DNA of 64,000 bases from Weissella confusa (lineage in GTDB: Bacteria > Bacillota > Bacilli > Lactobacillales > Lactobacillaceae): contig CP168942.1 of the NCBI GenBank assembly GCA_041871065.1, positions 1,892,501 to 1,956,500 on the forward strand, in the 5' to 3' direction. The translations under genes were made by a program, and so were the position numbers. Below the pieces are notes generated by a model. That model made no database searches. It saw nothing but the letters and a program-made list of their open reading frames with translations, and was not told the origin of the DNA. The stretch's first letter is position 1. The number at the start of each line of letters is the position of its first letter. Positions 1 through 64,000 of the stretch are shown here, one piece after another.

Positions 1-90
1 CACATGAACGAAAACGGTGTTTACGTACGTAACCACCACGTGGCCGCTGATGGTTCATACAAGGGTAAGCAAGTTGTTTCACCTAAGTAA
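1..90 (+). CDS. 3' end of an unidentified gene
   Basis: The window opens inside a reading frame on the plus strand that stops with TAA at 88-90. The 29 visible residues are rich in Asn, His, Lys and Val and end in VVSPK. Codons are the kind used by highly expressed genes here (AAC, GGT, CGT, AAG). I do not recognise the family from this tail. A strong hairpin terminator follows at once, so this is the last gene of its transcript. Confidence 0.6.
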   Translation, partial: HMNENGVYVRNHHVAADGSYKGKQVVSPK

Positions 91-98
91 TTAGCGAC

Positions 99-136
99 AA
101 AAAGACCTCTAGGATTCGTCCTAGAGGTCTTTTTTT
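99..136. terminator. bidirectional intrinsic terminator
   Basis: A 14-bp perfect stem (101-114 with 119-132) closed by a TTCG loop has a T-run on one side and an A-run on the other. It can end both the plus-strand gene at 1-90 and the minus-strand EIIB gene at 140-493. Confidence 0.9.
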
Positions 137-139
137 GTT

Positions 140-493
140 TCATTTTCCCAGTAATCGTTGCAATAGCGATCGATGTGGCTCCTCTGGCTCTACACCGAGC
201 ATCGTTGCCTCATGGGTTTCTTCTGGGTCTGTCACCCCATTGCCAAGCTGATCAACCACCACATCATACACATCAGCCACTCGTGGCCCTATAACAACCT
301 GATATTGCCGTAGTGGCTCGTTATAGACAGCTCCCGCCACTTTATCGAGTTTCATCAAAGCGCCCGTATTCGCCAAACTAGGGTCCTTTAAATAGAAGCG
401 TAGGCGCGTGACACAGTGAATCACCTTATCGACGTTTCCTGCACCACCTACATTGCGAATAATCGCTGTCGCTAATGAATCATACTTCTCCAT
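140..493 (-). CDS. stand-alone PTS EIIB domain protein (glucose/beta-glucoside type)
   Basis: About 117 residues, essentially one EIIB domain of the glucose/beta-glucoside/sucrose PTS class. The phospho-accepting cysteine lies in the family motif HCVTRLRF, near residue 27, followed by the usual region VAGAVYNEPLRQYQVVIG. EIIB accepts phosphate from EIIA and hands it to a sugar bound by EIIC in the membrane. The start at 493 is preferred over the upstream Met at 514 because GGAAGGGG sits a normal distance before it. The EIIC-type gene at 642-1781 is upstream on the same strand, but a terminator lies between them, so partnership is likely yet not proven. The substrate cannot be told from sequence. 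Confidence 0.8.
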   Translation of the reverse strand: MEKYDSLATAIIRNVGGAGNVDKVIHCVTRLRFYLKDPSLANTGALMKLDKVAGAVYNEPLRQYQVVIGPRVADVYDVVVDQLGNGVTDPEETHEATMLGVEPEEPHRSLLQRLLGK

Positions 494-590
494 GTCACCT
501 ATCACCCCTTCCAATTATCTACTTCCATTTTAGTCTCATCATTTGATGAACTCACGCCAGAAGCATTATCAGAATGTGGGTGAAATATGC

Positions 591-625
591 AAAAAAATGC
601 CACGCATCTCAAATCGAGATGCGTG
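591..625 (-). terminator. intrinsic terminator after the EIIC gene
   Basis: A 10-bp stem (601-610 with 616-625) is followed on the minus strand by seven T residues. It separates the EIIC gene from the downstream EIIB gene. Confidence 0.8.
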
Positions 626-641
626 ACATTAATTGTTTTAA

Positions 642-1781
642 TTACATTTCTTGCTCAAAGTCTGATGGTGAGTACAACTTCAAGATCTTAGTAAACAAGA
701 AGTCGACTACGAAACCAGCAACTGCTGGCACGATGAACCAAACAATCAAGAATTGAACAAAGTTGATCGTGTGCTTAACGATTTCAGCTTCAGCAGCATC
801 AAACGTAAACATTGATTGCAATGGTGAAACCATTCCGATCCAACCGAATCCGGCTGAAGTTGGCGTTCCTTGAACGTTGAACAAAGCAACTGGGATAGCC
901 GTAATTGCTGCGGCAACCAAGAAGGCCAAAATCATAACTGGCTTCTTAAATACTGAAGGCATCATACCCTTCATAGCACCCAAGAAGATAGCAACCGTCG
1001 TTCCCTTCTTGTTAACCTTCCATGAGTTGATCAACAAGATAACAGTCGTTGCAACAACACCGGCTCCGGCAGCACCAGCACCCAAACCTGACAACGTAAT
1101 TGCCAAGGCAATACCAACCGTTGAGATTGGCGTGATGATGATGAATGAGAAGGCCATAGCGATGGCAATTGACATTGGCAATGGTTGCAAGTCAGTAGCC
1201 AAACGAACACCGTCACCAACCCAAGTCGTGATGTAAGCAACGTAAGGTGCGATAGCGCGACCGAACAAAGCAACACCACCACCGATTACGATTGGGCTCA
1301 AGATGATAGCAACTGAACCAAATCCGGCTAGGTAACGTGATACCAACCAGATTACCAATACTGCAACCGCAGCAACGATAATGGCGTTGATAACGTCACC
1401 GGCACCAGCGGCAATGTAGACATTACCAACTTGTGGGGCACCCGTAATTGGGTTAACGAAGCCCTTTGGTGCAACGGCCCACTTAATTGATCCTGAAGCA
1501 GCACCAACCGCGATGGCCATAACACCAACATCAAGCGCCTTCATGCGGAATTGCATAGCAATCGCAACACCAATCAACAATGGAATGAATGATGAGAACA
1601 GCGTCAAAATAGCTGACAAATCAAGCGCCCATTGTGCCGTTCCGAACATCTTCAAGATGTACTTCATAACGGCTGATGGCAAAACACCAATCAAGATACC
1701 TTGGGCTGAACCAGAAAGTACCTTGAAGAAGAAATCCTTTAACTTTAGCTCGTATGAGCCGTCAAAAAATTCGCTCGTCAT
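642..1781 (-). CDS. PTS EIIC-type membrane protein (PTS_EIIC_2 family)
   Basis: 379 residues, strongly hydrophobic, about ten membrane segments, with Gly/Ala-rich helices and loops such as SAGFGWIGM. It resembles the EIIC_2 family of PTS permeases, which lack fused EIIA or EIIB domains, so it needs a separate EIIB; the lone EIIB gene downstream is an obvious candidate. The ATG at 1781 is the only reasonable start; AAAGG stands rather far upstream and a TATAAT sequence lies just before it. The transported compound is unknown. The family call is by overall character rather than a sharp motif. Confidence 0.75.
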   Translation of the reverse strand: MTSEFFDGSYELKLKDFFFKVLSGSAQGILIGVLPSAVMKYILKMFGTAQWALDLSAILTLFSSFIPLLIGVAIAMQFRMKALDVGVMAIAVGAASGSIKWAVAPKGFVNPITGAPQVGNVYIAAGAGDVINAIIVAAVAVLVIWLVSRYLAGFGSVAIILSPIVIGGGVALFGRAIAPYVAYITTWVGDGVRLATDLQPLPMSIAIAMAFSFIIITPISTVGIALAITLSGLGAGAAGAGVVATTVILLINSWKVNKKGTTVAIFLGAMKGMMPSVFKKPVMILAFLVAAAITAIPVALFNVQGTPTSAGFGWIGMVSPLQSMFTFDAAEAEIVKHTINFVQFLIVWFIVPAVAGFVVDFLFTKILKLYSPSDFEQEM

Positions 1782-1833
1782 AATATTAAATTATACCTTT
1801 CAAACCAAACGTCTCTCGCACCAAATAGTTCCC

Positions 1834-1859
1834 AATTGACGAATCTCACAACGTCAAAT
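1834..1859. promoter_or_regulatory. inverted repeat upstream of the EIIC gene
   Basis: TTGACG (1836-1841) is mirrored by CGTCAA (1852-1857) with a 10-bp spacer and A/T-rich flanks. It lies between the D-lactate dehydrogenase gene and the EIIC start and could be an operator. No regulator gene is nearby. Confidence 0.3.
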
Positions 1860-1919
1860 TAGTTATTTGAAGGAGGATAAACAATAAAATAATTTCTTAC
1901 TTAAAGTAAGTTATCACGA

Positions 1920-2945
<1,026 letters not shown>

Positions 2946-2951
2946 TTATTC

Positions 2952-2979
2952 ATTATAAGGTAACTTGTGAAGAAGTCAA
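2952..2979 (-). promoter_or_regulatory. sigma-A promoter of ldhD
   Basis: Read on the minus strand: -35 TTGACT, 16-bp spacer, -10 TATAAT, a near-perfect vegetative promoter about 35 bp before the D-lactate dehydrogenase start, consistent with high expression. Confidence 0.85.
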
Positions 2980-3141
2980 CATGTTTTGTGGACTAAGGCA
3001 AAACGATTATCCCGCATTCGGTACTCCATACTTTTTGTGTACCGGTATACCACTACTCTTTATTAAGAAAATTGACTCACAAACTTTTCCCAAAAACCTA
3101 TGAACTTTTATTCACAAAGGCGCAAATATTTTGCAGAAAAG

Positions 3142-3176
3142 CAAAAAAGGCGTCTTCGCAAAACGGGAGACGCCTT
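3142..3176 (-). terminator. intrinsic terminator of clpP
   Basis: AGGCGTCT pairs with AGACGCCT around an 11-14-nt loop; the minus-strand transcript continues into six T residues. Confidence 0.85.
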
Positions 3177-3194
3177 TCTCTAAAAGACTTGGTA

Positions 3195-3788
3195 TTACTT
3201 TTGCTCGTTGGCGCTCGTCATGATCTTATCGACCAAGCCGTACTCAAGTGACTCATCAGCATCTAGCCAGTGATCACGTTCCGTATCACGCTCCAATTGC
3301 TCGTAAGGCTTTCCTGTATTGCTTGCCAAAATTTCGTTCAACTTCTTACGAGTCTTCAAAATCTCTTCTGCTGCGATAGCAATTTCAGTTTGTTGTCCTT
3401 GTGCACCACCTGATGGTTGGTGAATCATGAATTGTGAGTTAGGCAACATGAAACGCTTGCCCTTAGCACCTGAAGATGCCAAAACAGACGCCATTGATGC
3501 TGCCAAACCAATAACAATCGTTTGAACATCAGCCTTGATAAAGTTCATTGTGTCATAGATGGCCATACCGGCGTTAACTTCTCCACCAGGAGAGTTAATG
3601 TACATGTAAATATCCTTATCTGGATCTTGCGCATCCAAGAATAGCAATTGGGCAATAATTGCCGTTGCCATTTGTGATTCAATTGGTCCACTGACCATGA
3701 TAATACGATCAATCAACAAACGTGAGAAGATGTCGTATGAACGCTCCCCGCGTGATGATTGTTCGATAACGTATGGAATTGGTAACAT
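3195..3788 (-). CDS. clpP: ATP-dependent Clp protease proteolytic subunit
   Basis: 197 residues, standard ClpP length. ClpP forms a double seven-membered barrel that degrades proteins fed by Clp ATPases. The catalytic triad is visible: Ser in AASMAS (about residue 98), His in MIHQP (about 123) and Asp in WLDADE. SPGG and GGAQGQ loops are family hallmarks. An AGGAGG site precedes the ATG at 3788. It is the last gene after uvrA-rapZ-yvcK-whiA but has its own promoter, overlapped by a CtsR operator, so it is heat- and protein-stress inducible. Confidence 0.97.
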
Positions 3789-3830
3789 TATTTATTTTCC
3801 TCCTGATGTTCAGAATCAGAACATACCCCT

Positions 3831-3859
3831 ATTGTAGACAGTTCGTCAAACATGGTCAA
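3831..3859 (-). promoter_or_regulatory. sigma-A promoter of clpP
   Basis: Minus strand: -35 TTGACC, 17-bp spacer, -10 TACAAT, about 40 bp before the clpP start. The -35 element lies inside the CtsR operator. Confidence 0.8.
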
Positions 3860-3860
3860 A
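3844..3860 (+). promoter_or_regulatory. CtsR operator
   Basis: CGTCAAACATGGTCAAA matches the CtsR heptad consensus RGTCAAANANRGTCAAA at all but the first base. It covers the -35 box of the clpP promoter, the usual position for repression by CtsR. Confidence 0.88.
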
Positions 3861-3874
3861 CGATATGAGCCATC

Positions 3875-4831
3875 CTATGAAATTCCTTTAGGAAGCGCAC
3901 CTGTCGTTCGCAAATCATCAGCCATTTTCGTCAGCTTACGCAAACGGTGATTAACCCCAGACTTTGAGATTTCACCCGATGGCACATACTTACCAAGCTC
4001 TGACAAGGGTTCCTCGCGGTGTGCCAAACGCACTTCCGCAATCTCACGTAGCTTTTCAGGCAAACGTGCCAACCCAATTTCGTTATCCAAGAATTCGATA
4101 TCGTCGATTTGCTTTTGGCTCGCATTGACCGTCTTATCCAAGTTTGCGTTTTCAGCATTCACCAAACGGTTAACTGAATTACGCATATCACGGATAATTC
4201 GTACATCTTCCATCTTAAGCATGGCATTCGTTGCCCCAATGACCATCAGCATGTCACCGATTTTTTCGGCTTCCTTCAGATAAACAATATACCCTGATCG
4301 ACGTTCAACCACCTTGGCATTCAAATCGAAACGGTTCATCAACTCTTCCAATTGATGAGCTTGTTCTTCATATAGAGAGTAAATCTCCAAATGGTAACGA
4401 CTCGTCTCTGGATTGTTAACAGAACCAGCTGCCAAGAAGGCACCACGCAAATAAGAACGTGCCTTACCTTCATCAGCCAACCATTCATCAGGCACCGTTG
4501 GCAATAATTCGAAATCTTCAAAGATATGCAAATCATCGAGCAACTCATTCACACCTTGCACAATTCGTACGACGTACAAATTATTCTTCTTCAATTTCAT
4601 TTGACGACGCACCGAAATTTCAGATGGCAATTGATAAAATTGTTGCAACAACCCCAAAATACGACGAGCAGTCGCCGCATTTTCGGTTTGCACATTCAAC
4701 GTAAATCGCATGTTTGATAGACCCAACGATCCATTCATGCGCAACAAGGCGGACAACTCTGCCTTTGCATTGTCCGGATTATTAATCTCCAGCATCGTCA
4801 ATTCTTTTTTGACATCACTCGCAAATGACAT
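3875..4831 (-). CDS. whiA: DNA-binding protein WhiA
   Basis: 318 residues, typical WhiA length, with an N-terminal degenerate LAGLIDADG-like fold ([31 protein letters not shown]) and a C-terminal helix-turn-helix ([20 protein letters not shown]). In Gram-positive bacteria WhiA influences division and chromosome segregation. It follows yvcK by 14 bp in the conserved rapZ-yvcK-whiA operon and precedes clpP. Confidence 0.95.
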
Positions 4832-4845
4832 AAGCCTCCTCCTTT

Positions 4846-5850
4846 CTACAATTCCTTCGCGTCAGCAATTTGCATAATCAATTGGGCGACAATGTCACCA
4901 TCGTGAAAGGCACCATCGTCACGCAATTCAAGTAAGTCACCCAAAACAGGGATTGCACCTTCACGACGCACTTCTTCTGGATCAAAGGCCACTTGATGCG
5001 ACACCTCATTCCACTTTTTCCAATCAATATAGTCATCTGGCACAACACCAGTATTCATAATGACGGCATCAACCACGTTATCGCCAACATGCTTATTCAA
5101 AGCACGCAAATGGTCAGCGTCTGAGAAATCATCAGTCTCACCTTTTTGCGTCATAATGTTGGCAATGTAAACCACTTTGGCACGCGTTGCCTTCAACGCT
5201 TCAGCGACATTTGGCACGACCAAGTTAGGCAGGATACTTGTAAACAAGCTTCCTGGACCAAGCACAATCACGTCGGCATTCAAAATAGCGTTAATGACCT
5301 CACTTGGTGCTTGCGCAACCTCATTCACAGAGTCGGCTTGTGGCGTTACCCAAATATGGTCAATTTGCTTATGCGCAGCCGTAATTTCTGCTTCACCTGA
5401 TAGTTCCGTGCCGTCTTTAAACTTGGCGTGCAAAATCAATGGTTCATTCGCCACCGGATACACATGTCCTTGGATTCCCATGAATTTGGCCAACATCTGT
5501 ACACCCGCAAAGATATCATGTTCCTTCTCAGCCATGGCAGCGATAACCAAATTACCTAGCGCATGGTTGGCTAGCATTTCATCATTTTCGTGGAAACGAT
5601 ATTGGAAAATATCAATAATATCTTGTGGCAAAGTTGATAGCGTTGCCATGACATTACGAATATCTCCAGGTGGTACGATGTTCAAATAATCGCGTAGTGT
5701 ACCAGATGAACCACCGTCATCGGCCACCGTAATAACTGCTGTCAAATCGGCATCGAACTTCTTCAACCCACGTAAAATAACAGGTTGACCTGATCCGCCA
5801 CCGATAACAACAATCTTCGGTGTTGTCTTAACCGTAAATTCTTCTGTCAT
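4846..5850 (-). CDS. yvcK: YvcK family protein (gluconeogenesis factor)
   Basis: 334 residues. The nucleotide-sugar-binding loop [15 protein letters not shown] and the segment [13 protein letters not shown] are family signatures, as is [14 protein letters not shown]. YvcK binds UDP-GlcNAc in Bacillus and is needed for normal cell-wall synthesis on some carbon sources. The start overlaps the rapZ stop by 4 bp, so the two are translationally coupled. Confidence 0.93.
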
Positions 5851-6740
5851 GAGCGATTACTACTTTCCTTGCGACGGTTGATATCACGGTGATATTCGTT
5901 AACCTTCCAGTCATCGGCCAAGTCTTGGCTCAGACGGTGTGCAAAGGCAACTGAGCGGTGTTGACCACCCGTGCAACCAAACGCAATCGTCAGCGTGCTC
6001 TTACCTTCTGCCTTGTACTTAGGGAGCAACCACTTAATCAAGCTACTCTCGCGTTGGTAGAATTCTTCCGCATCCTCACTTGCCCAAACGTAATCCCAGA
6101 CTTCTTTGTCCAAGCCAGTCTTCTCACGTAACGACGTAATATAGTAAGGATTCTTCAAAAAGCGCACGTCAATTAGCAAATCCGCATCAACCGGAATACC
6201 ATACTTAAAACCAAAGCTCATCACTTGCACCGCAAACGTTCCTTCGCGGTCTTCATCTGAGCCAAAGTGCTCCAAGATGTAGTTACGCAATTGACGTGGC
6301 GCAAAGTCATCCGTATGAATCACTTCACTCGCCATGTCATGAATTTCAGTCAAGCGGTGGCGTTCAGTTTGAATACCGTACAACGTTCCCTTGTCACCTG
6401 ACAATGGGTGTGAACGACGCGTTTCTTTATAACGAGCCACTAGCTCATCATCAGTCGCATCAATGTAGACGATTTTCAAGTCGTAGTAATCGTTGTTGTC
6501 GGCTGCCATCTTCTTAATTTCGTCATCCAAATCATCAAAGAAACTTTGTGATCGCAAGTCAATCATCACTGCTGCACGTTGGATGTTATCTTCATCAGAA
6601 ATCATCTGCCAGAACTTTGGCAACATTGCAGGTGGTAGGTTTTGCACAGTAAAGTAGCCCAAGTCTTCAAAGGCTTGAATCGCAACAGTTTTACCTGAAC
6701 CACTCATTCCTGTGACAATAACCAATTCTTTCTTAGCCAT
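5847..6740 (-). CDS. rapZ: RapZ/YvcJ family nucleotide-binding protein
   Basis: 297 residues. The P-loop GMSGSGKT is at residues 10-17, and the C-terminal domain has the family motif AFGCTGGQHRSVA. RapZ proteins bind ATP/GTP; the E. coli member guides small RNA decay, while the role in Firmicutes is less clear and linked to competence in Bacillus. GGAGGACGG precedes the ATG at 6740. First gene of the rapZ-yvcK-whiA operon. Confidence 0.93.
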   Translation of the reverse strand: MAKKELVIVTGMSGSGKTVAIQAFEDLGYFTVQNLPPAMLPKFWQMISDEDNIQRAAVMIDLRSQSFFDDLDDEIKKMAADNNDYYDLKIVYIDATDDELVARYKETRRSHPLSGDKGTLYGIQTERHRLTEIHDMASEVIHTDDFAPRQLRNYILEHFGSDEDREGTFAVQVMSFGFKYGIPVDADLLIDVRFLKNPYYITSLREKTGLDKEVWDYVWASEDAEEFYQRESSLIKWLLPKYKAEGKSTLTIAFGCTGGQHRSVAFAHRLSQDLADDWKVNEYHRDINRRKESSNRS

Positions 6741-6829
6741 GGTTTCCGTCCTCCGTTTTTATCGTGCTAACATTATACCATTTATTGGACACGCCCGGCT
6801 ATGTGGTTAATCATTTCGCAAACAACGGC

Positions 6830-6868
6830 ACAAAAAAACCAGTCCACCGTGGTGAACTGGTTTTTTTG
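6830..6868 (-). terminator. intrinsic terminator after the small basic gene
   Basis: AAACCAGT and its complement ACTGGTTT flank a short GC-rich loop. Runs of T on both sides allow termination of the minus-strand transcript arriving from uvrA and the small gene. Confidence 0.8.
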
Positions 6869-6869
6869 A

Positions 6870-6992
6870 TTACTTCTTGTTGCTTGCTGCCTTGCGTGCA
6901 TCGTGCAATGCCTTCAAAGCGCGCTTGCGAGTCTTAATGTTTGGGCTCTTCATCTTACGACGAGCTGATGCCACATCCAACTTTTCAGCCAT
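6870..6992 (-). CDS. small basic protein (40 aa), like those labelled putative metal homeostasis protein
   Basis: A 40-residue gene starting MAEKLDVASA and ending in KK, with 14 Lys/Arg residues. GTGAGGTAAAC precedes the ATG and a terminator follows the stop, so it looks like a real gene. The core KSPNIKTRKRAL recalls small Lactobacillales proteins that databases call putative metal homeostasis protein; that match is from memory. It lies between uvrA and rapZ in the same direction. The charge suggests RNA or ribosome binding as an alternative. Confidence 0.7.
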   Translation of the reverse strand: MAEKLDVASARRKMKSPNIKTRKRALKALHDARKAASNKK

Positions 6993-7093
6993 GATGTTTA
7001 CCTCACTTTTTGTTTTATATATTCGAATAAATAGAACTTACAAAAAGAAAGTATACACGGTTCCCCACATATCGGCAACCAAAAAGGGCAGTT

Positions 7094-9943
7094 TTATTGT
7101 ACCGCTGCTGCACGGGCACGATCACGGTCCATAATTGGACCAAGATATTGACCTGTGTATGACTCTGGTACTGCTGCGATGTCTTCTGGTGTACCAGTCG
7201 CAAGCACTGTTCCACCGCCTTCGCCACCTTCTGGCCCCATGTCGATCAACCAGTCGGCTGTCTTGATAACATCCAAATTGTGTTCGATAACCAAGACCGT
7301 GTTACCACCATCAACAAGTCGTTGTAACACTTCTAGCAAACGTGAAATGTCATCCACGTGCAAACCAGTCGTTGGCTCGTCCAAGATGTAGAATGTCTTA
7401 CCAGTTGACTTACGTTGCAATTCTGAGGCCAACTTCATACGTTGCGCTTCACCACCAGACAAAGTCGTTGCTGATTGTCCAAGCGTTACATAACCAAGGC
7501 CAACATCAACAATCGTTTGCAACTTGCGACGAATCTTTGGGATTGGCGCAAAGAATTCAACCGCTTGCTCAGCCGTCAAGTTCAAGACATCCGCAATCGT
7601 CAAACCGCGGTAAGTAACTTCCAATGTTTCTGAGTTGTAACGCGTTCCGCCACAAACTTCACACGTCACGTAAACGTCAGGCAAGAAGTTCATTTCAATC
7701 TTGATGACACCGTCACCCTTACATGCCTCACAACGCCCACCCTTGGTGTTGAATGAGAAACGTCCTTTGTTGTAACCACGCAACTTTGCTTCATTCGTTT
7801 GTGCGAACAATGTGCGAATGTCGTCGAAGACACCCGTGTATGTTGCCGGGTTAGAACGTGGCGTACGTCCGATTGGGCTTTGGTCGATATCGACAATCTT
7901 GTCGACGTTCTCAAAGCCAGTCATCTTCTTGTACTTACCAGGCTTTTCAGAATTGTTGTTCAATTCCATCTTCAACGCACGCTTCAAAATTGAATTAACC
8001 AGCGTTGACTTTCCTGATCCAGACACACCCGTCACGGCCACAAACTTACCCAATGGGAAGTCGACCTTGACGTTCTTCAAGTTGTTTTCAGCTGCGCCAG
8101 TGATGGTAATCTTTTGACCATTACCTTCACGGCGTGTTTCGGGAACTGGAATAAACTTCTTTCCTGATAGGTATTGTCCCGTCAATGAATTCTCATTGGC
8201 TTCGATTTCTTCAGGCGTTCCAGTGGCCATAATCTCACCACCGTGATCACCAGCGCCGGGACCAACGTCGATGATATAGTCGGCTGCCTTCATGGTATCT
8301 TCGTCGTGTTCAACAACAATCAACGTATTACCCAAATCACGCATTTGCTTCAATGAGTTAATCAAACGATCATTATCACGTTGGTGCAACCCAATTGATG
8401 GCTCGTCCAAGACGTACATCACGCCTGACAGGTTTGAACCGATTTGTGTGGCCAAACGAATACGTTGGGCCTCACCACCAGAAAGCGTACGGGCAGAACG
8501 AGACAACGTTAGGTAATCCAACCCAACATTCTTCAAGAAGCTCAAACGGTCCGTAATTTCCTTAACGATTGGCTCAGCAATTTGTGAATCTTGCTCACCA
8601 AACTTAACGTCCTTAAAGAAATCCAATTCTTGGTCAACAGGCATTTCTGAAATTTGACCGATGTGCTTGTTGCCAACCTTAACTGACAAAGCAGCTGGGT
8701 TCAAACGGTAACCGCCACAAGCAGAGCAAGTCAATTCGTCCATATAACCGCGCATTTGCTCACGCGTAAAGTCAGAGTTTGACTCACGGTAACGGCGGTC
8801 AATGTTGTTCATGACACCTTCGAATGGCAAATCAACATCACGCACACCACCAAAATCATTTTCGTAGTGGAAGTGGAATGGCTTCAAACGTGAACCGTAC
8901 AACACCATATCTTGTTGATCAGCCGTCAATTCTTCAAATGGCACATCCATTGGAATACCAAATTGCTCAGCAAATTGACGCAACATCTCTGGGTAGTATG
9001 AAGAAGAAATTGGGTTCCAGGCAACAATCGCACCATCGGCCAATGTCTTTGACTTATCCGGGATAACACGGTCAACGTCGACCTCAAGCGTCATCCCCAA
9101 TCCACCACAAATTTCACACGCTCCCATTGGTGCGTTGAATGAGAAAAGTTGTGGCTCCAACTTACCAACGGCGAAGTCCTTAAGGGCACCCGTGTAGTGA
9201 TCAGAAAATGTGATTGGCTCACCGCCAATGACATCCACCGTCACCACGCCATCAGCCATGCGCATTGCTGATTCAAATGATTCGAACAAACGGGCACGTG
9301 AACCGTCACGCAAAATAATACGATCTACCACAATTGAGATATCGTGATACTTGTTCTTATCCAATTCGAATTCATCAGTCACTTCATGCATGTCACCATC
9401 GACGACAACACGCACGAAACCTTCTTTTTGAATACGCTCAAAAGCTGACGCGTGTGAACCGCGCTTGTGACGCACAATTGGTGACAAGACTTGCATACGC
9501 GTGCCTTCATCGAGAGTATCCGTCAAATAGTTCAACATTTGATCAATTGACGTCTTAACAATCGTGCCGTCTTCAGCGGGATCCGGTTGACCCACACGGG
9601 CGAATAGCAAACGGTAGTAATCGTTAATTTCCGTAACTGTACCAACCGTTGAACGCGGGTTCTTTGATGTCGTCTTTTGGTCGATTGAAATTGCAGGACT
9701 CAACCCTTCAATCGCATCAACATCAGGCTTATCCATTTGCCCCAAAAATTGGCGGGCATAGGCAGACAAACTTTCAACATAACGACGTTGACCTTCGGCA
9801 TACAACGTGTCAAAAGCCAGCGAACTTTTTCCTGATCCTGACAAGCCGGTCATTACCACAAATTTATCACGGGGAATTGCCACGTCCACATTTTTCAAAT
9901 TGTGAGCGCGCGCACCGTGAATGTTAATCCAGTCGTTGGCCAT
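7094..9943 (-). CDS. uvrA: excinuclease ABC subunit UvrA
   Basis: 949 residues, full-length UvrA. This dimeric ATPase finds bulky DNA damage and loads UvrB. Both ATPase modules are complete: Walker [10 protein letters not shown] near residue 32 and GVSGSGKST near 645, with signature sequences LSGGEAQRI and LSGGEAQRM. Zinc-binding cysteines are present ([26 protein letters not shown]). The start follows GGAGG at 9943; a TATAAT element lies at 9982-9987 on the minus strand. uvrB, which usually precedes uvrA in Lactobacillales, is not here; an MFS gene is upstream instead. Confidence 0.98.
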
Positions 9944-10000
9944 ATATTTGCGGCCTCCTTCATGTAGTTTTAGTTAGTTTCATTATACATTGAAAGTCAA

Positions 10001-10029
10001 AAAGGTGTTAGTTATAACCTAACACCTTT
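10001..10029 (-). terminator. intrinsic terminator of the MFS gene
   Basis: AAAGGTGTTAG pairs with CTAACACCTTT around a 6-7-nt loop, followed on the minus strand by a T-run. It separates the upstream MFS gene from uvrA. Confidence 0.85.
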
Positions 10030-10056
10030 CAATATCTATTAAATTTAAATAAGTAA

Positions 10057-11457
10057 TTATTCTGTATATGGCTTGTCGTTACGTAGGAAGATTTTGAACC
10101 AGACGAAGTTCAACACTCCCAGAACCAGCATGAACAAGAAGACGTTGCGAGCACCGACTGCGGTTTGGTGCGCCACACTGGCATGATCAGCTGGATTCAC
10201 ACGCATCAACAATGACGCAATCGTTGTTCCGATTGCCCCTGCGAATTGTTGCGCCGTGTTAAAGATGGCATTTCCATCTGCACGTTCTGGCAATGACAAT
10301 TGTGCCAAGCCGGCTGTCATTGATGTTCCAAAGGCCAAGTTACGACCCAGCGTCATCAACAAGTAGAAAATCGTCATTGAAATCACGGTTGCATTCAATG
10401 TCATTGCTGACCAAACTGCCATGACGACAACAAACAAAAAGTTTCCAAGCAACAATGGCATCTTTGCCCCACGGGTGTCGTAAAGACGACCGTAGATTGG
10501 ATTCAACAACGCCCCAGCCAACGAACCTGGCATCAAAGCGAAACCGGCAATCATCGTACTTGCGCCAAGCGTCAATTGCACAAACGTTGGCACTGCAAAG
10601 TTAACCATCAAGTTGGTAAACATGTACGTCACGTATCCCAACATTGCAAAGCGCAAGGCCTTCACCTTAAAAATACCAAGGTTCAAGAATTGCTTGCTGC
10701 TACGCTTTGAGCGGTATAGGAACCCAACAAAGGCTGCCACCGCCACAACGAACAATCCAAACATGATAGCATTGACTGAACCATGCTCTAGTTGGCTCAA
10801 GGCCCACAAGAAGCTTGTGAAAGCCACTGCCAGCAAGGCAAAGCTCAAATAATCAAACTTAAACGTGTCATTACGCGTATGTGCCGTTGGAATGGTCTTA
10901 TACGTAATCACCAGTGACAAGAACGCGACCGGCAAGACCAACAAGAAAATTTCGCGCCAGCCAAGATAGTAGGCTACCACCCCTCCAAAGATTGGTCCGA
11001 ACGCAGGTGCCAAAGACAGAATCATCGTCCCAAATCCCATGTACTTACCAATTTGCGACATCGGCACGTTCTCCAAAATAATGTTGAACACCAATGGCGT
11101 AATCACACCAGTACCAATTCCCTGGATGATACGTCCGACTAGCAACAAGGCAAATGAGTGCGACAAGATTGCTACGACATCCCCAATCAAAAACGCAATA
11201 ATTGCAATCATAAAGATCATGCGGGGATTGAATTTCGCCTTCAAAAACGCTGACGTTATCATAACCAATGACACCATGAGCAGGTAAGCTGTAGTCAGCC
11301 ATTGCACAACGCTCAGCGAGATATCAAATTGTTTCATCAAATCTGGGAACGTGACGTTCATTGACGTTTCAGTCAAAATACCCGTAAACGCCAGAATCCC
11401 CGTTCCAACAATCGCCCAAATAATCTTTGAGTCGACTGTTCGTGTGTCTTTTGTCAT
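10057..11457 (-). CDS. MFS multidrug-type efflux transporter (DHA2-like)
   Basis: 466 residues with about 12-14 membrane helices. Typical drug/proton antiporter signatures are visible: the antiporter motif around LAPAFGPIFGG, the loop GRIIQGIGTG, and an N-terminal FPDLMKQFDISLSVVQW stretch seen in EmrB/QacA relatives. Such proteins use the proton gradient to export drugs or metabolites. GGGAG precedes the ATG. It is single-gene, closed by its own terminator. The substrate cannot be predicted; no regulator is adjacent. Confidence 0.85.
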   Translation of the reverse strand: MTKDTRTVDSKIIWAIVGTGILAFTGILTETSMNVTFPDLMKQFDISLSVVQWLTTAYLLMVSLVMITSAFLKAKFNPRMIFMIAIIAFLIGDVVAILSHSFALLLVGRIIQGIGTGVITPLVFNIILENVPMSQIGKYMGFGTMILSLAPAFGPIFGGVVAYYLGWREIFLLVLPVAFLSLVITYKTIPTAHTRNDTFKFDYLSFALLAVAFTSFLWALSQLEHGSVNAIMFGLFVVAVAAFVGFLYRSKRSSKQFLNLGIFKVKALRFAMLGYVTYMFTNLMVNFAVPTFVQLTLGASTMIAGFALMPGSLAGALLNPIYGRLYDTRGAKMPLLLGNFLFVVVMAVWSAMTLNATVISMTIFYLLMTLGRNLAFGTSMTAGLAQLSLPERADGNAIFNTAQQFAGAIGTTIASLLMRVNPADHASVAHQTAVGARNVFLFMLVLGVLNFVWFKIFLRNDKPYTE

Positions 11458-11584
11458 ATCTATACTCCCATCAATACAATACGTTTAGTTTGTCATATTT
11501 GCCCACTTGGTACAAGGTTCCTTTTCAAATCTGTCCGAATTCACGTATAATGGTAGTATTGAGTTCAAATGGAGGGAAACAAAC

Positions 11585-11875
11585 ATGAATCATACGGTTG
11601 CAAAGTCTTGGTCAATTAAGTGGATTGCCCAACACATCGCATCATTCATCTTGCTTACTGGTGCCGTGCTCGCGGCGGCCATTGCGTTGACCGCCCTCAT
11701 TATCGGGGTCGAAGAATTGATTGCCTTGATTGTCGTACAGCGTCCAATCAACACGTACACAAACACTTACGGCAACGCGCTTCAAACCGTGTTGTGGCAC
11801 TTCTTGATTGTGTTCTCTTTGGTTTCCTTCTGGTCAGCCTTGGACACGTTCATTCCAGCACCACCAAAAAAATAG
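11585..11875 (+). CDS. small two-helix membrane protein, unknown
   Basis: 96 residues starting at the ATG at 11585, which follows GGAGGG closely; a longer frame to 11507 has no ribosome site. Two hydrophobic segments (about residues 15-45 and 68-88) flank a short polar loop, and the tail is PAPPKK. A TATAAT sequence at 11546-11551 is a plausible -10 element. It is divergent from the MFS gene and convergent with the PAP2 phosphatase gene. I do not recognise the family. Confidence 0.7.
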   Translation: MNHTVAKSWSIKWIAQHIASFILLTGAVLAAAIALTALIIGVEELIALIVVQRPINTYTNTYGNALQTVLWHFLIVFSLVSFWSALDTFIPAPPKK

Positions 11876-11881
11876 CATTTA

Positions 11882-11922
11882 AAAACTCGCTTCTGAACAG
11901 CATGCGTTCAGGAGCGAGTTTT
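11882..11922. terminator. bidirectional intrinsic terminator
   Basis: A long stem (AACTCGCTnCTGAAC with GTTCAGnAGCGAGTT) with T-runs in both directions ends the small membrane gene and, on the other strand, the PAP2 operon. Confidence 0.88.
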
Positions 11923-11926
11923 CTGT

Positions 11927-12553
11927 TTACTTCAATTTTTTCGGTTGCAACACAAACGTCGTAGCGGTCAACATCACCACTAAGCCAAGCAACAAGCCAG
12001 CCGTCACGTCACTTGGGTAGTGTACGCCAAGATAAACGCGACTAATTGGTAACAAGACAATCTCAGCTGCCAGTACTAGCATCACGATTGCTTTTAGCCA
12101 GCGGCGACGCAAGTAGAAAAAGGCCAATACTAACAACGCACCGTAGAACGCCACCGCATTAACTGAATGTCCTGACGGAAATGAAAAGCCACTTTCAGGA
12201 ATAAGTCGGTCAACCGTTGGACGTGGGCGTTGCACGATTGTCTTGATAATTTTCATTAAGATCGTTGATCCAATGACACTCGTTGCGATGTACGCTGCAA
12301 TGCGCCAACGACGACGTACCGCGACAATAATCACCGCAATTGCTGTCAACACAACACCAGTCGCTGGTTGCGCGAAGAACGTAACCGCCTTAAAGAACGC
12401 CGTCTTCGTTGCGCTAAAGTGACGAATCAATGCCACCCCACTGTTATCATATGCTGTCACCCAGCCCGCATGTTGCATCACACCCACTGTGAAGTCAACA
12501 AATATCACCGCTGCAACCAAGCTAACACCCGTTGCAAATCTCTTATGCCACAT
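11927..12553 (-). CDS. PAP2-family membrane phosphatase
   Basis: 208 residues with about six membrane helices and the three phosphatase signature motifs: KTIVQRPRP, PSGH, and SRVYLGVHYPSD. Enzymes of this type remove phosphate from lipids such as phosphatidic acid or undecaprenyl pyrophosphate at the outer face of the membrane; which of these is the substrate is open. It is the third gene of a minus-strand operon after the HerA-like ATPase, 14 bp downstream of it. Confidence 0.9.
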   Translation of the reverse strand: MWHKRFATGVSLVAAVIFVDFTVGVMQHAGWVTAYDNSGVALIRHFSATKTAFFKAVTFFAQPATGVVLTAIAVIIVAVRRRWRIAAYIATSVIGSTILMKIIKTIVQRPRPTVDRLIPESGFSFPSGHSVNAVAFYGALLVLAFFYLRRRWLKAIVMLVLAAEIVLLPISRVYLGVHYPSDVTAGLLLGLVVMLTATTFVLQPKKLK

Positions 12554-12567
12554 CTACATAGTCCTCT

Positions 12568-13743
12568 CTAGAAAAACCTTGGTGAGGCGGTGCGGTGTTG
12601 CATCTCAGGAATCATCATGACATGCAATTCATGCGCTGGCACATAATTAATCCCGCTCAAAATAGCTTCACCTACGCCTTGCTCGGCAATCCGCTTTGCA
12701 ATTGGAACTAGGCTTGGCAAATTTGCCACATCACTCATCGTATTCAATCGATGAATCAAATAATTACCAAACTGACCTAATAATTGTGCCGGCAAATCCA
12801 AAGGGCTTTGCGTCGTCAGCATCAAATAAAGGCCGGCCTTACGTCCCTCACGTGCAACACGGAAAATACCATCGCTCGCCAAATCCGCCTCACTCAAATA
12901 ACGATGCGCTTCGTCAATCAACACCGTTACTGGCAATGTTTTGGGTAACGTTTGATTTAGACGCAAAAGCGCTGTCATCAATAATGACACAATAACCTTA
13001 CCCAAACCTAAATCATCAGCGTAGTCGGAAACATCAATCACCAAAAACTTATGTGAACTACGTTGCGTACTGAATAACTGCATTAAGTACATGACATCAG
13101 TTCGCATCGCTACCGAACCGTCGCGGTCCCGTTGTGGCAAATTCATCAGTTTTTGGAAACGTGAATCCGCTACTAAGCGCGTCATGCGTCGCACAATCGG
13201 TAGCAACTTACGAAATGCTTCGTGGTCAATTTCTTGGCCAATTAGGTCAAAGTCATCAACCGGCACCGCAAATTCTTGTTGTAATTGCGCAGGCAAAAGC
13301 GTCATATCAGCCGGTTGCGGATAGTGGTATAGTTTGCTGAGCAATTGCTCATGCACAGCCCACTCACGTCCCACTTTGCCATAGATACCTGACTGCTTCA
13401 CAACGTTCATCTGCAATTTCAAACTTTGCCAAGCATCCGCCACTTTTTCGACTTCTTCAGACTCAGTCGCACCAAAAAAGCCAGCTAACTCAGCACCTGT
13501 CAAACGCTCATAATCAATAAACGCATTCCGACCTAGCTTCGCAACAACCGCGTTTGGTAGCGTTGTGTATTCACCAGTCGGATCAATAATAATCGTTGAT
13601 TGATTTGCGGTTAATAGGCCATGCAAAATGGTCACGGCACTTGTTGACTTACCGCTACCAGTCGCCCCTGTAATTAATAAATGTTGGCGTAAAAGATCGT
13701 CAGCTGGGGTCGAAAATTCACTTGTCAGTTGAATATCTACCAT
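12568..13743 (-). CDS. HerA-like (DUF87) hexameric ATPase
   Basis: 391 residues. Walker A is GATGSGKST near residue 27, followed by a strand with IIIDPTGEY; Walker B is VLIDEAHRYLSEA, and LMLTTQSPLDLP plus FGNYLIHRLNT are typical of HerA/FtsK-class DNA-pumping ATPases. Archaeal and some bacterial HerA proteins work with nucleases in end resection or in phage defence. No nuclease gene is adjacent. It is flanked by a two-helix membrane protein and a PAP2 phosphatase with 8-14 bp spacing. The DNA-translocase role is from the family; the biological role is unknown. Confidence 0.85.
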   Translation of the reverse strand: MVDIQLTSEFSTPADDLLRQHLLITGATGSGKSTSAVTILHGLLTANQSTIIIDPTGEYTTLPNAVVAKLGRNAFIDYERLTGAELAGFFGATESEEVEKVADAWQSLKLQMNVVKQSGIYGKVGREWAVHEQLLSKLYHYPQPADMTLLPAQLQQEFAVPVDDFDLIGQEIDHEAFRKLLPIVRRMTRLVADSRFQKLMNLPQRDRDGSVAMRTDVMYLMQLFSTQRSSHKFLVIDVSDYADDLGLGKVIVSLLMTALLRLNQTLPKTLPVTVLIDEAHRYLSEADLASDGIFRVAREGRKAGLYLMLTTQSPLDLPAQLLGQFGNYLIHRLNTMSDVANLPSLVPIAKRIAEQGVGEAILSGINYVPAHELHVMMIPEMQHRTASPRFF

Positions 13744-13751
13744 CAGACTGC

Positions 13752-13928
13752 CTACTTCTTAGCCTTTTTGAAATATGGCGCTACCGCTTGGACCAACGTA
13801 ATCCACACCACCGCAAAGACAACCAACCCAATCAATACCCCCACAGTTTGACCAAACTCAGTAAAGGCCAATTGTGACGCCAACATAATTGGCAATAATT
13901 CAATAATTAGTAGCACGAAACGATTCAT
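13752..13928 (-). CDS. small two-helix membrane protein ahead of the HerA-like gene
   Basis: 58 residues, two hydrophobic helices and a basic tail (FKKAKK). The ATG at 13928 sits 8 nt after GAGGGG; the Met two codons earlier is too close to that site. First gene of the operon with the HerA-like ATPase and PAP2 phosphatase. No known family is recognised; it could anchor the ATPase to the membrane, but that is only suggested by position. Confidence 0.65.
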   Translation of the reverse strand: MNRFVLLIIELLPIMLASQLAFTEFGQTVGVLIGLVVFAVVWITLVQAVAPYFKKAKK

Positions 13929-13974
13929 AATCATAACCCCTCAATATCTATCTGTCGTATTACCAGTATACAAG

Positions 13975-14002
13975 AAAAGGCGTCCGAACATGGACGCCTT
14001 TT
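13975..14002. terminator. intrinsic terminator after the alpha-glucosidase fragment
   Basis: AAAAGGCGTCC and GGACGCCTTTT form an 11-bp stem with a 6-nt loop. On the minus strand a T-run follows. Confidence 0.85.
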
Positions 14003-14011
14003 GGAAACTAT

Positions 14012-15531
14012 TTACTTAACACCAAGTACGATCGCCGTATAGGGTTGCAGCTGGAAACGATGACCACGTTGCGTCACCTCACCTGCTTGGCAAAGCACTT
14101 CGCCCGGTTGCGTGAGCGATACACGATTTGGCTTCTCACTCAAGTTGATGACAACCGTCAATAAGCGACCACCCAAACGACGTTGGTACGCAATCACGTC
14201 GGCTGGCATCCCCGATAATGGGTAGAACTCACCTGACACAATCAAGTCACGCCAAAGCGGGTTTTGACGCAGTTGCCCCAACGCTTGGTAATAATGGAGC
14301 ACTGACTCTGGGTTGGCTAATTCTGTTTGGACATCAACACCATCTCGGTCATCCCCCATTGCCAACCAAGGTACTTGGTCAGAGAAACCACCGAATTCGT
14401 CTGGCGTCCATTGCATCGGTACACGACCATTATCACGCGACTTCTTGTTAATCACGTCTAGGGCCTCGGCTTCAGTTAAGCCACCTTGCAATGCCATCTC
14501 GTAATTGTTAATTGATGACACATCATTAAAGTCATCAATACTCTCACGATTAAAATTCTTCATCCCCAGTTCTTGCCCTTGATAAATCACGGGCACCCCT
14601 GGCAAGAAGTAGTACATTGTCGCCAGCGTCTTTGCTGCCGTTTCCGTGCGATAAGCTGCGTTCGAAATCAACTTTGACAAGACACGTGGTTGATCGTGGT
14701 TTTCCAAAACATTGCCCAAATATCCTTCAATGTCATGCACCTGCTTCTGTGAATTAAACATGCGCTCACGCAAGTCACTAGTCGTCCACTCTGATCGACC
14801 ACGGTACCACTCATCCGTGTTTTCAACTTCAATGTTCATATATGAGAAATCAAAAATCATTGAGAAGTAGCCATCCGGCCCGATGTACTTGTTCAAATCT
14901 TCATCCGGTACACCATACGCCTCACCAATCGTGACTGCATCATGCTTCGCAAAGGTTTCGGCCTTCAGCTCACTCAAAAAGTCATCGATACCTGGTCGGT
15001 TTTGCACCTTCTTAAGCACCGACACCAACCCGTCTGGACCATCGCTTGGCAAACTTGCCCAATCCAAATCTTTCTTCAAGTGGGTAATTGCATCGATACG
15101 GAAACCAGCAACGCCCATCTCCAGCCACCAATTAATCATGTCGTAAATGTCACGACGCATGGCTGGATTTTCCCAATTCAAATCAGGTTGCTCCGGCGCA
15201 AAACTATGGAAGTAGTACGTGCCAGGTTCGCCAGGCACTTCCGTCCACGTTGACCCACCAAACAGACTACGCCAATTGTTTGGCACTTCCCCATCAGTCG
15301 TCGTCTTGAAAATGTAGTAATCACGGTACGGACTCTGCTTGTCCGCCAATGCCGCTTGGAACCACTCGTGTTCATCCGACGTGTGATTCACGACGAGGTC
15401 CATGATAATTTTCATACCGCGCTTGTTAGCCTCGGCCAATAATTCTTTGAAATCGGCCATCGAACCAAACTGCGGATCAATATCTTGGTAGTCAGAGATG
15501 TCATACCCCATGTCGACCATCGGTGACTTGT
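14012..15531 (-). pseudogene. GH13 alpha-glucosidase, C-terminal fragment (IS-disrupted)
   Basis: Open for about 505 codons up to the IS junction. It is the bulk of a GH13 alpha-glucosidase or oligo-1,6-glucosidase: MDLVVNHTS, the nucleophile region GFRIDAITHL, the acid/base region TIGEAYG, ENHDQPR, and the C-terminal beta domain are intact. The first catalytic-barrel segment ([15 protein letters not shown] to WVSPVY) is missing here and is found at 17018-17182, beyond the insertion element. With an internal start, this remnant would lack beta-strand 1 and is not expected to be active. Before disruption it would have hydrolysed maltose-, isomaltose- or dextran-type oligosaccharides in the cytoplasm. 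Confidence 0.93.
15529..15531. repeat. target-site duplication, left copy (TGT)
   Basis: TGT here and at 17018-17020 flank the element. Joining the two gene halves across one copy restores the reading VYKSPMVDMGYD expected of the family, which fixes the boundaries. Confidence 0.85.
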
Positions 15532-15559
15532 TGCTCTTATGCTAGATTTACGGACAGAT
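15532..15559 (+). repeat. left terminal inverted repeat of the IS
   Basis: Begins TGCTCTTATGC and contains TTTACGGACAG; pairs with the right end GGCGCTGATG...ATTATGGACAG read on the other strand. Confidence 0.8.
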
Positions 15560-15602
15560 TTTTCTCTGCCCTGTAAACTAATAGCAGAGGAGCATTTTTT
15601 AT

Positions 15603-15863
15603 ATGATTCGATATTCACCAGAATTTAAGCAATCTCTTGTCGAGATGCACAACCAAGGGCGTTCTTACACTGAACTAGCCGCTGAATACGGGCCTTCGGC
15701 CGATTCAATCCGTAACTGGGTCAAATTGTACACAGTCCACGAAGTGGACGGCGAAAAATGGACGCAAGCTGATGTAAACGCATTACAAAAGGAAAACGCC
15801 AAACTTCGCGAAGAACTTGAGATTTTAAAACGAGCCGCGGTGTTGCTTTCGAAGTACAATTAA
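15603..15863 (+). CDS. IS3-family transposase OrfA
   Basis: 86 residues. An N-terminal helix-turn-helix (YSPEFKQSLVEMHNQGRSYTELA, then SIRNWVK) binds the IS ends, and the C-terminal leucine zipper (LQKENAKLREELEILK) mediates multimerisation. Its end holds the slippery heptamer at 15824-15830, from which a -1 shift would enter the OrfB frame and give a fused OrfAB transposase of about 367 residues. Confidence 0.92.
   Translation: MIRYSPEFKQSLVEMHNQGRSYTELAAEYGPSADSIRNWVKLYTVHEVDGEKWTQADVNALQKENAKLREELEILKRAAVLLSKYN
15824..15830 (+). other. programmed -1 frameshift site
   Basis: T TTA AAA in the OrfA frame has the X XXY YYZ form of -1 slippery sites. Beyond it the -1 frame is open and continues directly (TSRGVAFEVQL...) into the OrfB frame. 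A GC-rich stretch follows, possibly a stimulatory structure. Confidence 0.75.
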
Positions 15864-15910
15864 CGCAAAATCGCGAGTTAGGACTGGAAATCATTGACCG
15901 GTCACTCGCA

Positions 15911-16705
15911 ATGGGACACCGCATAACAAGCGTTTTATCGGCTTTGAACATTGCTCGAAGCACGTATTATCAATGGAAAAACTGGCAACCTAGCCAACGA
16001 GAAACACGGCGTAATGCTCTGAAAACGGCAATTAAAGCCGTTTATAACACCAATCGTGGCATCTATGGCTACCGTCGTATCGCAGCGTTCTTGCGCTTCA
16101 TTTTGAAGACTGATGTTGGCGATCGTTTGGTTTGGGAACTCATGAATGAGCTCAATCTCAAATCTCGCATGGTCAAGAAGTCATACAAGAAGCCAACAAC
16201 AACCACTGACACACCTCAAAAGCCCAACCTCATGAAGAAGTTGGATAATTTGAGTGGCGTTCTGGCAACTGACATTACATACATCCAGTTGATGAATCGT
16301 GAGTGGGTTTATCTGGCAACCGTCTATGACCCAGAAAAGCGTCGCGTAGTCTCATACGGACTAAGTCCAGAGATGACCAAGGAATTCGCAACATCCGTCG
16401 TAGTTAAGGCTCTAAGAGCCAACGGTAAGCCAAAGATGATTCACAGCGACATGGGAAGCCAATACACTTCTAGCCTGTTCGAAGGAACATTACAAAACTC
16501 TGGAATAAATCACTCTTACTCCCGTAAGGGGCATCCTTACGATAACGCTCGTATCGAGAGCTTCCATTCGCTCATCAAGCGCGAAATGATTTATCACGAA
16601 GAGTACAGGACCATTGATGATGTCCGGGTGTCTGTCGAGTGGTATGTGAACTGGTACAACAACAGTCGCATCAACTCACGCACTGATTGGCTTCGGGCCG
16701 CCTAG
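15911..16705 (+). CDS. IS3-family transposase OrfB (DDE integrase core)
   Basis: 264 residues from the first ATG; the frame is open upstream to the frameshift site. The rve catalytic core is intact: first Asp in ATDITYIQ, second Asp in HSDMGSQYTS, and Glu in RIESFHSL exactly 35 residues after the second Asp. The N-terminal HTH_21 region (GIYGYRRIAAFL) is present. The C-terminus ends abruptly at DWLRAA, slightly short of many relatives. Probably active as the OrfAB fusion. Confidence 0.92.
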   Translation: MGHRITSVLSALNIARSTYYQWKNWQPSQRETRRNALKTAIKAVYNTNRGIYGYRRIAAFLRFILKTDVGDRLVWELMNELNLKSRMVKKSYKKPTTTTDTPQKPNLMKKLDNLSGVLATDITYIQLMNREWVYLATVYDPEKRRVVSYGLSPEMTKEFATSVVVKALRANGKPKMIHSDMGSQYTSSLFEGTLQNSGINHSYSRKGHPYDNARIESFHSLIKREMIYHEEYRTIDDVRVSVEWYVNWYNNSRINSRTDWLRAA

Positions 16706-16762
16706 ACCAATGTCTGGTTTACTTAATCTCGATTATCGGCACCAGCCGGTACGACACAGTTT

Positions 16763-16810
16763 ATAAGCCGTCACTTGTGAATTTCAAAAATTCGCCTTGT
16801 GAAGGCTTAT
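16763..16810 (+). repeat. nested dyad in the non-coding tail of the IS
   Basis: ATAAGCC (16763-16769) pairs with GGCTTAT (16804-16810), and inside it GAATTT (16779-16784) pairs with AAATTC (16788-16793). Two TTGTGAA motifs (16775-16781, 16797-16803) lie within. Function unknown. Confidence 0.6.
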
Positions 16811-16827
16811 TTACCGCACGCTACAAC

Positions 16828-16851
16828 TTGTGAAATCCGGCCGGTTCACAA
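16828..16851 (+). repeat. TTGTGAA inverted repeat in the IS tail
   Basis: TTGTGAA (16828-16834) and TTCACAA (16845-16851) flank a CCGGCCGG palindrome. With the two copies at 16775 and 16797 this gives four TTGTGAA motifs within about 80 bp. Confidence 0.6.
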
Positions 16852-16966
16852 TCTATACCACTCGTTTTCTCTCGACGGAAGGGCTGAGCCCTGTTCCGCC
16901 TACAAAAACACCCAGAAATCACGCCATTTTAGGCTGAAATCCGGGTTTTGAAAATTTTTCGGAGTC

Positions 16967-16984
16967 CGGCACCTCTCGGTGCCG
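16967..16984. other. GC-rich hairpin near the right end of the IS
   Basis: CGGCACC and GGTGCCG form a 7-bp stem with a 4-nt loop, flanked by T- and A-runs. It could stop transcripts entering or leaving the IS. Confidence 0.55.
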
Positions 16985-16989
16985 AAAAA

Positions 16990-17017
16990 ACCTGTCCATA
17001 ATCTTGACATCAGCGCC
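16990..17017 (-). repeat. right terminal inverted repeat of the IS
   Basis: Read on the minus strand it starts GGCGCTGATG and contains ATTATGGACAGG, matching the left end. Confidence 0.8.
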
Positions 17018-17194
<177 letters not shown>

Positions 17195-17219
17195 CTAAAA
17201 AATAGTTATTTGCAGGTTC

Positions 17220-17249
17220 AATATACCGAATCGCTACGCATTCATGCAA
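17220..17249 (-). promoter_or_regulatory. promoter of the disrupted alpha-glucosidase gene
   Basis: Minus strand: -35 TTGCAT, 18-bp spacer, -10 TATATT, about 40 bp before the gene start. Confidence 0.6.
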
Positions 17250-17266
17250 CAAATCACCCTCATTTT

Positions 17267-17281
17267 ATGAAAACGTTTGCA
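17267..17281. promoter_or_regulatory. CcpA cre site
   Basis: ATGAAAACGTTTGCA fits the cre consensus WTGNAANCGNWNNCW at every defined position. It lies between the divergent alpha-glucosidase and aldo/keto reductase genes, just upstream of the glucosidase -35 box, so glucose repression of either gene is possible. Confidence 0.8.
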
Positions 17282-17331
17282 TTTGGGTTTAATCCGTGCG
17301 AAAGTTAATGTCATAGGAGGGACTATTGCAT

Positions 17332-18177
17332 ATGACATTAAACATTCCAACACTCACATTAAACGATGGTCATCCACTACCCGTGCTCGGACTTGGGACT
17401 TACCAAATCCGCGGTGGCGAGGGGATGCAACAAAGCTTGGCAGCTATTCAAAGCGGTTACCGCTTGATTGATTCTGCAACTAACTATGACAACGAAGGTA
17501 TCGTCGGCGAAGCAATTCGTCGTTCAGGTATTCCCCGTTCTGAATTTTTCATCACCTCAAAGTTGCCTGGTAAGTACCACGGCTACGAAGATGCTTTGAT
17601 GGCGGTGCAAGAATCATTGGCACGTATGGGGCTTGATTACTTCGACTTGTTCATCATTCACTGGCCTTTGCCTAAGCGTGATAAGTACGTCGAAGCTTGG
17701 CAAGCCTTGGTCACGGCACAAAAGCTTGGTTTGATTCGCTCAATCGGTGTATCCAATTTTGAACCAGAGCACCTTGACCGCATTATTGCCGAAACTGGCG
17801 TGACGCCAGCGGTTAACCAAATCGAAATCCACCCTTACTGGGTACAAGAGCAAAACCTACTTGAAAACGAGAAGCGTGGTATTTTGGTTGAGGCTTGGAG
17901 CCCACTTGGCCGTGGTAGTGCGTCAATGCGTGAACAAGTCGTGATTGATATCGCTAACAAGTATGGTAAGACACCAAGTCAAATCATCACCCGTTGGCAT
18001 ATCGACCGTGGCATCGTGCCAATTCTACGTTCAACGAACCCAGTGCACCAACGCGAAAACGCCGCCGTGTTTGATTTTGCGTTGACCACTGATGAAATCG
18101 CTGCGATCAACGGGTTGAACAAGCCTGACGGTCGTATTGATGGTCAAGATCCAAACGAATACGAAGAATTTGAATAA
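17332..18177 (+). CDS. aldo/keto reductase
   Basis: 281 residues, the usual length for bacterial AKR5-type NADPH-dependent aldehyde/ketone reductases. Family motifs: LGLGTYQI, DSATNYDNEG with the catalytic Asp and Tyr, the Lys in FITSKL, the His in IIHWPLP, GVSNF, and the cofactor segment ILRSTNPVHQREN. The ATG at 17332 is 10 nt after GGAGGG; a TTG two codons earlier is possible but close. Single-gene transcript. The natural substrate is unknown; 2,5-diketogluconate reductase-like or methylglyoxal-type activity is common. Confidence 0.93.
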   Translation: MTLNIPTLTLNDGHPLPVLGLGTYQIRGGEGMQQSLAAIQSGYRLIDSATNYDNEGIVGEAIRRSGIPRSEFFITSKLPGKYHGYEDALMAVQESLARMGLDYFDLFIIHWPLPKRDKYVEAWQALVTAQKLGLIRSIGVSNFEPEHLDRIIAETGVTPAVNQIEIHPYWVQEQNLLENEKRGILVEAWSPLGRGSASMREQVVIDIANKYGKTPSQIITRWHIDRGIVPILRSTNPVHQRENAAVFDFALTTDEIAAINGLNKPDGRIDGQDPNEYEEFE

Positions 18178-18178
18178 C

Positions 18179-18216
18179 AAATACGCCGACCTGGTTTTAA
18201 ACAGGTCGGCGTATTT
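18179..18216. terminator. bidirectional intrinsic terminator
   Basis: A 15-bp perfect stem (AAATACGCCGACCTG and its complement) with an 8-nt loop serves the convergent aldo/keto reductase and uracil-DNA glycosylase genes. Confidence 0.92.
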
Positions 18217-18789
18217 TTAGTTATTCAAGATATCTGCGACACGCTTTTGTAGTGCTGGTACAACTTCCGTTTCAAACCACGGGTTCTTGGCAAGCCAGAT
18301 GTTGTTGAGTGGAGATGGGTGCGCCAACGGCAAATACCGCGGGCCAAAATCCGCAAAGCGATGCACCACGCTGGTTAACGATTCACTCGCTTTGATTGGC
18401 AAATAATGCTGTTGGGCATATTTACCAACCAGCAAAATCAGTTCGACATCCGGCATCGTATCAAGTAGTCGTTGATGCCACTCACCTGCCACAAATTTTC
18501 GCGGTGGCAAATCGCCACTCTTTCCCTTGCCCGGGAAATAAAAATCCATCGGCAGCACTCCGATTACCCCTGACTCGTAGAAGGTTTTACGGTCGATGCC
18601 CATCCACTCACGCAACCGATCACCACTTTTGTCGTTAAACGAAATCCCTGTTTGCTCAACAACCGCACCCGGCGCCTGGCTAATAATCAATATTTTAACG
18701 GTTGGCGCAATCATATAAATCGGCTCAAGACCGCGCGCTGTAAACGCAGCATTACGCGGATCAGCCATAATCTCTTGTTTTAAATCCAC
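18217..18789 (-). CDS. uracil-DNA glycosylase family protein
   Basis: 190 residues starting with GTG at 18789 after GGAGG. It belongs to the UDG superfamily by the N-terminal motif ISQAPGAVVEQTG and the C-terminal HPSPLN active-site loop. It differs from classical family-1 Ung and lacks the four cysteines of an iron-sulfur family-4 enzyme, so it is best called a UDG-like base-excision protein. The role would be removal of uracil or a related lesion from DNA. Confidence 0.85.
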   Translation of the reverse strand: MDLKQEIMADPRNAAFTARGLEPIYMIAPTVKILIISQAPGAVVEQTGISFNDKSGDRLREWMGIDRKTFYESGVIGVLPMDFYFPGKGKSGDLPPRKFVAGEWHQRLLDTMPDVELILLVGKYAQQHYLPIKASESLTSVVHRFADFGPRYLPLAHPSPLNNIWLAKNPWFETEVVPALQKRVADILNN

Positions 18790-18807
18790 ACCGTCACCTC
18801 CAAAAAA

Positions 18808-18836
18808 ATCGGTACTACATCAATTGTAGTACCGAT
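18808..18836 (-). terminator. intrinsic terminator of pox
   Basis: ATCGGTACTACA and its complement form a 12-bp stem; seven T residues follow on the minus strand. Confidence 0.9.
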
Positions 18837-18851
18837 TCATCTTAACTGAGT

Positions 18852-20672
18852 TTAGAAACTAAACTTATTAGCATTATCTTCCTTGATGTAGATTGACTTC
18901 AAACCTTCACCTTCAAGGAACTCACGGAATGGCACAAGCGCTTCAGCTTCGTACTTTTCCTTGTATTCCTTGACCACGTCTTCGCTGTACAAGTTTGTAT
19001 CAAGCTTCAACGTTTCAACTGGAATTGGACGGTCCTTGGTAATCTTCGCATCCACAACGACAACGCGACCTTGCTTGTAGTAATCAACCGCTTCTTGCAT
19101 CACACGGTCAATATCTTCAATACGGTTAACGGTCAAACCAACGGCACCTTGCGCTTCACCAACCTTGGCGTAATCAACATCGGTAAAGTCGACCCCGAAG
19201 TTGTACTCGTTGGTGTCTTCATACTTGTTCTTGATGAAACCGTACTCCGTGTTCGTAAAGATAACGTTGATCATTGGCATGTCGTAACGCACACTCGTGA
19301 CAACATCAGGATACGTCATTGAGAACGCACCATCACCGATAATGTTCCAAACTTGACGATCTGGGTAAATATTCTTGGCACCGATACCACCCGGCAAAGC
19401 GATTCCCATTGTTGCGAACAATGGGGATGTACGCCACATTTGCTTAGGGTTCATGTGCAAGTGACGCGTTGACAATTGTGTCACGTCACCGACATCAGTT
19501 GAGAAGATGGCATCTTCATCAGCTAGCTTGTTGATGGCATTGTAGACTTGGTAGGCTTGCAACGGTCCTTCTGTCTTTTGCTCCAACTTGTTCATGTAGT
19601 CGCGCCAGTTTTGAACGTTCTTGATGTTTGCTTGCCACCATGGTGTATCCGCTACTGGTTCAACCTTTGCCAACAACGCCTTCAATGATTCACCCGCATC
19701 AGCCAAGATGGCGACATCCGTTTCGTGACGCTTACCAAGCATGTCTGGGTTCGCATCGATTTGAATGAACTTCTTCACGTTACGGAACGTTCCCTCAACT
19801 TCTGAGAATGGGAAGTTTGTTCCGATGAACAATACCGTATCGGCCTCCAAAACAGCTTCATTGGCTGGCTTCCAACCAACACGGAACGCTGAACCAGTCA
19901 ATGCTTCAAAGTCCCAATTGAAGTTGTCGAAGTTCTTTCCGGTCGTAATCACCGGTGCCTTAATCTTGCGTGACAACTCTTCCACCAAGTCACCGTGACC
20001 TTGGGTTCCGAAACCAGCATAGATAACCGGACGCTCCGAAGCCTTCAAAATAGCAACAGCCTCATCAATTTCTTCAGCCTCTGGTGCTACTGGCTTGTAG
20101 CGCTTGTACTTCGTTCCTGAAGAGTACAAAGGTGTTGAGTAGATTGACTCAGCATCCAACTCAGCAAAGCCAAAGTCAGCTGGCACTTCAAGCACCGCAA
20201 CACCACGCTTTGAAATGGCGGTACGAATTGCATCGTCCACCAAGTGTGGCAATTGCTCAGCTGTAGCGACACGACGGTTGTAGACCGCAATGTGATCGTA
20301 CATTGGATTTTGGTTCAATTCTTGGAATGAATCCATGTTCAATTCACGCACTGGCTTTGATCCCAAAATCGCTAGCACGGGGATGTGATCCATATACGCA
20401 TCGTACAATCCGTTAATCAAGTGTGTGGCACCCGGTCCACCTGACCCAACAGTTACGGCAATGTTTCCCCCGAACTTATATTGCATAACGGCAGCCATCG
20501 CACCAATTTCTTCGTGCTTAACTTGGATAAACTTCACCTTGTTTTCTGGATTTCCCATCGCATTCATCAAACCACTTAGCGTACCAGAAGGAATACCGTA
20601 CATGGTATCAATCCCCCAGCCTTCCATGACCTTCAATGCTGCTAATCCTGCAGAAATCTTCTTATCTGACAT
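18852..20672 (-). CDS. pox: pyruvate oxidase
   Basis: 606 residues, the length of Lactobacillus-type pyruvate oxidase, a thiamine diphosphate and FAD enzyme converting pyruvate, phosphate and O2 to acetyl phosphate, CO2 and H2O2. Visible features: the N-terminal pyrimidine-binding domain with the catalytic Glu in [11 protein letters not shown], the central FAD-binding domain, and the ThDP/Mg motif [11 protein letters not shown] to VIFTN. The start at 20672 (MSDKKIS) follows GGGGG; the longer frame lacks a site. A perfect cre just downstream of its promoter predicts glucose repression via CcpA. Confidence 0.95.
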
Positions 20673-20698
20673 CTTTATAAACCCCCATACGCACATTC

Positions 20699-20713
20699 TT
20701 GTAAGCGCTTTCT
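20699..20713. promoter_or_regulatory. CcpA cre site of pox
   Basis: TTGTAAGCGCTTTCT matches WTGNAANCGNWNNCW completely. Located just downstream of the pox -10 box, the standard place for CcpA to block transcription. Confidence 0.9.
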
Positions 20714-20720
20714 TAGGTTC

Positions 20721-20750
20721 ATTTTAGTCTTTTGATTTAGGCAAAGTCAA
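20721..20750 (-). promoter_or_regulatory. sigma-A promoter of pox
   Basis: Minus strand: -35 TTGACT, 18-bp spacer, -10 TAAAAT. Confidence 0.75.
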
Positions 20751-20799
20751 ATTATATATTTCAATGCCATGTTAAATTTCATGCAATACCGTCATGTTA

Positions 20800-22971
20800 T
20801 TAATGACGCTTCCCCCACCAATCAATACCAGCCCAACCAAGAATCAATCCAATCACAATGCTACCCACGGCTGCGACGATAATCATTTCCGTTGACGTTT
20901 GTGGTTCGGCGCCAGTTGGTGCTGGCTGTGATTTCGTGACAACCGTTGGCGTCTTATCATCTGGCTTATCTGGCACAACTCGTGCAGCTGGCTTCTCCTC
21001 AGATTTCGTCATTACAGCTGGCTTCTGTATTGGTACAACACCAGCTGCGACAATCGGCGTTTGCTTAACCAGCTTTTCCGTTTTGGCAAACTGCGGCGTT
21101 GCTACAGGCGCCGTTTTAATCACTTGTGCTTTGATTTGCTTCTGTGGTGTTTCTGGTCGCATGACACCTTCAGTCAACATTGCTACTGTTGTATCCTGCT
21201 CAGTTGTCTCGTTCACTGATGGTAGTGGCGCGGCGCCTGGCATACCTTCTAAGCGGAAGGTCACATCATACCAATTATCATAGACGAAACTGCCAGTGCG
21301 GAAATCAACGTGCATGTTTTCGATAAACAATGGCTTAGCAACCTGTTCAGCCGTTAAATCGAACGCATAGGTCATGATATATTCAGATCCCACCAAGTTC
21401 GCTGATAATTGACGACCACTCGTGAACGTAATGCTGTTAGGGCCATAATTAGCCGGTACTTTAGCCGTAATCGTTAACGTGCCTGTGCCATCTTCGTCAG
21501 GTTCAAACGTTGCAGCCGACTTGATGTAGTTACTTGCCACAGAGGTTAGGTTACTGCCATCCCCTTTCAACACGGCCAACGTGACTGGCAAACGACTCGG
21601 TTGTGCCACCTCTGTTTTAACCGTGAAAGGTTGCTCCACTGTCCCACTAAAGCGACTGTTAATTCCACTGGCACTTTTGTTGTCCCAAGACAAAAAGGCG
21701 GAACTATCTGGCTTAACGCCTTGCAGCGTCACCTGACCGTTTACCGTTTTAAGCGGTGCCCCATCTTGTTGCAAGGCAATGCCATTACCCGACGTGTCTT
21801 TGACTGACAATGGCACCGTTGCTGTCGTTTCACCACTCTTCAACCCAATGGCTGCGTTAGTGACCGACTGGTACTTCGCATTCAGATAAGATAGTCCCTG
21901 CAAATTTTGCAATGGACTCAAATCTGATACGTGATTACGTAATAGATTCAATGACGTCAGCTTTGTTAAACCAGCCAGCGGTGCCAAATTAGCAACTTGC
22001 GCATTTGAAAAGCTTAGGTCAGTCAAATTCGTTAATTGCTTAAGCGGTGTTAAATCACTGACTTGGTCCTTGCTAAAGTTCAAACTTTGCAGTTGGCGTA
22101 AACCAGCCAACGGCGTTAGGTCAGAAATTTGATCATTAAAATCGATTGATAACGTCACCAACTTGGGCATGTACGAAAATACCTGCACCGCATTATTCGT
22201 TAACCCCATCTGCGAAAATGTCGCTTCTTGTAAGTTAACTAGTGAGCGCAACATCGAAATATCATTGCTACGATTATTCCCAATCGACAACGTTGTTAAG
22301 TTTGTGAGCGATGCAATCGGTGTGTAATCGGTTAGCTGATTTGAACCAACCTTCAAAGCAGTCAGTTGATGCATCCCCGCCAATCCTTGGACTGACGTTA
22401 ACTTATTACCAGCAATTCCCAAATAACTTAGTTTAGGCAAATCAGTCACCGGTGGCACCGTTGTCAGATCATTGTTCTGCATTTCTAATTCTTCAAGCGA
22501 CGTTAATTGGGCGAGCCCCGCCAGCTTATCCGGTTGCGTCCCATAGTCGTCTGCAACTAAATTCAGTGACTTAACCGGTGTCCCTGCAAGTGGCGTCAAA
22601 TCTGGCATTACACTCGCCTTGTTCATGCGCAAGCTAACGTCAGTCAGATTGTGTAAATGTTGTAACGGTGTAATATCTGTGATCGTGTTACCTGTTAAAT
22701 CAAGCGCCCGCAAGTTCGTCGCAAACTCAAGTCCTGACAAATTAGTGATGCCATCATACGTCAGATTGAGTTGCGTAATTGTCGCAACGTTATCCTTCGT
22801 CAATGGTGTCCCCTTCCCCAAGGCAGCTTGTAACGCCACGCGCAAAGCTGCATCAGGCACCCAACTTGCGACATCTTCAGTTGCTGTGCTTGTTAGTGTT
22901 GCCTCCGCGTGAACTGGCACGTTACTTGTCGTCATCCCCACAATGCCCCCAAGCAATACCCCACTAATCAA
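20800..22971 (-). CDS. surface protein with leucine-rich repeats and a NEAT domain
   Basis: At least 723 residues. A hydrophobic N-terminus ending in VPVHAEA is a signal peptide. Residues about 55-390 hold some 14 internalin-type 22-residue leucine-rich repeats (for example LTNLTTLSIGNNRSNDIS). Residues about 470-590 look like a NEAT domain, the fold that binds heme in Gram-positive bacteria: YIKSAATFEPDEDGTGTLTI, then YAFDL, and the YxxxY pair in FVYDNWYDVTF. A Pro/Lys/Thr-rich spacer follows, then a membrane helix and basic tail (WWGKRH), with no LPXTG. Heme or iron binding is inferred from the domain. The first ordinary start is TTG at 22971, but the charged n-region of the signal (ERIKH) is encoded upstream; the true start may be ATC at 22995. 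Confidence 0.85.
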   Translation of the reverse strand: MISGVLLGGIVGMTTSNVPVHAEATLTSTATEDVASWVPDAALRVALQAALGKGTPLTKDNVATITQLNLTYDGITNLSGLEFATNLRALDLTGNTITDITPLQHLHNLTDVSLRMNKASVMPDLTPLAGTPVKSLNLVADDYGTQPDKLAGLAQLTSLEELEMQNNDLTTVPPVTDLPKLSYLGIAGNKLTSVQGLAGMHQLTALKVGSNQLTDYTPIASLTNLTTLSIGNNRSNDISMLRSLVNLQEATFSQMGLTNNAVQVFSYMPKLVTLSIDFNDQISDLTPLAGLRQLQSLNFSKDQVSDLTPLKQLTNLTDLSFSNAQVANLAPLAGLTKLTSLNLLRNHVSDLSPLQNLQGLSYLNAKYQSVTNAAIGLKSGETTATVPLSVKDTSGNGIALQQDGAPLKTVNGQVTLQGVKPDSSAFLSWDNKSASGINSRFSGTVEQPFTVKTEVAQPSRLPVTLAVLKGDGSNLTSVASNYIKSAATFEPDEDGTGTLTITAKVPANYGPNSITFTSGRQLSANLVGSEYIMTYAFDLTAEQVAKPLFIENMHVDFRTGSFVYDNWYDVTFRLEGMPGAAPLPSVNETTEQDTTVAMLTEGVMRPETPQKQIKAQVIKTAPVATPQFAKTEKLVKQTPIVAAGVVPIQKPAVMTKSEEKPAARVVPDKPDDKTPTVVTKSQPAPTGAEPQTSTEMIIVAAVGSIVIGLILGWAGIDWWGKRH

Positions 22972-23018
22972 AACAGCATGTTTTATTCGTTCGATTGTTC
23001 CTTACCTTCGCATTCCCA

Positions 23019-23041
23019 TAGATTAAATCCTACATAATCTA
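23019..23041. promoter_or_regulatory. inverted repeat upstream of the NEAT-LRR gene
   Basis: TAGATTA and TAATCTA with a 9-bp spacer, perfect over 7 bp, located about 30-50 bp before the likely start. Candidate operator; the regulator is unknown. Confidence 0.4.
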
Positions 23042-23079
23042 AGTTTACGGGAATGTGAGTTGTTGAACAAAAACCGATT

Positions 23080-23096
23080 TTTAACATGACGTTAAA
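23080..23096. promoter_or_regulatory. palindrome upstream of the NEAT-LRR gene
   Basis: TTTAACATGACGTTAAA has 6-bp arms around 5 bp. It lies near the expected promoter region. Confidence 0.4.
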
Positions 23097-23116
23097 CGTT
23101 GCCAGAAATTTTGGAC

Positions 23117-23152
23117 AAAAAAAGCCGTTCGAATCATCTGACTCGAACGGCT
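23117..23152 (-). terminator. intrinsic terminator of the MFS gene
   Basis: AGCCGTTCGA and TCGAACGGCT form a 10-bp stem followed on the minus strand by seven T residues. Confidence 0.88.
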
Positions 23153-23159
23153 ATCGTCA

Positions 23160-24317
23160 TTAATAACGTTTAAGAAGTTGCGCAACCCCGATTGCCAACA
23201 GACCAATCACCGCACCAACAATCGGTAGTGTTTGTAAGCCAACATGGGACATCACCATGTTACCCACAAATGAACCACCAGCAATACCGAAGTTTAACGC
23301 TGATACATTGAGCGCTGAAGCAACATCAGTATGCGCTGGTGCCAGCTCAGTTGTCGTTATGATAATGCGACTTTGCAACGATGCATTACCCATGAATGCC
23401 ACTAACCCAAGTAGTGCGACACCCATCAAATACCAACCAGCCTTCGGTAATACTACCAACTGGATTCCCTGCACAACTGCTTGCGCTAAGAACACACCCA
23501 TTAGTACATTTAGCGACTGGCGGTTCGCTAGTCGACCACCAATCACATTTCCTATTGTGACAAAGACACCATACAGTACTAGCACCCACACAACACTAGT
23601 CGTTGAAATGCCAGTTACTTGTTGGAGATAAGGTCGGATGTACGTGTACAACACAAAGGTTGCCCCGAATCCAAGCGTTGCCATCAAGAGGGTTAGGGAA
23701 ATGCGCGGCTGTCGAATAACAGTAATAATTCCTAACAATTGGTTGTCCGTAACTGAAGGCGCTGCCGACTTGGGCACTTGGATTAAGACACCCAACCAAC
23801 CGATCAATCCAATGATGCCGACTACCGCAAACGTTGCGCGCCAACCGACGACATCACCTAAGTAGGTGCCAAATGGTACACCGAAGACCGTCGCAACAGT
23901 CAGGCCACCAAATAACCACGAGGCCGCTTCACCCTTCTTATCTAGTGGTGCCATGTTCGTCAGATATACCGACGCTGTCGCGAAGAACACACCGTGCACC
24001 ACAGCGGTCAATGCGCGGGTCACCAACAAAAGCCCATACGAAGGGGCTACCGCGGAAGCGACATTCAATACCGCAAACGCAAACATCAACCACGTAAACA
24101 AGCGACGACGAGCTACCCGACCAACAAAACTTGTTGCAATTGGCGCACCGACCGCTTGTGCAATTGCATACCCGGTCACAAGTAAGCCAATCATCCCTGT
24201 CGAGACATGCATATCCTTGGCAATATCTGTCAGCATTCCTACCGGCACAAATTCAGTGGTGCCAATCGCGAAGGTCGAAACAGCCAACGCAATCGCAATT
24301 TTATAATATTTAGTCAT
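23160..24317 (-). CDS. MFS transporter (DHA1, AraJ/PbuE-like)
   Basis: 385 residues, about 12 membrane helices. The N-terminal FAIGTTEFVPVGMLTDIA is characteristic of DHA1 exporters such as sugar efflux or purine efflux pumps, with the loop GRVARRRLF after helix 2 and LTRALTAVVHGVFFA-type sequences in helix 4. Proton-driven export is the family function; the substrate is unknown. Closed by its own terminator. Confidence 0.87.
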   Translation of the reverse strand: MTKYYKIAIALAVSTFAIGTTEFVPVGMLTDIAKDMHVSTGMIGLLVTGYAIAQAVGAPIATSFVGRVARRRLFTWLMFAFAVLNVASAVAPSYGLLLVTRALTAVVHGVFFATASVYLTNMAPLDKKGEAASWLFGGLTVATVFGVPFGTYLGDVVGWRATFAVVGIIGLIGWLGVLIQVPKSAAPSVTDNQLLGIITVIRQPRISLTLLMATLGFGATFVLYTYIRPYLQQVTGISTTSVVWVLVLYGVFVTIGNVIGGRLANRQSLNVLMGVFLAQAVVQGIQLVVLPKAGWYLMGVALLGLVAFMGNASLQSRIIITTTELAPAHTDVASALNVSALNFGIAGGSFVGNMVMSHVGLQTLPIVGAVIGLLAIGVAQLLKRY

Positions 24318-24383
24318 CTCAAAAACACCTCACGTAAAGCAACCACTTTACCGCATTTCAGATGATAACACCACCTCACCACA

Positions 24384-24416
24384 AAAAAAGATTGGCTTCT
24401 CAGCGAAGCCAATCTT
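24384..24416 (-). terminator. intrinsic terminator of the DUF805 gene
   Basis: GATTGGCTTC and GAAGCCAATC (10 bp, extended by AA/TT) with a T-run on the minus strand. Confidence 0.88.
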
Positions 24417-24431
24417 CATACGTCATTGGTT

Positions 24432-24890
24432 TTACTTAATTCGACCGCCTATAATCGGCACGTTCTTCAAGCCATCCGTTCCAACCAAAGCTAGAACGAA
24501 GATAACTGCACTCACAGCGAAGTGAACCCAAGTTACACCGCTACCGAATGGCATAAGCGACAACCCAAGTACAATAACAAGAATCTTCCAGCCCCAGTAA
24601 TTAAGGCCGATGTCGTTGAAACGTCGGACCATCAATGAAAGTGATGGTACTGCAATGGCAAGTACTGATACAAAGAACAATACGCCAACAGCAACGATAC
24701 CTGTGTTATCAACACTTGCTGAAAGATGTACCAATAAGTTGTTGCTGAATAGTGCCAAAAGCAAAGCAATCATTCCAAGCCAAACGGCCTGCCACAACAC
24801 ATTCAAGAAATAATCCTTACGCGTTGTGCGACCCTTGAAGTCAAAGATGTGCTTCCAAAATCCTTGGAATGCTGCTGTCATAGTCGTCAT
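24432..24890 (-). CDS. DUF805 membrane protein
   Basis: 152 residues with four membrane helices. DUF805 hallmarks are present: FDFKGRTTRKDYF near the N-terminus and RRFNDIGLNYW before the third helix. Function of the family is unknown. GGAGGGG precedes the ATG at 24890. A good promoter lies at 24972-25000. Confidence 0.88.
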   Translation of the reverse strand: MTTMTAAFQGFWKHIFDFKGRTTRKDYFLNVLWQAVWLGMIALLLALFSNNLLVHLSASVDNTGIVAVGVLFFVSVLAIAVPSLSLMVRRFNDIGLNYWGWKILVIVLGLSLMPFGSGVTWVHFAVSAVIFVLALVGTDGLKNVPIIGGRIK

Positions 24891-24971
24891 TGTTAAACCC
24901 CTCCAACAATCTAAAAACGAATAGTTTTGATCATCAAGGTGGAAACTCCCTTATCTCCATCTGACACAGTT

Positions 24972-25000
24972 AGTATATTCCTTCACAATTTATCCTTCAA
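24972..25000 (-). promoter_or_regulatory. promoter of the DUF805 gene
   Basis: Minus strand: -35 TTGAAG, 17-bp spacer, -10 TATACT. Confidence 0.65.
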
Positions 25001-25060
25001 ATAATAAGTCTTATATTTCAGACTTTTCATATTTTCATGCTAATCGTAAAGAAACCAACA

Positions 25061-25100
25061 AAAAAACGCGTTCGCAATCGAAATTGCAAACGCGTTTTTT
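25061..25100 (-). terminator. intrinsic terminator of rplM-rpsI
   Basis: AAACGCGTT...AACGCGTTT with an inner GCAAT/ATTGC stem; the minus strand continues into T7. Confidence 0.9.
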
Positions 25101-25143
25101 GTTTTTGGATTCGTTTCCAATCCAGAAAGTGAAAATCGAAAGA

Positions 25144-25536
25144 TTAACGCTTTGAGAATTGTGAAGCCTTACGGGCCTTCTTCAAACCTGGCTTCTTACG
25201 CTCCTTCATACGAGCGTCACGAGTCAACAATCCAGCCTTCTTCAAAGCTGCACGGAAGTCAGGATCCACTTGCAACAAAGCACGTGAGATACCGTGACGG
25301 ATAGCACCAGATTGACCTGAGAAACCACCACCGTTTACGTTAACCAAAACATCGTAGTTTCCTAGAGTTTCAGTAACGTTGAATGGTTGTACCATAACCT
25401 CACGCAAGTTAGCGAAAGGAATGTATTGTTCAGCTGAACGACCGTTGATCGTGATTGCACCGTTACCAGGTACCAAACGTACGCGGGCAACAGAGTTCTT
25501 ACGACGGCCAGTTCCGTAGTATTGTACTTGAGCCAT
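25144..25536 (-). CDS. rpsI: 30S ribosomal protein S9
   Basis: 130 residues. Diagnostic features are [16 protein letters not shown] at the N-terminus and the basic tail ending KASQFSKR, which reaches the P-site tRNA in the ribosome. GAAAGGAG precedes the ATG. It is 25 bp downstream of rplM, the universal pair. Confidence 0.98.
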
Positions 25537-25561
25537 AATTAACTATTCTCCTTTCGTTAAA

Positions 25562-26005
25562 TTAAATAAGGTTAGTGATATCCAACACTTCAGGGTTTTG
25601 TGCTGCGTGTGTGTGCTCTGAACCAGCAAACACGTGCAACTTCAAACCTTGTTGGCGACCAAGAGTACCCTTTGGCAACATGCCGTGAACTGAAAGCTCG
25701 ATCAAACGTTGTGGGTTCTTCTCTCGCAAGTCACCAGCTTGACGCTCCTTCAAACCACCTGGGTGGTTTGAGTGGTGGTAGTAAATCTTGTCCGTAGCCT
25801 TCTTACCCGTCAAAGCGACCTTTTCGGCGTTGATAACGATAACGTTATCACCAGTGTCGACGTTAGGCGTGAAAGTAGGCTTGTTCTTACCACGCAAGAT
25901 TGATGCTACGACAGTTGACAAACGTCCCAATGCAATATCAGTTGCATCGATGACATACCACTTGCGATCGATCTCACCTGGCTTTGCCATATAAGTTGTA
26001 CGCAT
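25562..26005 (-). CDS. rplM: 50S ribosomal protein L13
   Basis: 147 residues from MRTTYMAKP at 26005, just behind GGAGGAA; the longer frame to 26020 includes the ribosome site itself. Motifs [26 protein letters not shown] and [11 protein letters not shown] are typical. L13 is an early assembly protein of the large subunit. Own promoter and a structured leader upstream. Confidence 0.97.
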
Positions 26006-26100
26006 GGAAAATTCCTCCAATATTCTGTTTGTTTACTTTACCAATAATTAAAAAAGTCGTACCAGGACATTCCCATTGCGGTGTGGTAAACAATACCGAG
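26006..26100 (-). ncRNA. structured rplM leader, possible L13 leader RNA
   Basis: About 100 nt lie between the promoter and rplM. The stretch has GGTA/TACC and CGGT/ACCG pairings and GTC/GAC followed by TTTTTT, suggesting an autoregulatory leader as known for Firmicute rplM. Assignment is by position and dyads only. Confidence 0.45.
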
Positions 26101-26104
26101 ATTT

Positions 26105-26133
26105 ATCTTACCTTTTTTCTGACCAAACGTCAA
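26105..26133 (-). promoter_or_regulatory. promoter of rplM-rpsI
   Basis: Minus strand: -35 TTGACG, 17-bp spacer, -10 TAAGAT, about 100 bp before rplM. Confidence 0.75.
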
Positions 26134-26183
26134 CGGCAATAGCCCTCGGATTTAGTAATTTCGTTAGTTTTCGGCCAATCTAA

Positions 26184-26933
26184 TTAATAATCAACCGACA
26201 TCAAGTAAAGACCCTGAGCTGGAGCCGTGAATCGGGCTTGTTGACGATCCTTCACCGCAAATAAACGTTGAATATCGTCGACTGGTCGTGAACCATTTCC
26301 AATCTCCAACAACACACCGACCATGATACGAATTTGATTGTACAAGAATCCATTACCTGAGAACTCAAACCAAATTTCATCGTCTTCTGGCTTCTCCCAC
26401 ATCTTAGCTGAGTAAACCGTGCGGACCGTCGTTTTTTGTTGGAAACCTGAGGCGACAAAACTCAACCAATCGTGTTCACCAACGTAATCGCCGATGGCTT
26501 GCTGCATCAAACTCGTATCGATACGGCGGTGCCAGTGACCGGTGTAGTTACGCTTAAACGGATCGATGAATTCAGTCGTTGAAAGACGGTATAGATACGT
26601 CTTATTGTGAGCGCTGAACTGCGCGTGGAAAGACTCATCCACCTTTTCAACTGACTTAATACCGATGTCGTAAGGTAACATCGTTGAAAGTCCTTTACGT
26701 ACTGCCTCGTTCGGAATATCAAATGGCAAATCGAAGTGCACGACTTGTCCCATTGCGTGAACGCGCGCATCAGTACGACCCGATCCCTGCACTCGAATGT
26801 GTTCTGTTGGATCCTTGGCCATCTTATTAACGACTTTTTCCATCTCTAGTTGCACAGTTCGCTTGCCAGGCTGAACCTGCCAACCATAAAATTCTGTGCC
26901 ATCATACGAAATTGTTGCTTTGTATCGTGGCAT
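26184..26933 (-). CDS. truA: tRNA pseudouridine(38-40) synthase
   Basis: 249 residues from MPRYKATISYDG at 26933, preceded by AGAAGAG. The catalytic aspartate lies in GSGRTDARVHA, and the FLYNQIRIMVG motif is conserved. TruA modifies uridines 38-40 in the anticodon arm of many tRNAs. It follows ecfT by 14 bp in the ecfA1-ecfA2-ecfT-truA operon, a standard Lactobacillales order. Confidence 0.96.
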   Translation of the reverse strand: MPRYKATISYDGTEFYGWQVQPGKRTVQLEMEKVVNKMAKDPTEHIRVQGSGRTDARVHAMGQVVHFDLPFDIPNEAVRKGLSTMLPYDIGIKSVEKVDESFHAQFSAHNKTYLYRLSTTEFIDPFKRNYTGHWHRRIDTSLMQQAIGDYVGEHDWLSFVASGFQQKTTVRTVYSAKMWEKPEDDEIWFEFSGNGFLYNQIRIMVGVLLEIGNGSRPVDDIQRLFAVKDRQQARFTAPAQGLYLMSVDY

Positions 26934-26947
26934 CTCTTCTCTTCTTT

Positions 26948-27748
26948 CTAAATCCAGCGCGTTGCAATTAAGACAACGGCAAATACGATAAATCCAATGA
27001 CTGCAACCGTATCTTGCTTGCCCCAAGTCAAAACACGGTACTTCGTGCGGTGATCACCACCACGGTAACCACGGGCTTCCATAGCATCCCCAAGCTCAAT
27101 TGCACGCTTAATCGCGTTAATGAACAATGGAATAAGCAATGGTACAAACGCCTTAATGCGACTAACGATGTTTCCTTCGTTGAATTCAACACCACGTGCA
27201 CGTTGCGCATTCATAATCGTCTCGGCTTCATCCATTAGTGTTGGCACAAAGCGCAACGCAATTGACAACATCAAGGCCAACTCAGCAACGGGGAAGCCTA
27301 CCTTTTTCAAAGGCGCCAGCAAATTCTCCATTGCGTCCGCAACTGCTAGTGGCTGGGTTGTTAGTGTCAAAATGGTTGAAAACATGATAATCAAGACGAA
27401 GCGTACGAACACTTCGATACTGTTAATCACACCATCCGTGGTAATCGTGATAATCCACCAGTGCCAAAGTACGTGACCTGTTTGGACAAAGAATAATTGC
27501 AAAAGTGTTGTGATAAACATCAAAAACAATAATGGTCGTACGCCACGTAAGAAGACACCAACACCCAAGCCAGTTAAGGTAATGGCCATCAACGTAAAGA
27601 TTCCGGCAACCACATAACCAGCCACATTATTGGCAAAGAAAATCACAAAAATAAAGGCGATGCTGAGCACTAGTTTTGTGCGCGCATCCAAACGGTGAAT
27701 CCATGACTCACCGGGCATATAACGTCCAATCAAGAGGTTATTAAACAT
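26948..27748 (-). CDS. ecfT: ECF transporter transmembrane component EcfT
   Basis: 266 residues with about five to six helices. The two coupling motifs are visible: ARGVEFNEG and ARGYRGGDHRTK, the second the typical A-R-G cytoplasmic signature that docks onto the ATPases. EcfT joins exchangeable S-components to EcfA1/A2 for vitamin uptake. It overlaps the end of ecfA2 by 8 bp. Confidence 0.96.
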   Translation of the reverse strand: MFNNLLIGRYMPGESWIHRLDARTKLVLSIAFIFVIFFANNVAGYVVAGIFTLMAITLTGLGVGVFLRGVRPLLFLMFITTLLQLFFVQTGHVLWHWWIITITTDGVINSIEVFVRFVLIIMFSTILTLTTQPLAVADAMENLLAPLKKVGFPVAELALMLSIALRFVPTLMDEAETIMNAQRARGVEFNEGNIVSRIKAFVPLLIPLFINAIKRAIELGDAMEARGYRGGDHRTKYRVLTWGKQDTVAVIGFIVFAVVLIATRWI

Positions 27749-28604
27749 GCGCTTCCCCTCCTAATTTTGCAGCCAATTGATCCGCCAATTGGTCGATATC
27801 TAAGACATTTTCAAGTTGCAAGCCCTTATCGGCAAGTTGATCCGCAAACTGCTTGGCGATTGGCACATCAAGTTGCTTTTCATGGAGCCACGCCACATCC
27901 GCAAAGACTTCGGCTGGCGTCCCTTCTTTCACAACGGTACCGCCTTCGAAAATAACCACGTGATCGGCATATTGCGCAACATATTCCATTTGGTGCGTAA
28001 TCAACACGACCGTCATGTCGCGTTCCTTTTGCAAGCGTGCAAACAGTGTCATTAATTCTTCTTGCCCAGCAGGATCTAGTCCAGCCGTGGGCTCATCAAG
28101 AATCAACAAATCCGGTTCCATTGCCAAAACGCCGGCAATCGCGACACGGCGCATTTGACCACCAGACAACTCAAAAGGTGAACGCTCATCAAATCGTTCA
28201 GCCATCCCCACCGTGCGCAAGGCACGTTGGGCAGCTTCTTTCGCTTCGGCTTCCGACTTACCAAAATTCTTTGGACCAAACATCACGTCCTTCAAGACCG
28301 TCTGTTCAAATAATTGTGCTTCAGGGAATTGGAAAACAAGTCCCACGTGAGCACGCATTTGGTTCAGCTCTTTTGGCTTCGTTGTTGGCACAATCCGTTG
28401 TTCACCAATCGTAATTTCGCCAGCCGTTGGGATTACCAACCCGTCTAGGTGCTGCACCATAGTCGACTTACCTGAACCAGTGTGCCCAATTACTGCCGTG
28501 AACTTTCCTTCTGGCATGGTGAAGTTAACATCATGCAAACCTGGCGTCGCGAATGGCGTGTTCAATTGATACGTAAAACCTACTTGGTTGAAATTGATTG
28601 CCAT
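27741..28604 (-). CDS. ecfA2: ECF transporter ATPase EcfA2
   Basis: 287 residues from the ATG at 28604; the frame overlaps the end of ecfA1 by 25 bp, indicating coupling. Walker A GHTGSGKST, Q-loop FQFPEAQLFE, signature LSGGQMRRVAIAG, Walker B LLILDEPTAGLDP, and H-loop ITHQME are all intact. Energises the shared ECF module. Confidence 0.96.
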   Translation of the reverse strand: MAINFNQVGFTYQLNTPFATPGLHDVNFTMPEGKFTAVIGHTGSGKSTMVQHLDGLVIPTAGEITIGEQRIVPTTKPKELNQMRAHVGLVFQFPEAQLFEQTVLKDVMFGPKNFGKSEAEAKEAAQRALRTVGMAERFDERSPFELSGGQMRRVAIAGVLAMEPDLLILDEPTAGLDPAGQEELMTLFARLQKERDMTVVLITHQMEYVAQYADHVVIFEGGTVVKEGTPAEVFADVAWLHEKQLDVPIAKQFADQLADKGLQLENVLDIDQLADQLAAKLGGEAHV

Positions 28605-29422
28605 AGCCAATCCACCATCCCTTCAGTCGTTAAGTATGAGTCGGGAACATCAATCCCACGTTCACGCAACTTTTCCTTTAGTTGTTCTGCGAAAGGCACT
28701 GCCAAACCGAATTCGCGCAACTTTTCAGCGTTGGCAAAAACGTCTTCTGGCGTACCTGTTTGCATCAAATCACCATCGTTAATCACGATAACGCGGTCAG
28801 CACTCGCTGCCTCTTCGATGTCGTGCGTGATTGAGATGACCGTCAACGTGTCACCAAGTTGACGCTTCAAATCATGCACCAACGCAATCATTTCACGACG
28901 TCCCTTGGGATCAAGCATGGCCGTTGCTTCGTCCAGGATTAAGATTTGTGGTTGAATGGCAAGCACAGATGCAATTGCCACACGTTGCTTTTGACCGCCA
29001 GAAAGGCGGGCAGGTTCGCGATCTGCGAACTTAGCCATGCCAACCTTTTCAAGTGCTTCTGTAACGCGAGGCACCATTTCTTCACGTGGAATACCACGAT
29101 TTTCCATCCCAAAGGCCACATCGTCAGCTACCGTTGCGCCGACAAATTGGTTATCCGGATTTTGAAAGACCATCCCCACTAAGTCACGAATGGCCCACAT
29201 GTTATCTTCGTTAACTGGCGTGCCGGCAATCGTAATCTCACCTGCCGTTGGCGCCAACAAATAATTCAATAGTTTCGCTAAGGTCGACTTACCCGACCCA
29301 TTATGTCCAATAATCGCAATCCACTCACCTTGATTGATCGTTAATGAGAGATCATTCAAGGCTGGTGTCTCACTATTTGGATATGAGTACGTCACATGCG
29401 ACAACTCGATAATTGGCGTCAT
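28580..29422 (-). CDS. ecfA1: ECF transporter ATPase EcfA1
   Basis: 280 residues from the ATG at 29422, seven bases after GGGGGG (a GTG two codons earlier is less likely). Walker A GHNGSGKST, Q-loop FQNPDNQFVGA, signature [13 protein letters not shown], Walker B ILILDEATAMLDP, H-loop ITHDIEE. First gene of the operon; the cobalamin-type S-component at 47.0 kb would depend on this module. Confidence 0.96.
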   Translation of the reverse strand: MTPIIELSHVTYSYPNSETPALNDLSLTINQGEWIAIIGHNGSGKSTLAKLLNYLLAPTAGEITIAGTPVNEDNMWAIRDLVGMVFQNPDNQFVGATVADDVAFGMENRGIPREEMVPRVTEALEKVGMAKFADREPARLSGGQKQRVAIASVLAIQPQILILDEATAMLDPKGRREMIALVHDLKRQLGDTLTVISITHDIEEAASADRVIVINDGDLMQTGTPEDVFANAEKLREFGLAVPFAEQLKEKLRERGIDVPDSYLTTEGMVDWLWQSISTK

Positions 29423-29535
29423 GTTCACGCCCCCCTTACTTATTTTTTGCTACTTACCATAATACCAAACTCGACCTATGTTTTGTGGCGTTTGGTGCAA
29501 TTTGTCGGGTACAATAGTTTTGAGAGGATTTACAT

Positions 29536-30129
29536 ATGTCAGACATCGATTTAAGTCGCTCAGCCGACTACCGTAACGTCACGGACTTTTTCAAAGGTCA
29601 ATCGGATGACGAAATAAAAGCCGCCCTAGACGAGCGTCGTGGCGACATGATTACCATCATGCAAAACCTAAGCCATGATTTCAACAAAGCTTCTGCCGTA
29701 CGTAACAGTAATGCGTTTGGTATGCGCAAGATTATTTTCCTAAACCCCGAAAACCCTGCGATTCCTGATTCTACGGAAGGCATCAAGAAATGGGATCGTC
29801 GCGGGTCACTGGGTACCCAAAACTATGAACACATCGAACACCATCGCGTGACTGATTATCAGGGGTTATTCGATAACTTACATGCTGATGGCTATACGAT
29901 TTACGCCGTCGATAATACACCTGGCTACAACCCACAATCAGTGTATGACGTACAATTCCCGGCTAAGTCCGCCTTCCTATTTGGGGAAGAAAAACTTGGC
30001 TTAGCGGATGATTTAATCGACGCGGCTGATGCCATGATTTACATTCCACAATATGGTAGCGTACGCTCAATTAACGTTAGCGTCGCCCATGGCATTATCT
30101 CAGCCTTCTACGCTTCACAGCATATGTAA
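29536..30129 (+). CDS. TrmH/SpoU-family RNA 2'-O-methyltransferase
   Basis: 197 residues. The SPOUT fold signatures are NKASAVRNSNAFG (motif 1), FLFGEEKLGL (motif 2) and IPQYGSVRSINVSVAHGI (motif 3), forming the knotted S-adenosylmethionine site. Most like tRNA 2'-O-methyltransferases of the TrmH/TrmL type; the modified position is unknown. AGAGGA precedes the ATG. Divergent from ecfA1. Confidence 0.9.
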   Translation: MSDIDLSRSADYRNVTDFFKGQSDDEIKAALDERRGDMITIMQNLSHDFNKASAVRNSNAFGMRKIIFLNPENPAIPDSTEGIKKWDRRGSLGTQNYEHIEHHRVTDYQGLFDNLHADGYTIYAVDNTPGYNPQSVYDVQFPAKSAFLFGEEKLGLADDLIDAADAMIYIPQYGSVRSINVSVAHGIISAFYASQHM

Positions 30130-30166
30130 AAGGGAGCACGATGAACTTAATCATCGTGCTCCCTTT
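30129..30166. terminator. bidirectional intrinsic terminator
   Basis: A 15-16-bp stem (AAAGGGAGCACGATGA and complement) between the convergent methyltransferase and NADH dehydrogenase genes. Confidence 0.9.
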
Positions 30167-30173
30167 TCATTTA

Positions 30174-31847
30174 TTACTTCTTCAAGTCGTTGTAACGTGA
30201 CTCGTGCTTACCGTACAAGCTACGTCCAAGCGTCTTCTCCAAGAATGGCGTTACCCAGTAGTCCAAACCGAACGTGCGACCTGAACCGTTCATAACGGCC
30301 AATGAAGCGAACGTCAACAAAACCATTGACGTTGTAGCTGAACCAGCAAAAATCAATACCAATCCCAATACAAAGGCAACGAAACCGGCAATTGACGTCA
30401 AAAGACCAAAGGCAATCAACCAACCAACAACCGTGGCAATCATACCAATTGTTCCTGAAACTGATGCACCTGCAGAAATCCACAAGATACCAACAACAAT
30501 ACGTAGTGGCACAGTCCACAAAACGTTACCCATACGTGACGTCCAACCATAGAATGGCGTACGACCATTTGGCGTACGGAAGAACTCGTCCATCAAGTAG
30601 TGGAAGATGTGGTAACCACTCGTAATTTGCGCAAAGAAGTACAAGTTAATGATGTGCTTGAACATGTTGGCAAAGAAGCCAGACAATGGCAAACCATTCT
30701 TACCAAGCTTTACGCTACCAAGTTGCTCAGCAATTCCAACCGTGTAGTGCGCACCGATTGAAACAGCGTAACCTTGGTAGTGACCCTTGAAGGCCTTACG
30801 TGATCCCTTACCCAACAAATCGAAGATGATGTTAGGAACAGCTGTGTTAGCAGCAGACTCTCCACCTTCAACCGTTTGTGGCGTCCAACCTGAACGTGGG
30901 TTGTCAGGAATTGTACGAGCAGGCTCTTGGTAGGCTGCCACGTCACCAACAACATAAATGTCTTCTTCACCCTTAGCACGTGAGTAGTCATCGGCCATAA
31001 AGCGACCAGCAGGGCCTTGTTCCAAGCCCCACTTTGAACCTTGCTCCTTAGCCTTAACACCGGCCGTCCAAACCAACGTTTCAGTAGGAATTTCCGTACC
31101 GTCCTTCAGAACGGCAGCGTGTTCCTTCACTTCAACAACACCGGCAGACTTACGCATGTTAACACCGTGCTTGATCATGTATTGCTCACCCTTGTCAGCA
31201 AGCTTACGGTTCGTCAACATGTTCAAAATTGTTGGCGCAGCTTCAATCACGTCAATCTTAATTTCTGATTCATCCAAGTTGTTAGCTTCGGCAAGCTCAC
31301 GACGTTGTTCAATCAATTCACCGGCCAATTCGACACCAGTAAATCCTGAACCAACAACCGCAATACGCAACTTAGCTTCGCGCTTGGCTGGATCCAACTC
31401 CATAGCACCTTCGCGAATAACTTCTTCGATGTGTGAACGAAGGCGAACAGCTTCTTCAAATGACCACAACGTGTAGCCGTACTCCTCAACACCTGGCGTA
31501 CCAAATGTATTAGTCGTACCACCAGTTGCCAAGACCAACTTCTCGTAAGGAATGTCTCCTTCAGAAGTCTTAACAATCTTTGCTTCCTTATCAATCGTAT
31601 CAACTGTGGCAGTCACAATCTTAACGTTTGGTTGGCGTACGAACAATGTACGCAAATCAAATTGGATGTGCTTTGGCTCAACACGCTTCGTTGCAACTTC
31701 ATGCAACTCCGTCATGTACGTAAAGAATGAGTGGCGATCTACCAAAACAATTTGGTAATCCGTGCCCTTCAATCGCTTAGCCAACTTGCGCGCAGTAAAT
31801 ACACCAGAATAACCGGCACCAACTACGACGATGTTTTTATTAGCCAT
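30174..31847 (-). CDS. type II NADH dehydrogenase with fused C-terminal DoxX-like membrane domain
   Basis: 557 residues. The first 400 are a NDH-2 flavoprotein: FAD loop VVGAGYSGVFTARKL, NADH loop VVGSGFTGVELAGEL, and IYVVGDVAAYQ. These enzymes pass electrons from NADH to quinone without pumping protons. The remaining 150 residues add about four membrane helices; RIVVGILWISAG and NGSGRTFGLD resemble DoxX-type proteins. Ordinary NDH-2 is about 400 residues, so this is a fusion that anchors the enzyme. It implies at least a rudimentary respiratory chain, perhaps heme- or quinone-dependent. Confidence 0.88.
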   Translation of the reverse strand: MANKNIVVVGAGYSGVFTARKLAKRLKGTDYQIVLVDRHSFFTYMTELHEVATKRVEPKHIQFDLRTLFVRQPNVKIVTATVDTIDKEAKIVKTSEGDIPYEKLVLATGGTTNTFGTPGVEEYGYTLWSFEEAVRLRSHIEEVIREGAMELDPAKREAKLRIAVVGSGFTGVELAGELIEQRRELAEANNLDESEIKIDVIEAAPTILNMLTNRKLADKGEQYMIKHGVNMRKSAGVVEVKEHAAVLKDGTEIPTETLVWTAGVKAKEQGSKWGLEQGPAGRFMADDYSRAKGEEDIYVVGDVAAYQEPARTIPDNPRSGWTPQTVEGGESAANTAVPNIIFDLLGKGSRKAFKGHYQGYAVSIGAHYTVGIAEQLGSVKLGKNGLPLSGFFANMFKHIINLYFFAQITSGYHIFHYLMDEFFRTPNGRTPFYGWTSRMGNVLWTVPLRIVVGILWISAGASVSGTIGMIATVVGWLIAFGLLTSIAGFVAFVLGLVLIFAGSATTSMVLLTFASLAVMNGSGRTFGLDYWVTPFLEKTLGRSLYGKHESRYNDLKK

Positions 31848-32079
31848 ATGAAAAAATCTCCTCAGTATCCCACAAAAAATGTAATTAAAAAATAAATCCT
31901 CAAATAATTTTAGACCCGCAAAGTGGATTTGTAAACGAATTCACTATTTTTTTGTAAATAAAAATTCCCCTATACCAGGCCTTTTACAGACATTATACCA
32001 ATGGAACCCTTGTTATTCGTGCATTTATGCTCAACTATTTGTGCGAAATATAAGACTTTTAATAGCTTCTTTAAGGCAC
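31848..32079. other. AT-rich intergenic region upstream of the NADH dehydrogenase gene
   Basis: About 230 bp with no reading frame. It holds the ribosome site GAGGAGA of the NADH dehydrogenase gene, a TATAAT near 32000 on the minus strand without a good -35, and runs of A/T. No convincing operator was seen. Confidence 0.5.
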
Positions 32080-32112
32080 AAAGACGTGTCCCCTAGCACG
32101 GGACACGTCTTT
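32080..32112 (-). terminator. intrinsic terminator of the metal ABC operon
   Basis: AAAGACGTGTCCC and GGGACACGTCTTT form a 13-bp stem with a 7-nt loop. Confidence 0.85.
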
Positions 32113-32120
32113 GTTTTTAA

Positions 32121-33065
32121 TTATTCAACCATCATACCAGCGTGAATCTTATCGATATTCCACTTAACCATGTCGTAGTAAGTGTCACCTTGCGTTCCCT
32201 TCTTAGCCAAAGAATCCGTATAAATCTTCTCGTAGATTGGCAAACCAGTTTCCTTAGAAACCTTCTCCATCGACTTAGGTGAAACAGAACTTTCAACGAA
32301 TAGTGACTTTACATCAGACTCGTTAATCTTTGCCAACACTTGCTTCATTTGCTCAGGTGTTCCCTGTGACTCAGTGTTGATTTCCCAGATAAACGCTGGC
32401 TTAATACCGTAAGCCTTTGAGAAATACTTGAAAGCTCCTTCAGAAGTTACTAGTAAGCGCTTGTTCTCTGGTACGTCCCCAAACTTACGTTGTGCTTCTT
32501 CATGCAACGCCAACAACTTCTTTTGATAGGCAGCTGAGCGCTTTTCAAATTCAGCTGCGTGTTCAGGATCCTTTTCCTTAAGAACAGCTGTAATCGTTTG
32601 AACGTACTTGATACCATTACTCAAATCCAACCATGCGTGTGGATCAGTTTCCTGTTCCTTGCCGGCAGCAGTTAGATACATTGGTTGTACTAGCTTTGAT
32701 GCCGCAAATACTTCTTTACCATCACGCTTGTTAGCCGTTTCCGTCAGCTTCGTAAACCAGCCATTACCACCTGTTTCTAGATTCAAACCATTGTGGAAAA
32801 TAACATTAGCTTCAGTTGTGGCTGTAATATCAGCCGTCTTAGGTTCGTATTCGTGCGGGTCAGTGCCACGCTTAACAATGCTGTAGACCTTTACATCATC
32901 ACCACCAACTTGTTCGACCATATCTTCCAAAATTGAATTTGTTGTAACGATACGCAACTCACCACTTGCTTCAGCCTTTTGACTGTCACGTTGTGAGACG
33001 AACCAAGCTAATCCCCCAGCAACAACTCCTAATGCACCTACGGTAATCGCAATCTTCTTAAACAC
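32121..33065 (-). CDS. manganese-type ABC transporter substrate-binding protein
   Basis: 314 residues of the cluster A-I metal-binding family (MntA/PsaA/SitA). Metal ligands are expected in DPHEYEP, DPHAWLD, the Glu in WEINTESQGTP and the Asp in the C-terminal TDSL. SEGAFKYFSKAYGI and the EINTE sequence are usual in manganese proteins, whereas the His-rich loop of zinc proteins is absent. There is no lipobox cysteine: residues 5-24 form an uncleaved-looking helix, so it may be membrane-anchored. It overlaps the permease gene by 8 bp. Confidence 0.92.
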   Translation of the reverse strand: MFKKIAITVGALGVVAGGLAWFVSQRDSQKAEASGELRIVTTNSILEDMVEQVGGDDVKVYSIVKRGTDPHEYEPKTADITATTEANVIFHNGLNLETGGNGWFTKLTETANKRDGKEVFAASKLVQPMYLTAAGKEQETDPHAWLDLSNGIKYVQTITAVLKEKDPEHAAEFEKRSAAYQKKLLALHEEAQRKFGDVPENKRLLVTSEGAFKYFSKAYGIKPAFIWEINTESQGTPEQMKQVLAKINESDVKSLFVESSVSPKSMEKVSKETGLPIYEKIYTDSLAKKGTQGDTYYDMVKWNIDKIHAGMMVE

Positions 33066-33909
33066 TTTGCTTCCCCCACTTAGTTAAAAATCCTTGTTTC
33101 GGTGACACGACAAACGATACTAAAAACATAATTGCAGCCATCAAAACAATCGCTGGACCAGATGCCCAATTCATTGTGTATGACAGGTACAAACCAATAA
33201 CTGACGCGACAGCACCAACTGATGCCGCAATGACCAGCATCCATTGCAAACGATTAGTCCACAAGAACGCCGTCGCAGCTGGCGTGATTAACATCGCAAC
33301 AATCAAGATAATCCCAACCGTTTGCAACGCCGACACAGTAACCAGCGTCAGCACCAACATCAACCCATAATGCAGATACGCCGTTTGCAACCCGTACGTC
33401 TTCGCAAACGTTTCATCAAACGATGTAATCAACAATTCTTTGTAAAAAATAACAACGAACAAAACGACCAGTACTAGTACCGCCACCGTTGACATCAAGT
33501 CACGATCAGACACCGCCAGCACGTTTCCAAACAGAATGTGATGCAAGTTGGTTGATGACTCAGCCATTGAAATTAAGATGAACCCAAGTGCGAAAAATGC
33601 CGAGAACACAATCCCGATTGCGGTATCATTCTTCAACTTACTATTCGCTGCTACAGCCCCAATCAACAATGCCGCAATCACCCCAAACGCTGCTGCACCA
33701 ACCATCAGATTAATACCTAACATGTAGGCAACTGCAACTCCTGGTAGCACACTGTGCGAAATGGCATCACCCATCAATGACATCCCGCGTAAAATAATAA
33801 AACTCCCGATAATCCCCGACATGACTCCAACCATCACTGACGCTAACAAAGCGCTCTGTAAAAAGTTATAATGCCCCAATGCTGCTAAAAACTCTCCAAT
33901 GCTGGCCAT
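33058..33909 (-). CDS. manganese-type ABC transporter permease
   Basis: 283 residues with about eight to nine membrane helices. Typical of the ABC-3 family: ILRGMSLMGDAISHSVLPGVA and ITPAATAFLWTNRL. Forms the membrane channel with the ATPase at 33913-34647 and takes substrate from the binding protein at 32121-33065. Four bases separate it from the ATPase gene. Confidence 0.94.
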   Translation of the reverse strand: MASIGEFLAALGHYNFLQSALLASVMVGVMSGIIGSFIILRGMSLMGDAISHSVLPGVAVAYMLGINLMVGAAAFGVIAALLIGAVAANSKLKNDTAIGIVFSAFFALGFILISMAESSTNLHHILFGNVLAVSDRDLMSTVAVLVLVVLFVVIFYKELLITSFDETFAKTYGLQTAYLHYGLMLVLTLVTVSALQTVGIILIVAMLITPAATAFLWTNRLQWMLVIAASVGAVASVIGLYLSYTMNWASGPAIVLMAAIMFLVSFVVSPKQGFLTKWGKQSV

Positions 33910-33912
33910 CCG

Positions 33913-34647
33913 CTACGCCCCCTCAGATTTATTAAATAAAATGGCACCCAAATCTGCTGAAAATGCTTGTTGGACGTTAGCTTGGTTATAAACTTCAGCA
34001 ACCGGTCCATGTGCAATCACCCCGTGATTCATAATCAGCAATTCATCAAAGTACTTCCCCACCTTATTTAAATCGTGGTGCACCACAATAATTGTCTTGC
34101 CGTCATCGCGCCATTTCTTCAGCACCCGCATGATATCCTCTTCGGATTTCATGTCGATACCAACAAACGGCTCATCTAAAATCACAACTTCTGCTTGTTG
34201 CACAATTGCGCGTGCCACGAACACACGTTGCAATTGACCACCCGACAATTCTCCAATTTGTCGATTTTTGAATTCAGTCAAATGAACTTGCGCTAAGGCC
34301 TCATCAACTAATTCACGTTCTTTCTGCCCAGGGCTTTTGAATAATCCTAACTTGCCATACGTACCCGTTAAGACCACCTCAAAAACGCTGATCGGAAACG
34401 TTAAATCCAACGCCGCTCGTTGCTCGACGTATGCGACTTTGCGACGGGCCATCTTAATTGGCCGACCATCAATCGTCGCGCCCCCTGTACGTCGAACTAA
34501 TCCAAGCGCTCCCTTAATTAAAGTTGACTTACCAGCTCCGTTCGGTCCAATAATCCCTGTAATCTTGCCTGGGCTAAACGCCACAGACAAATTTTGAAAA
34601 ACTGGGGTTGCTGTGTAGGCCACCGTTAAGTTATCAATATGCAACAT
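33913..34647 (-). CDS. manganese-type ABC transporter ATPase
   Basis: 244 residues. Walker A GPNGAGKST, signature LSGGQLQRVFVARA, Walker B VVILDEPFVGID, H-loop VVHHDLN; VAYVEQRAALDLTFPISVFEV is typical of manganese/zinc importers. First gene of the operon, behind GGAGGGAAC. A perfect palindrome in the leader is a candidate metal-responsive operator. Confidence 0.94.
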   Translation of the reverse strand: MLHIDNLTVAYTATPVFQNLSVAFSPGKITGIIGPNGAGKSTLIKGALGLVRRTGGATIDGRPIKMARRKVAYVEQRAALDLTFPISVFEVVLTGTYGKLGLFKSPGQKERELVDEALAQVHLTEFKNRQIGELSGGQLQRVFVARAIVQQAEVVILDEPFVGIDMKSEEDIMRVLKKWRDDGKTIIVVHHDLNKVGKYFDELLIMNHGVIAHGPVAEVYNQANVQQAFSADLGAILFNKSEGA

Positions 34648-34676
34648 CTTGTTCCCTCCTCATTCAATGTTGTTTA

Positions 34677-34695
34677 GATGAGTTTGCATCTCATC
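34677..34695 (-). other. small hairpin in the leader of the metal ABC operon
   Basis: GATGAG and CTCATC with a 7-nt loop, about 35 nt before the start codon. Confidence 0.35.
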
Positions 34696-34710
34696 AACTT
34701 CACAAGACTA

Positions 34711-34724
34711 TCCGATTAATCGGA
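34711..34724. promoter_or_regulatory. perfect palindrome, candidate MntR-type operator
   Basis: TCCGATTAATCGGA is a perfect 14-bp palindrome about 65 bp before the ATPase start. On the minus strand it lies between TTGTCT and TAGTCT (17 bp apart), a weak promoter-like pair. Confidence 0.5.
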
Positions 34725-34826
34725 ACAAGACAATAGTTTTACTGCGATTGAAAATTTTTAGTAATAGAACAACAATATTTTGTCATGATAAAAAGTTAAC
34801 TATCAACACCCTGAACAAAGCAAAAA

Positions 34827-34850
34827 ACGGCCCTGCTTATGCAGGGCCGT
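34827..34850 (-). terminator. intrinsic terminator of the beta-lactamase-like gene
   Basis: ACGGCCCTGC, TTAT loop, GCAGGGCCGT, then T6 on the minus strand. Confidence 0.92.
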
Positions 34851-34854
34851 TCGA

Positions 34855-35757
34855 CTAGTTATTCAGATAATCATAGGTAGTTGTCGCCAACTTTTGTACC
34901 AAATTAATGCCCGACTGCTCACTGGAATTACCACTCGTTAAGACTGCAATAACATAGTCGCTACTGTCTGATTTAACGTGCCCGATTGAATTAATAATCC
35001 AACCGTTGGAATCTTCCAACCAGCCATTCTTTAATGCCACTGTCGCATCACTACCAGCACCGGCACTCACACCCCAGTTCTGATCTGAAGAGACGTTACT
35101 CATTAGATTAGCGATATATGAACGACCCGCATCTGGCAAAACTGAACTGTCATAAAAAACGTTGCGCAATAATGTCACTTGATCAGTTGCCGTGGTTAAA
35201 CTATATCCCCACGCAGACTCATCCATCTTAGAATTTGTCATACCTAATTTGTTGAACAACTTATCCGGCGCTTTAAATCCGCCTTCATATTCTAACAGTG
35301 CGGTTGTCGCATCGTTATCACTATCTTCAATCATCGCTGTCGCTAACGTTTTTTCATTAATCGTCATGTTCGTCTGATTGTTAGTGTGTTGTGCTATCAA
35401 ATTCGATAACACAGCCACCTTAACAACACTGGCAGTTTTAAACTGGCTGCGTCCAGATGTTGTATAAGAGGCTGTCACGCCCGTTTGCTTATCATAGATA
35501 GCGATTGTCGCATCTGCGTTTGCAGACTGCGTGTCAGTCGCCCATTTCGCTTTTAAGTCACTTGCTTCGCTCGAGGTAGCCTTCTTCCCAACCACCCCAA
35601 TGGCCGTTGTCACGCGTTTAATAACGCCACTCACAGACATCGAATGACCATCCATTGTCATACCAATCAACGACCCACTCATCACGATAGCAGCCACCAA
35701 AAGCGACAACCAGATTTTACGTCTGCGCTGGTTTCGCCTTTTGTCTGACCGATCCAT
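34855..35757 (-). CDS. membrane-anchored class A beta-lactamase-like serine hydrolase
   Basis: 300 residues: a basic N-terminus (RRNQRRRK), one membrane helix, then an extracellular domain with the penicillin-recognising motifs SVVK (SxxK), SDN and KNG. KNG replaces the usual KTG. Relatives include class A beta-lactamases and D,D-peptidase-like wall enzymes; no activity can be assigned. No lipobox. A long inverted repeat lies in its promoter region. Confidence 0.88.
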   Translation of the reverse strand: MDRSDKRRNQRRRKIWLSLLVAAIVMSGSLIGMTMDGHSMSVSGVIKRVTTAIGVVGKKATSSEASDLKAKWATDTQSANADATIAIYDKQTGVTASYTTSGRSQFKTASVVKVAVLSNLIAQHTNNQTNMTINEKTLATAMIEDSDNDATTALLEYEGGFKAPDKLFNKLGMTNSKMDESAWGYSLTTATDQVTLLRNVFYDSSVLPDAGRSYIANLMSNVSSDQNWGVSAGAGSDATVALKNGWLEDSNGWIINSIGHVKSDSSDYVIAVLTSGNSSEQSGINLVQKLATTTYDYLNN

Positions 35758-35794
35758 AATTATTCCTTCTCTCTATATCAAAGCTGGTGACTAT

Positions 35795-35825
35795 AAGTTT
35801 AGACCGTCAGACTTAATCTAAACTT
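35795..35825. promoter_or_regulatory. inverted repeat upstream of the beta-lactamase-like gene
   Basis: AAGTTTAGA (35795-35803) and TCTAAACTT (35817-35825) are a perfect 9-bp inverted repeat with a 13-bp spacer, about 40-70 bp before the start. Candidate operator. Confidence 0.5.
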
Positions 35826-35838
35826 TTAGCAGCGCAAA

Positions 35839-35870
35839 AAAAGACGTGATACCGAAGTATCACGTCTTTT
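35839..35870 (-). terminator. intrinsic terminator of rplJL
   Basis: AAAAGACGTGATAC, CGAA loop, complement, then T-run on the minus strand. Confidence 0.93.
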
Positions 35871-35887
35871 TTAAAGAAGGGCGTTAA

Positions 35888-36253
35888 TTACTTAACAGTA
35901 ACAACGGCACCAGCTTCTTCCAACTTAGCCTTCAATTCGTTAGCTTCGTCTTCTGAAACGCCTTCCTTGATAGCTGAAGGAGCGTTGTCTACCAAGTCCT
36001 TAGCTTCCTTCAAGCCCAAACCAGTTGCTTCGCGAACTGCCTTGATAACTTGAACCTTAGCTGAACCAGCTGAAGTCAACTCAACGTCAAATTCAGTCTT
36101 GGCTGCTTCGGCACCACCAGCTGCACCAGCAACTGCAACAGGGGCAGCAGCTGAAACACCAAACTCTTCTTCAATAGCTGAAACCAAGTCAGCCAAGTCC
36201 AAAATCGTAGCTTCCTTCAATGAAGCGATGATTGAATCCTTATCAAATGCCAT
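35888..36253 (-). CDS. rplL: 50S ribosomal protein L7/L12
   Basis: 121 residues: N-terminal dimerisation part ([19 protein letters not shown]), Ala/Gly-rich hinge and C-terminal factor-binding domain ([20 protein letters not shown]). Forms the ribosome stalk that recruits translation factors. Downstream of rplJ in one transcript. Confidence 0.98.
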
Positions 36254-36343
36254 GATAATTAATCTCCTCGTTTATTTGCCTATGCGGCGATTTTATTTGT
36301 TTGGGCAATGCCCGGGTAAACCTGCATAATGCCAAGCGGATGC

Positions 36344-36850
36344 TTAGGCTTCAGCAGCTTCTTCCTTTGCGTCTGACACAGCCTTAACTGCGTATGCAAA
36401 GTTGCGAACAGGTGCTTGCAACGTTGACAACAACATTGACAACAAACCGTCGCGGTCTGGCAAAGCTGCGTACTTGTTGATATCTTCAACAGATGCAACT
36501 TGACCGTCAACAACACCACCCTTGATTTCCAAGGCTTCGATGTTATCAGCAAACTTCTTCAAAATGCGTGAAGGAGCGATTGCGTCCTCGTTAGAGAATG
36601 CAACGGCTGATGGTCCGACAAACAAGTCGTTCAAGTCAGTCAATTCAGCGGCTTCAGCAGCACGCGTCAAGATCTTGTTCTTGATAACCTTCAACTCAAC
36701 GCCTTCTGAACGCAATTCTGAACGCAAGTTGTTGGCTTGTTCAACCGTCAACCCACGCACGTCAACAACAACTGCAGATGCGGCTGACTTAAACTTGTCA
36801 GCAACTTCTTCAACTTGTTGTGCCTTCAAAGCAATAGTTGCTTCACTCAT
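36344..36850 (-). CDS. rplJ: 50S ribosomal protein L10
   Basis: 168 residues from MSEATIALK at 36850 behind [23 protein letters not shown] and [11 protein letters not shown] are typical. L10 anchors L7/L12 dimers on the ribosome and can bind its own leader RNA. Own promoter and long leader upstream. Confidence 0.97.
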
Positions 36851-36854
36851 GGTA

Positions 36855-37008
36855 ATGTTCCTCCTGTTAAGATTTTGATTCGTACCAAAAGACCCCCAGT
36901 ACATACTGCACCGGGGGTCAAAAGTCGCTTACGCGTTTTTCACTTCCTCGGCGGGTTATTAAGTCTTACGACACCTGCGTCTTAGGTAGAATCGATTTAT
37001 TACTCGAA
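36855..37008 (-). ncRNA. L10 leader RNA of rplJL
   Basis: About 150 nt between the promoter and rplJ. It contains a terminator-like hairpin (GACCCCC 36891-36897 with GGGGGTC 36913-36919 followed by TTTT) and conserved-looking elements such as CCGCCGAGGAAGTG, consistent with the L10-L12 autoregulatory leader. Confidence 0.7.
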
Positions 37009-37010
37009 CT

Positions 37011-37039
37011 ACTTTATCAGGTAGTCGAGGAAGTGTCAA
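37011..37039 (-). promoter_or_regulatory. promoter of rplJL
   Basis: Minus strand: -35 TTGACA, 17-bp spacer, -10 TAAAGT, right after rplA. Confidence 0.8.
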
Positions 37040-37075
37040 CATGAAAAGCTAACTTTGATCTAGAAAAATTCTAAA

Positions 37076-37768
37076 TTACAAAGAAGCGATATCGATGTTA
37101 ACAGCAGGTCCGAACGTTGAAGCGATTGATACGTGCTTTACGTATGCACCCTTAACAGCGGCAGGACGAGCCTTCAAGATAACGTCTGACAATGACTTGA
37201 TGTTTCCAGCAAGCTTGTCGGCGTCAAATGATACCTTACCAACTGGTACAGCAACGTTTCCGTCACGGTCAGTACGGTAAGTAACCTTACCTGACTTAGC
37301 GTCAGTAACGGCCTTAGCTACGTCAAACGTAACAGTTCCCGTCTTAGGGTTAGGCATCAATCCCTTAGGACCCAATGCACGTCCAACACGACCAACTTGG
37401 GCCATCATGTCAGGCGTAGCAATGGCAACGTCAAAGTCCAACCAACCGTCAGAAATGCGTTGAACCAAGTCAGCAGCACCAACTACGTCAGCACCAGCTT
37501 CTTCAGCTTCCTTAGCCTTATCACCTTGAGCAAAGACCACAACAGTTTGGTCCTTACCAGTACCGTTAGGCAAAACAACGGCACCACGCAATTGTTGGTC
37601 AGCTTGACGAGTATCAACGTTCAAGTTGAACGCGATTTCAACAGTTGCATCAAACTTGGCAAAGTCGATGTCCTTTACCAATTGGGCAGCTTCTTCAACA
37701 GTGTACAACTTAGCACTGTCGATCTTTTCAGCGGCTGCCAAATACTTCTTACCATACTTCTTAGCCAT
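37076..37768 (-). CDS. rplA: 50S ribosomal protein L1
   Basis: 230 residues from MAKKYGKKY at 37768, after [25 protein letters not shown] and [11 protein letters not shown] are diagnostic. L1 forms the mobile stalk near the E site. Transcribed with rplK. Confidence 0.98.
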
Positions 37769-37863
37769 GGTAGCTATTCCTCCTTGCAAATGCGGTCAAA
37801 CGGTCATTGACCTCCCGCTTGATCATGCTTAGTTTCCTACGCGATCCGTACGGAACCCGTTAA

Positions 37864-38289
37864 TTAGCCTTCAACAGTGAAGCCCATTGAACGAGCAGTA
37901 CCTTCGATCATGCGAACAGCTGCATCAACGTCAGCCGCGTTTAGATCTTGCATCTTAGTTTCTGCAATTTCACGTACTTGTGCTGCAGTAACCGTAGCGA
38001 CCTTCTTCGTGTTAGGCTCACCAGAACCCTTTTCAACACCGGCTGCCTTCTTCAACAAAACTGCTGCTGGAGGCGTCTTAGTGATGAATTCGAATGAACG
38101 ATCTTCATATACAGTAATAACTACTGGGATCAACAAACCACCTTGGTCGGCAGTGCGAGCGTTAAACTCCTTTGCGAATCCCATGATGTTAACACCAGCT
38201 TGACCCAAAGCAGGTCCAACTGGAGGTGCAGGGGTAGCCTTACCGGCCGGAATCTGCAACTTAACAATGCTTGAAACTTTCTTAGCCAC
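37864..38289 (-). CDS. rplK: 50S ribosomal protein L11
   Basis: 141 residues beginning with GTG at 38289 behind [28 protein letters not shown] and the C-terminal [10 protein letters not shown] are conserved. L11 forms the GTPase-associated centre. A TATAAT at 38373-38378, after the nusG terminator, is the likely -10 for rplKA; the -35 is poor. Confidence 0.98.
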
Positions 38290-38385
38290 GATTGTTTCCT
38301 CCTTCGTGTTTGTGGTGTAATGGCGCGTTTCGATTTACGCCTCCCACATATGCGTGTTGCCACACATACCAGATTATAATAACAA

Positions 38386-38414
38386 AACGCCTGACTTTTG
38401 ACAAGTCAGGCGTT
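38386..38414 (-). terminator. intrinsic terminator of nusG
   Basis: AACGCCTGACTT and AAGTCAGGCGTT with a 5-nt loop, followed by TTGTT on the minus strand. Confidence 0.85.
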
Positions 38415-38446
38415 CACTAAATATTCTTAATTTTCGTTGTTTCCCA

Positions 38447-39001
38447 TTAAATCAATGGTTGAACATCGTTAAATGAGATTTCAGTTGGTGTTTCGCGACC
38501 CAAGAAGTCAACCAAAACCGTTACTTCTTGCTTGTCGTTATCGATAGCCGTTACTTCACCTTGCATACCTGCAAATGAACCAGCAACGATCTTAACCGTC
38601 TCACCAACTTCAACGTTAAGCTCAGTTACCTTACGCTCAACGATGTTCATACGTTGCAACATGTCGTCAACTTCATCAGGCAACAATGAAACTGGCTTTG
38701 AACCACCACCGTGAGAACCCAAGAAACCAGTAACACCTGGTGTGTTACGGACAACATACCAAGCTTCGTCAGTCATAATCATCTCAACCAAGGCATAACC
38801 TGGGAAATCATTTTCCTTGATGATCTTCGTCTCGCCGTCCTTCTCAACTTCAACTTCTTGTTCAGGCACGATAACGCGGAAGATGTAGTCAGTCATCCCC
38901 ATCGTTTCGATACGTGATTCCAAGTTGGCCTTAACCTTGTTCTCGTAACCAGCGTATGTGTGCAAAACGTACCATTGCTTATCGTATGACTCAACTGCCA
39001 T
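38447..39001 (-). CDS. nusG: transcription termination/antitermination protein NusG
   Basis: 184 residues: NGN domain (WYVLHTYAGYENKVKANLESR, FPGYALVEM) and KOW domain (VGETVKIVAGSFAGMQGEV). Binds RNA polymerase and couples it to the ribosome or Rho. A terminator separates it from secE, so it may have its own promoter near 39018 (TATAAC). Confidence 0.97.
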   Translation of the reverse strand: MAVESYDKQWYVLHTYAGYENKVKANLESRIETMGMTDYIFRVIVPEQEVEVEKDGETKIIKENDFPGYALVEMIMTDEAWYVVRNTPGVTGFLGSHGGGSKPVSLLPDEVDDMLQRMNIVERKVTELNVEVGETVKIVAGSFAGMQGEVTAIDNDKQEVTVLVDFLGRETPTEISFNDVQPLI

Positions 39002-39041
39002 GATTGCCTCCTCAGGTTATACCTGTAATTTTTGTAAATTA

Positions 39042-39065
39042 AAAACCCTCATGACTGAGGGTTTT
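39042..39065 (-). terminator. terminator or attenuator between secE and nusG
   Basis: AAAACCCTC, ATGACT loop, GAGGGTTTT, T-run on the minus strand. Confidence 0.75.
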
Positions 39066-39105
39066 ATTATCTGCGTTTCGATATTTTTATTATATCGCAA
39101 CCGGC

Positions 39106-39276
39106 TTACTTAGACAACCAAGTAACCCCTTGCTCAAATACCCAGTCAGCGCCACCGAACAAAACGGCGAAAAACAAACCAGTCATCAAAACAATTGAAG
39201 TGTCACGGACGTTTTCACTCAAAGTAGGCCAAGTAACCTTCTTCATTTCCGCAACAACACTAGCCAAAAACTTCAT
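39106..39276 (-). CDS. secE: preprotein translocase subunit SecE
   Basis: 56 residues, the short Gram-positive form: VVAEMKKVTWPTLSE amphipathic part then one membrane helix (IVLMTGLFFAVLFGG). SecE clamps SecY in the membrane. Position between rpmG and nusG is universal in Firmicutes. Confidence 0.95.
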   Translation of the reverse strand: MKFLASVVAEMKKVTWPTLSENVRDTSIVLMTGLFFAVLFGGADWVFEQGVTWLSK

Positions 39277-39319
39277 GTCATGTACTCCTGTATCCAGAAC
39301 GGTTTAGCCGACCTGGTGC

Positions 39320-39469
39320 TTACATCGTCTCGCGGTGCATTGTGTGTTGTCCGCAGAACTTGCAAAACTTCATAACTTCAAGACGCTCAAGACGATTTGG
39401 CTTCTTCGTTACCATATAGTTTCGTGATCCGCAGACACTGCACGCTAAAGCGACTTTCTTTGCTGCCAT
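39320..39469 (-). CDS. rpmG: 50S ribosomal protein L33
   Basis: 49 residues with four zinc-binding cysteines (CSVCG and CKFCG), so the zinc-containing form. [18 protein letters not shown] is typical of the secE-linked copy. Confidence 0.95.
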
Positions 39470-39534
39470 AATGTGTCTCCGCTCTATCTATTTTCTCATT
39501 TAATCTATTGTTAACTATACCACAATCGCCAATC

Positions 39535-40110
39535 TCAGTCATCATACAACTCAACGGAAAGTTTAATCTGGATCTGGCGACGCATTAAATACCCCCACGA
39601 TTTTGAACGATGCAATATTTCAGCGCACTCCTCGACCTTGTATCCCGATATCCATAACTTCAAAAATTGCCGTTCTTTTGGCGTCAAGTTTGACAATACC
39701 GCTTGCAGTGACGTTTTAATGTGCTGCTTTTCTTCGTAATATATCACCGTGTTCTCTTCCAGTCGCCCGCCATTCGCGCGCTTCTCATCTTCCATTGCAA
39801 CGGTCTCAAATGATGCGTCGACGCGATACTCAAGTCGCCAAATTTGCTGGGCATGGTGTCGCAGTGCCTTTTCGTAATAACTCACTAACGTCGGCCAGGT
39901 AAAGAATCTTAGCGACGCCAAGGCACGATATAACACATACTGGGCTTCTGAATACCAGTCGCTCGACTTTATTCGTGAATCTTGACGTGCATATTCGCGC
40001 CAAATCAAACCATTTAACTGACTACTGAGTGTGGTCAATGCGACCGCATCCCCATCCCGTGCGTCTTTCATGATGTCTTCTATATTGTCCGGCACACACT
40101 TCACCATCAT
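39535..40110 (-). CDS. sigH: sigma-70 family factor, SigH/ComX-like
   Basis: 191 residues: a divergent sigma-70 region 2 (SDWYSEAQYVLYRALASLRFF) and region 4 with a helix-turn-helix (LSNLTPKERQFLKLWISGYKVEECAEILHRSKSW). In Bacillus and lactobacilli the gene just upstream of rpmG-secE-nusG is sigH; in many lactic acid bacteria it drives competence genes. AGGAGG precedes the ATG. Placement strongly supports the name although the sequence is divergent. Confidence 0.82.
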   Translation of the reverse strand: MMVKCVPDNIEDIMKDARDGDAVALTTLSSQLNGLIWREYARQDSRIKSSDWYSEAQYVLYRALASLRFFTWPTLVSYYEKALRHHAQQIWRLEYRVDASFETVAMEDEKRANGGRLEENTVIYYEEKQHIKTSLQAVLSNLTPKERQFLKLWISGYKVEECAEILHRSKSWGYLMRRQIQIKLSVELYDD

Positions 40111-40182
40111 TCAGGCCCTCCTCGTAGGTTGTCTTATTCCATACAATGCCACAAGCCAGAGGCTATGCCACGATTATGCAAA

Positions 40183-40218
40183 AAAGGTACTCTCTCACTT
40201 CATTGAGACAGTACCTTT
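40183..40218 (-). terminator. intrinsic terminator of mrnC-rlmB
   Basis: AAAGGTACTnTCTCA and complement with a 6-nt loop, followed by T6 on the minus strand; isolates sigH from rlmB. Confidence 0.85.
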
Positions 40219-40234
40219 GTGCGTAACATTTATT

Positions 40235-41131
40235 CTATAGTGGGTTGCGGCTATTAAATGCTTGATAGATAAGCAAACTAGCTGCCACTGAAGCATTCAA
40301 ACTTTGGACGTGACCAACCATTGGAATCGTCAACGTCTCATCAACCGTCTTCTTCAACAATGGTGAAATACCCTTGCCTTCATTACCGATGATAAGTGCA
40401 GTTGGCCCAGCAGCGTCCCAGCGACGGTAATCCTTACCATCCATGTCCGTTCCAAAGACCCACAAACCGCGTTCCTTCAATTGTTCAACCGTTTGAACCA
40501 AGTTAGTAACACGCGCAACTGGCACGTGCTCAATTGCTCCTGTAGACGTCTTAGCAACAACTGATGTCAATTGCACCGCACGACGCTTTGGAATGATAAT
40601 ACCGTGTACACCAGCCGCATCCGCCGTTCGCAAGATTGATCCCAAGTTGTGAGGATCTTCAATTGAATCCAACACCAAGAAGAATGGTGCTTCATCCTTT
40701 TCAGCCGCCTTGGCAAACAAATCATCAATCGTTGCATATGCATATGCAGCAATTGATAACACGACACCTTGGTGATTTTGACCATCTGTCAATTCATCAA
40801 GCTTAGCCTTAGGCGCATCTTGGATGACCAAGCCACGCTTCTTAGCAAGCGTCATGACTTCATTACGGATTTTGTCTGTCAAACCAGTTTGTAGCCAAAC
40901 CTTGTTGATTTCCGTTTCACCCTTCAACGCTTCAACAGAAGCGTGGTGACCAAACACGAATTCAGTTTGCGCTGCAATATCCTCTTGGTCTGATTCTGGT
41001 CGTTCTGCACGCTTTGCACGTGGTTGACGGTCACGGTCGTTAAAGCGGCGGTCTGCTCCGCGACGATTATTATTGCGCTCTGGCTTACCACCACGATCGC
41101 GCTTGTTTCGGTTATTACTTTGTTGTGCCAT
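40235..41131 (-). CDS. rlmB: 23S rRNA (guanosine-2'-O-)-methyltransferase RlmB
   Basis: About 298 residues. A basic, low-complexity N-terminus (QQSNNRNKRDRGGKPERN) precedes a substrate-binding domain and the SPOUT domain (LDSIEDPHNLGSILRTADAAG, IIGNEGKGISPLL, IPMVGHVQSLNASVAASLLI). RlmB methylates G2251 of 23S rRNA in E. coli. The start at 41131 is preferred over GTG at 41149, which overlaps mrnC more. Follows mrnC as in other Firmicutes. Confidence 0.93.
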   Translation of the reverse strand: MAQQSNNRNKRDRGGKPERNNNRRGADRRFNDRDRQPRAKRAERPESDQEDIAAQTEFVFGHHASVEALKGETEINKVWLQTGLTDKIRNEVMTLAKKRGLVIQDAPKAKLDELTDGQNHQGVVLSIAAYAYATIDDLFAKAAEKDEAPFFLVLDSIEDPHNLGSILRTADAAGVHGIIIPKRRAVQLTSVVAKTSTGAIEHVPVARVTNLVQTVEQLKERGLWVFGTDMDGKDYRRWDAAGPTALIIGNEGKGISPLLKKTVDETLTIPMVGHVQSLNASVAASLLIYQAFNSRNPL

Positions 41132-41540
41132 TTGCTCTCGTTCGTCCACTTTCTACTTGTTCATAAACCCAGGCAATAATTTCATCCAAACGGGCTTGTT
41201 GGTCACTCGCTGCCAAGTAGCCAATTAGCGCCTCAAATCCAGTTGAAATACGGTACGTTACCACGTCCGTATTCTTTGCCTTCGTATGTGAATTTGCATT
41301 ACGCCCACGCTTAAAGTAGGCCATCTCTTCTTCAGTCAATAGGTCATCCGTTTCCATCAACGCAAACAAAGCAGCGTGCGCCTTAGCTGACACATAATTC
41401 TTTGATTCACGTTGCAAACGGGCTGGCTTAGTAATCCCTTTAGCTAGCAAATGTTGACGAATGTACACTTCATACACCGCATCCCCATAATAAGCCAAAT
41501 CCAAGCCATTCAATTGCTCATAATTAATCTTCTCATTCAT
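41115..41540 (-). CDS. mrnC: Mini-ribonuclease 3
   Basis: 141 residues: a lone RNase III catalytic domain (LDLAYYGDAVYEVYIRQHL, EEEMAYFKRGRNANSHTKAK, FEALIGYLA) with no double-stranded RNA-binding domain. Processes 23S rRNA ends. Overlaps rlmB. cysS, normally just upstream, lies 4 kb away here. Confidence 0.95.
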   Translation of the reverse strand: MNEKINYEQLNGLDLAYYGDAVYEVYIRQHLLAKGITKPARLQRESKNYVSAKAHAALFALMETDDLLTEEEMAYFKRGRNANSHTKAKNTDVVTYRISTGFEALIGYLAASDQQARLDEIIAWVYEQVESGRTRANGTTK

Positions 41541-41558
41541 GCTTACTATAATAACAGA

Positions 41559-41583
41559 AAAACCAGGTCAATGACCTGGTTTT
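41559..41583 (-). terminator. intrinsic terminator of the metE-like/metQ/luxS operon
   Basis: AAAACCAGGTCA and TGACCTGGTTTT form a tight stem; T-run on the minus strand. Confidence 0.85.
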
Positions 41584-41588
41584 ACTTA

Positions 41589-42068
41589 TTATGCTTCTAC
41601 AACGTGACGAACAAATGGATCATCTGACAATCCTTGTTCCAAGATAATCGCCGCCCACGCCTTAGCCGAGTGAAGGCTGTGATCCTTGAAATTACCGCAC
41701 TCACGAATCGTTGTTGCGGGCACATCATCCCAAGTAATCTCATCACGAATCTTGCGCAACACGCGGGTGAATGTTTCCGCAAGTTGTGTTGGCGTATACG
41801 TTTGCCAACTAATAACATGAAAGCCCGTACGACATCCGAATGGTGAAATATCAATAATGCCATCCAATTCATCGCGAACCAGGCTCGCAAATAGGTGCTC
41901 CAACGTGTGAATACCGGCCGTCTCAATCGACGTTTCATTCGGTTGCACCAAGCGCAAATCGTAATTTGCAATCGCACCACCAGCTGGGCCAGCTTGCTCT
42001 TCAATTAAACGCACATATGGTGCTTTAACTTTTGTGTGATCAAGTGTAAAACTTTCAACTTCTGCCAT
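41589..42068 (-). CDS. luxS: S-ribosylhomocysteine lyase (AI-2 synthesis)
   Basis: 159 residues. The metal site HTLEH, the catalytic Cys in FGCRTGFH and the second metal ligand region [10 protein letters not shown] are intact. LuxS splits S-ribosylhomocysteine into homocysteine and the autoinducer-2 precursor. It starts 1 bp after metQ ends, so it is co-transcribed with methionine genes and is likely under the upstream Met T-box. Confidence 0.97.
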
Positions 42069-42069
42069 G

Positions 42070-42927
42070 TTATTTTCCCTCCAAATAAGATACAGGCTTC
42101 TTTACTTCAACCTTTGTGCCGTGGTATTGATTCTTAATCCACTTTTGTACTGCTGGGTCACGATATAGTGCCACAAGCTTCTTGTACGTCTTGTTATTGG
42201 CTTGTGATTCACGCGTTGCCAAAATGTTGATGTTACCAATCGTGCCTGAGTTAATTGACTCATGATAAATTGAATCCTTCAAAACATTCAAACCACCGGC
42301 TTGTGAAACTGAATTTGAAATTAGCACCGCTGCCACTGAGTCATCTTGCTTAACCAGTGACACCCCAGTTGTGTCATCAATTTCCTTGAACTTAAAATGA
42401 TGTGGATTGTCAGCAATATCAGCCACCCCTGACAAGGCTGAGAAGTTTGCCTTCAACTTAATCAAACCAGCGTTAGCAAGCAAGCGCAGACCACGAGCTG
42501 CATTGGCGTTATCACGCGCAATCGCAATTGTGCTACCATCCGGAATGTCGCTTACTTTGTGATAATCCTTTGAGTACACACCCATCGGCTCAATATAAGT
42601 TGTGCCGAGCGCAGCTAGCTTCTCCGTATCGGTCTGCTTATTGAACGCATGGAAATAGTCATAGGACTGAAAGGCATTCACATCGACTTCACCCGAAGCC
42701 GTCGCCTTATTTAAGGTTCCCCCATCTGTAAATTCTTTCACCTTAATTTGCACATGCGCCTTTTTCGCTGCCGATGAGTCGGCAATATGACGCCAAATTT
42801 CAGCATCTCCAGTGACCGATCCAACCGTCACCTTTTTAACCGTCGCCGCCTGAATTGACGTCGTTGTCGCTAACAACGTCCCAGTCAGGACAACCCCAGC
42901 AATCACAATTCCCAATCTCTTAACCAT
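42070..42927 (-). CDS. MetQ/NlpA-family substrate-binding protein
   Basis: About 285 residues from the ATG at 42927 behind GGGGTAGG. NlpA lipoprotein-family features: [35 protein letters not shown], and [21 protein letters not shown]. It has a normal signal peptide (ending TSIQA) but no lipobox cysteine, unlike most family members. No ATPase or permease is next to it, so it probably works with MetN/MetP at 55-56.7 kb or another importer. Four bases after the MetE-like gene. Confidence 0.88.
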
Positions 42928-42932
42928 TTCGC

Positions 42933-44051
42933 CTACCCCCAAACTTCATCCGCAATGTGCTTGATGAATGATAACTTTGTCCATTCTTCTTGTTCCGTCA
43001 ACGCATTTCCCTCTTCCGTGGAAGCAAAGCCACATTGCGTCGATAGCGCTAAGTTTTCAAGCGGAATTAGTTTAGCTGCGTCAGCAATGCGATTCTTAAT
43101 CGCCTCGGTTGACTCAAGCTTAGGTGACTTGCTTGTCACCAAGCCCAACACAATCGTGACATCTTCACGACCTTGCCAAATTTCAGGCAAGGGCTCAAAG
43201 TCACCTGAGCGGGCATCATCATATTCCAAGAAGTAGGTGTCATAGTGCAACTGCCCAAGGTACTTCGCTACTGGTGCATAACCACCTTCGAAGAGATACG
43301 TTGACTTGAAGTTACCTCGGCAGATGTGCGTTGAGATTTTAAAATCTTCTGGCAAACCATCCAACGCCTTGTTAATGACATAAACGCTGTCCGTCGCAAT
43401 CTTTTCATACTTAGCACGCTCAGCCGGATCATTCTTGAACTCGTTCAACTTACTAATCAAGAAGGCCCAGGTCGTATCATCTAGTTGGACATAGCGACTG
43501 CCCAAATCATAATAGCGTTGCAACGTATCATGGTACGCTTGCGCCAAATCATCCAAGTAATCTTCCCATGTGTCATAAAACTCTAAGGCCCGGTCTGAAC
43601 GACCATCGCGGAAGAGAAGCGTCGGTGCTGGAATCGTTGACTTAGGTTCAGTCCCCTCTGGCGCAATTGACTTCAGGTAGGCGAAGTCTGCAAAGAATGG
43701 ATGGTCTGGATTAAAGGCAATCTTGCCAGTCAATTGCACGTTATCCGTTCGCGTTTTCTCACCGTGGAATTTGTATGAATCTTCTTGCGTGTATCGGTCA
43801 ACCCCGGTGAGTCCCCACAAAAAGTCGAGGTGCCACCACGAACGGGCAAATTCACCATCCGTGACATCCTTCAATCCAACTTCATGTTGGTGAACCACCA
43901 AATCATGAATTTCGTCATGTTGCACTTGAATGAGTGTCTCACGGTCGATTGTCCCGGCCGCGTAATCTGCACGAGCTTGCTTCAATGCTGCTGGACGTAG
44001 ATATGATCCAACCTGGTCAAAGTGATAACGTACCTTAGTTCCTACTGTCAT
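42933..44051 (-). CDS. MetE-like cobalamin-independent methionine synthase family protein
   Basis: 372 residues, equal to the C-terminal catalytic half of MetE and like YxjG/YxjH of Bacillus. Zinc ligands are expected in STHICRGN (His and Cys) and STQCGF (Cys). VGSYLRP, DGEFARSWWH and YVQLDDTTW are family segments. Such half-size enzymes methylate homocysteine from small methyl donors or folates; the donor here is not known. With luxS downstream the operon could recycle homocysteine to methionine. Under a Met T-box. Confidence 0.9.
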   Translation of the reverse strand: MTVGTKVRYHFDQVGSYLRPAALKQARADYAAGTIDRETLIQVQHDEIHDLVVHQHEVGLKDVTDGEFARSWWHLDFLWGLTGVDRYTQEDSYKFHGEKTRTDNVQLTGKIAFNPDHPFFADFAYLKSIAPEGTEPKSTIPAPTLLFRDGRSDRALEFYDTWEDYLDDLAQAYHDTLQRYYDLGSRYVQLDDTTWAFLISKLNEFKNDPAERAKYEKIATDSVYVINKALDGLPEDFKISTHICRGNFKSTYLFEGGYAPVAKYLGQLHYDTYFLEYDDARSGDFEPLPEIWQGREDVTIVLGLVTSKSPKLESTEAIKNRIADAAKLIPLENLALSTQCGFASTEEGNALTEQEEWTKLSFIKHIADEVWG

Positions 44052-44129
44052 AATTTCTAATCTCCTGTTGTTTAAAACTTAATCTGTCGTAGCTGTCATT
44101 TTGTCTGGCCCACTGCCAGTTCCAAAAAA

Positions 44130-44201
44130 TCACATTCGACTTTGACCAAGCCCCTCACCAACAAAAAGACATCGGTGAGCGGTGACACATAGATATTGCA
44201 T
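44130..44201 (-). CDS. 23-residue upstream ORF in the methionine-operon leader
   Basis: A short frame between the T-box terminator and the MetE-like gene, starting at 44201 behind GAGGAAGGA and ending with TGA at 44130. The peptide begins MQYLCVTAHRC and has two cysteines. The good ribosome site makes translation plausible; a leader peptide or attenuator is an inference. No family known to me. Confidence 0.5.
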   Translation of the reverse strand: MQYLCVTAHRCLFVGEGLGQSRM

Positions 44202-44236
44202 CGTTCCTTCCTCACTTTCTTCAACTATCCGTAAAC

Positions 44237-44513
44237 AAAAAAGTCCCGTAGCCACTACAGCTACGGGACTTTTTCACGTGTTACCACCCGGGTTCAATGG
44301 TCCTCAAAAATAGGAACCATCCTCTTTCAGTACGGTCGTATGCCGACGATACCTAAGCGCGATAACGGGCGCACCCGAGTGACGCTAACACTTTGCTCAC
44401 GTCATTAAGACTCCAAGACCATTTTCCAATTCGCGCGTCCGTTAATTCACACCAACCATTAACTCTCTGGGCGACGCTTGAAAAGTACTTATCTCTTCCT
44501 AGTCGATGTTTGT
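44237..44513 (-). ncRNA. T-box riboswitch (Met specifier)
   Basis: Read on the minus strand: AG-bulge element (CAGAGAGTTAATGGTTGG), specifier loop GAAAATGGTC with ATG at 44420-44422 (Met), T-box sequence GGGTGGTAACACG (44277-44289) and a terminator stem (44240-44252 with 44260-44272) followed by T6. Uncharged tRNA-Met would stabilise the antiterminator and allow the metE-like/metQ/luxS operon to be transcribed. Confidence 0.9.
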
Positions 44514-44542
44514 ATCTTAAAACTAAAATTAAAAAACGTCAA
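44514..44542 (-). promoter_or_regulatory. promoter of the T-box methionine operon
   Basis: Minus strand: -35 TTGACG, 17-bp spacer, -10 TAAGAT. The -35 overlaps repeat copy A (44539-44566). Confidence 0.78.
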
Positions 44543-44566
44543 TAGTTTTATTAAAAATAAATTAGA
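44539..44566. repeat. direct repeat copy A flanking the SDR gene
   Basis: 28 bp, 26 identical with 45384-45411, including 20 consecutive identical bases (TCAATAGTTTTATTAAAAAT). Covers the SDR stop codon and part of the T-box promoter. Confidence 0.85.
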
Positions 44567-45332
44567 GAAACTCCATGCCGCCATCAACCATGATAGATTG
44601 CCCTGTAATATAAGCGGCTGCTGGTGACGCAAACCAGGCGACAACTTCAGCAACATCAGCCGGCGTCGCTTCACGCCCCAAGGCAATTTCAGTTAAAACG
44701 TTTGCTTGTTGTTCAGGCACCGTCACCTGCTTAATCGCCGCCGTTCGCTCATCAATCGCATCCCGCAACGGTGTGCGTACTACGCCGGGGTTGTAGGCGT
44801 TAACTGTAATTTGATCCGCCGCCAATTCCTTGGCAGCCGATTGCGTTAAGCCACGAATACCAAACTTTGATGCCGAATAGGCACTTTGTAACGCTGATGC
44901 CTCCACACCAGCCAGCGAGGCAGCGTTCACAATACGCCCACCATGTCCTTGTTGCTTAAAGCGCGTCGCCGCGGTTTGAATCCCCCAGTAAGTGCCCTTT
45001 AGGTTCACATCAAGAATCCGTTCAACATCAACCGGATCAGCATCAACAAACGAATCAATCACTGCAATCCCGGCATTATTCACATACACAGCCAACTCAC
45101 CTAAGTCAGACACTACCTGGTCAACCAGTTGGAACACCTCATCCCGGTGCGCCACATCAATCTGATAAAACTTAGCCTGATAGCCAGCTTCAATCAGCGC
45201 GTGGGCAACTTCTTCTCCAGTAACGGTATTGATGTCTGCAACACCAATCGCAAACCCATCTTTTGCCAATCGGAAGGCGATACTTTCACCAATTCCCTGA
45301 CCAGCACCTGTTACAATCGCCAATTTCGTCAT
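44562..45332 (-). CDS. SDR oxidoreductase, acetoin/diacetyl reductase type
   Basis: 256 residues from MTKLAIVTGAGQGIG at 45332 behind AGAGGGGG. Classical short-chain dehydrogenase motifs: TGAGQGIG cofactor loop, NNAG, the catalytic Ser in NAASLAG, YSASK, and NPGVVRTPL. Closest in feel to (S)-acetoin-forming diacetyl reductase/butanediol dehydrogenase, which matches the metabolism of this group. It is bracketed by 28-bp direct repeats. Confidence 0.85.
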   Translation of the reverse strand: MTKLAIVTGAGQGIGESIAFRLAKDGFAIGVADINTVTGEEVAHALIEAGYQAKFYQIDVAHRDEVFQLVDQVVSDLGELAVYVNNAGIAVIDSFVDADPVDVERILDVNLKGTYWGIQTAATRFKQQGHGGRIVNAASLAGVEASALQSAYSASKFGIRGLTQSAAKELAADQITVNAYNPGVVRTPLRDAIDERTAAIKQVTVPEQQANVLTEIALGREATPADVAEVVAWFASPAAAYITGQSIMVDGGMEFL

Positions 45333-45358
45333 AATAAATTCCCCCTCTGCATGCGTAC

Positions 45359-45387
45359 ACAATAACCCCACCCACGCAAAAGTTCAA
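45359..45387 (-). promoter_or_regulatory. promoter of the SDR gene
   Basis: Minus strand: -35 TTGAAC, 17-bp spacer, -10 TATTGT. Its -35 overlaps repeat copy B, just as the T-box promoter overlaps copy A. Confidence 0.6.
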
Positions 45388-45411
45388 TAGTTTTATTAAA
45401 AATCGATTAGA
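45384..45411. repeat. direct repeat copy B flanking the SDR gene
   Basis: Matches 44539-44566 at 26 of 28 positions. Confidence 0.85.
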
Positions 45412-45426
45412 AAAACAACCATCAAA

Positions 45427-45461
45427 AAACAGCCACCCAGCAATAAGCCAAGTGACTGTTT
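45427..45461 (-). terminator. intrinsic terminator of cysS
   Basis: A 15-bp stem including G-U pairs (45427-45441 with 45447-45461) followed by T6 on the minus strand. Confidence 0.8.
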
Positions 45462-45474
45462 CAAAAACTATTAA

Positions 45475-46890
45475 TTATGCACGACGCCAGCGTGTTCCTT
45501 GTGGCGTATCTTCTAGGATAATGCCACGAGCAGCCAACTCGTCACGAATTTCATCTGAACGAGCAAAGTTTGACGTCTCACGGGCAGCATCACGTTCCTT
45601 GATCAATGCATCAACATCTGCATCCAACAAAGGTGCTTGCTCCAAACCGTCAACACCAAACACGTTCATCAAGTCCTTGATTTGCTTCAAGACAAAGTTA
45701 ACCGTGTCAGCCTTAACTTCTTCAGCTTGTGAGTACAAGTTTGCCAATTCAATCAACTCATAAACCGCCGTCATAGCGTTTTGTGCGTTGAAGTCATCGT
45801 CCATGGCCTCTACAAAGGCATCAACCTTTTCTTGTGCCTTTGCTTCGATATCTGCATCTGAACCGTCAACTGCTGATCCCAAACGGAATTGCAAGTTGCG
45901 GTAACCAGTGCGGATACGCTCCAAGTTACGGGCAGCCAAGTCCATGTTCTTTTGTGAGTAAGCAATTGGACGACGGTATTGCGTCGTTGCCATGAAGAAA
46001 CGCAAAACCATTGGATCATCGATTTGTTGCAACAATTCGTGAACAGTCGTGAAGTTACCCAAAGACTTTGACATCTTCTCGTTTTCATCACCAACCGTTA
46101 CGAATCCGTTGTGCAACCACTTCTCAACGAACTTCTCACCAGTGTGAGCTTCAGTTTGTGCAATTTCGTTCGTGTGGTGTGGGAAAGCCAAGTCAATTCC
46201 ACCACCGTGGATGTCCAAGTGGTTTCCCAAGTACTTCGTTGACATCACTGAGCACTCGATGTGCCATCCAGGACGTCCCTTACCCCAAGGTGAGTTCCAA
46301 GCAATGGCACCATCGCCGTTCTCACCCTTCCAGACAGCAAAGTCCATTGGGTCTTCCTTACGTGCCAATTCACCGTCATCCAAACGACCAGCAGCGTTAG
46401 ATTCCATCTCAGCCAAATCTTGGTGAGCCAAAATACCGTAACCCTTGAACTTCTTAGCACGGAAGTAAACGTCACCTTCAGACTCGTAAGCGTAACCCTT
46501 CTTGATCAAGTCCTCAACGAACTCGATAATCTCAGGAATGTGCTCAGTTGCACGAGGGCGAACAGTTGCAGGCTTGATGTTCAATGGTGCTGTGTCTTCG
46601 TTGAAGGCATCGATGTACTTGTCGGCCAATTCAGGAACCGTAATTCCTTGTTCAGCAGCAGCAGCAATCATCTTGTCATCAACGTCAGTGAAGTTAGAAA
46701 CATAGTTAACTTCGTATCCGCGGTACTCGAAGTAGCGACGAATAGTGTCGAACGCAATCGCAGAACGTGCGTTACCGATGTGGATGTAGTTGTAGACAGT
46801 AGGTCCGCAAACGTACATGTTGATCGTCTTCTCGTTGATGGGCTTGAAATCTTCCTTTTGCAAGCTCATCGTGTTGAACGTCTTCATCAT
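45475..46890 (-). CDS. cysS: cysteinyl-tRNA synthetase
   Basis: 471 residues. Class I features: [12 protein letters not shown] (HIGH motif variant), KMSKSLGN (KMSKS), zinc ligands in [15 protein letters not shown] and the [11 protein letters not shown] segment. Charges tRNA-Cys. It would normally be followed by mrnC; here the SDR and methionine genes intervene. A TTGACT -35 at 47034-47039 has only a weak -10; no T-box was seen in the roughly 145-bp leader. Confidence 0.97.
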
Positions 46891-47035
46891 TGTGATTTAC
46901 CCCTTTTAGTTTGTATAAGCCAATGGTAACATGACGGCAAAAAATCCCTAAACAATATGCTTACAGTTAGGTGAACAGGCAATAATTTAATTATCATATT
47001 CCCCTAATGCATCACACTTATTTTATCATAGTAAG

Positions 47036-47557
47036 TCAAGTTTTTTGCGGTATTTTTTGATACATCATCAGTATCCGAGAAAACGGATGAAATAGCGCTA
47101 TCACGCACACAAACGTCGCCACACAATGAACGAAATCAAACGATAATCCGGCCAGCCAATAACTCCAAATTGCCGGCCAATTAAAGCCACCAAATAAGAA
47201 TGGTGCTTGCAAAATTGTCGTCCAAAAACCGTAAGTTAAGCAAAAGACTAAGCCAACAATCAACGCCATGCTTTTTTCATCAGCAATATGCCGACTGCCG
47301 CTGGTAATCAAGACTAATCCGGCATACAAAATTATTTGCACCACAACGACTGGGTGCATCCCCAACAACAATCCCGTTAAAATCACGGCAAGACTTGTTG
47401 CTGGCAAGGCAATGCGCCAGCCAAAATACCAAGCAACAAGAATGACCAAAGCAGTGAACGGGGTCACGTTTGGCCACGGATGCACGAACAGGCGCGCGAC
47501 AACCATCACGGCCGTCAACACGCCTGTCATCGCCACCCAATGTAGCGTTTTTGTCAT
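47036..47557 (-). CDS. ECF transporter S-component, probably for cobalamin
   Basis: 173 residues with about six membrane helices and an N-terminal region (VLTAVMVVARLFVHPWPNVTPFTALVILVAWYFG) like S-components that pair with EcfT/EcfA. The gene overlaps the DUF4430 gene by 1 bp and lies downstream of a class II (adenosylcobalamin-dependent) ribonucleotide reductase gene, which makes vitamin B12 the likely cargo. This is inference from context. It needs the EcfA1-EcfA2-EcfT module at 27-29.4 kb. Confidence 0.8.
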   Translation of the reverse strand: MTKTLHWVAMTGVLTAVMVVARLFVHPWPNVTPFTALVILVAWYFGWRIALPATSLAVILTGLLLGMHPVVVVQIILYAGLVLITSGSRHIADEKSMALIVGLVFCLTYGFWTTILQAPFLFGGFNWPAIWSYWLAGLSFDFVHCVATFVCVIALFHPFSRILMMYQKIPQKT

Positions 47558-47967
47558 TAGAACTGCTTCAACTCAAAGGTAATACGATCACCGGAATGCA
47601 ACTTCAAATCAGCGGGCGCTTCACTGGTTTGCTTTCCATTTACCGTATAAACCCAGTATTGGTTCTTCACTTGATTTTGGGCACGACCATCAATTTCAGT
47701 GATAAACCCGTCGGCCGTCACTGACATCTTTGGCTCACGCTTCTCGTTTTGGGCCAAATCCAAAAGCGTTTCACCCTTTTTCAACGTCACTTTGAACGTC
47801 TTCTCTTTATCATCATGCTTCACAACCATTGTCACATGACGTTCTGTCTTTGCTTGCGTTGTTTGGGCATCTGTTCGACTTTGCCAATGCTGCATACCGA
47901 ACAATGTCGCACCAATAATCAAAACTAGCGCAATCAACAACATCAAAACTTTATTAATCACTCGCAT
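47557..47967 (-). CDS. DUF4430-domain exported protein
   Basis: 136 residues: a membrane helix near the N-terminus (residues 6-25) without a lipobox, then an exported DUF4430 domain (GETLLDLAQNE, ITEIDGRAQNQVKNQYWVYTVNG, HSGDRITFELKQF). The domain is related to the C-terminal beta domain of transcobalamin/intrinsic factor and is often found beside ECF S-components. A B12-capture role at the cell surface is plausible. Last gene but one of the cluster, 15 bp after the reductase. Confidence 0.82.
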   Translation of the reverse strand: MRVINKVLMLLIALVLIIGATLFGMQHWQSRTDAQTTQAKTERHVTMVVKHDDKEKTFKVTLKKGETLLDLAQNEKREPKMSVTADGFITEIDGRAQNQVKNQYWVYTVNGKQTSEAPADLKLHSGDRITFELKQF

Positions 47968-47982
47968 CTCTCTGCTCCTGCG

Positions 47983-50162
47983 TTACTTAATTGGGCATGC
48001 ACCCGTCTCACAATCACTTGAATCAACCAAGTCCATCAACTTATCTTCACTGTGTAGCGCTTCGTAAACCGCTTGTACATCACCGAATACTGATACTGAA
48101 CGTTCAGCATAATCTTCAGCTGAAATTGGCTCCTTTGGCGCTTGCGCAAAGCCGTGTCCTGAGTAAGGCAACATTGACGTTGACTTAATTTGTGGGGCGT
48201 ATTGGCGCAACATCTTAGCCAACAGTGGCTTCTCATCCTCTTGGAACGTAATCGTGCAGCTAACTGAATTGTCAGCCCAGTACTTTTGCAAGAAGGCTTG
48301 GTTCGCCAATTGCTCGGCAACACTGACTTCACCTGCTGACTTAAAGCCAGGATAATCAGCTGAAGCAGCCTTAACTGGGAACTCCACAACCATCGTGTTT
48401 TCTGAGTATACATCTGGCTCGATATGGTAACGAGCAGCTTGCAACGCCTTCAACAATGGATCCGTATCTTGGAAACGAATGCGTTGAATCAAGTGGTCAG
48501 CGTAGTTAAAGTGCATACCTTCTGAAACACCCGTCAACTTTGAAACCGTACCTGATGGCTTAACCGTTGTGCACTTCACTGATGGGTTGCAGTGCAGCGT
48601 TGCTGAGTATTGTGCATCAGCTTCCTTAACCGCATGGTACAAACGGTCAACTTCATTAATCAACTCTTGGTTGTAGATTGGTGTATCACCATCCCAGCCC
48701 GTCACAACAGGGGCACCGAATGACGTCAAAACCCAATCTTGGATACCTGACAAAGACACCCCGATACGACGGTTCTTGTTAATGATTTGACGTGAAATCT
48801 CCCAATCATATGGGCTAAATGTCACACGCTTTGCAAAGCGGGCTCCCAATGCAACGATACGAGCAGGATCAAATCCTTGTTCCATCGCAACGTTCGGGAA
48901 TACCTCAAACAAATTGCAGGCTTCACCATTAGCCAACGAAATTTCACCACATGGGTTCGTTCCTTCAACATCGGCATCAATTCCTGGTTACTCACCATCC
49001 GCCAAACGGCCGTAGTTACGCAACAAGTCCAAGTTACAACCCCAGGCTCACCATTTTCAGCAATGGCTGCGGCGATGTCATCGTATTGAGCTGTGTCATC
49101 AGCCGTTACGAAAACAGAATTGTTAGATGCCCAACGGTGGTGGTAGAGCTTTTCCTTGTCTTGCTTCATCGCAACGAAGGCTGCATCATCGGCATCCCCA
49201 AGCGCGATTTCTGCAGAACGACGCACACCACCAGAAACAACTGTCTTACCAATCAAGTTGGCGATGTCCGTGCAATCAACCGATGACAAGTGCTCACCCA
49301 ACGTGTCGTTCAACAAGTCGTTCACATCTTGAATCAATTCAATCAATGGTGCTGGACCAGAAGCAACACCACCGAAGCCCTTGATCTTAGCGCCCTTAGC
49401 ACGGATAGCTGAAATATCATAAACCACAGCGCGCTTCATATCTTGACGGAAGTGGCGATCAATCAAATCAGCCGTCATCAAGACCCAACCTTCACGTGTG
49501 TCAGGCACTGTCACAACATCGGCATCCCCAACCATAATTTCAGTTGCGTTATCAGCACCAGCAATACGAGCCTCTTCATACGCATCAGCTTCAGGGTTAA
49601 TCACGATAGTTGCATCAACTGTTTGGGCAACTGCCGGCATTTGCGCGAAGTTCTTTTGTGTCACAGAAACACCAACACCGCCACCCTTCATCAATTGGTC
49701 GAACAAGAAAGCAAATGGCATTGAGGCCATGATTTCTTGCTTATCTGCATATGGTGGCACGATGTGACTCTCACCGTATGCTTGTGGGCGCATTGCCACA
49801 AACCAGCAGTTGTTCAACGCATCCCCGTGCGCCTCTTGATAAGGCGTACCTGAAATCCACAAGTTACGACCAGATGGTGTTGCAGACAATGAATAAATCG
49901 CACGGAACAATTCTTCGGCTTCGATTTGTAGCGCATCAATATCCTCAACTGATGCTGTTCCTTCTTGCAAACGTGGATCCAAGTTGATGTTTCCTTCGAC
50001 TACACGCTTCACTGTCTCATGCCATTCTTCCGTACGGCCCGCCGCATCATTCCAACGTGCATACGTACGCTTGTAGGTTACCCAACCCAACGTTCCCCAG
50101 TGTGGCTTAATGTTCGCAATTGTTTCGGCGACAAACGCGTCTGATAACTTAATAGACCCCAT
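47983..50162 (-). pseudogene. nrdJ: adenosylcobalamin-dependent ribonucleoside-triphosphate reductase (class II), disrupted
   Basis: Nearly the full 730-residue monomeric class II enzyme, which makes deoxyribonucleotides using vitamin B12. Start MGSIKLSDAF at 50162 behind AAAGGGG. Visible: allosteric N-terminal part, NNCWFVAM with one active cysteine, SGGVRRSAEI, NPCGEI with the radical cysteine, and the C-terminal redox pair CETGAC. The frame is broken: one base is missing between 49035 and 49036 (GVV then NLDLLRNYGR in another frame), and an in-frame TAA occurs at 48988-48990 before IDADVEGTNPCGE. Two lesions argue for real decay, although the base deletion alone could be a sequencing error. 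Confidence 0.9.
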
Positions 50163-50226
50163 TCCAATACCCCTTTTTGGTAACATTTCGTTAGTATACG
50201 AACATTACCCATTATTTCTTGTGTCT

Positions 50227-50255
50227 ATTATCGGAAAAATAAATACAAACGTCAA
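50227..50255 (-). promoter_or_regulatory. promoter of the ribonucleotide reductase cluster
   Basis: Minus strand: -35 TTGACG, 17-bp spacer, -10 GATAAT, about 65 bp before the start. Confidence 0.7.
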
Positions 50256-50455
50256 ATGAATATTTATTCCTAACTAATAGTGAATAATGATTAAAAGATA
50301 ACTATAGGACGCCGTTTCATTAATTTAAATACACATTTTTAGACGCAATTTTATTCCTATACATTCGTAACCAACAACCTAACGTTCTGTTACATTAGGG
50401 TTTTATCATTTTGGAGATTGTCAAAATATACACAATACATTTTCGTTACAAAAAA
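50256..50455. other. AT-rich intergenic region
   Basis: About 200 bp, no gene. It lies between the nadE terminator and the nrdJ promoter. I see no clear NrdR box pair or riboswitch core; a half-site-like ATACACAATAC at about 50428 has no partner. Confidence 0.5.
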
Positions 50456-50483
50456 AGACCTGTTCCCAGCCGGAAACAGGTCT
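50456..50483 (-). terminator. intrinsic terminator of pncB-nadE
   Basis: AGACCTGTTCCC and GGAAACAGGTCT stem, T7 on the minus strand. Confidence 0.9.
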
Positions 50484-50499
50484 CAATTCTTATAACGTT

Positions 50500-51324
50500 T
50501 TACTTCCACCACTCATCGAAAACAGTGACTGGTGATTGGCGCTTGTGCTCAGTTGTCGTAAACAACTTCTCGATTTGGATGGCATCCTTCTCGGCAACAT
50601 CCTTACCTTCTAGATAGTCATCAATTGCATCGTAAGTGACACCCAATGCCACTTCGTCAGGCAACGCTGGACGGTCTTCTTCCAAATCAGCCGTTGGCGT
50701 CTTTTGGTACAAGTGTTCAGGTGCACCCAAGTAAGCCAAGATTTGACGGCCTTGGCGCTTGTTCAAACGGTACAATGGCGTGATATCAGCCGCACCGTCA
50801 CCAAACTTCGTGTAGAAACCAGCCAAAGCTTCAGCAGCGTGATCAGTTCCTACGACAACACCGTGCATCGCACCAGCAACACCGTATTGCGCAATCATAC
50901 GCTCACGGGCCTTGATGTTACCCTTGTTAAAGTCTGACACCGTCACACCGGCTGCTTCAAGTTGCTTGACCACACCTTGAACAGAGTCTTCGATGTTTAC
51001 ACGAATCGTTTGGTCAGCTTGTTGCCAAGCAATTGAATCCAAAGCATCTTGCTCATCAGCTTGGGCGTTGTATGGCAAACGCATAGCCACAAACTTGTAG
51101 TCCGCATCCCCAGTCTCAGCACGCAACTCTTCAGCTGCGGTTTGTGACATCTTACCAGCAAGCGTTGAATCTTGACCACCTGAGATTCCCAAAACCAACG
51201 TCTTCATCCCAGTCTTCTTAAGGTAAGCCTTCAACAAGTCCACTGAACGACGGAATTCCGTTTCAGGGTCAATGGTTGCTTGGACACCCAACGTATCAAT
51301 AATCTTCTTTTGCAAATCACGCAT
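50500..51324 (-). CDS. nadE: NH3-dependent NAD synthetase
   Basis: 274 residues from [10 protein letters not shown] at 51324 after AGGAG. The ATP-pyrophosphatase loop SGGQDST and the [13 protein letters not shown] segment are typical. Converts deamido-NAD to NAD with ammonia. Ten bp after pncB: a niacin salvage operon. Confidence 0.97.
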
Positions 51325-51334
51325 GATGACGCTC

Positions 51335-52819
51335 CTAATTCTCTTCGTATTCTTTTGCGACTTCAGAGACGTATTCACGGAGCTCCTTAATCAAATTCAT
51401 CTTGTGATCCCAAGCGGCTTGTGACAAGTCGACTGGGTATTCTTGTGGGTTCAAATCACGACGGTACTCAGACCATAGTGATTCAATGTGCTCAGCTGTG
51501 TAATCACGAATATCATTCAAAGCTGGCAAATCATAGACCAATTCACCATCCACAAACACATTTTGCAAGATTGGACGGGCCGTATAATCAACAACCGTCT
51601 TATTCAAGTATGGGTAGTTTGGATGGAACATGTACAAACCATCTGGCAACTCACGTGGATCTTCATCCCAAAGGGCAACATAATCACCTTGTGACTTACC
51701 GTCAGAGTTACGTGTAATGCGCCAAACTTGCTTCTTACCAGGGTTTGAAATCTTCTCAGCCGTTCCTGAAATCTTAATGGTATCCACCATCTCACCGTTT
51801 TCATTCTCCACTGAAACAACCTTATAAACACCACCCAATGCTGGTTGGTCATAAGCCGTAATCAACTTCGTACCGATACCCCAAGTATCAATCTTAGCCC
51901 CTTGCAACTTCAAACTCGTAATTGTTTCTTCATCCAAATCATTTGATGCCACAATCTTGGCATCTGGGAAACCGGCTTCATCAAGCATCTTGCGGACACC
52001 CTTTGAAACGTAAGCCAAGTCACCTGAGTCGATGCGGACACCGATAAAGTTAATCTTGTCGCCCATTTCCTTGGCAACACGGATTGCTGATGGCACACCA
52101 GAACGCAATGTATCGTACGTATCAACTAGGAATACGACATCCTTGTGCGTCTCGGCATATGCCTTAAAGGCTTCATAGTCATTACGGTAAACTTGCACCA
52201 AACTGTGGGCGTGTGTACCAGAAATTGGAATACCAAATAGCTTACCGGCGCGCACATTTGACGTTGCGTTAAACCCACCGATATAAGCCGCACGCGTTCC
52301 CCACAGGGCCGCATCCATTTCTTGGGCACGACGAGTTCCGAATTCCATCAGCGTTTGATCACCGACAACTGAACGGATACGTGAGGCCTTCGTGGCAATC
52401 AACGTTTGGTAGTTAACGATGTTCAATAGTGGCGTTTCCACCAATTGTGCATCAAAAACGCTTCCTTCAACTTGCAAGATTGGCTCGTTGTTAAAGACCA
52501 CTTCACCTTCACGCGGTGCACGAACTGTTGCCTTAAAACGCCAATCCTTCAAGTAGTCCATGAAGTCTTCGTCGAACTCACCGGTCTCACGAAGGTACGC
52601 GATGTCACTTTCTGAAAAATGAAGTCCCTTCAAGTATTCAACCAAACGCTCTAGTCCAGCGAAAACCGCGTAACCATTTTTGAAAGGCATCTTGCGGAAG
52701 TACATTTCGTAAACGGCCTTGCGTTCATGAATGCCCTTCTTAAAATACGTTTGCATCATTGATAGTTGGTAAGCATCTGTGTGCAATGCCAAACTGTCAT
52801 CCGGAAATGCCATTGTCAT
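51335..52819 (-). CDS. pncB: nicotinate phosphoribosyltransferase
   Basis: 494 residues from the ATG at 52819 behind [41 protein letters not shown] and [11 protein letters not shown] are conserved active-site elements. Adds phosphoribose to nicotinate, the first step of NAD salvage, followed by nadE. Confidence 0.96.
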
Positions 52820-52982
52820 GACGTTCGTCTCCCTAACTTTCGTAAGTATATATGCCCTATATTTTACCACAATTCAGCTTCCTAAACGCCAGCACACTTT
52901 TTTAGCACTGCTCTAAAGTAAGTTGTATACTGTTATTTGGAATTATTTAATTTTAATATGTAGAAAGCTGGTGAATTTGTTC

Positions 52983-53657
52983 ATGGCAGAACAAAAGTTT
53001 CCTTATAAGGAGTCTCTCCGTGTAGGTATGTTGCTAGCCGGTACAGCCGGTTACATCGACTCATATACCTTCGCCTTTCACGATAACCGCTTTGCAAGTT
53101 TCCAAAGTGGTAACCTATTGCAACTTGGTATTAACGTTGCGTCTGGTAAGTGGCATGCAGCTAGTTTGTTTTTCTGGCCAGTCATCGCCTTCTTCGTTGG
53201 CGCAGTTTTGAACCAAATCATCAAGAAGGCTTCATTCAAGAATGAAGTGCAATGGGAAGAACGTTCAGTCTTCATCGAGTTGCTTGGCGTTCTATTCGTT
53301 GCCTTCCTTGAGCTAGCCCGCGTGAACTCATTGATTGTGCTAAGTGTCTTGGCAATCTTCATGGCCATGCAAGCGGATACCTTCAGTAAGTTGCGTGGTA
53401 TGCCTTACGCCACGGTTTTGAGTACTGGTAACTTGAAGACGTTCGGTGCCACATTGGCAAATGGCTTCTTGAATCACGATAAGTCACAATTCGTGAAGAC
53501 GCGTAACGTTGGTTTGGTTATCGCCTCATTCTTAGGGGCAGCGATCATTGCCCACTTCCTTGGTTTGATGATTGGTGACTACACACTATTCGGTGCGCCA
53601 ATCCTATTGGCCTTCGTTTGGTTCTTCGTTCGCCAAGACCGTTTGGAAACAAAGTAA
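52983..53657 (+). CDS. YoaK/DUF1275 membrane protein
   Basis: 224 residues with about six helices. Family hallmarks are AGYIDSYTF near the N-terminus, FASFQSGNLLQLG, and GMPYATVLSTGNLKT. Function unknown. The ATG at 52983 is preferred though its ribosome site is weak; the frame extends upstream to 52923. TATACT at about 52927 may be a -10 element. Confidence 0.82.
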   Translation: MAEQKFPYKESLRVGMLLAGTAGYIDSYTFAFHDNRFASFQSGNLLQLGINVASGKWHAASLFFWPVIAFFVGAVLNQIIKKASFKNEVQWEERSVFIELLGVLFVAFLELARVNSLIVLSVLAIFMAMQADTFSKLRGMPYATVLSTGNLKTFGATLANGFLNHDKSQFVKTRNVGLVIASFLGAAIIAHFLGLMIGDYTLFGAPILLAFVWFFVRQDRLETK

Positions 53658-53666
53658 CTTTTCCTG

Positions 53667-53695
53667 TTGACACGTTTCTCAGAATCAGTTAATAT
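53667..53695 (+). promoter_or_regulatory. promoter of the metQNP operon
   Basis: -35 TTGACA, 17-bp spacer, -10 TAATAT, directly downstream of the DUF1275 gene. Confidence 0.82.
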
Positions 53696-53701
53696 ACAAA
53701 T

Positions 53702-54030
53702 CAAGCATTTTATAAGTTTTAAACAAGTTGAGCAGGAAAGTAAGTTACCTGAAGCATCAAAGAGAGACAACGTTCGGTGTGAGTTGTTATGTGGATTGTA
53801 TCTGAAAATGGCCTGTGATTGGCGTTGGTGAGCAGCAAGTCTGTAAGCTAACGACGGATTGGTCTACGTTACAAGACACACGAATCGGCAAAGCATCATC
53901 TCGCTCACTGCCCGCTCGTTGTTAAGGTCTGGAGTGGCAACGCTCCAGATGAAGTAGAATGGTAACACGAAGACTCGTTTCTATTTGATCATCAATTTAT
54001 TTGAATGGTCATTTGGAAACGAGTTTTTTC
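53702..54030 (+). ncRNA. T-box riboswitch (Met specifier)
   Basis: AG-bulge element (AGAGAGACAACGTTCGGTG), specifier loop GAAAATGGCC with ATG at 53808-53810 (Met), T-box sequence AGAATGGTAACACG (53956-53969) and terminator ACTCGTTTC (53973-53981) with GAAACGAGT (54016-54024) plus T6. Controls metQ-metN-metP by tRNA-Met charging. Confidence 0.92.
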
Positions 54031-54106
54031 TTTTTCTACTCACCTGTTTAGAACTAACACATTATTGATATGGGACATGAACTTTAATTATTTGGGAGAT
54101 TTATTT

Positions 54107-54937
54107 ATGAACAAGGTATTTAAGACTGGTGTTGCGGTAGCTGCCGCAGCGTTGACTGCATCTGTTGTTTTGCCTGCTACGGCTGTTTCAGCTGATTCAA
54201 AGACTGTGACGGTTGGTATCGTCGGAACGTCTGACAAGGGCGTTTGGGAAGAAGTTGCTAAGACGGCTAAGAAGAAGTACGGTATCACGATTAAGACAAA
54301 GGTCTTCACGGACTACAACCAACCTAACAAGGCTGTTGCTGATGGTTCATTGGACTTGAACTCATTCCAACACTACTACTTCTTGGAAAACTGGAACAAG
54401 TCAAACAAGAACTCAGTTAAGGCAATTGGTAAGACTTTCATCACGCCAATCCGTTTGTACTCAGAAAAGTACAAGTCAGTGAAGAAGTTCAAGAAGGGTG
54501 ATTCAATCGCCGTTCCTAACGACGCAACTAACGAAGCGCGTGCATTGACGTTGTTGCAATCAGCTGGTTTGATTACCTTGAAGAAGGGCGTTGATATGCC
54601 AACGGTCAAGGATATCAAGACGAACAAGTTGGACTTGGACATCAAGGAAGTGGCTGCTGACCAAACACCTTCATCATTGAAGTCAGTTGATGGTGCGGTT
54701 ATCAACACGAACTACGCACAACAAGCTAAGTTGAAGTTGAGCTCAGCAATCTACGTTGAGCCGGTTAACAAGGACTCAAAGAAGTGGATCAACATCATCG
54801 CTGCTTCAAAGAAGAACGCTAACAAGAAGATTTACAAGCAAGTTGTTAAGGCCTACCAAACAAAGGCTACTAAGGACTACTTGAAGAAGACTTGGGGACA
54901 AGCTGAAATTCCAGCTTGGGACATCACATTGAAGTAA
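54107..54937 (+). CDS. metQ: methionine ABC transporter substrate-binding protein
   Basis: 276 residues from MNKVFKTG at 54107 behind GGGAG. NlpA/MetQ features: VTVGIVGTSDKGVWEEV, FTDYNQPNKAVADGSLDLNSFQHYYFL, and NTNYAQQAKLKL. Signal peptide ends VSA, with no lipobox cysteine. Immediately upstream of metN and metP and under a Met T-box, so D/L-methionine binding is likely. Confidence 0.93.
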   Translation: MNKVFKTGVAVAAAALTASVVLPATAVSADSKTVTVGIVGTSDKGVWEEVAKTAKKKYGITIKTKVFTDYNQPNKAVADGSLDLNSFQHYYFLENWNKSNKNSVKAIGKTFITPIRLYSEKYKSVKKFKKGDSIAVPNDATNEARALTLLQSAGLITLKKGVDMPTVKDIKTNKLDLDIKEVAADQTPSSLKSVDGAVINTNYAQQAKLKLSSAIYVEPVNKDSKKWINIIAASKKNANKKIYKQVVKAYQTKATKDYLKKTWGQAEIPAWDITLK

Positions 54938-55002
54938 TCAACTTCACCCCCACCGCTTTCACGAGCGGTGATACATATCGATATTAATAAGGAGAGATTT
55001 TA

Positions 55003-56052
55003 ATGGCTGTTATTCAACTAACTGATGTCAACGTGACATTTAAGCAAAAGAATCGAGAAATTGTGGCGGTTCAAAACGAATCTATCACAATTGAAAAAGG
55101 TGATATCTACGGAATCGTTGGTTATTCTGGGGCCGGTAAGTCAACGCTAGTGCGTACGATTAACTTGTTGCAACGCCCTACTTCAGGTTCTGTTTTGGTG
55201 AACGGTACTGAAATGACAACGTTGAGCCCTGCGCAATTACGTGATGAGCGTAAGAAGATCGGCATGATCTTCCAACACTTCAACTTGATGAGCGAATTGA
55301 CGGTGTTTGGTAACGTTGCACAACCATTGAAGCACTCTAACCTTTCAAAGGCTGAGAAGGCTGCTAAGGTTAATGAATTGCTTGAATTGGTTGGCTTGGC
55401 TGACCGCGCTGAGAACTACCCTTCTCAACTTTCTGGTGGTCAAAAGCAACGTGTTGCCATCGCGCGTGCCTTGGCTAATGACCCTGAAATTTTGATTTCT
55501 GACGAGGCCACATCAGCTTTGGACCCTAAGACAACGAACCAAATTTTGGCATTGTTGAAGCAATTGAACCAAGAACTTGGTTTGACCATTGTGTTGATTA
55601 CGCACGAAATGCAGGCCGTTAAGGAAGCTGCTAACAAGGTTGCTGTGATGGAAAATGGTGCCATCATCGAACGCGGTTCATTGCTTGAAATCTTCACGAA
55701 CCCACAAAAGCAATTGACGAAGGACTTCATTAACACGGCCACTAACCGTGACGAAGCGCTTGAAAAGGTTAATGAGCTTTTGGCTGAGCAACCATTGTCA
55801 GCTGATGAAGAGCTTTTGCAAATCGATTATGTTGGTGCTGATACGGCACAACCATTGCTATCAACGATTTACGCCGACTACGGTGTCACAACAAACTTGT
55901 TGTACTCAAACATGGAGATCTTGACGAAGACGCCGGTTGGCTTGGCCATCGCTATCTTCAAGGGAACTGATTCACAACGTGCGACAGCTAAGGCAAGCTT
56001 TGCTGATCACGGTGTTAAGATTGTCGAACTTGCTAAGGGAGGACAAAACTAA
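55003..56052 (+). CDS. metN: methionine ABC transporter ATPase
   Basis: 349 residues. Walker [11 protein letters not shown]-loop FQHFNLM, signature [14 protein letters not shown], Walker [14 protein letters not shown], and a C-terminal regulatory NIL domain (about residues 270-345) that senses methionine in the family. AGGAGAG precedes the ATG; the stop overlaps the metP start. Confidence 0.96.
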
Positions 56053-56747
56053 TGATTCACTGGATTGAAACGACATTTCCAAATGTTTATCAACTTGGCT
56101 GGAGTGGTGACTACGGCTGGGGAATTGCCATCTGGCAAACTATTTACATGACCATCGGTTCAGCCTTCTTCGGTGGCTTGCTTGGGCTTGCTTTCGGAAC
56201 TGGTTTGGTGCTAACGACTGAAAACGGTATTACGCCGAACCGTACCGTATTCCAAATCTTGGATAAGGTCGTCTCTGTCGGCCGTGCCATTCCATTTATC
56301 ATCATGGTGGTGGCCTTCTCACCTTTGACGCAATTAATCGTTGGTACCACAATCGGTACGACGGCCGCCCTTGTGCCATTGTCATTGGGTGTCTTCCCAT
56401 TCTACGCTCGCCAAGTGCAAGTCGCTTTGTTGGGGGTTGATGCTGGTAAGGTTGAAGCCGCTCGTTCATTTGGTGCAACAAACTGGGACATCATTACTGA
56501 CGTTTACCTACGCGAAGGTCGTTCAGAATTGATTCGTGTCTCAACGGTTACGTTGATTAGCTTGGTTGGTTTGACAGCCATGGCTGGTGCTATCGGTGCC
56601 GGTGGACTTGGGACAACTGCTATCGTGACTGGTTACCAACGTTTCCAAAACGACGTTATGTGGTTGGCAACCATCATCATCTTGCTCCTTATCGTGTTGA
56701 TCCAATTCGTTGGTGACTTCTTCGCTAAGCGTGCACATCACGGATAA
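56052..56747 (+). CDS. metP: methionine ABC transporter permease
   Basis: 231 residues, about five to six helices, with the family coupling loop EAARSFGATNWDII. WQTIYMTIGSAFFGGLLG and GRAIPFIIMVVAFSP are typical MetI/MetP segments. Overlaps metN by one base (TAATG). Confidence 0.95.
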   Translation: MIHWIETTFPNVYQLGWSGDYGWGIAIWQTIYMTIGSAFFGGLLGLAFGTGLVLTTENGITPNRTVFQILDKVVSVGRAIPFIIMVVAFSPLTQLIVGTTIGTTAALVPLSLGVFPFYARQVQVALLGVDAGKVEAARSFGATNWDIITDVYLREGRSELIRVSTVTLISLVGLTAMAGAIGAGGLGTTAIVTGYQRFQNDVMWLATIIILLLIVLIQFVGDFFAKRAHHG

Positions 56748-56754
56748 TTAATTT

Positions 56755-56786
56755 AAGCCTGGTCTCATCCGTTGAGGCCAGGCTTT
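56755..56786 (+). terminator. intrinsic terminator of metQNP
   Basis: AAGCCTGGnCTCA and TGAGnCCAGGCTT, then T6. Confidence 0.9.
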
Positions 56787-56858
56787 TTTCGTGTGTTATT
56801 CCCCATTCTCCATGTACAATAAGTGAAGTCAAATACGTAAAGAAAGGCGGCTCATATT

Positions 56859-57578
56859 TTGAAATTCATCGCATTTTTAAAGTGGCTCATCTGGCTCGTC
56901 ATTGGTTTCTTCATTAGTGGTGTGATTGGCATTGTCATCGACAAAAGCAATCTCATGACAAATTTATTTGGCAGCCTTGGCACAACGATTGGGACACAAA
57001 TCAACGATATCTGGTGGTTCCTGCCACTAGCGCTACTCAATATTCTCCTCTTCCACTACGCCATCGGTTGGTGGGGTGCAAAAGCCGGACTTGCTTGGTT
57101 ACTCTTATTACCATACTTGCTCTACGCGGTTGTCAGCACGATCGCCCAAGGGATTACCTGGAATACCACAGCCGTAGTTTATCTGATCGGCGCTTTGGTG
57201 GTTGGGTTGACCGAAGAATACATCTTCCGTGGCGCTTTGTTTGCATCCTTCAAGAAAGCCGGGGTTGGTGATACAGCACTTATCGTTGTATCAGCTCTTA
57301 TCTTCGCTGCATTCCACTTGGTAAATGGCCTTGCAGGTGGCAACTTAATTGCCCTAGTATTCCAAGTACTATTTACATTTGGATTAGGCATTTTCCTCGG
57401 GGTCATCTATCTAAAGACAAAGGCGCTACTACCCATCGCATTCGCACACGGTTTCTACGACTTTTCAGTCCTAGCACCAGGTCATGCCCTGTTTAACATG
57501 GGTGGTATTACCAACATTCTTATTTTAACAATTGCACTTATTATTCTCGGAGTTGTTTACCAGAAGAAAATTGCATAA
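56859..57578 (+). CDS. CPBP-family intramembrane metalloprotease
   Basis: 239 residues with about seven to eight helices. Catalytic motifs: EEYIFRGAL (EExxxR), FAAFHLVNG (second His) and FAHGFYDF. Begins with TTG at 56859 after AAAGGCGG. Members are CAAX-type proteases, some linked to bacteriocin immunity or peptide processing; no bacteriocin gene is adjacent. Confidence 0.88.
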   Translation: MKFIAFLKWLIWLVIGFFISGVIGIVIDKSNLMTNLFGSLGTTIGTQINDIWWFLPLALLNILLFHYAIGWWGAKAGLAWLLLLPYLLYAVVSTIAQGITWNTTAVVYLIGALVVGLTEEYIFRGALFASFKKAGVGDTALIVVSALIFAAFHLVNGLAGGNLIALVFQVLFTFGLGIFLGVIYLKTKALLPIAFAHGFYDFSVLAPGHALFNMGGITNILILTIALIILGVVYQKKIA

Positions 57579-57580
57579 CA

Positions 57581-57606
57581 AAAGGCAGCTCAACCGAGCT
57601 GCCTTT
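57581..57606. terminator. bidirectional intrinsic terminator
   Basis: AAAGGCAGCTC, AACC loop, GAGCTGCCTTT, between convergent CPBP and SPFH genes. Confidence 0.92.
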
Positions 57607-57610
57607 TCGT

Positions 57611-58486
57611 TTACTTTTGATTTGTGTTTAGAAGCTGTCCAGCGACCTTTAGTTCACCAAGGGCATCAATAGCTGTATTCGGTACGATAACCGTGTTAGC
57701 AGGGCTCTTAGCAACGTCTCTGAAGGCGTCAATGTTTTGAGCGACCAAGTAGTTTGCATCAACCGTACTCAAAATATCATTTGCCTTTTGGATACGATAT
57801 GCCTCAGCATCTGCCGCCAAACGTACAGCCTTGGCATTAGCTTCAGCTGTTGAAACCAAGGCATCGTTCTGTGCCTTCGTCGTTAGCTCGATTGAACGTG
57901 CCTCACCTTCGGCACGCGCAATCGCAGCTTCACGTTCACGCGTGGCATTGATTTGCTTATTCATTGATTCTTGAATCTCAGGCGTTGGTTGAATGGTATC
58001 AATATTAATACGATCAACATTTACACCATAAGCATCCGTAATCGAACCCAGTTCCTTGCTTAGGGCTGCGTTAATACGCTCTGTCCCATTCAAGACTTCG
58101 TTCAAATCCATCGTACCAATAATGCCTCGCAAATGTGCACGTGATTGTTGCACCATCGACTTTACTGAGTCCGCGTTCTCAAACGTAAACTTGTATGGAT
58201 CCGTTACGTGATAGTTCAATGACAATGAAATAATAACTTCAGCGTTATCACGTGAGATGACACTTTGCTCGCTTAGGCGCAAGGGTACCTGTGCCAAGTC
58301 AACACGGTCAACACGCGTGATGAATGGCATCACAACGTGCAAACCAGGCGCAATTTGGCGTTGATATTTACCAAGCACTGAAACCATACCCACCATGTTC
58401 TGTGGAATGATGCGAATACCAGTAAACACAACAAACGCCAATATAATTAACAACAATACAATTAACACACTAAATAAGATCATCAT
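57611..58486 (-). CDS. SPFH/band 7 (stomatin-like) membrane protein
   Basis: About 291 residues: one N-terminal membrane helix, the SPFH domain (GLHVVMPFITRVDRVDLAQVPLRL, LRGIIGTMDLNEVLNG) and a C-terminal coiled coil rich in Ala and Glu (REREAAIARAEGEARSIEL). Such proteins form membrane rings or microdomains and often pair with NfeD proteins. GGGGG lies just before two adjacent ATG codons at 58486 and 58483. It follows and overlaps a small NfeD-like gene. Confidence 0.93.
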   Translation of the reverse strand: MMILFSVLIVLLLIILAFVVFTGIRIIPQNMVGMVSVLGKYQRQIAPGLHVVMPFITRVDRVDLAQVPLRLSEQSVISRDNAEVIISLSLNYHVTDPYKFTFENADSVKSMVQQSRAHLRGIIGTMDLNEVLNGTERINAALSKELGSITDAYGVNVDRINIDTIQPTPEIQESMNKQINATREREAAIARAEGEARSIELTTKAQNDALVSTAEANAKAVRLAADAEAYRIQKANDILSTVDANYLVAQNIDAFRDVAKSPANTVIVPNTAIDALGELKVAGQLLNTNQK

Positions 58487-58679
58487 TATCCCCCATTTCA
58501 ACCAACATAACCTTATTACCTATTACATCGTCAATTATAACAGTATCACCAATCTTAAACTGAGACGGATTGTTAACTTGATAATAAATACCGTTAAGTT
58601 TTAGCATATCATCCGTATAATTATCGTCTGTTAAGGTAATGATTTCTTGCTTGAGACGATCATCGAAATTATAAGCCAT
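58470..58679 (-). CDS. small NfeD-type OB-fold protein (a)
   Basis: 69 residues, soluble. The C-terminal half (LKLNGIYYQVNNPSQFKIGD, then TVIIDDVIGNKVMLVEM) resembles the OB domain of NfeD, without the membrane helices or protease part. The ribosome site is weak; it starts 2 bp after the stop of the upstream mini-NfeD gene and its end overlaps the SPFH start, so translational coupling is likely. Confidence 0.68.
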   Translation of the reverse strand: MAYNFDDRLKQEIITLTDDNYTDDMLKLNGIYYQVNNPSQFKIGDTVIIDDVIGNKVMLVEMGDNDDLI

Positions 58680-58680
58680 A

Positions 58681-58881
58681 TTAGTTGTTACGCTGCAACT
58701 TCTCTAGTGCCACCGTGCCCGCTGAAACCCCGGTAACTCGCACAGAATCCCCAATCTGCAACCCATCAAAACAACGATATGGATAACGCTGTCCCTTGAT
58801 CCAAACTTTATCAGACGTTAGACTCCCCGGCGTCAAATGAAACGTCATATTTAAAATGCTATCATCCATGTGTGCGTTCAT
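58681..58881 (-). CDS. small NfeD-type OB-fold protein (b)
   Basis: 66 residues from MNAHMDDSIL at 58881 behind AGGGG. KVWIKGQRYPYRCFDGLQIG, then DSVRVTGVSAGTVALEKL is the NfeD OB pattern. The longer frame to 59007 runs through the promoter and is not used. First gene of the SPFH operon. Confidence 0.72.
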   Translation of the reverse strand: MNAHMDDSILNMTFHLTPGSLTSDKVWIKGQRYPYRCFDGLQIGDSVRVTGVSAGTVALEKLQRNN

Positions 58882-58918
58882 AATATAATCCCCCTGTAAT
58901 ATCAGTAAGTTTACATAC

Positions 58919-58947
58919 ATTATAGACACATCAACCACCAAGGTAAA
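58919..58947 (-). promoter_or_regulatory. promoter of the NfeD-like/SPFH operon
   Basis: Minus strand: -35 TTTACC, 17-bp spacer, -10 TATAAT. Confidence 0.72.
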
Positions 58948-58949
58948 CA

Positions 58950-58981
58950 AAAAGCCTTTAAATCGGACCGACCGACTTAAA
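58950..58981 (-). terminator. probable terminator of the ribosomal operon
   Basis: TTTAAGTCGG and CCGATTTAAA form a 10-bp stem (one G-U) with a 5-nt loop, followed by GGCTTTTTG on the minus strand. It lies about 145 bp after rplQ. Confidence 0.6.
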
Positions 58982-59124
58982 GACAAAAGTATACAAAAAA
59001 ACCTCACACATTACTGGTGCGACACAAGTGCCATTCAACCTAGACTTGGCTTAAAGCCATCATCGTAGCGGTTTATACCATGTAACATGAGAGATTTCAT
59101 TGTTTTATTAATTAACCAATGAAA

Positions 59125-59511
59125 TTAGTCAACCAATTCCAAGATAACCATTGGTGCAGCGTCTCCACGACGTTGTACCGTCTTCAAGATACGAGTGTAA
59201 CCACCCGCACGGCCCTCAAAGCGAGGTGCAACATCGTTGAACAAGTGTTGCAAAGCCGTTTCTACCTTAACCTTGTTATCTTCAGTCGTTTGTACGTCTG
59301 CAACAACGTTACGTACGAAAGCAGCGGCCTTACGGCGTGAAGCCAAGTCACCACGCTTACCCAACGTAATCATCTTCTCTGCAGTACGACGAACTTCCTT
59401 AGCGCGGGCTTCTGTCGTTTGAATGCGACCGTTGATCAACAAAGCAGTCGTCAAATCACGCAACATAGCCTTACGTTGTGAGCTAGTACGTCCCAACTTG
59501 CGGTATCCCAT
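59125..59511 (-). CDS. rplQ: 50S ribosomal protein L17
   Basis: 128 residues: [22 protein letters not shown] at the start and [19 protein letters not shown] near the end. Last gene of the large ribosomal operon. In relatives the ecfA1 gene follows; here it does not. Confidence 0.98.
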
Positions 59512-59549
59512 GAGTATGTCCTCCTTTACTTGGAATTCTATCGTTTAAT

Positions 59550-60494
59550 CTAATCTTCCTTGCGGAACCCTAAACCGAGCACTGCCAGCTTTTCCTGGAT
59601 TTCGTCAAGTGATTTCCGACCGAGGTTTCGTACAGACATCATTTGAGTCTCTGTACGCTCCGTCAACTCTTGCACAGAGTTGATCCCGGCCCTTTTGAGA
59701 CAATTATAAGAACGAACTGACAAGTCCAACTCTTCAATAGGAGTGTCGGCATGCTTGCTAGTTGGTACTTCTTCCTTGTCTACCATCACTTGTGTGTTAA
59801 CCGCGCGTTCTGACAATTCAACAAATGAGTTCAAGTGGTCTGACATGATACGGGCTGCCAATGAAATAGCTTCAGTAGCAGTCAATGATCCATCAGTCCA
59901 GATGTCCAAAGTCAACTTGTCAAAGTCATCACGTTGTCCCACACGAGTGTTCTCAACTTGATAGTTTACGCGTTCGATTGGGGTAAAGATTGAATCAATT
60001 GCTAGAACGCCAATTGGCATTTCTTCATGCAATTCCTTATTCTGGTCCGCTGACACATAACCACGTCCGCGTTCTGCAGACAAAGTCATGTGCAACGTAG
60101 CCCCAGCCGCAACAGTGGCAATGTGAAGATCCTTGTTCAAGATCTCTACATCACTATCTCCAGCGATGTCGCCGGCCGTCACAGTAGCGGGACCGGTTAC
60201 GTTAACTTCGAGCGTCTTCGCTTCATCACTATCGATGCGCATTGAAACCTTCTTGAGGTTCAAGATGATTTGCGTTACATCTTCAACGACACCTTCGACC
60301 GTTGAAAACTCATGCAAAACGCCATCAATTTGTACTGAATTGATTGCCGCACCAGGCAATGAAGACAACAATACACGGCGTAGGGAGTTACCCAAAGTAG
60401 TTCCGTAACCACGTTCAAGCGGCTCAACCACAAACTTACCGTAATTGCTATCCTCTTCAACCAGCGTAATCTTTGGGTTTTCGAATTCAAGCAT
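59550..60494 (-). CDS. rpoA: DNA-directed RNA polymerase subunit alpha
   Basis: 314 residues from [10 protein letters not shown] at 60494 behind AAAGGGG. N-terminal assembly domain ([18 protein letters not shown]) and C-terminal DNA-binding domain ([29 protein letters not shown]). The frame to 60545 is an upstream extension without a ribosome site. Confidence 0.98.
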
Positions 60495-60545
60495 ACTGTT
60501 TGTTACCCCTTTCAAAGCATTGTGTGAACTAGTTGCAACTGGCAA

Positions 60546-60932
60546 TTAGACACGACGACGCTTTGGTGGACGTGAACCGTTGTGTGGTACAGGAGTAACG
60601 TCCTTAATTGACGTAACTTCCAAACCAGCAGCGGCCAACGCACGGATAGCGGCTTCACGACCTGAACCAGGTCCCTTAACAGTGACCTCAACAGTCTTCA
60701 TGCCGTTTTCCATAGCACCCTTGGCAGCAGCCTCAGCAGCCATTTGCGCAGCAAATGGCGTTGACTTACGGCTACCCTTAAATCCAAGAGAACCAGCTGA
60801 TGACCAAGCAACGGCGTTACCTTGAACGTCCGTGATCATCACAATCGTGTTGTTGAACGTTGCGTGGATGTGTGCAACACCTGACTCAATATTCTTCTTT
60901 ACACGACGCTTACGATTAGTACGACCTGCCAT
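60546..60932 (-). CDS. rpsK: 30S ribosomal protein S11
   Basis: 128 residues from [14 protein letters not shown] at 60932; THATFNNT-like [30 protein letters not shown] and [13 protein letters not shown] are conserved. Confidence 0.98.
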
Positions 60933-60966
60933 AATCAAGTAATCTCCTTTCTTTACAAATTAAGAA

Positions 60967-61332
60967 TTACTTCTTCTTACCTGCAATTGCAACAGCTGGG
61001 CCCTTACGCGTACGGGCATTGTTCTTCGTGTTTTGACCACGAACAGGCAAGCCCTTACGGTGACGGATACCACGGTATGATGCAATTTCTTGCAATGCCT
61101 TAATGTTCAATGAGATTTCGCGACGCAAGTCACCTTCCACCTTGATACCGTCTACGACGGCACGGATGGCGTCCTCTTGGTCGGGCGTCAAATCACGAAC
61201 ACGTACGTCTTCAGAAACCTTAGCTTCTTCCAACACCTTCTTGGCAGTTGCGTTACCGATTCCATATACATATGTCAATGCGATCACGACACGCTTGTCG
61301 CGAGGCAAATCAACACCAGCAATACGAGCCAT
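60967..61332 (-). CDS. rpsM: 30S ribosomal protein S13
   Basis: 121 residues: [36 protein letters not shown] and a basic tail. Standard position between rpmJ and rpsK. Confidence 0.98.
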
Positions 61333-61383
61333 TACGATTACCTCCTATATAAGATTTAAAAAGTTTTTGTGTCAAAATGCAAA

Positions 61384-61503
61384 TTATGCACCTTGGCGTT
61401 GCTTGTGCTTAGGGTTTGCTGAGCAAATCACCATCACACGACCGTTACGCTTGATAACCTTGCAGTTATCGCACATAGGCTTAACAGATGGACGAACCTT
61501 CAT
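61384..61503 (-). CDS. rpmJ: 50S ribosomal protein L36
   Basis: 39 residues, [20 protein letters not shown] with zinc ligands Cys-Cys-Cys-His (CDNC, C, H). Missed by length-limited gene finding but universal at this position. Confidence 0.96.
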
Positions 61504-61536
61504 GGTATTTACCTCCCTTGGATTTTTTATGGTTGA

Positions 61537-61752
61537 CTACTTAAAGCGGTACGTAATACGTCCCTTAGTCAAATCATATGGCGACATTTCAACCGTCACA
61601 CGATCACCAGGCAAAATGCGGATAAAGTTCTTACGAATCTTCCCTGACACGTGAGCTAGAATGGCGGCGCCGTTTTCCAATTCAACGGTAAACATGGCAT
61701 TTGGCAAAGTTTCCTTTACCACACCAGAAATTTCAATAACATCGTTGGCCAC
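61537..61752 (-). CDS. infA: translation initiation factor IF-1
   Basis: 71 residues, an S1/OB fold: [48 protein letters not shown] precedes the start. Downstream of its own probable promoter. Confidence 0.97.
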
Positions 61753-61795
61753 GTTGCTGCCTCCTTAGTTGTGACATTGGAGAACGTAACAAGTA

Positions 61796-61825
61796 ATTAT
61801 AACATGCTCTCTTACAATTTAACAA
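61796..61825 (-). promoter_or_regulatory. internal promoter before infA
   Basis: Minus strand: -35 TTGTTA, 18-bp spacer, -10 TATAAT, between adk and infA. Confidence 0.6.
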
Positions 61826-61843
61826 GAAAGCTTCCCGGAATAA

Positions 61844-62413
61844 TTACGCGTTCTTCAAATTATCAAGTAACGTCTTTACATCAGCGAACACTACATCAAG
61901 CTCGCGAGCACCATCGATCTTGTGCAAAATGCCCTTTTCGGCATAAAACTCAGCGATAGGCTCAGTAAGCTTTCCGTTAACGTCCAAGCGATTCTTAATC
62001 ACTTCAGGCGTATCGTCTGCACGGCCACGGGCCATCATACGATCAACCAAAACATCAGCATCAGCAGTGAAGTAAAGAACGCCGTCCAATGAACGACCAT
62101 CCTTTGCCAACATCTCATCCAATGCCTTAGCTTGGTCCAAGTTACGAGGGAATCCATCAAGGATGAATCCAACCTTCGTATCCTCTTCAGCCAAGCGTTC
62201 AGCAACGATACCGTTAGTAACTTCGTCTGGGACCAAGTTACCAGCATCCATGAATGACTTTGCCTTCATACCGAGTTCAGTCTCGTTAGCCATGGCAGCA
62301 CGGAACATGTCGCCCGTACTGATGTGCGGCAAGTTGTACTCTTCAACAATCTTCGCAGCTTGGGTACCCTTACCAACACCTGGCAAGCCCAATAGCATGA
62401 TATTCAAACTCAT
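61844..62413 (-). CDS. adk: adenylate kinase
   Basis: 189 residues, the short form lacking the zinc-binding LID insert. P-loop GLPGVGKGTQA, HISTGDMFRA, and LDGFPRNLDQA are intact. Balances AMP, ADP and ATP. Overlaps secY by 4 bp. Confidence 0.97.
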   Translation of the reverse strand: MSLNIMLLGLPGVGKGTQAAKIVEEYNLPHISTGDMFRAAMANETELGMKAKSFMDAGNLVPDEVTNGIVAERLAEEDTKVGFILDGFPRNLDQAKALDEMLAKDGRSLDGVLYFTADADVLVDRMMARGRADDTPEVIKNRLDVNGKLTEPIAEFYAEKGILHKIDGARELDVVFADVKTLLDNLKNA

Positions 62414-63717
62414 TTTGCTTCGACTCCTTCTTGAATAAATCCAACATATTGCCGCTTCATCATCAATCCTTCAAGTTGGCGAATCAGATCAATTGCCACA
62501 CCAATGACAATCAATACTGATGTTCCTGACATTCCAAGGTTACTATCCAACCCGAAGATGTGTGTTGCTAGAATTGGTGCCAAAGCGACAAATCCTAGGA
62601 ACAAAGCGCCGACAACTGACAAACGCATCAGCAAACCAGACAACCACTTTTCAGTGGCACGTCCTGGCCAGACGCCCACAATGTAACTACCTTGCTTTTG
62701 CAAGTTCTCCGCAACCTTTTCAGGGTTAACCTGAACGAATGCATAAAAGAACGTAAACAAGATAATCAACAATGTGTAAACAATACCACCCTGCATTGTC
62801 TGCATTGATAGGTATTGCATCAAAGTGTTGTACCAACCTGCGTCCGCAAACTTACTTGCAAATGCTTGCAAGATCGTTTGTGGCGTTACCAACAATGATG
62901 AAGCGAAGATAACAGGAATAACACCCGCAACATTAATCTTCAACGGTAGGTAAGATGAGTTACCTGAACCAGTTGAACGACGTGTATATTGCATTGGAAT
63001 CTTGCGAATCGCTTGGTTGAACCACGTAACAAACGCGATAACCAAAACGAAAATCAACAAGATACCAACCAAGAATGCCCACCCACGCGCTGGGTCGTCA
63101 CCTTGTAGGACGTGTTCCTTGAACAGTTGGTATACACCTGCTGGCACACGCGCAATGATACCAGCAAAAATCAACATTGAGACACCTTGACCGAGTCCGC
63201 GCTCAGTGATCATCTCACCCAACCAAACAGCAAACATAGTTCCTGCAGTTAGGATGAAACCGATCAACAAGTACGTCTCCAAATTTGGTGTCTTAACCAA
63301 ATTCACTTGACTCAGTTGATTGAATCCAGCGGTGATTCCAATTGATTGGACAAACGCTAGAACAATAGTCAAATAGCGGGTCACTTGGTTCAACTTACGT
63401 CGACCAACTTCACCTTGTTTCGACCATTCAACAAATCGTGGCACAATATCCATTTGTAGGAGCTGTACCACGATTTGAGCAGTAACGTATGGTGAAACAC
63501 CCATTGCGAACAATGAGTAATTTGTAAGTCCACCACCGCTAAACATATTCAAAATGCTGCCGAGCCCAGAATTTGCTACCTCAGTAAGTGCTGCCGTGTT
63601 AATACCCGGCACAGTAATGTAGGCACCCAATCGGTAAACAATCAGAATCCCTAAGGTAAAGAACAACTTTTTACGGATGTCCTTTTCCTTAAGTGAGTTG
63701 AGCACGGTTTTCAGCAT
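62410..63717 (-). CDS. secY: preprotein translocase subunit SecY
   Basis: 435 residues, ten membrane helices. ITVPGIN near the N-terminus, FSGGGLTNYSLFAMGVSPYV (plug region), and TSYLPLKIN-type SSYLPLKINVAGVIP are conserved. Protein-conducting channel with SecE. Overlaps rplO by one base. Confidence 0.98.
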   Translation of the reverse strand: MLKTVLNSLKEKDIRKKLFFTLGILIVYRLGAYITVPGINTAALTEVANSGLGSILNMFSGGGLTNYSLFAMGVSPYVTAQIVVQLLQMDIVPRFVEWSKQGEVGRRKLNQVTRYLTIVLAFVQSIGITAGFNQLSQVNLVKTPNLETYLLIGFILTAGTMFAVWLGEMITERGLGQGVSMLIFAGIIARVPAGVYQLFKEHVLQGDDPARGWAFLVGILLIFVLVIAFVTWFNQAIRKIPMQYTRRSTGSGNSSYLPLKINVAGVIPVIFASSLLVTPQTILQAFASKFADAGWYNTLMQYLSMQTMQGGIVYTLLIILFTFFYAFVQVNPEKVAENLQKQGSYIVGVWPGRATEKWLSGLLMRLSVVGALFLGFVALAPILATHIFGLDSNLGMSGTSVLIVIGVAIDLIRQLEGLMMKRQYVGFIQEGVEAK

Positions 63718-64000
63718 TAGATCACCTCAGTCTTACCACCGGCAGCTTCAATAGCCGTAACAGCAGCGGCTGAGAACTTGTTTGCCTTAACAGTCAATGA
63801 CTTTTCCAATTGACCGTTAGCCAAGATCTTAATGCCACTCAATTCGTTCTTAACGATACCAGCTTCGACCAACAATGCTGGTGAAACTTCAGTTCCGTTA
63901 TCGAATTGGTTCAACACATCAAGGTTCACAACAGCGAATTCCTTGCGGTTGATGTTAGTAAATCCACGCTTTGGCTTACGACGGAACAAAGGCATTTGTC
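63717..64000 (-). CDS. rplO: 50S ribosomal protein L15 (C-terminal part)
   Basis: The window ends inside the gene; 94 codons are visible. [14 protein letters not shown] and [18 protein letters not shown] identify L15, the standard gene before secY. Confidence 0.96.

Follow-up and report, generated by a model that had tools for sequence, protein, structure and literature searches.

We propose that three neighboring genes of Weissella confusa constitute an nrdJ-cbrS-cbrT cobalamin uptake system, in which the beta domain of the DUF4430 protein CbrS works with the S-component CbrT at the membrane, and we give this reading a probability of about 0.7. The genes lie in a 64,000-nucleotide stretch of the genome (hereafter, the window). 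At its core the locus belongs to an already described system; in this genome its reductase gene is broken. Neither the gene arrangement nor what CbrT does is new, and our additions are the near-constant pairing of cbrS with cbrT, a riboswitch context, the beta-domain fold predicted for CbrS, and a variant found in one clade.

The locus and its broken reductase gene

The genes of the cluster and of the ECF module are as follows.

48822..50186, minus strand: 5' ORF of nrdJ, class II adenosylcobalamin-dependent ribonucleoside-triphosphate reductase (RNR_Alpha and RNR-II insertion domain; TIGR02505, 355.2 bits)
47983..48936, minus strand: 3' ORF of nrdJ, second piece of the broken gene (TIGR02505, 320.4 bits)
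47557..47967, minus strand: cbrS, membrane-anchored DUF4430 protein with a transcobalamin-type beta domain at about residues 42-136 (PF14478, predicted fold)
47036..47557, minus strand: cbrT, predicted ECF S-component for cobalamin (homology to CbrT of PDB 6fnp, fold of the model)
26948..27748, minus strand: ecfT, membrane part of the shared ECF module (CbiQ family, 170.4 bits)
27741..28610, minus strand: ecfA2-like ATPase of the shared ECF module (assigned by position and reading, with no family-library scan)
28580..29428, minus strand: ecfA1-like ATPase of the shared ECF module (assigned in the same way)

A sequence-only reading of this DNA had described a reductase gene followed by genes for a DUF4430 protein and an S-component, and all of its layout was recovered on the minus strand at 47036-50186, including the 15 bp from the reductase stop to the DUF4430 start and the 1-bp overlap of the last two genes, which both reach position 47557. 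The cluster is flanked by nadE and a nicotinate phosphoribosyltransferase gene upstream and by cysS downstream. It contains no ECF genes; the EcfT and two ATPases of the shared module that the uptake proposal calls for are encoded elsewhere in the window (26948-29428). Chance does not account for the arrangement: four sister genomes share both the gene order and the distances between the genes, and the order is found widely elsewhere. Homology of CbrT and genomic context also support the earlier suggestion that a B12 uptake pair shares an operon with a B12-dependent reductase.

The reductase had been taken for a single open gene, which it is not. TIGR02505 matches the two ORFs separately, the 5' ORF above the cut-off of 340.05 bits and the 3' ORF alone below it, and a whole-genome search gave nrdJ as two pieces, both above the cut-off; the reading frame shifts from one to the other, and a single TAA is present. 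Reading of the sequence places the lesion at about 48985-49045; the frame of the 5' ORF breaks before its natural end, and its last stretch is out of frame. Four sister genomes carry nrdJ uninterrupted, as a single frame of 728-734 aa, and its distances to cbrS and cbrT equal those in the window. A 726-aa protein with 99% identity over 83% of the 5' ORF represents a cluster of 375 member sequences, and intact copies of the gene therefore exist. Judged from the sequence, the lesion in the window genome could be real or an assembly error.

The locus was found in five of 28 genomes of the genus at 93-100% identity (the window's genome G000 and G255, of the same species, and G258, G254 and G256), the sixth match being only 23 bases long. 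These five represent one or two evolutionary events rather than five, and G256 is only 66% complete. Between genomes, dN/dS was 0.00-0.04 for the four intact copies of nrdJ, 0-0.26 for cbrS and 0.08-0.13 for cbrT; these low values indicate that selection has kept the operon genes in the clade, although the window's own branch carries too few changes to tell. The best NrdR-like box upstream of nrdJ in the five genomes matched 12 of 16 letters of the consensus and was unconvincing.

These data bear on the possibility, which we take seriously but do not favor, that the operon here is a decaying remnant in which nrdJ is broken, no other B12 user is found, and cbrS-cbrT is dispensable. The broken frame and the presence of a class I reductase small subunit in G000 fit this explanation, as does the failure to detect PduO, QueG, CobA or a B12-binding-domain protein in that genome. 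Against it, cbrS and cbrT are open and differ from the same-species genome by only 2 and 4 changes, respectively, nrdJ is intact in four sisters, and misassembly might account for the lesion. The finding of no other B12 user in G000 comes from searches for two kinds of protein, QueG and those with a B12-binding domain.

Identity and pairing of CbrT and CbrS

The S-component scores below the Pfam ECF cut-off (21.2 versus 30.7 bits), and its earlier assignment stands instead on homology to CbrT of Lactobacillus delbrueckii (PDB 6fnp chain A), with an E-value of 1e-7 for the single sequence over query residues 7-151 of 172 and 5.6e-67 for the CbrT profile. The predicted model has the S-component fold; 6fnp was absent among the 246 chains listed by VIA-align for this model, whereas sequence comparison does find it. 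As far as sequence can tell, the protein is CbrT, a group II ECF S-component for cobalamin, and it keeps the positions that are invariant in a 42-row CbrT alignment.

For L. delbrueckii it is reported (PMC5997447) that CbrT made in E. coli binds CN-cobalamin with a Kd of ~9 nM, ECF-CbrT transports it, cobinamide is also transported, and cbrT lies in a cluster nrdJ-cbrS-cbrT-pduO. With CbrT characterized and the cluster published, the system is not a new one. The window resembles ECF-CbrT in an S-component homologous over most of its length, in the order nrdJ-cbrS-cbrT, and in the use of a shared ECF module, but it has neither the terminal pduO nor the G-x-W of loop 3, and its CbrT also differs in loop 1. 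Since the L. delbrueckii protein carries cobinamide, the pair might be thought to take up another vitamin or only a precursor of this kind. This is highly improbable in view of the nrdJ, pduO and queG neighbors and cobalamin riboswitches of relatives and the retained invariant positions; an S-component for another vitamin was rejected on genomic context.

CbrS matches PF14478 with an E-value of 2.7e-16 and 60.2 bits, against a gathering score of 23.8. The suggested kinship of DUF4430 to animal B12 carriers gains support from structure prediction, which gives the window protein a transcobalamin beta-domain fold in which 92-96 residues of the model align with animal beta domains. Transcobalamin, intrinsic factor and haptocorrin combine an alpha/alpha toroid with the beta domain, whereas the 136-aa CbrS of the window is the beta domain only; a toroid profile matched nothing in the 15-kb locus of the window or in the 80 cbrT loci described below. 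By reading, the CbrS profile has a shortened form of the hairpin with which transcobalamin contacts cobalamin, ~10 residues below its length in haptocorrin (the CbrS alignment holds 61 proteins, the window's and 60 of 77). A beta domain on its own is otherwise represented by a laboratory fragment of human transcobalamin (PDB 5no0, 5np4; PMC5599065), which binds cobalamin, while CbrS is naturally solo and membrane-tethered. A Ruminococcus gnavus protein (RUMGNA_00854, PDB 3u7z) is titled as a putative metal binding protein, with no B12 link in the entry title. The transcobalamin-like SLBB clade, as set out in Burroughs et al. 2007 (PMC1796856), shares with CbrS an exported beta-grasp domain, there predicted to scavenge B12, and the predicted model backs this fold; CbrS departs from that clade in that it has no alpha/alpha toroid, its hairpin reads as short, and its partner is a group II S-component instead of CbiO and CbiQ proteins of its own.

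To survey pairing, named genomes were scanned with the CbrT alignment, which gave 111 matched stretches, of which 85 were confirmed and 80 analyzed. In 77 of the 80 loci, cbrT has a DUF4430 gene no more than 60 bp away (74 in cbrS-cbrT order, one reversed, two on opposite strands), a count that favors CbrTs bearing the loop-1 motif with which the scan was seeded. The exceptions are a locus with a broken DUF4430 copy found by tblastn (L167) and two with none (L144, L165). Neighbors included nrdJ in 19 loci, pduO in 23 and queG in 4. The locus of L. delbrueckii DSM 20074 (L182, within the 77) retains a 5' nrdJ remnant, the last ~40 DUF4430 codons, cbrT and a broken pduO, and from this remnant we identify the published cbrS as the DUF4430 gene.

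Co-occurrence was also surveyed in 251 genomes of the family. RTPR scored above its cut-off in 46 of them, every one with DUF4430, which occurs in 66 altogether; PF01923 adenosyltransferase exceeded its cut-off in 61, including 45 of the 46 RTPR genomes, the exception being G000. Strong CbrT matches occurred in 31 genomes, 30 of them with DUF4430 (all except G018). With any CbrT-like S-component match of at least 60 bits, DUF4430 was present in 63 of 71 genomes and absent from eight; conversely, three of the 66 DUF4430 genomes lacked such a match (G162, G103, G105). Extra CbrT copies in G186 and G064 sit away from their DUF4430 genes.

Seen from the DUF4430 side, with stretches fetched round every DUF4430 site (86 loci and the window), the gene is not commonly placed by S-components for other vitamins within the Lactobacillaceae. 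There, 62 of 73 stand-alone DUF4430 proteins (up to 300 aa, the window's included) have a CbrT-profile S-component within their locus, as judged with a profile iterated on those same loci that also captures S-components of 230-245 aa whose substrate is assigned from context only. One of the latter, in L077, scores above PF07155 (named for riboflavin) and PF12822. For the other 11 the assessment was visual and used protein starts, and many neighbor names (EcfT, ATPases, pdu genes, MetH) likewise come from protein starts rather than scans. Six of the 11 have B12-linked neighbors: large proteins with a weak RTPR match in L043 and L056, nrdJ-pduO in L103, queG by reading in L109, pduO with pdu-like genes (the latter by reading) in L119, and pdu-like genes with a toroid in L120. 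A B12 link is likely but less clear in L066 and L105 and not clear in L053, L057 and L093. About 5 kb upstream, L109 also has an apparent other S-component accompanied by a separate ATPase of its own, and queG lies in the interval. Seven long proteins fuse a toroid to DUF4430, and in L121 an AraC-type regulator carries a C-terminal DUF4430.

Two arrangements emerge. In arrangement A, that of the window, a solo DUF4430 protein accompanies a group II CbrT. In arrangement B, EcfT-like and fused-ATPase-like genes accompany an S-component of 210-270 aa and a DUF4430 protein mostly of 230-275 aa (125-136 aa in genus g4), usually with a separate exported alpha/alpha-toroid protein outside g4; toroid matches are weak in Pfam (L068, 6e-6, just below cut-off). 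B12 scavenging by exported proteins of this kind beside CbiO/CbiQ was already proposed by Burroughs et al. 2007 (PMC1796856). Arrangement B is probably of the same kind as the CbrTUV-type clusters (names CbrT/CbrU/CbrV as in PMC6722938), which share with the window DUF4430 and a related S-component, often with pduO, and differ from it in their own EcfT-like and fused-ATPase-like genes and, outside g4, a longer DUF4430 protein and the usual toroid protein.

In a riboswitch scan that covered 35 of the 80 named loci, cobalamin/AdoCbl riboswitches lay just upstream of cbrS in 9 of 12, 3 of 13 and 0 of 12 loci of three sets. The first set, from Bacillaceae, Trichococcus, Atopococcus and clostridial genomes, has no nrdJ in the locus, and the last consists almost entirely of nrdJ-type loci. 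The window cluster gave none even at a relaxed threshold (six matches, all far below cut-offs). The riboswitch context in relatives thus ties the CbrS-CbrT pair to B12 independently of the reductase.

A working model for CbrS and CbrT

We hypothesize that CbrS, kept near the membrane, would bind cobalamin by its beta domain and close over, or pass cobalamin into, the outward-facing cavity of CbrT, which would bind it and carry it across with the shared EcfA/EcfA'/EcfT module and, in sister genomes, supply the class II reductase NrdJ. CbrT would stand in for the alpha/alpha-toroid domain of animal transcobalamin. The inferred parts of this scheme are that CbrS binds cobalamin, that it touches CbrT, and in which sequence the steps occur; we draw on gene order, homology, predicted fold, near-constant pairing and the riboswitch context of relatives, together with two published results, binding and transport by CbrT of a relative and the ability of a human beta domain in isolation to bind cobalamin. 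Because L. delbrueckii CbrT works in E. coli, and because the main text of that report names cbrS once, as a cluster gene (PMC5997447), a strict requirement for CbrS does not seem to exist. The shortened hairpin, the CbrTs with no DUF4430 neighbor, and the lack of riboswitches in the window cluster and the scanned nrdJ-type loci count against the model, and the literature searched yielded no report of a bacterial DUF4430 protein that binds cobalamin.

CbrS might instead capture cobalamin independently, binding it tightly at a distance from CbrT as substrate-binding lipoproteins do, with delivery by diffusion, an explanation we consider somewhat unlikely. A simple pattern finds a lipoprotein signal in 53 of 77 CbrS proteins, and the isolated human beta domain binds cobalamin. 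In CbrS proteins with an anchor cysteine, by reading, the DUF4430 match starts only ~5-33 residues past it, a reach too short to pass through the cell wall; moreover, a half-site with no toroid should bind more weakly, since human transcobalamin domains made apart have lower affinity (PMC5599065). The window CbrS lacks cysteine altogether but has a hydrophobic stretch at its N terminus, and is therefore probably held by a signal anchor, with its domain starting ~17 residues after it (by reading). So short a distance would favor action at the membrane level over capture at the outer surface and renders the earlier notion of surface capture doubtful. From the sequence-only reading, then, the uptake pair, fold and ECF module survive, novelty and an intact reductase do not, and surface capture is in doubt.

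Alternatively, CbrS could be an accessory or assembly factor for CbrT that does not itself bind cobalamin. The ~9 nM affinity of CbrT alone, the shortened ligand-touching hairpin, and the close coupling of cbrS to cbrT are in keeping with such a role. We nevertheless think it quite unlikely: DUF4430 occurs beside B12-linked genes with no cbrT nearby (L109, L103, L119, L120; names partly by reading), and its fusion to toroid domains is as expected of a ligand-binding domain. As judged from the search listing, none of the papers naming DUF4430 deals with bacterial B12 uptake.

A clade variant of CbrT and a possible link to coenzyme supply

The window CbrT has PNVTPFT in loop 1 and GMHPVV in loop 3, against the common PNVQPVT and GFGIWT or GMGIWT; loops are numbered by our own helix count in the model, where the altered positions sit between helices 1-2 and 3-4. 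G-x-W occupies CbrT positions 68-70 in 110 of 116 sequences (104 distinct, from overlapping named and unnamed sets, the rows being related and kinship uncorrected). Six sequences lack it, namely all five proteins of the clade and, in G114, the CbrT linked to nrdJ; L. delbrueckii CbrT keeps the loop-3 Trp. This mismatch does not decide CbrT membership, because the motif is one of our own choosing and not a published criterion. Protein searches found only three close relatives each for CbrS and CbrT and were replaced by whole-genome and contig scans.

No PF01923 adenosyltransferase scored above cut-off in any of the 28 genus genomes (E. coli control positive); weak matches in G253 and G086 fell below cut-off inside frames of 573-600 aa and were rejected. 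CobA-type PF02572 was likewise found in none of eight genomes, the five clade genomes included (E. coli control positive). NrdJ, kept by the window's clade, needs adenosylcobalamin. QueG was detected in two of the 28 (G236, G018), and among the eight genomes only G236 has a B12-binding-domain protein, presumably MetH-like from its start; G236 would thus keep cbrS-cbrT beside enzymes that we take to have no need of adenosylcobalamin.

On this basis we entertain, as a speculative idea, that CbrS-CbrT of the clade shifted from cobalamin to ready-made adenosylcobalamin, fed to NrdJ, after which adenosyltransferase could be lost. The idea arises because both outward CbrT loops are changed (PNVQPVT to PNVTPFT; Trp of G-x-W lost), and in PMC5997447 loops 1 and 3 are suggested gates that would contact the axial ligands, including the varying upper one, and adenosylcobalamin competes less well than other forms for the L. 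delbrueckii transporter. Its basis is a set of negative searches together with one or two events in evolution, and we hold it more improbable than not by a clear distance. An undetected adenosyltransferase in the clade would explain the facts as well. G114 has an adenosyltransferase, which weakens a strict tie between loss of G-x-W and absence of the enzyme; the other CbrT of this genome, encoded close to pduO and pdu-like genes, retains G-x-W. A literature search on adenosylcobalamin reductase in Weissella found nothing bearing on the clade.

If the clade truly imports coenzyme B12, transporter specificity can replace an enzyme, which would bear on B12 exchange among food and gut bacteria. 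For CbrS, a protein named in print with no function given in the papers searched, the pairing and predicted fold offer a definite, testable model, in which one half of a B12 carrier of the animal type acts together with an S-component in the membrane.

RNA leaders elsewhere in the window

Two further RNA leaders lie in the window, and the T-box leader (98 bits) precedes genes for an exported protein and, by our reading, an ABC ATPase-like protein.

53719-53985, + strand, T-box leader
36878-37004, - strand, ribosomal protein L10 leader

Neighbours and losses of the cobalamin genes

At three of the genomic loci fetched from other genomes, cbrT (cobalamin S-component) or a DUF4430 gene directly adjoins queG (L140 and L149 of Enterococcus, L109 of genome G186), and in the two Enterococcus loci cbrS, the DUF4430 gene, is carried on the opposite strand. 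Genome G018 encodes QueG and a CbrT-like protein (L226:4510-5013), and a search of this genome for DUF4430 gave no match. In Lactobacillus delbrueckii DSM 20074 (L182), cbrT is open, the adenosyltransferase gene pduO is broken, and both nrdJ and cbrS have been mostly lost.

At L043 and L056, from g27 genomes, a gene for a large protein weakly matching RTPR, the class II reductase, is directly followed downstream by a lipoprotein-like DUF4430 gene, with the S-component absent from either locus; the large protein is perhaps a different kind of class II reductase.

DUF4430 in longer proteins and beside toroid domains

A DUF4430 domain forms the C-terminus of an AraC-type regulator at L121:5986-7098, which we presume may be PocR-like and B12-sensing. 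Sixteen other DUF4430 proteins in the fetched loci span 301-430 aa, and of these at least that of L097, unlike the regulator, looks like a lipoprotein. In L105, L107, L108 and L111-L114, one long protein fuses an alpha/alpha-toroid to DUF4430. In the arrangement B loci L077, L081, L086, L068 and L097, DUF4430 and an exported alpha/alpha-toroid are separate proteins, encoded in tandem with the locus's own dedicated ECF genes, and this pair has the appearance of a split bacterial transcobalamin.
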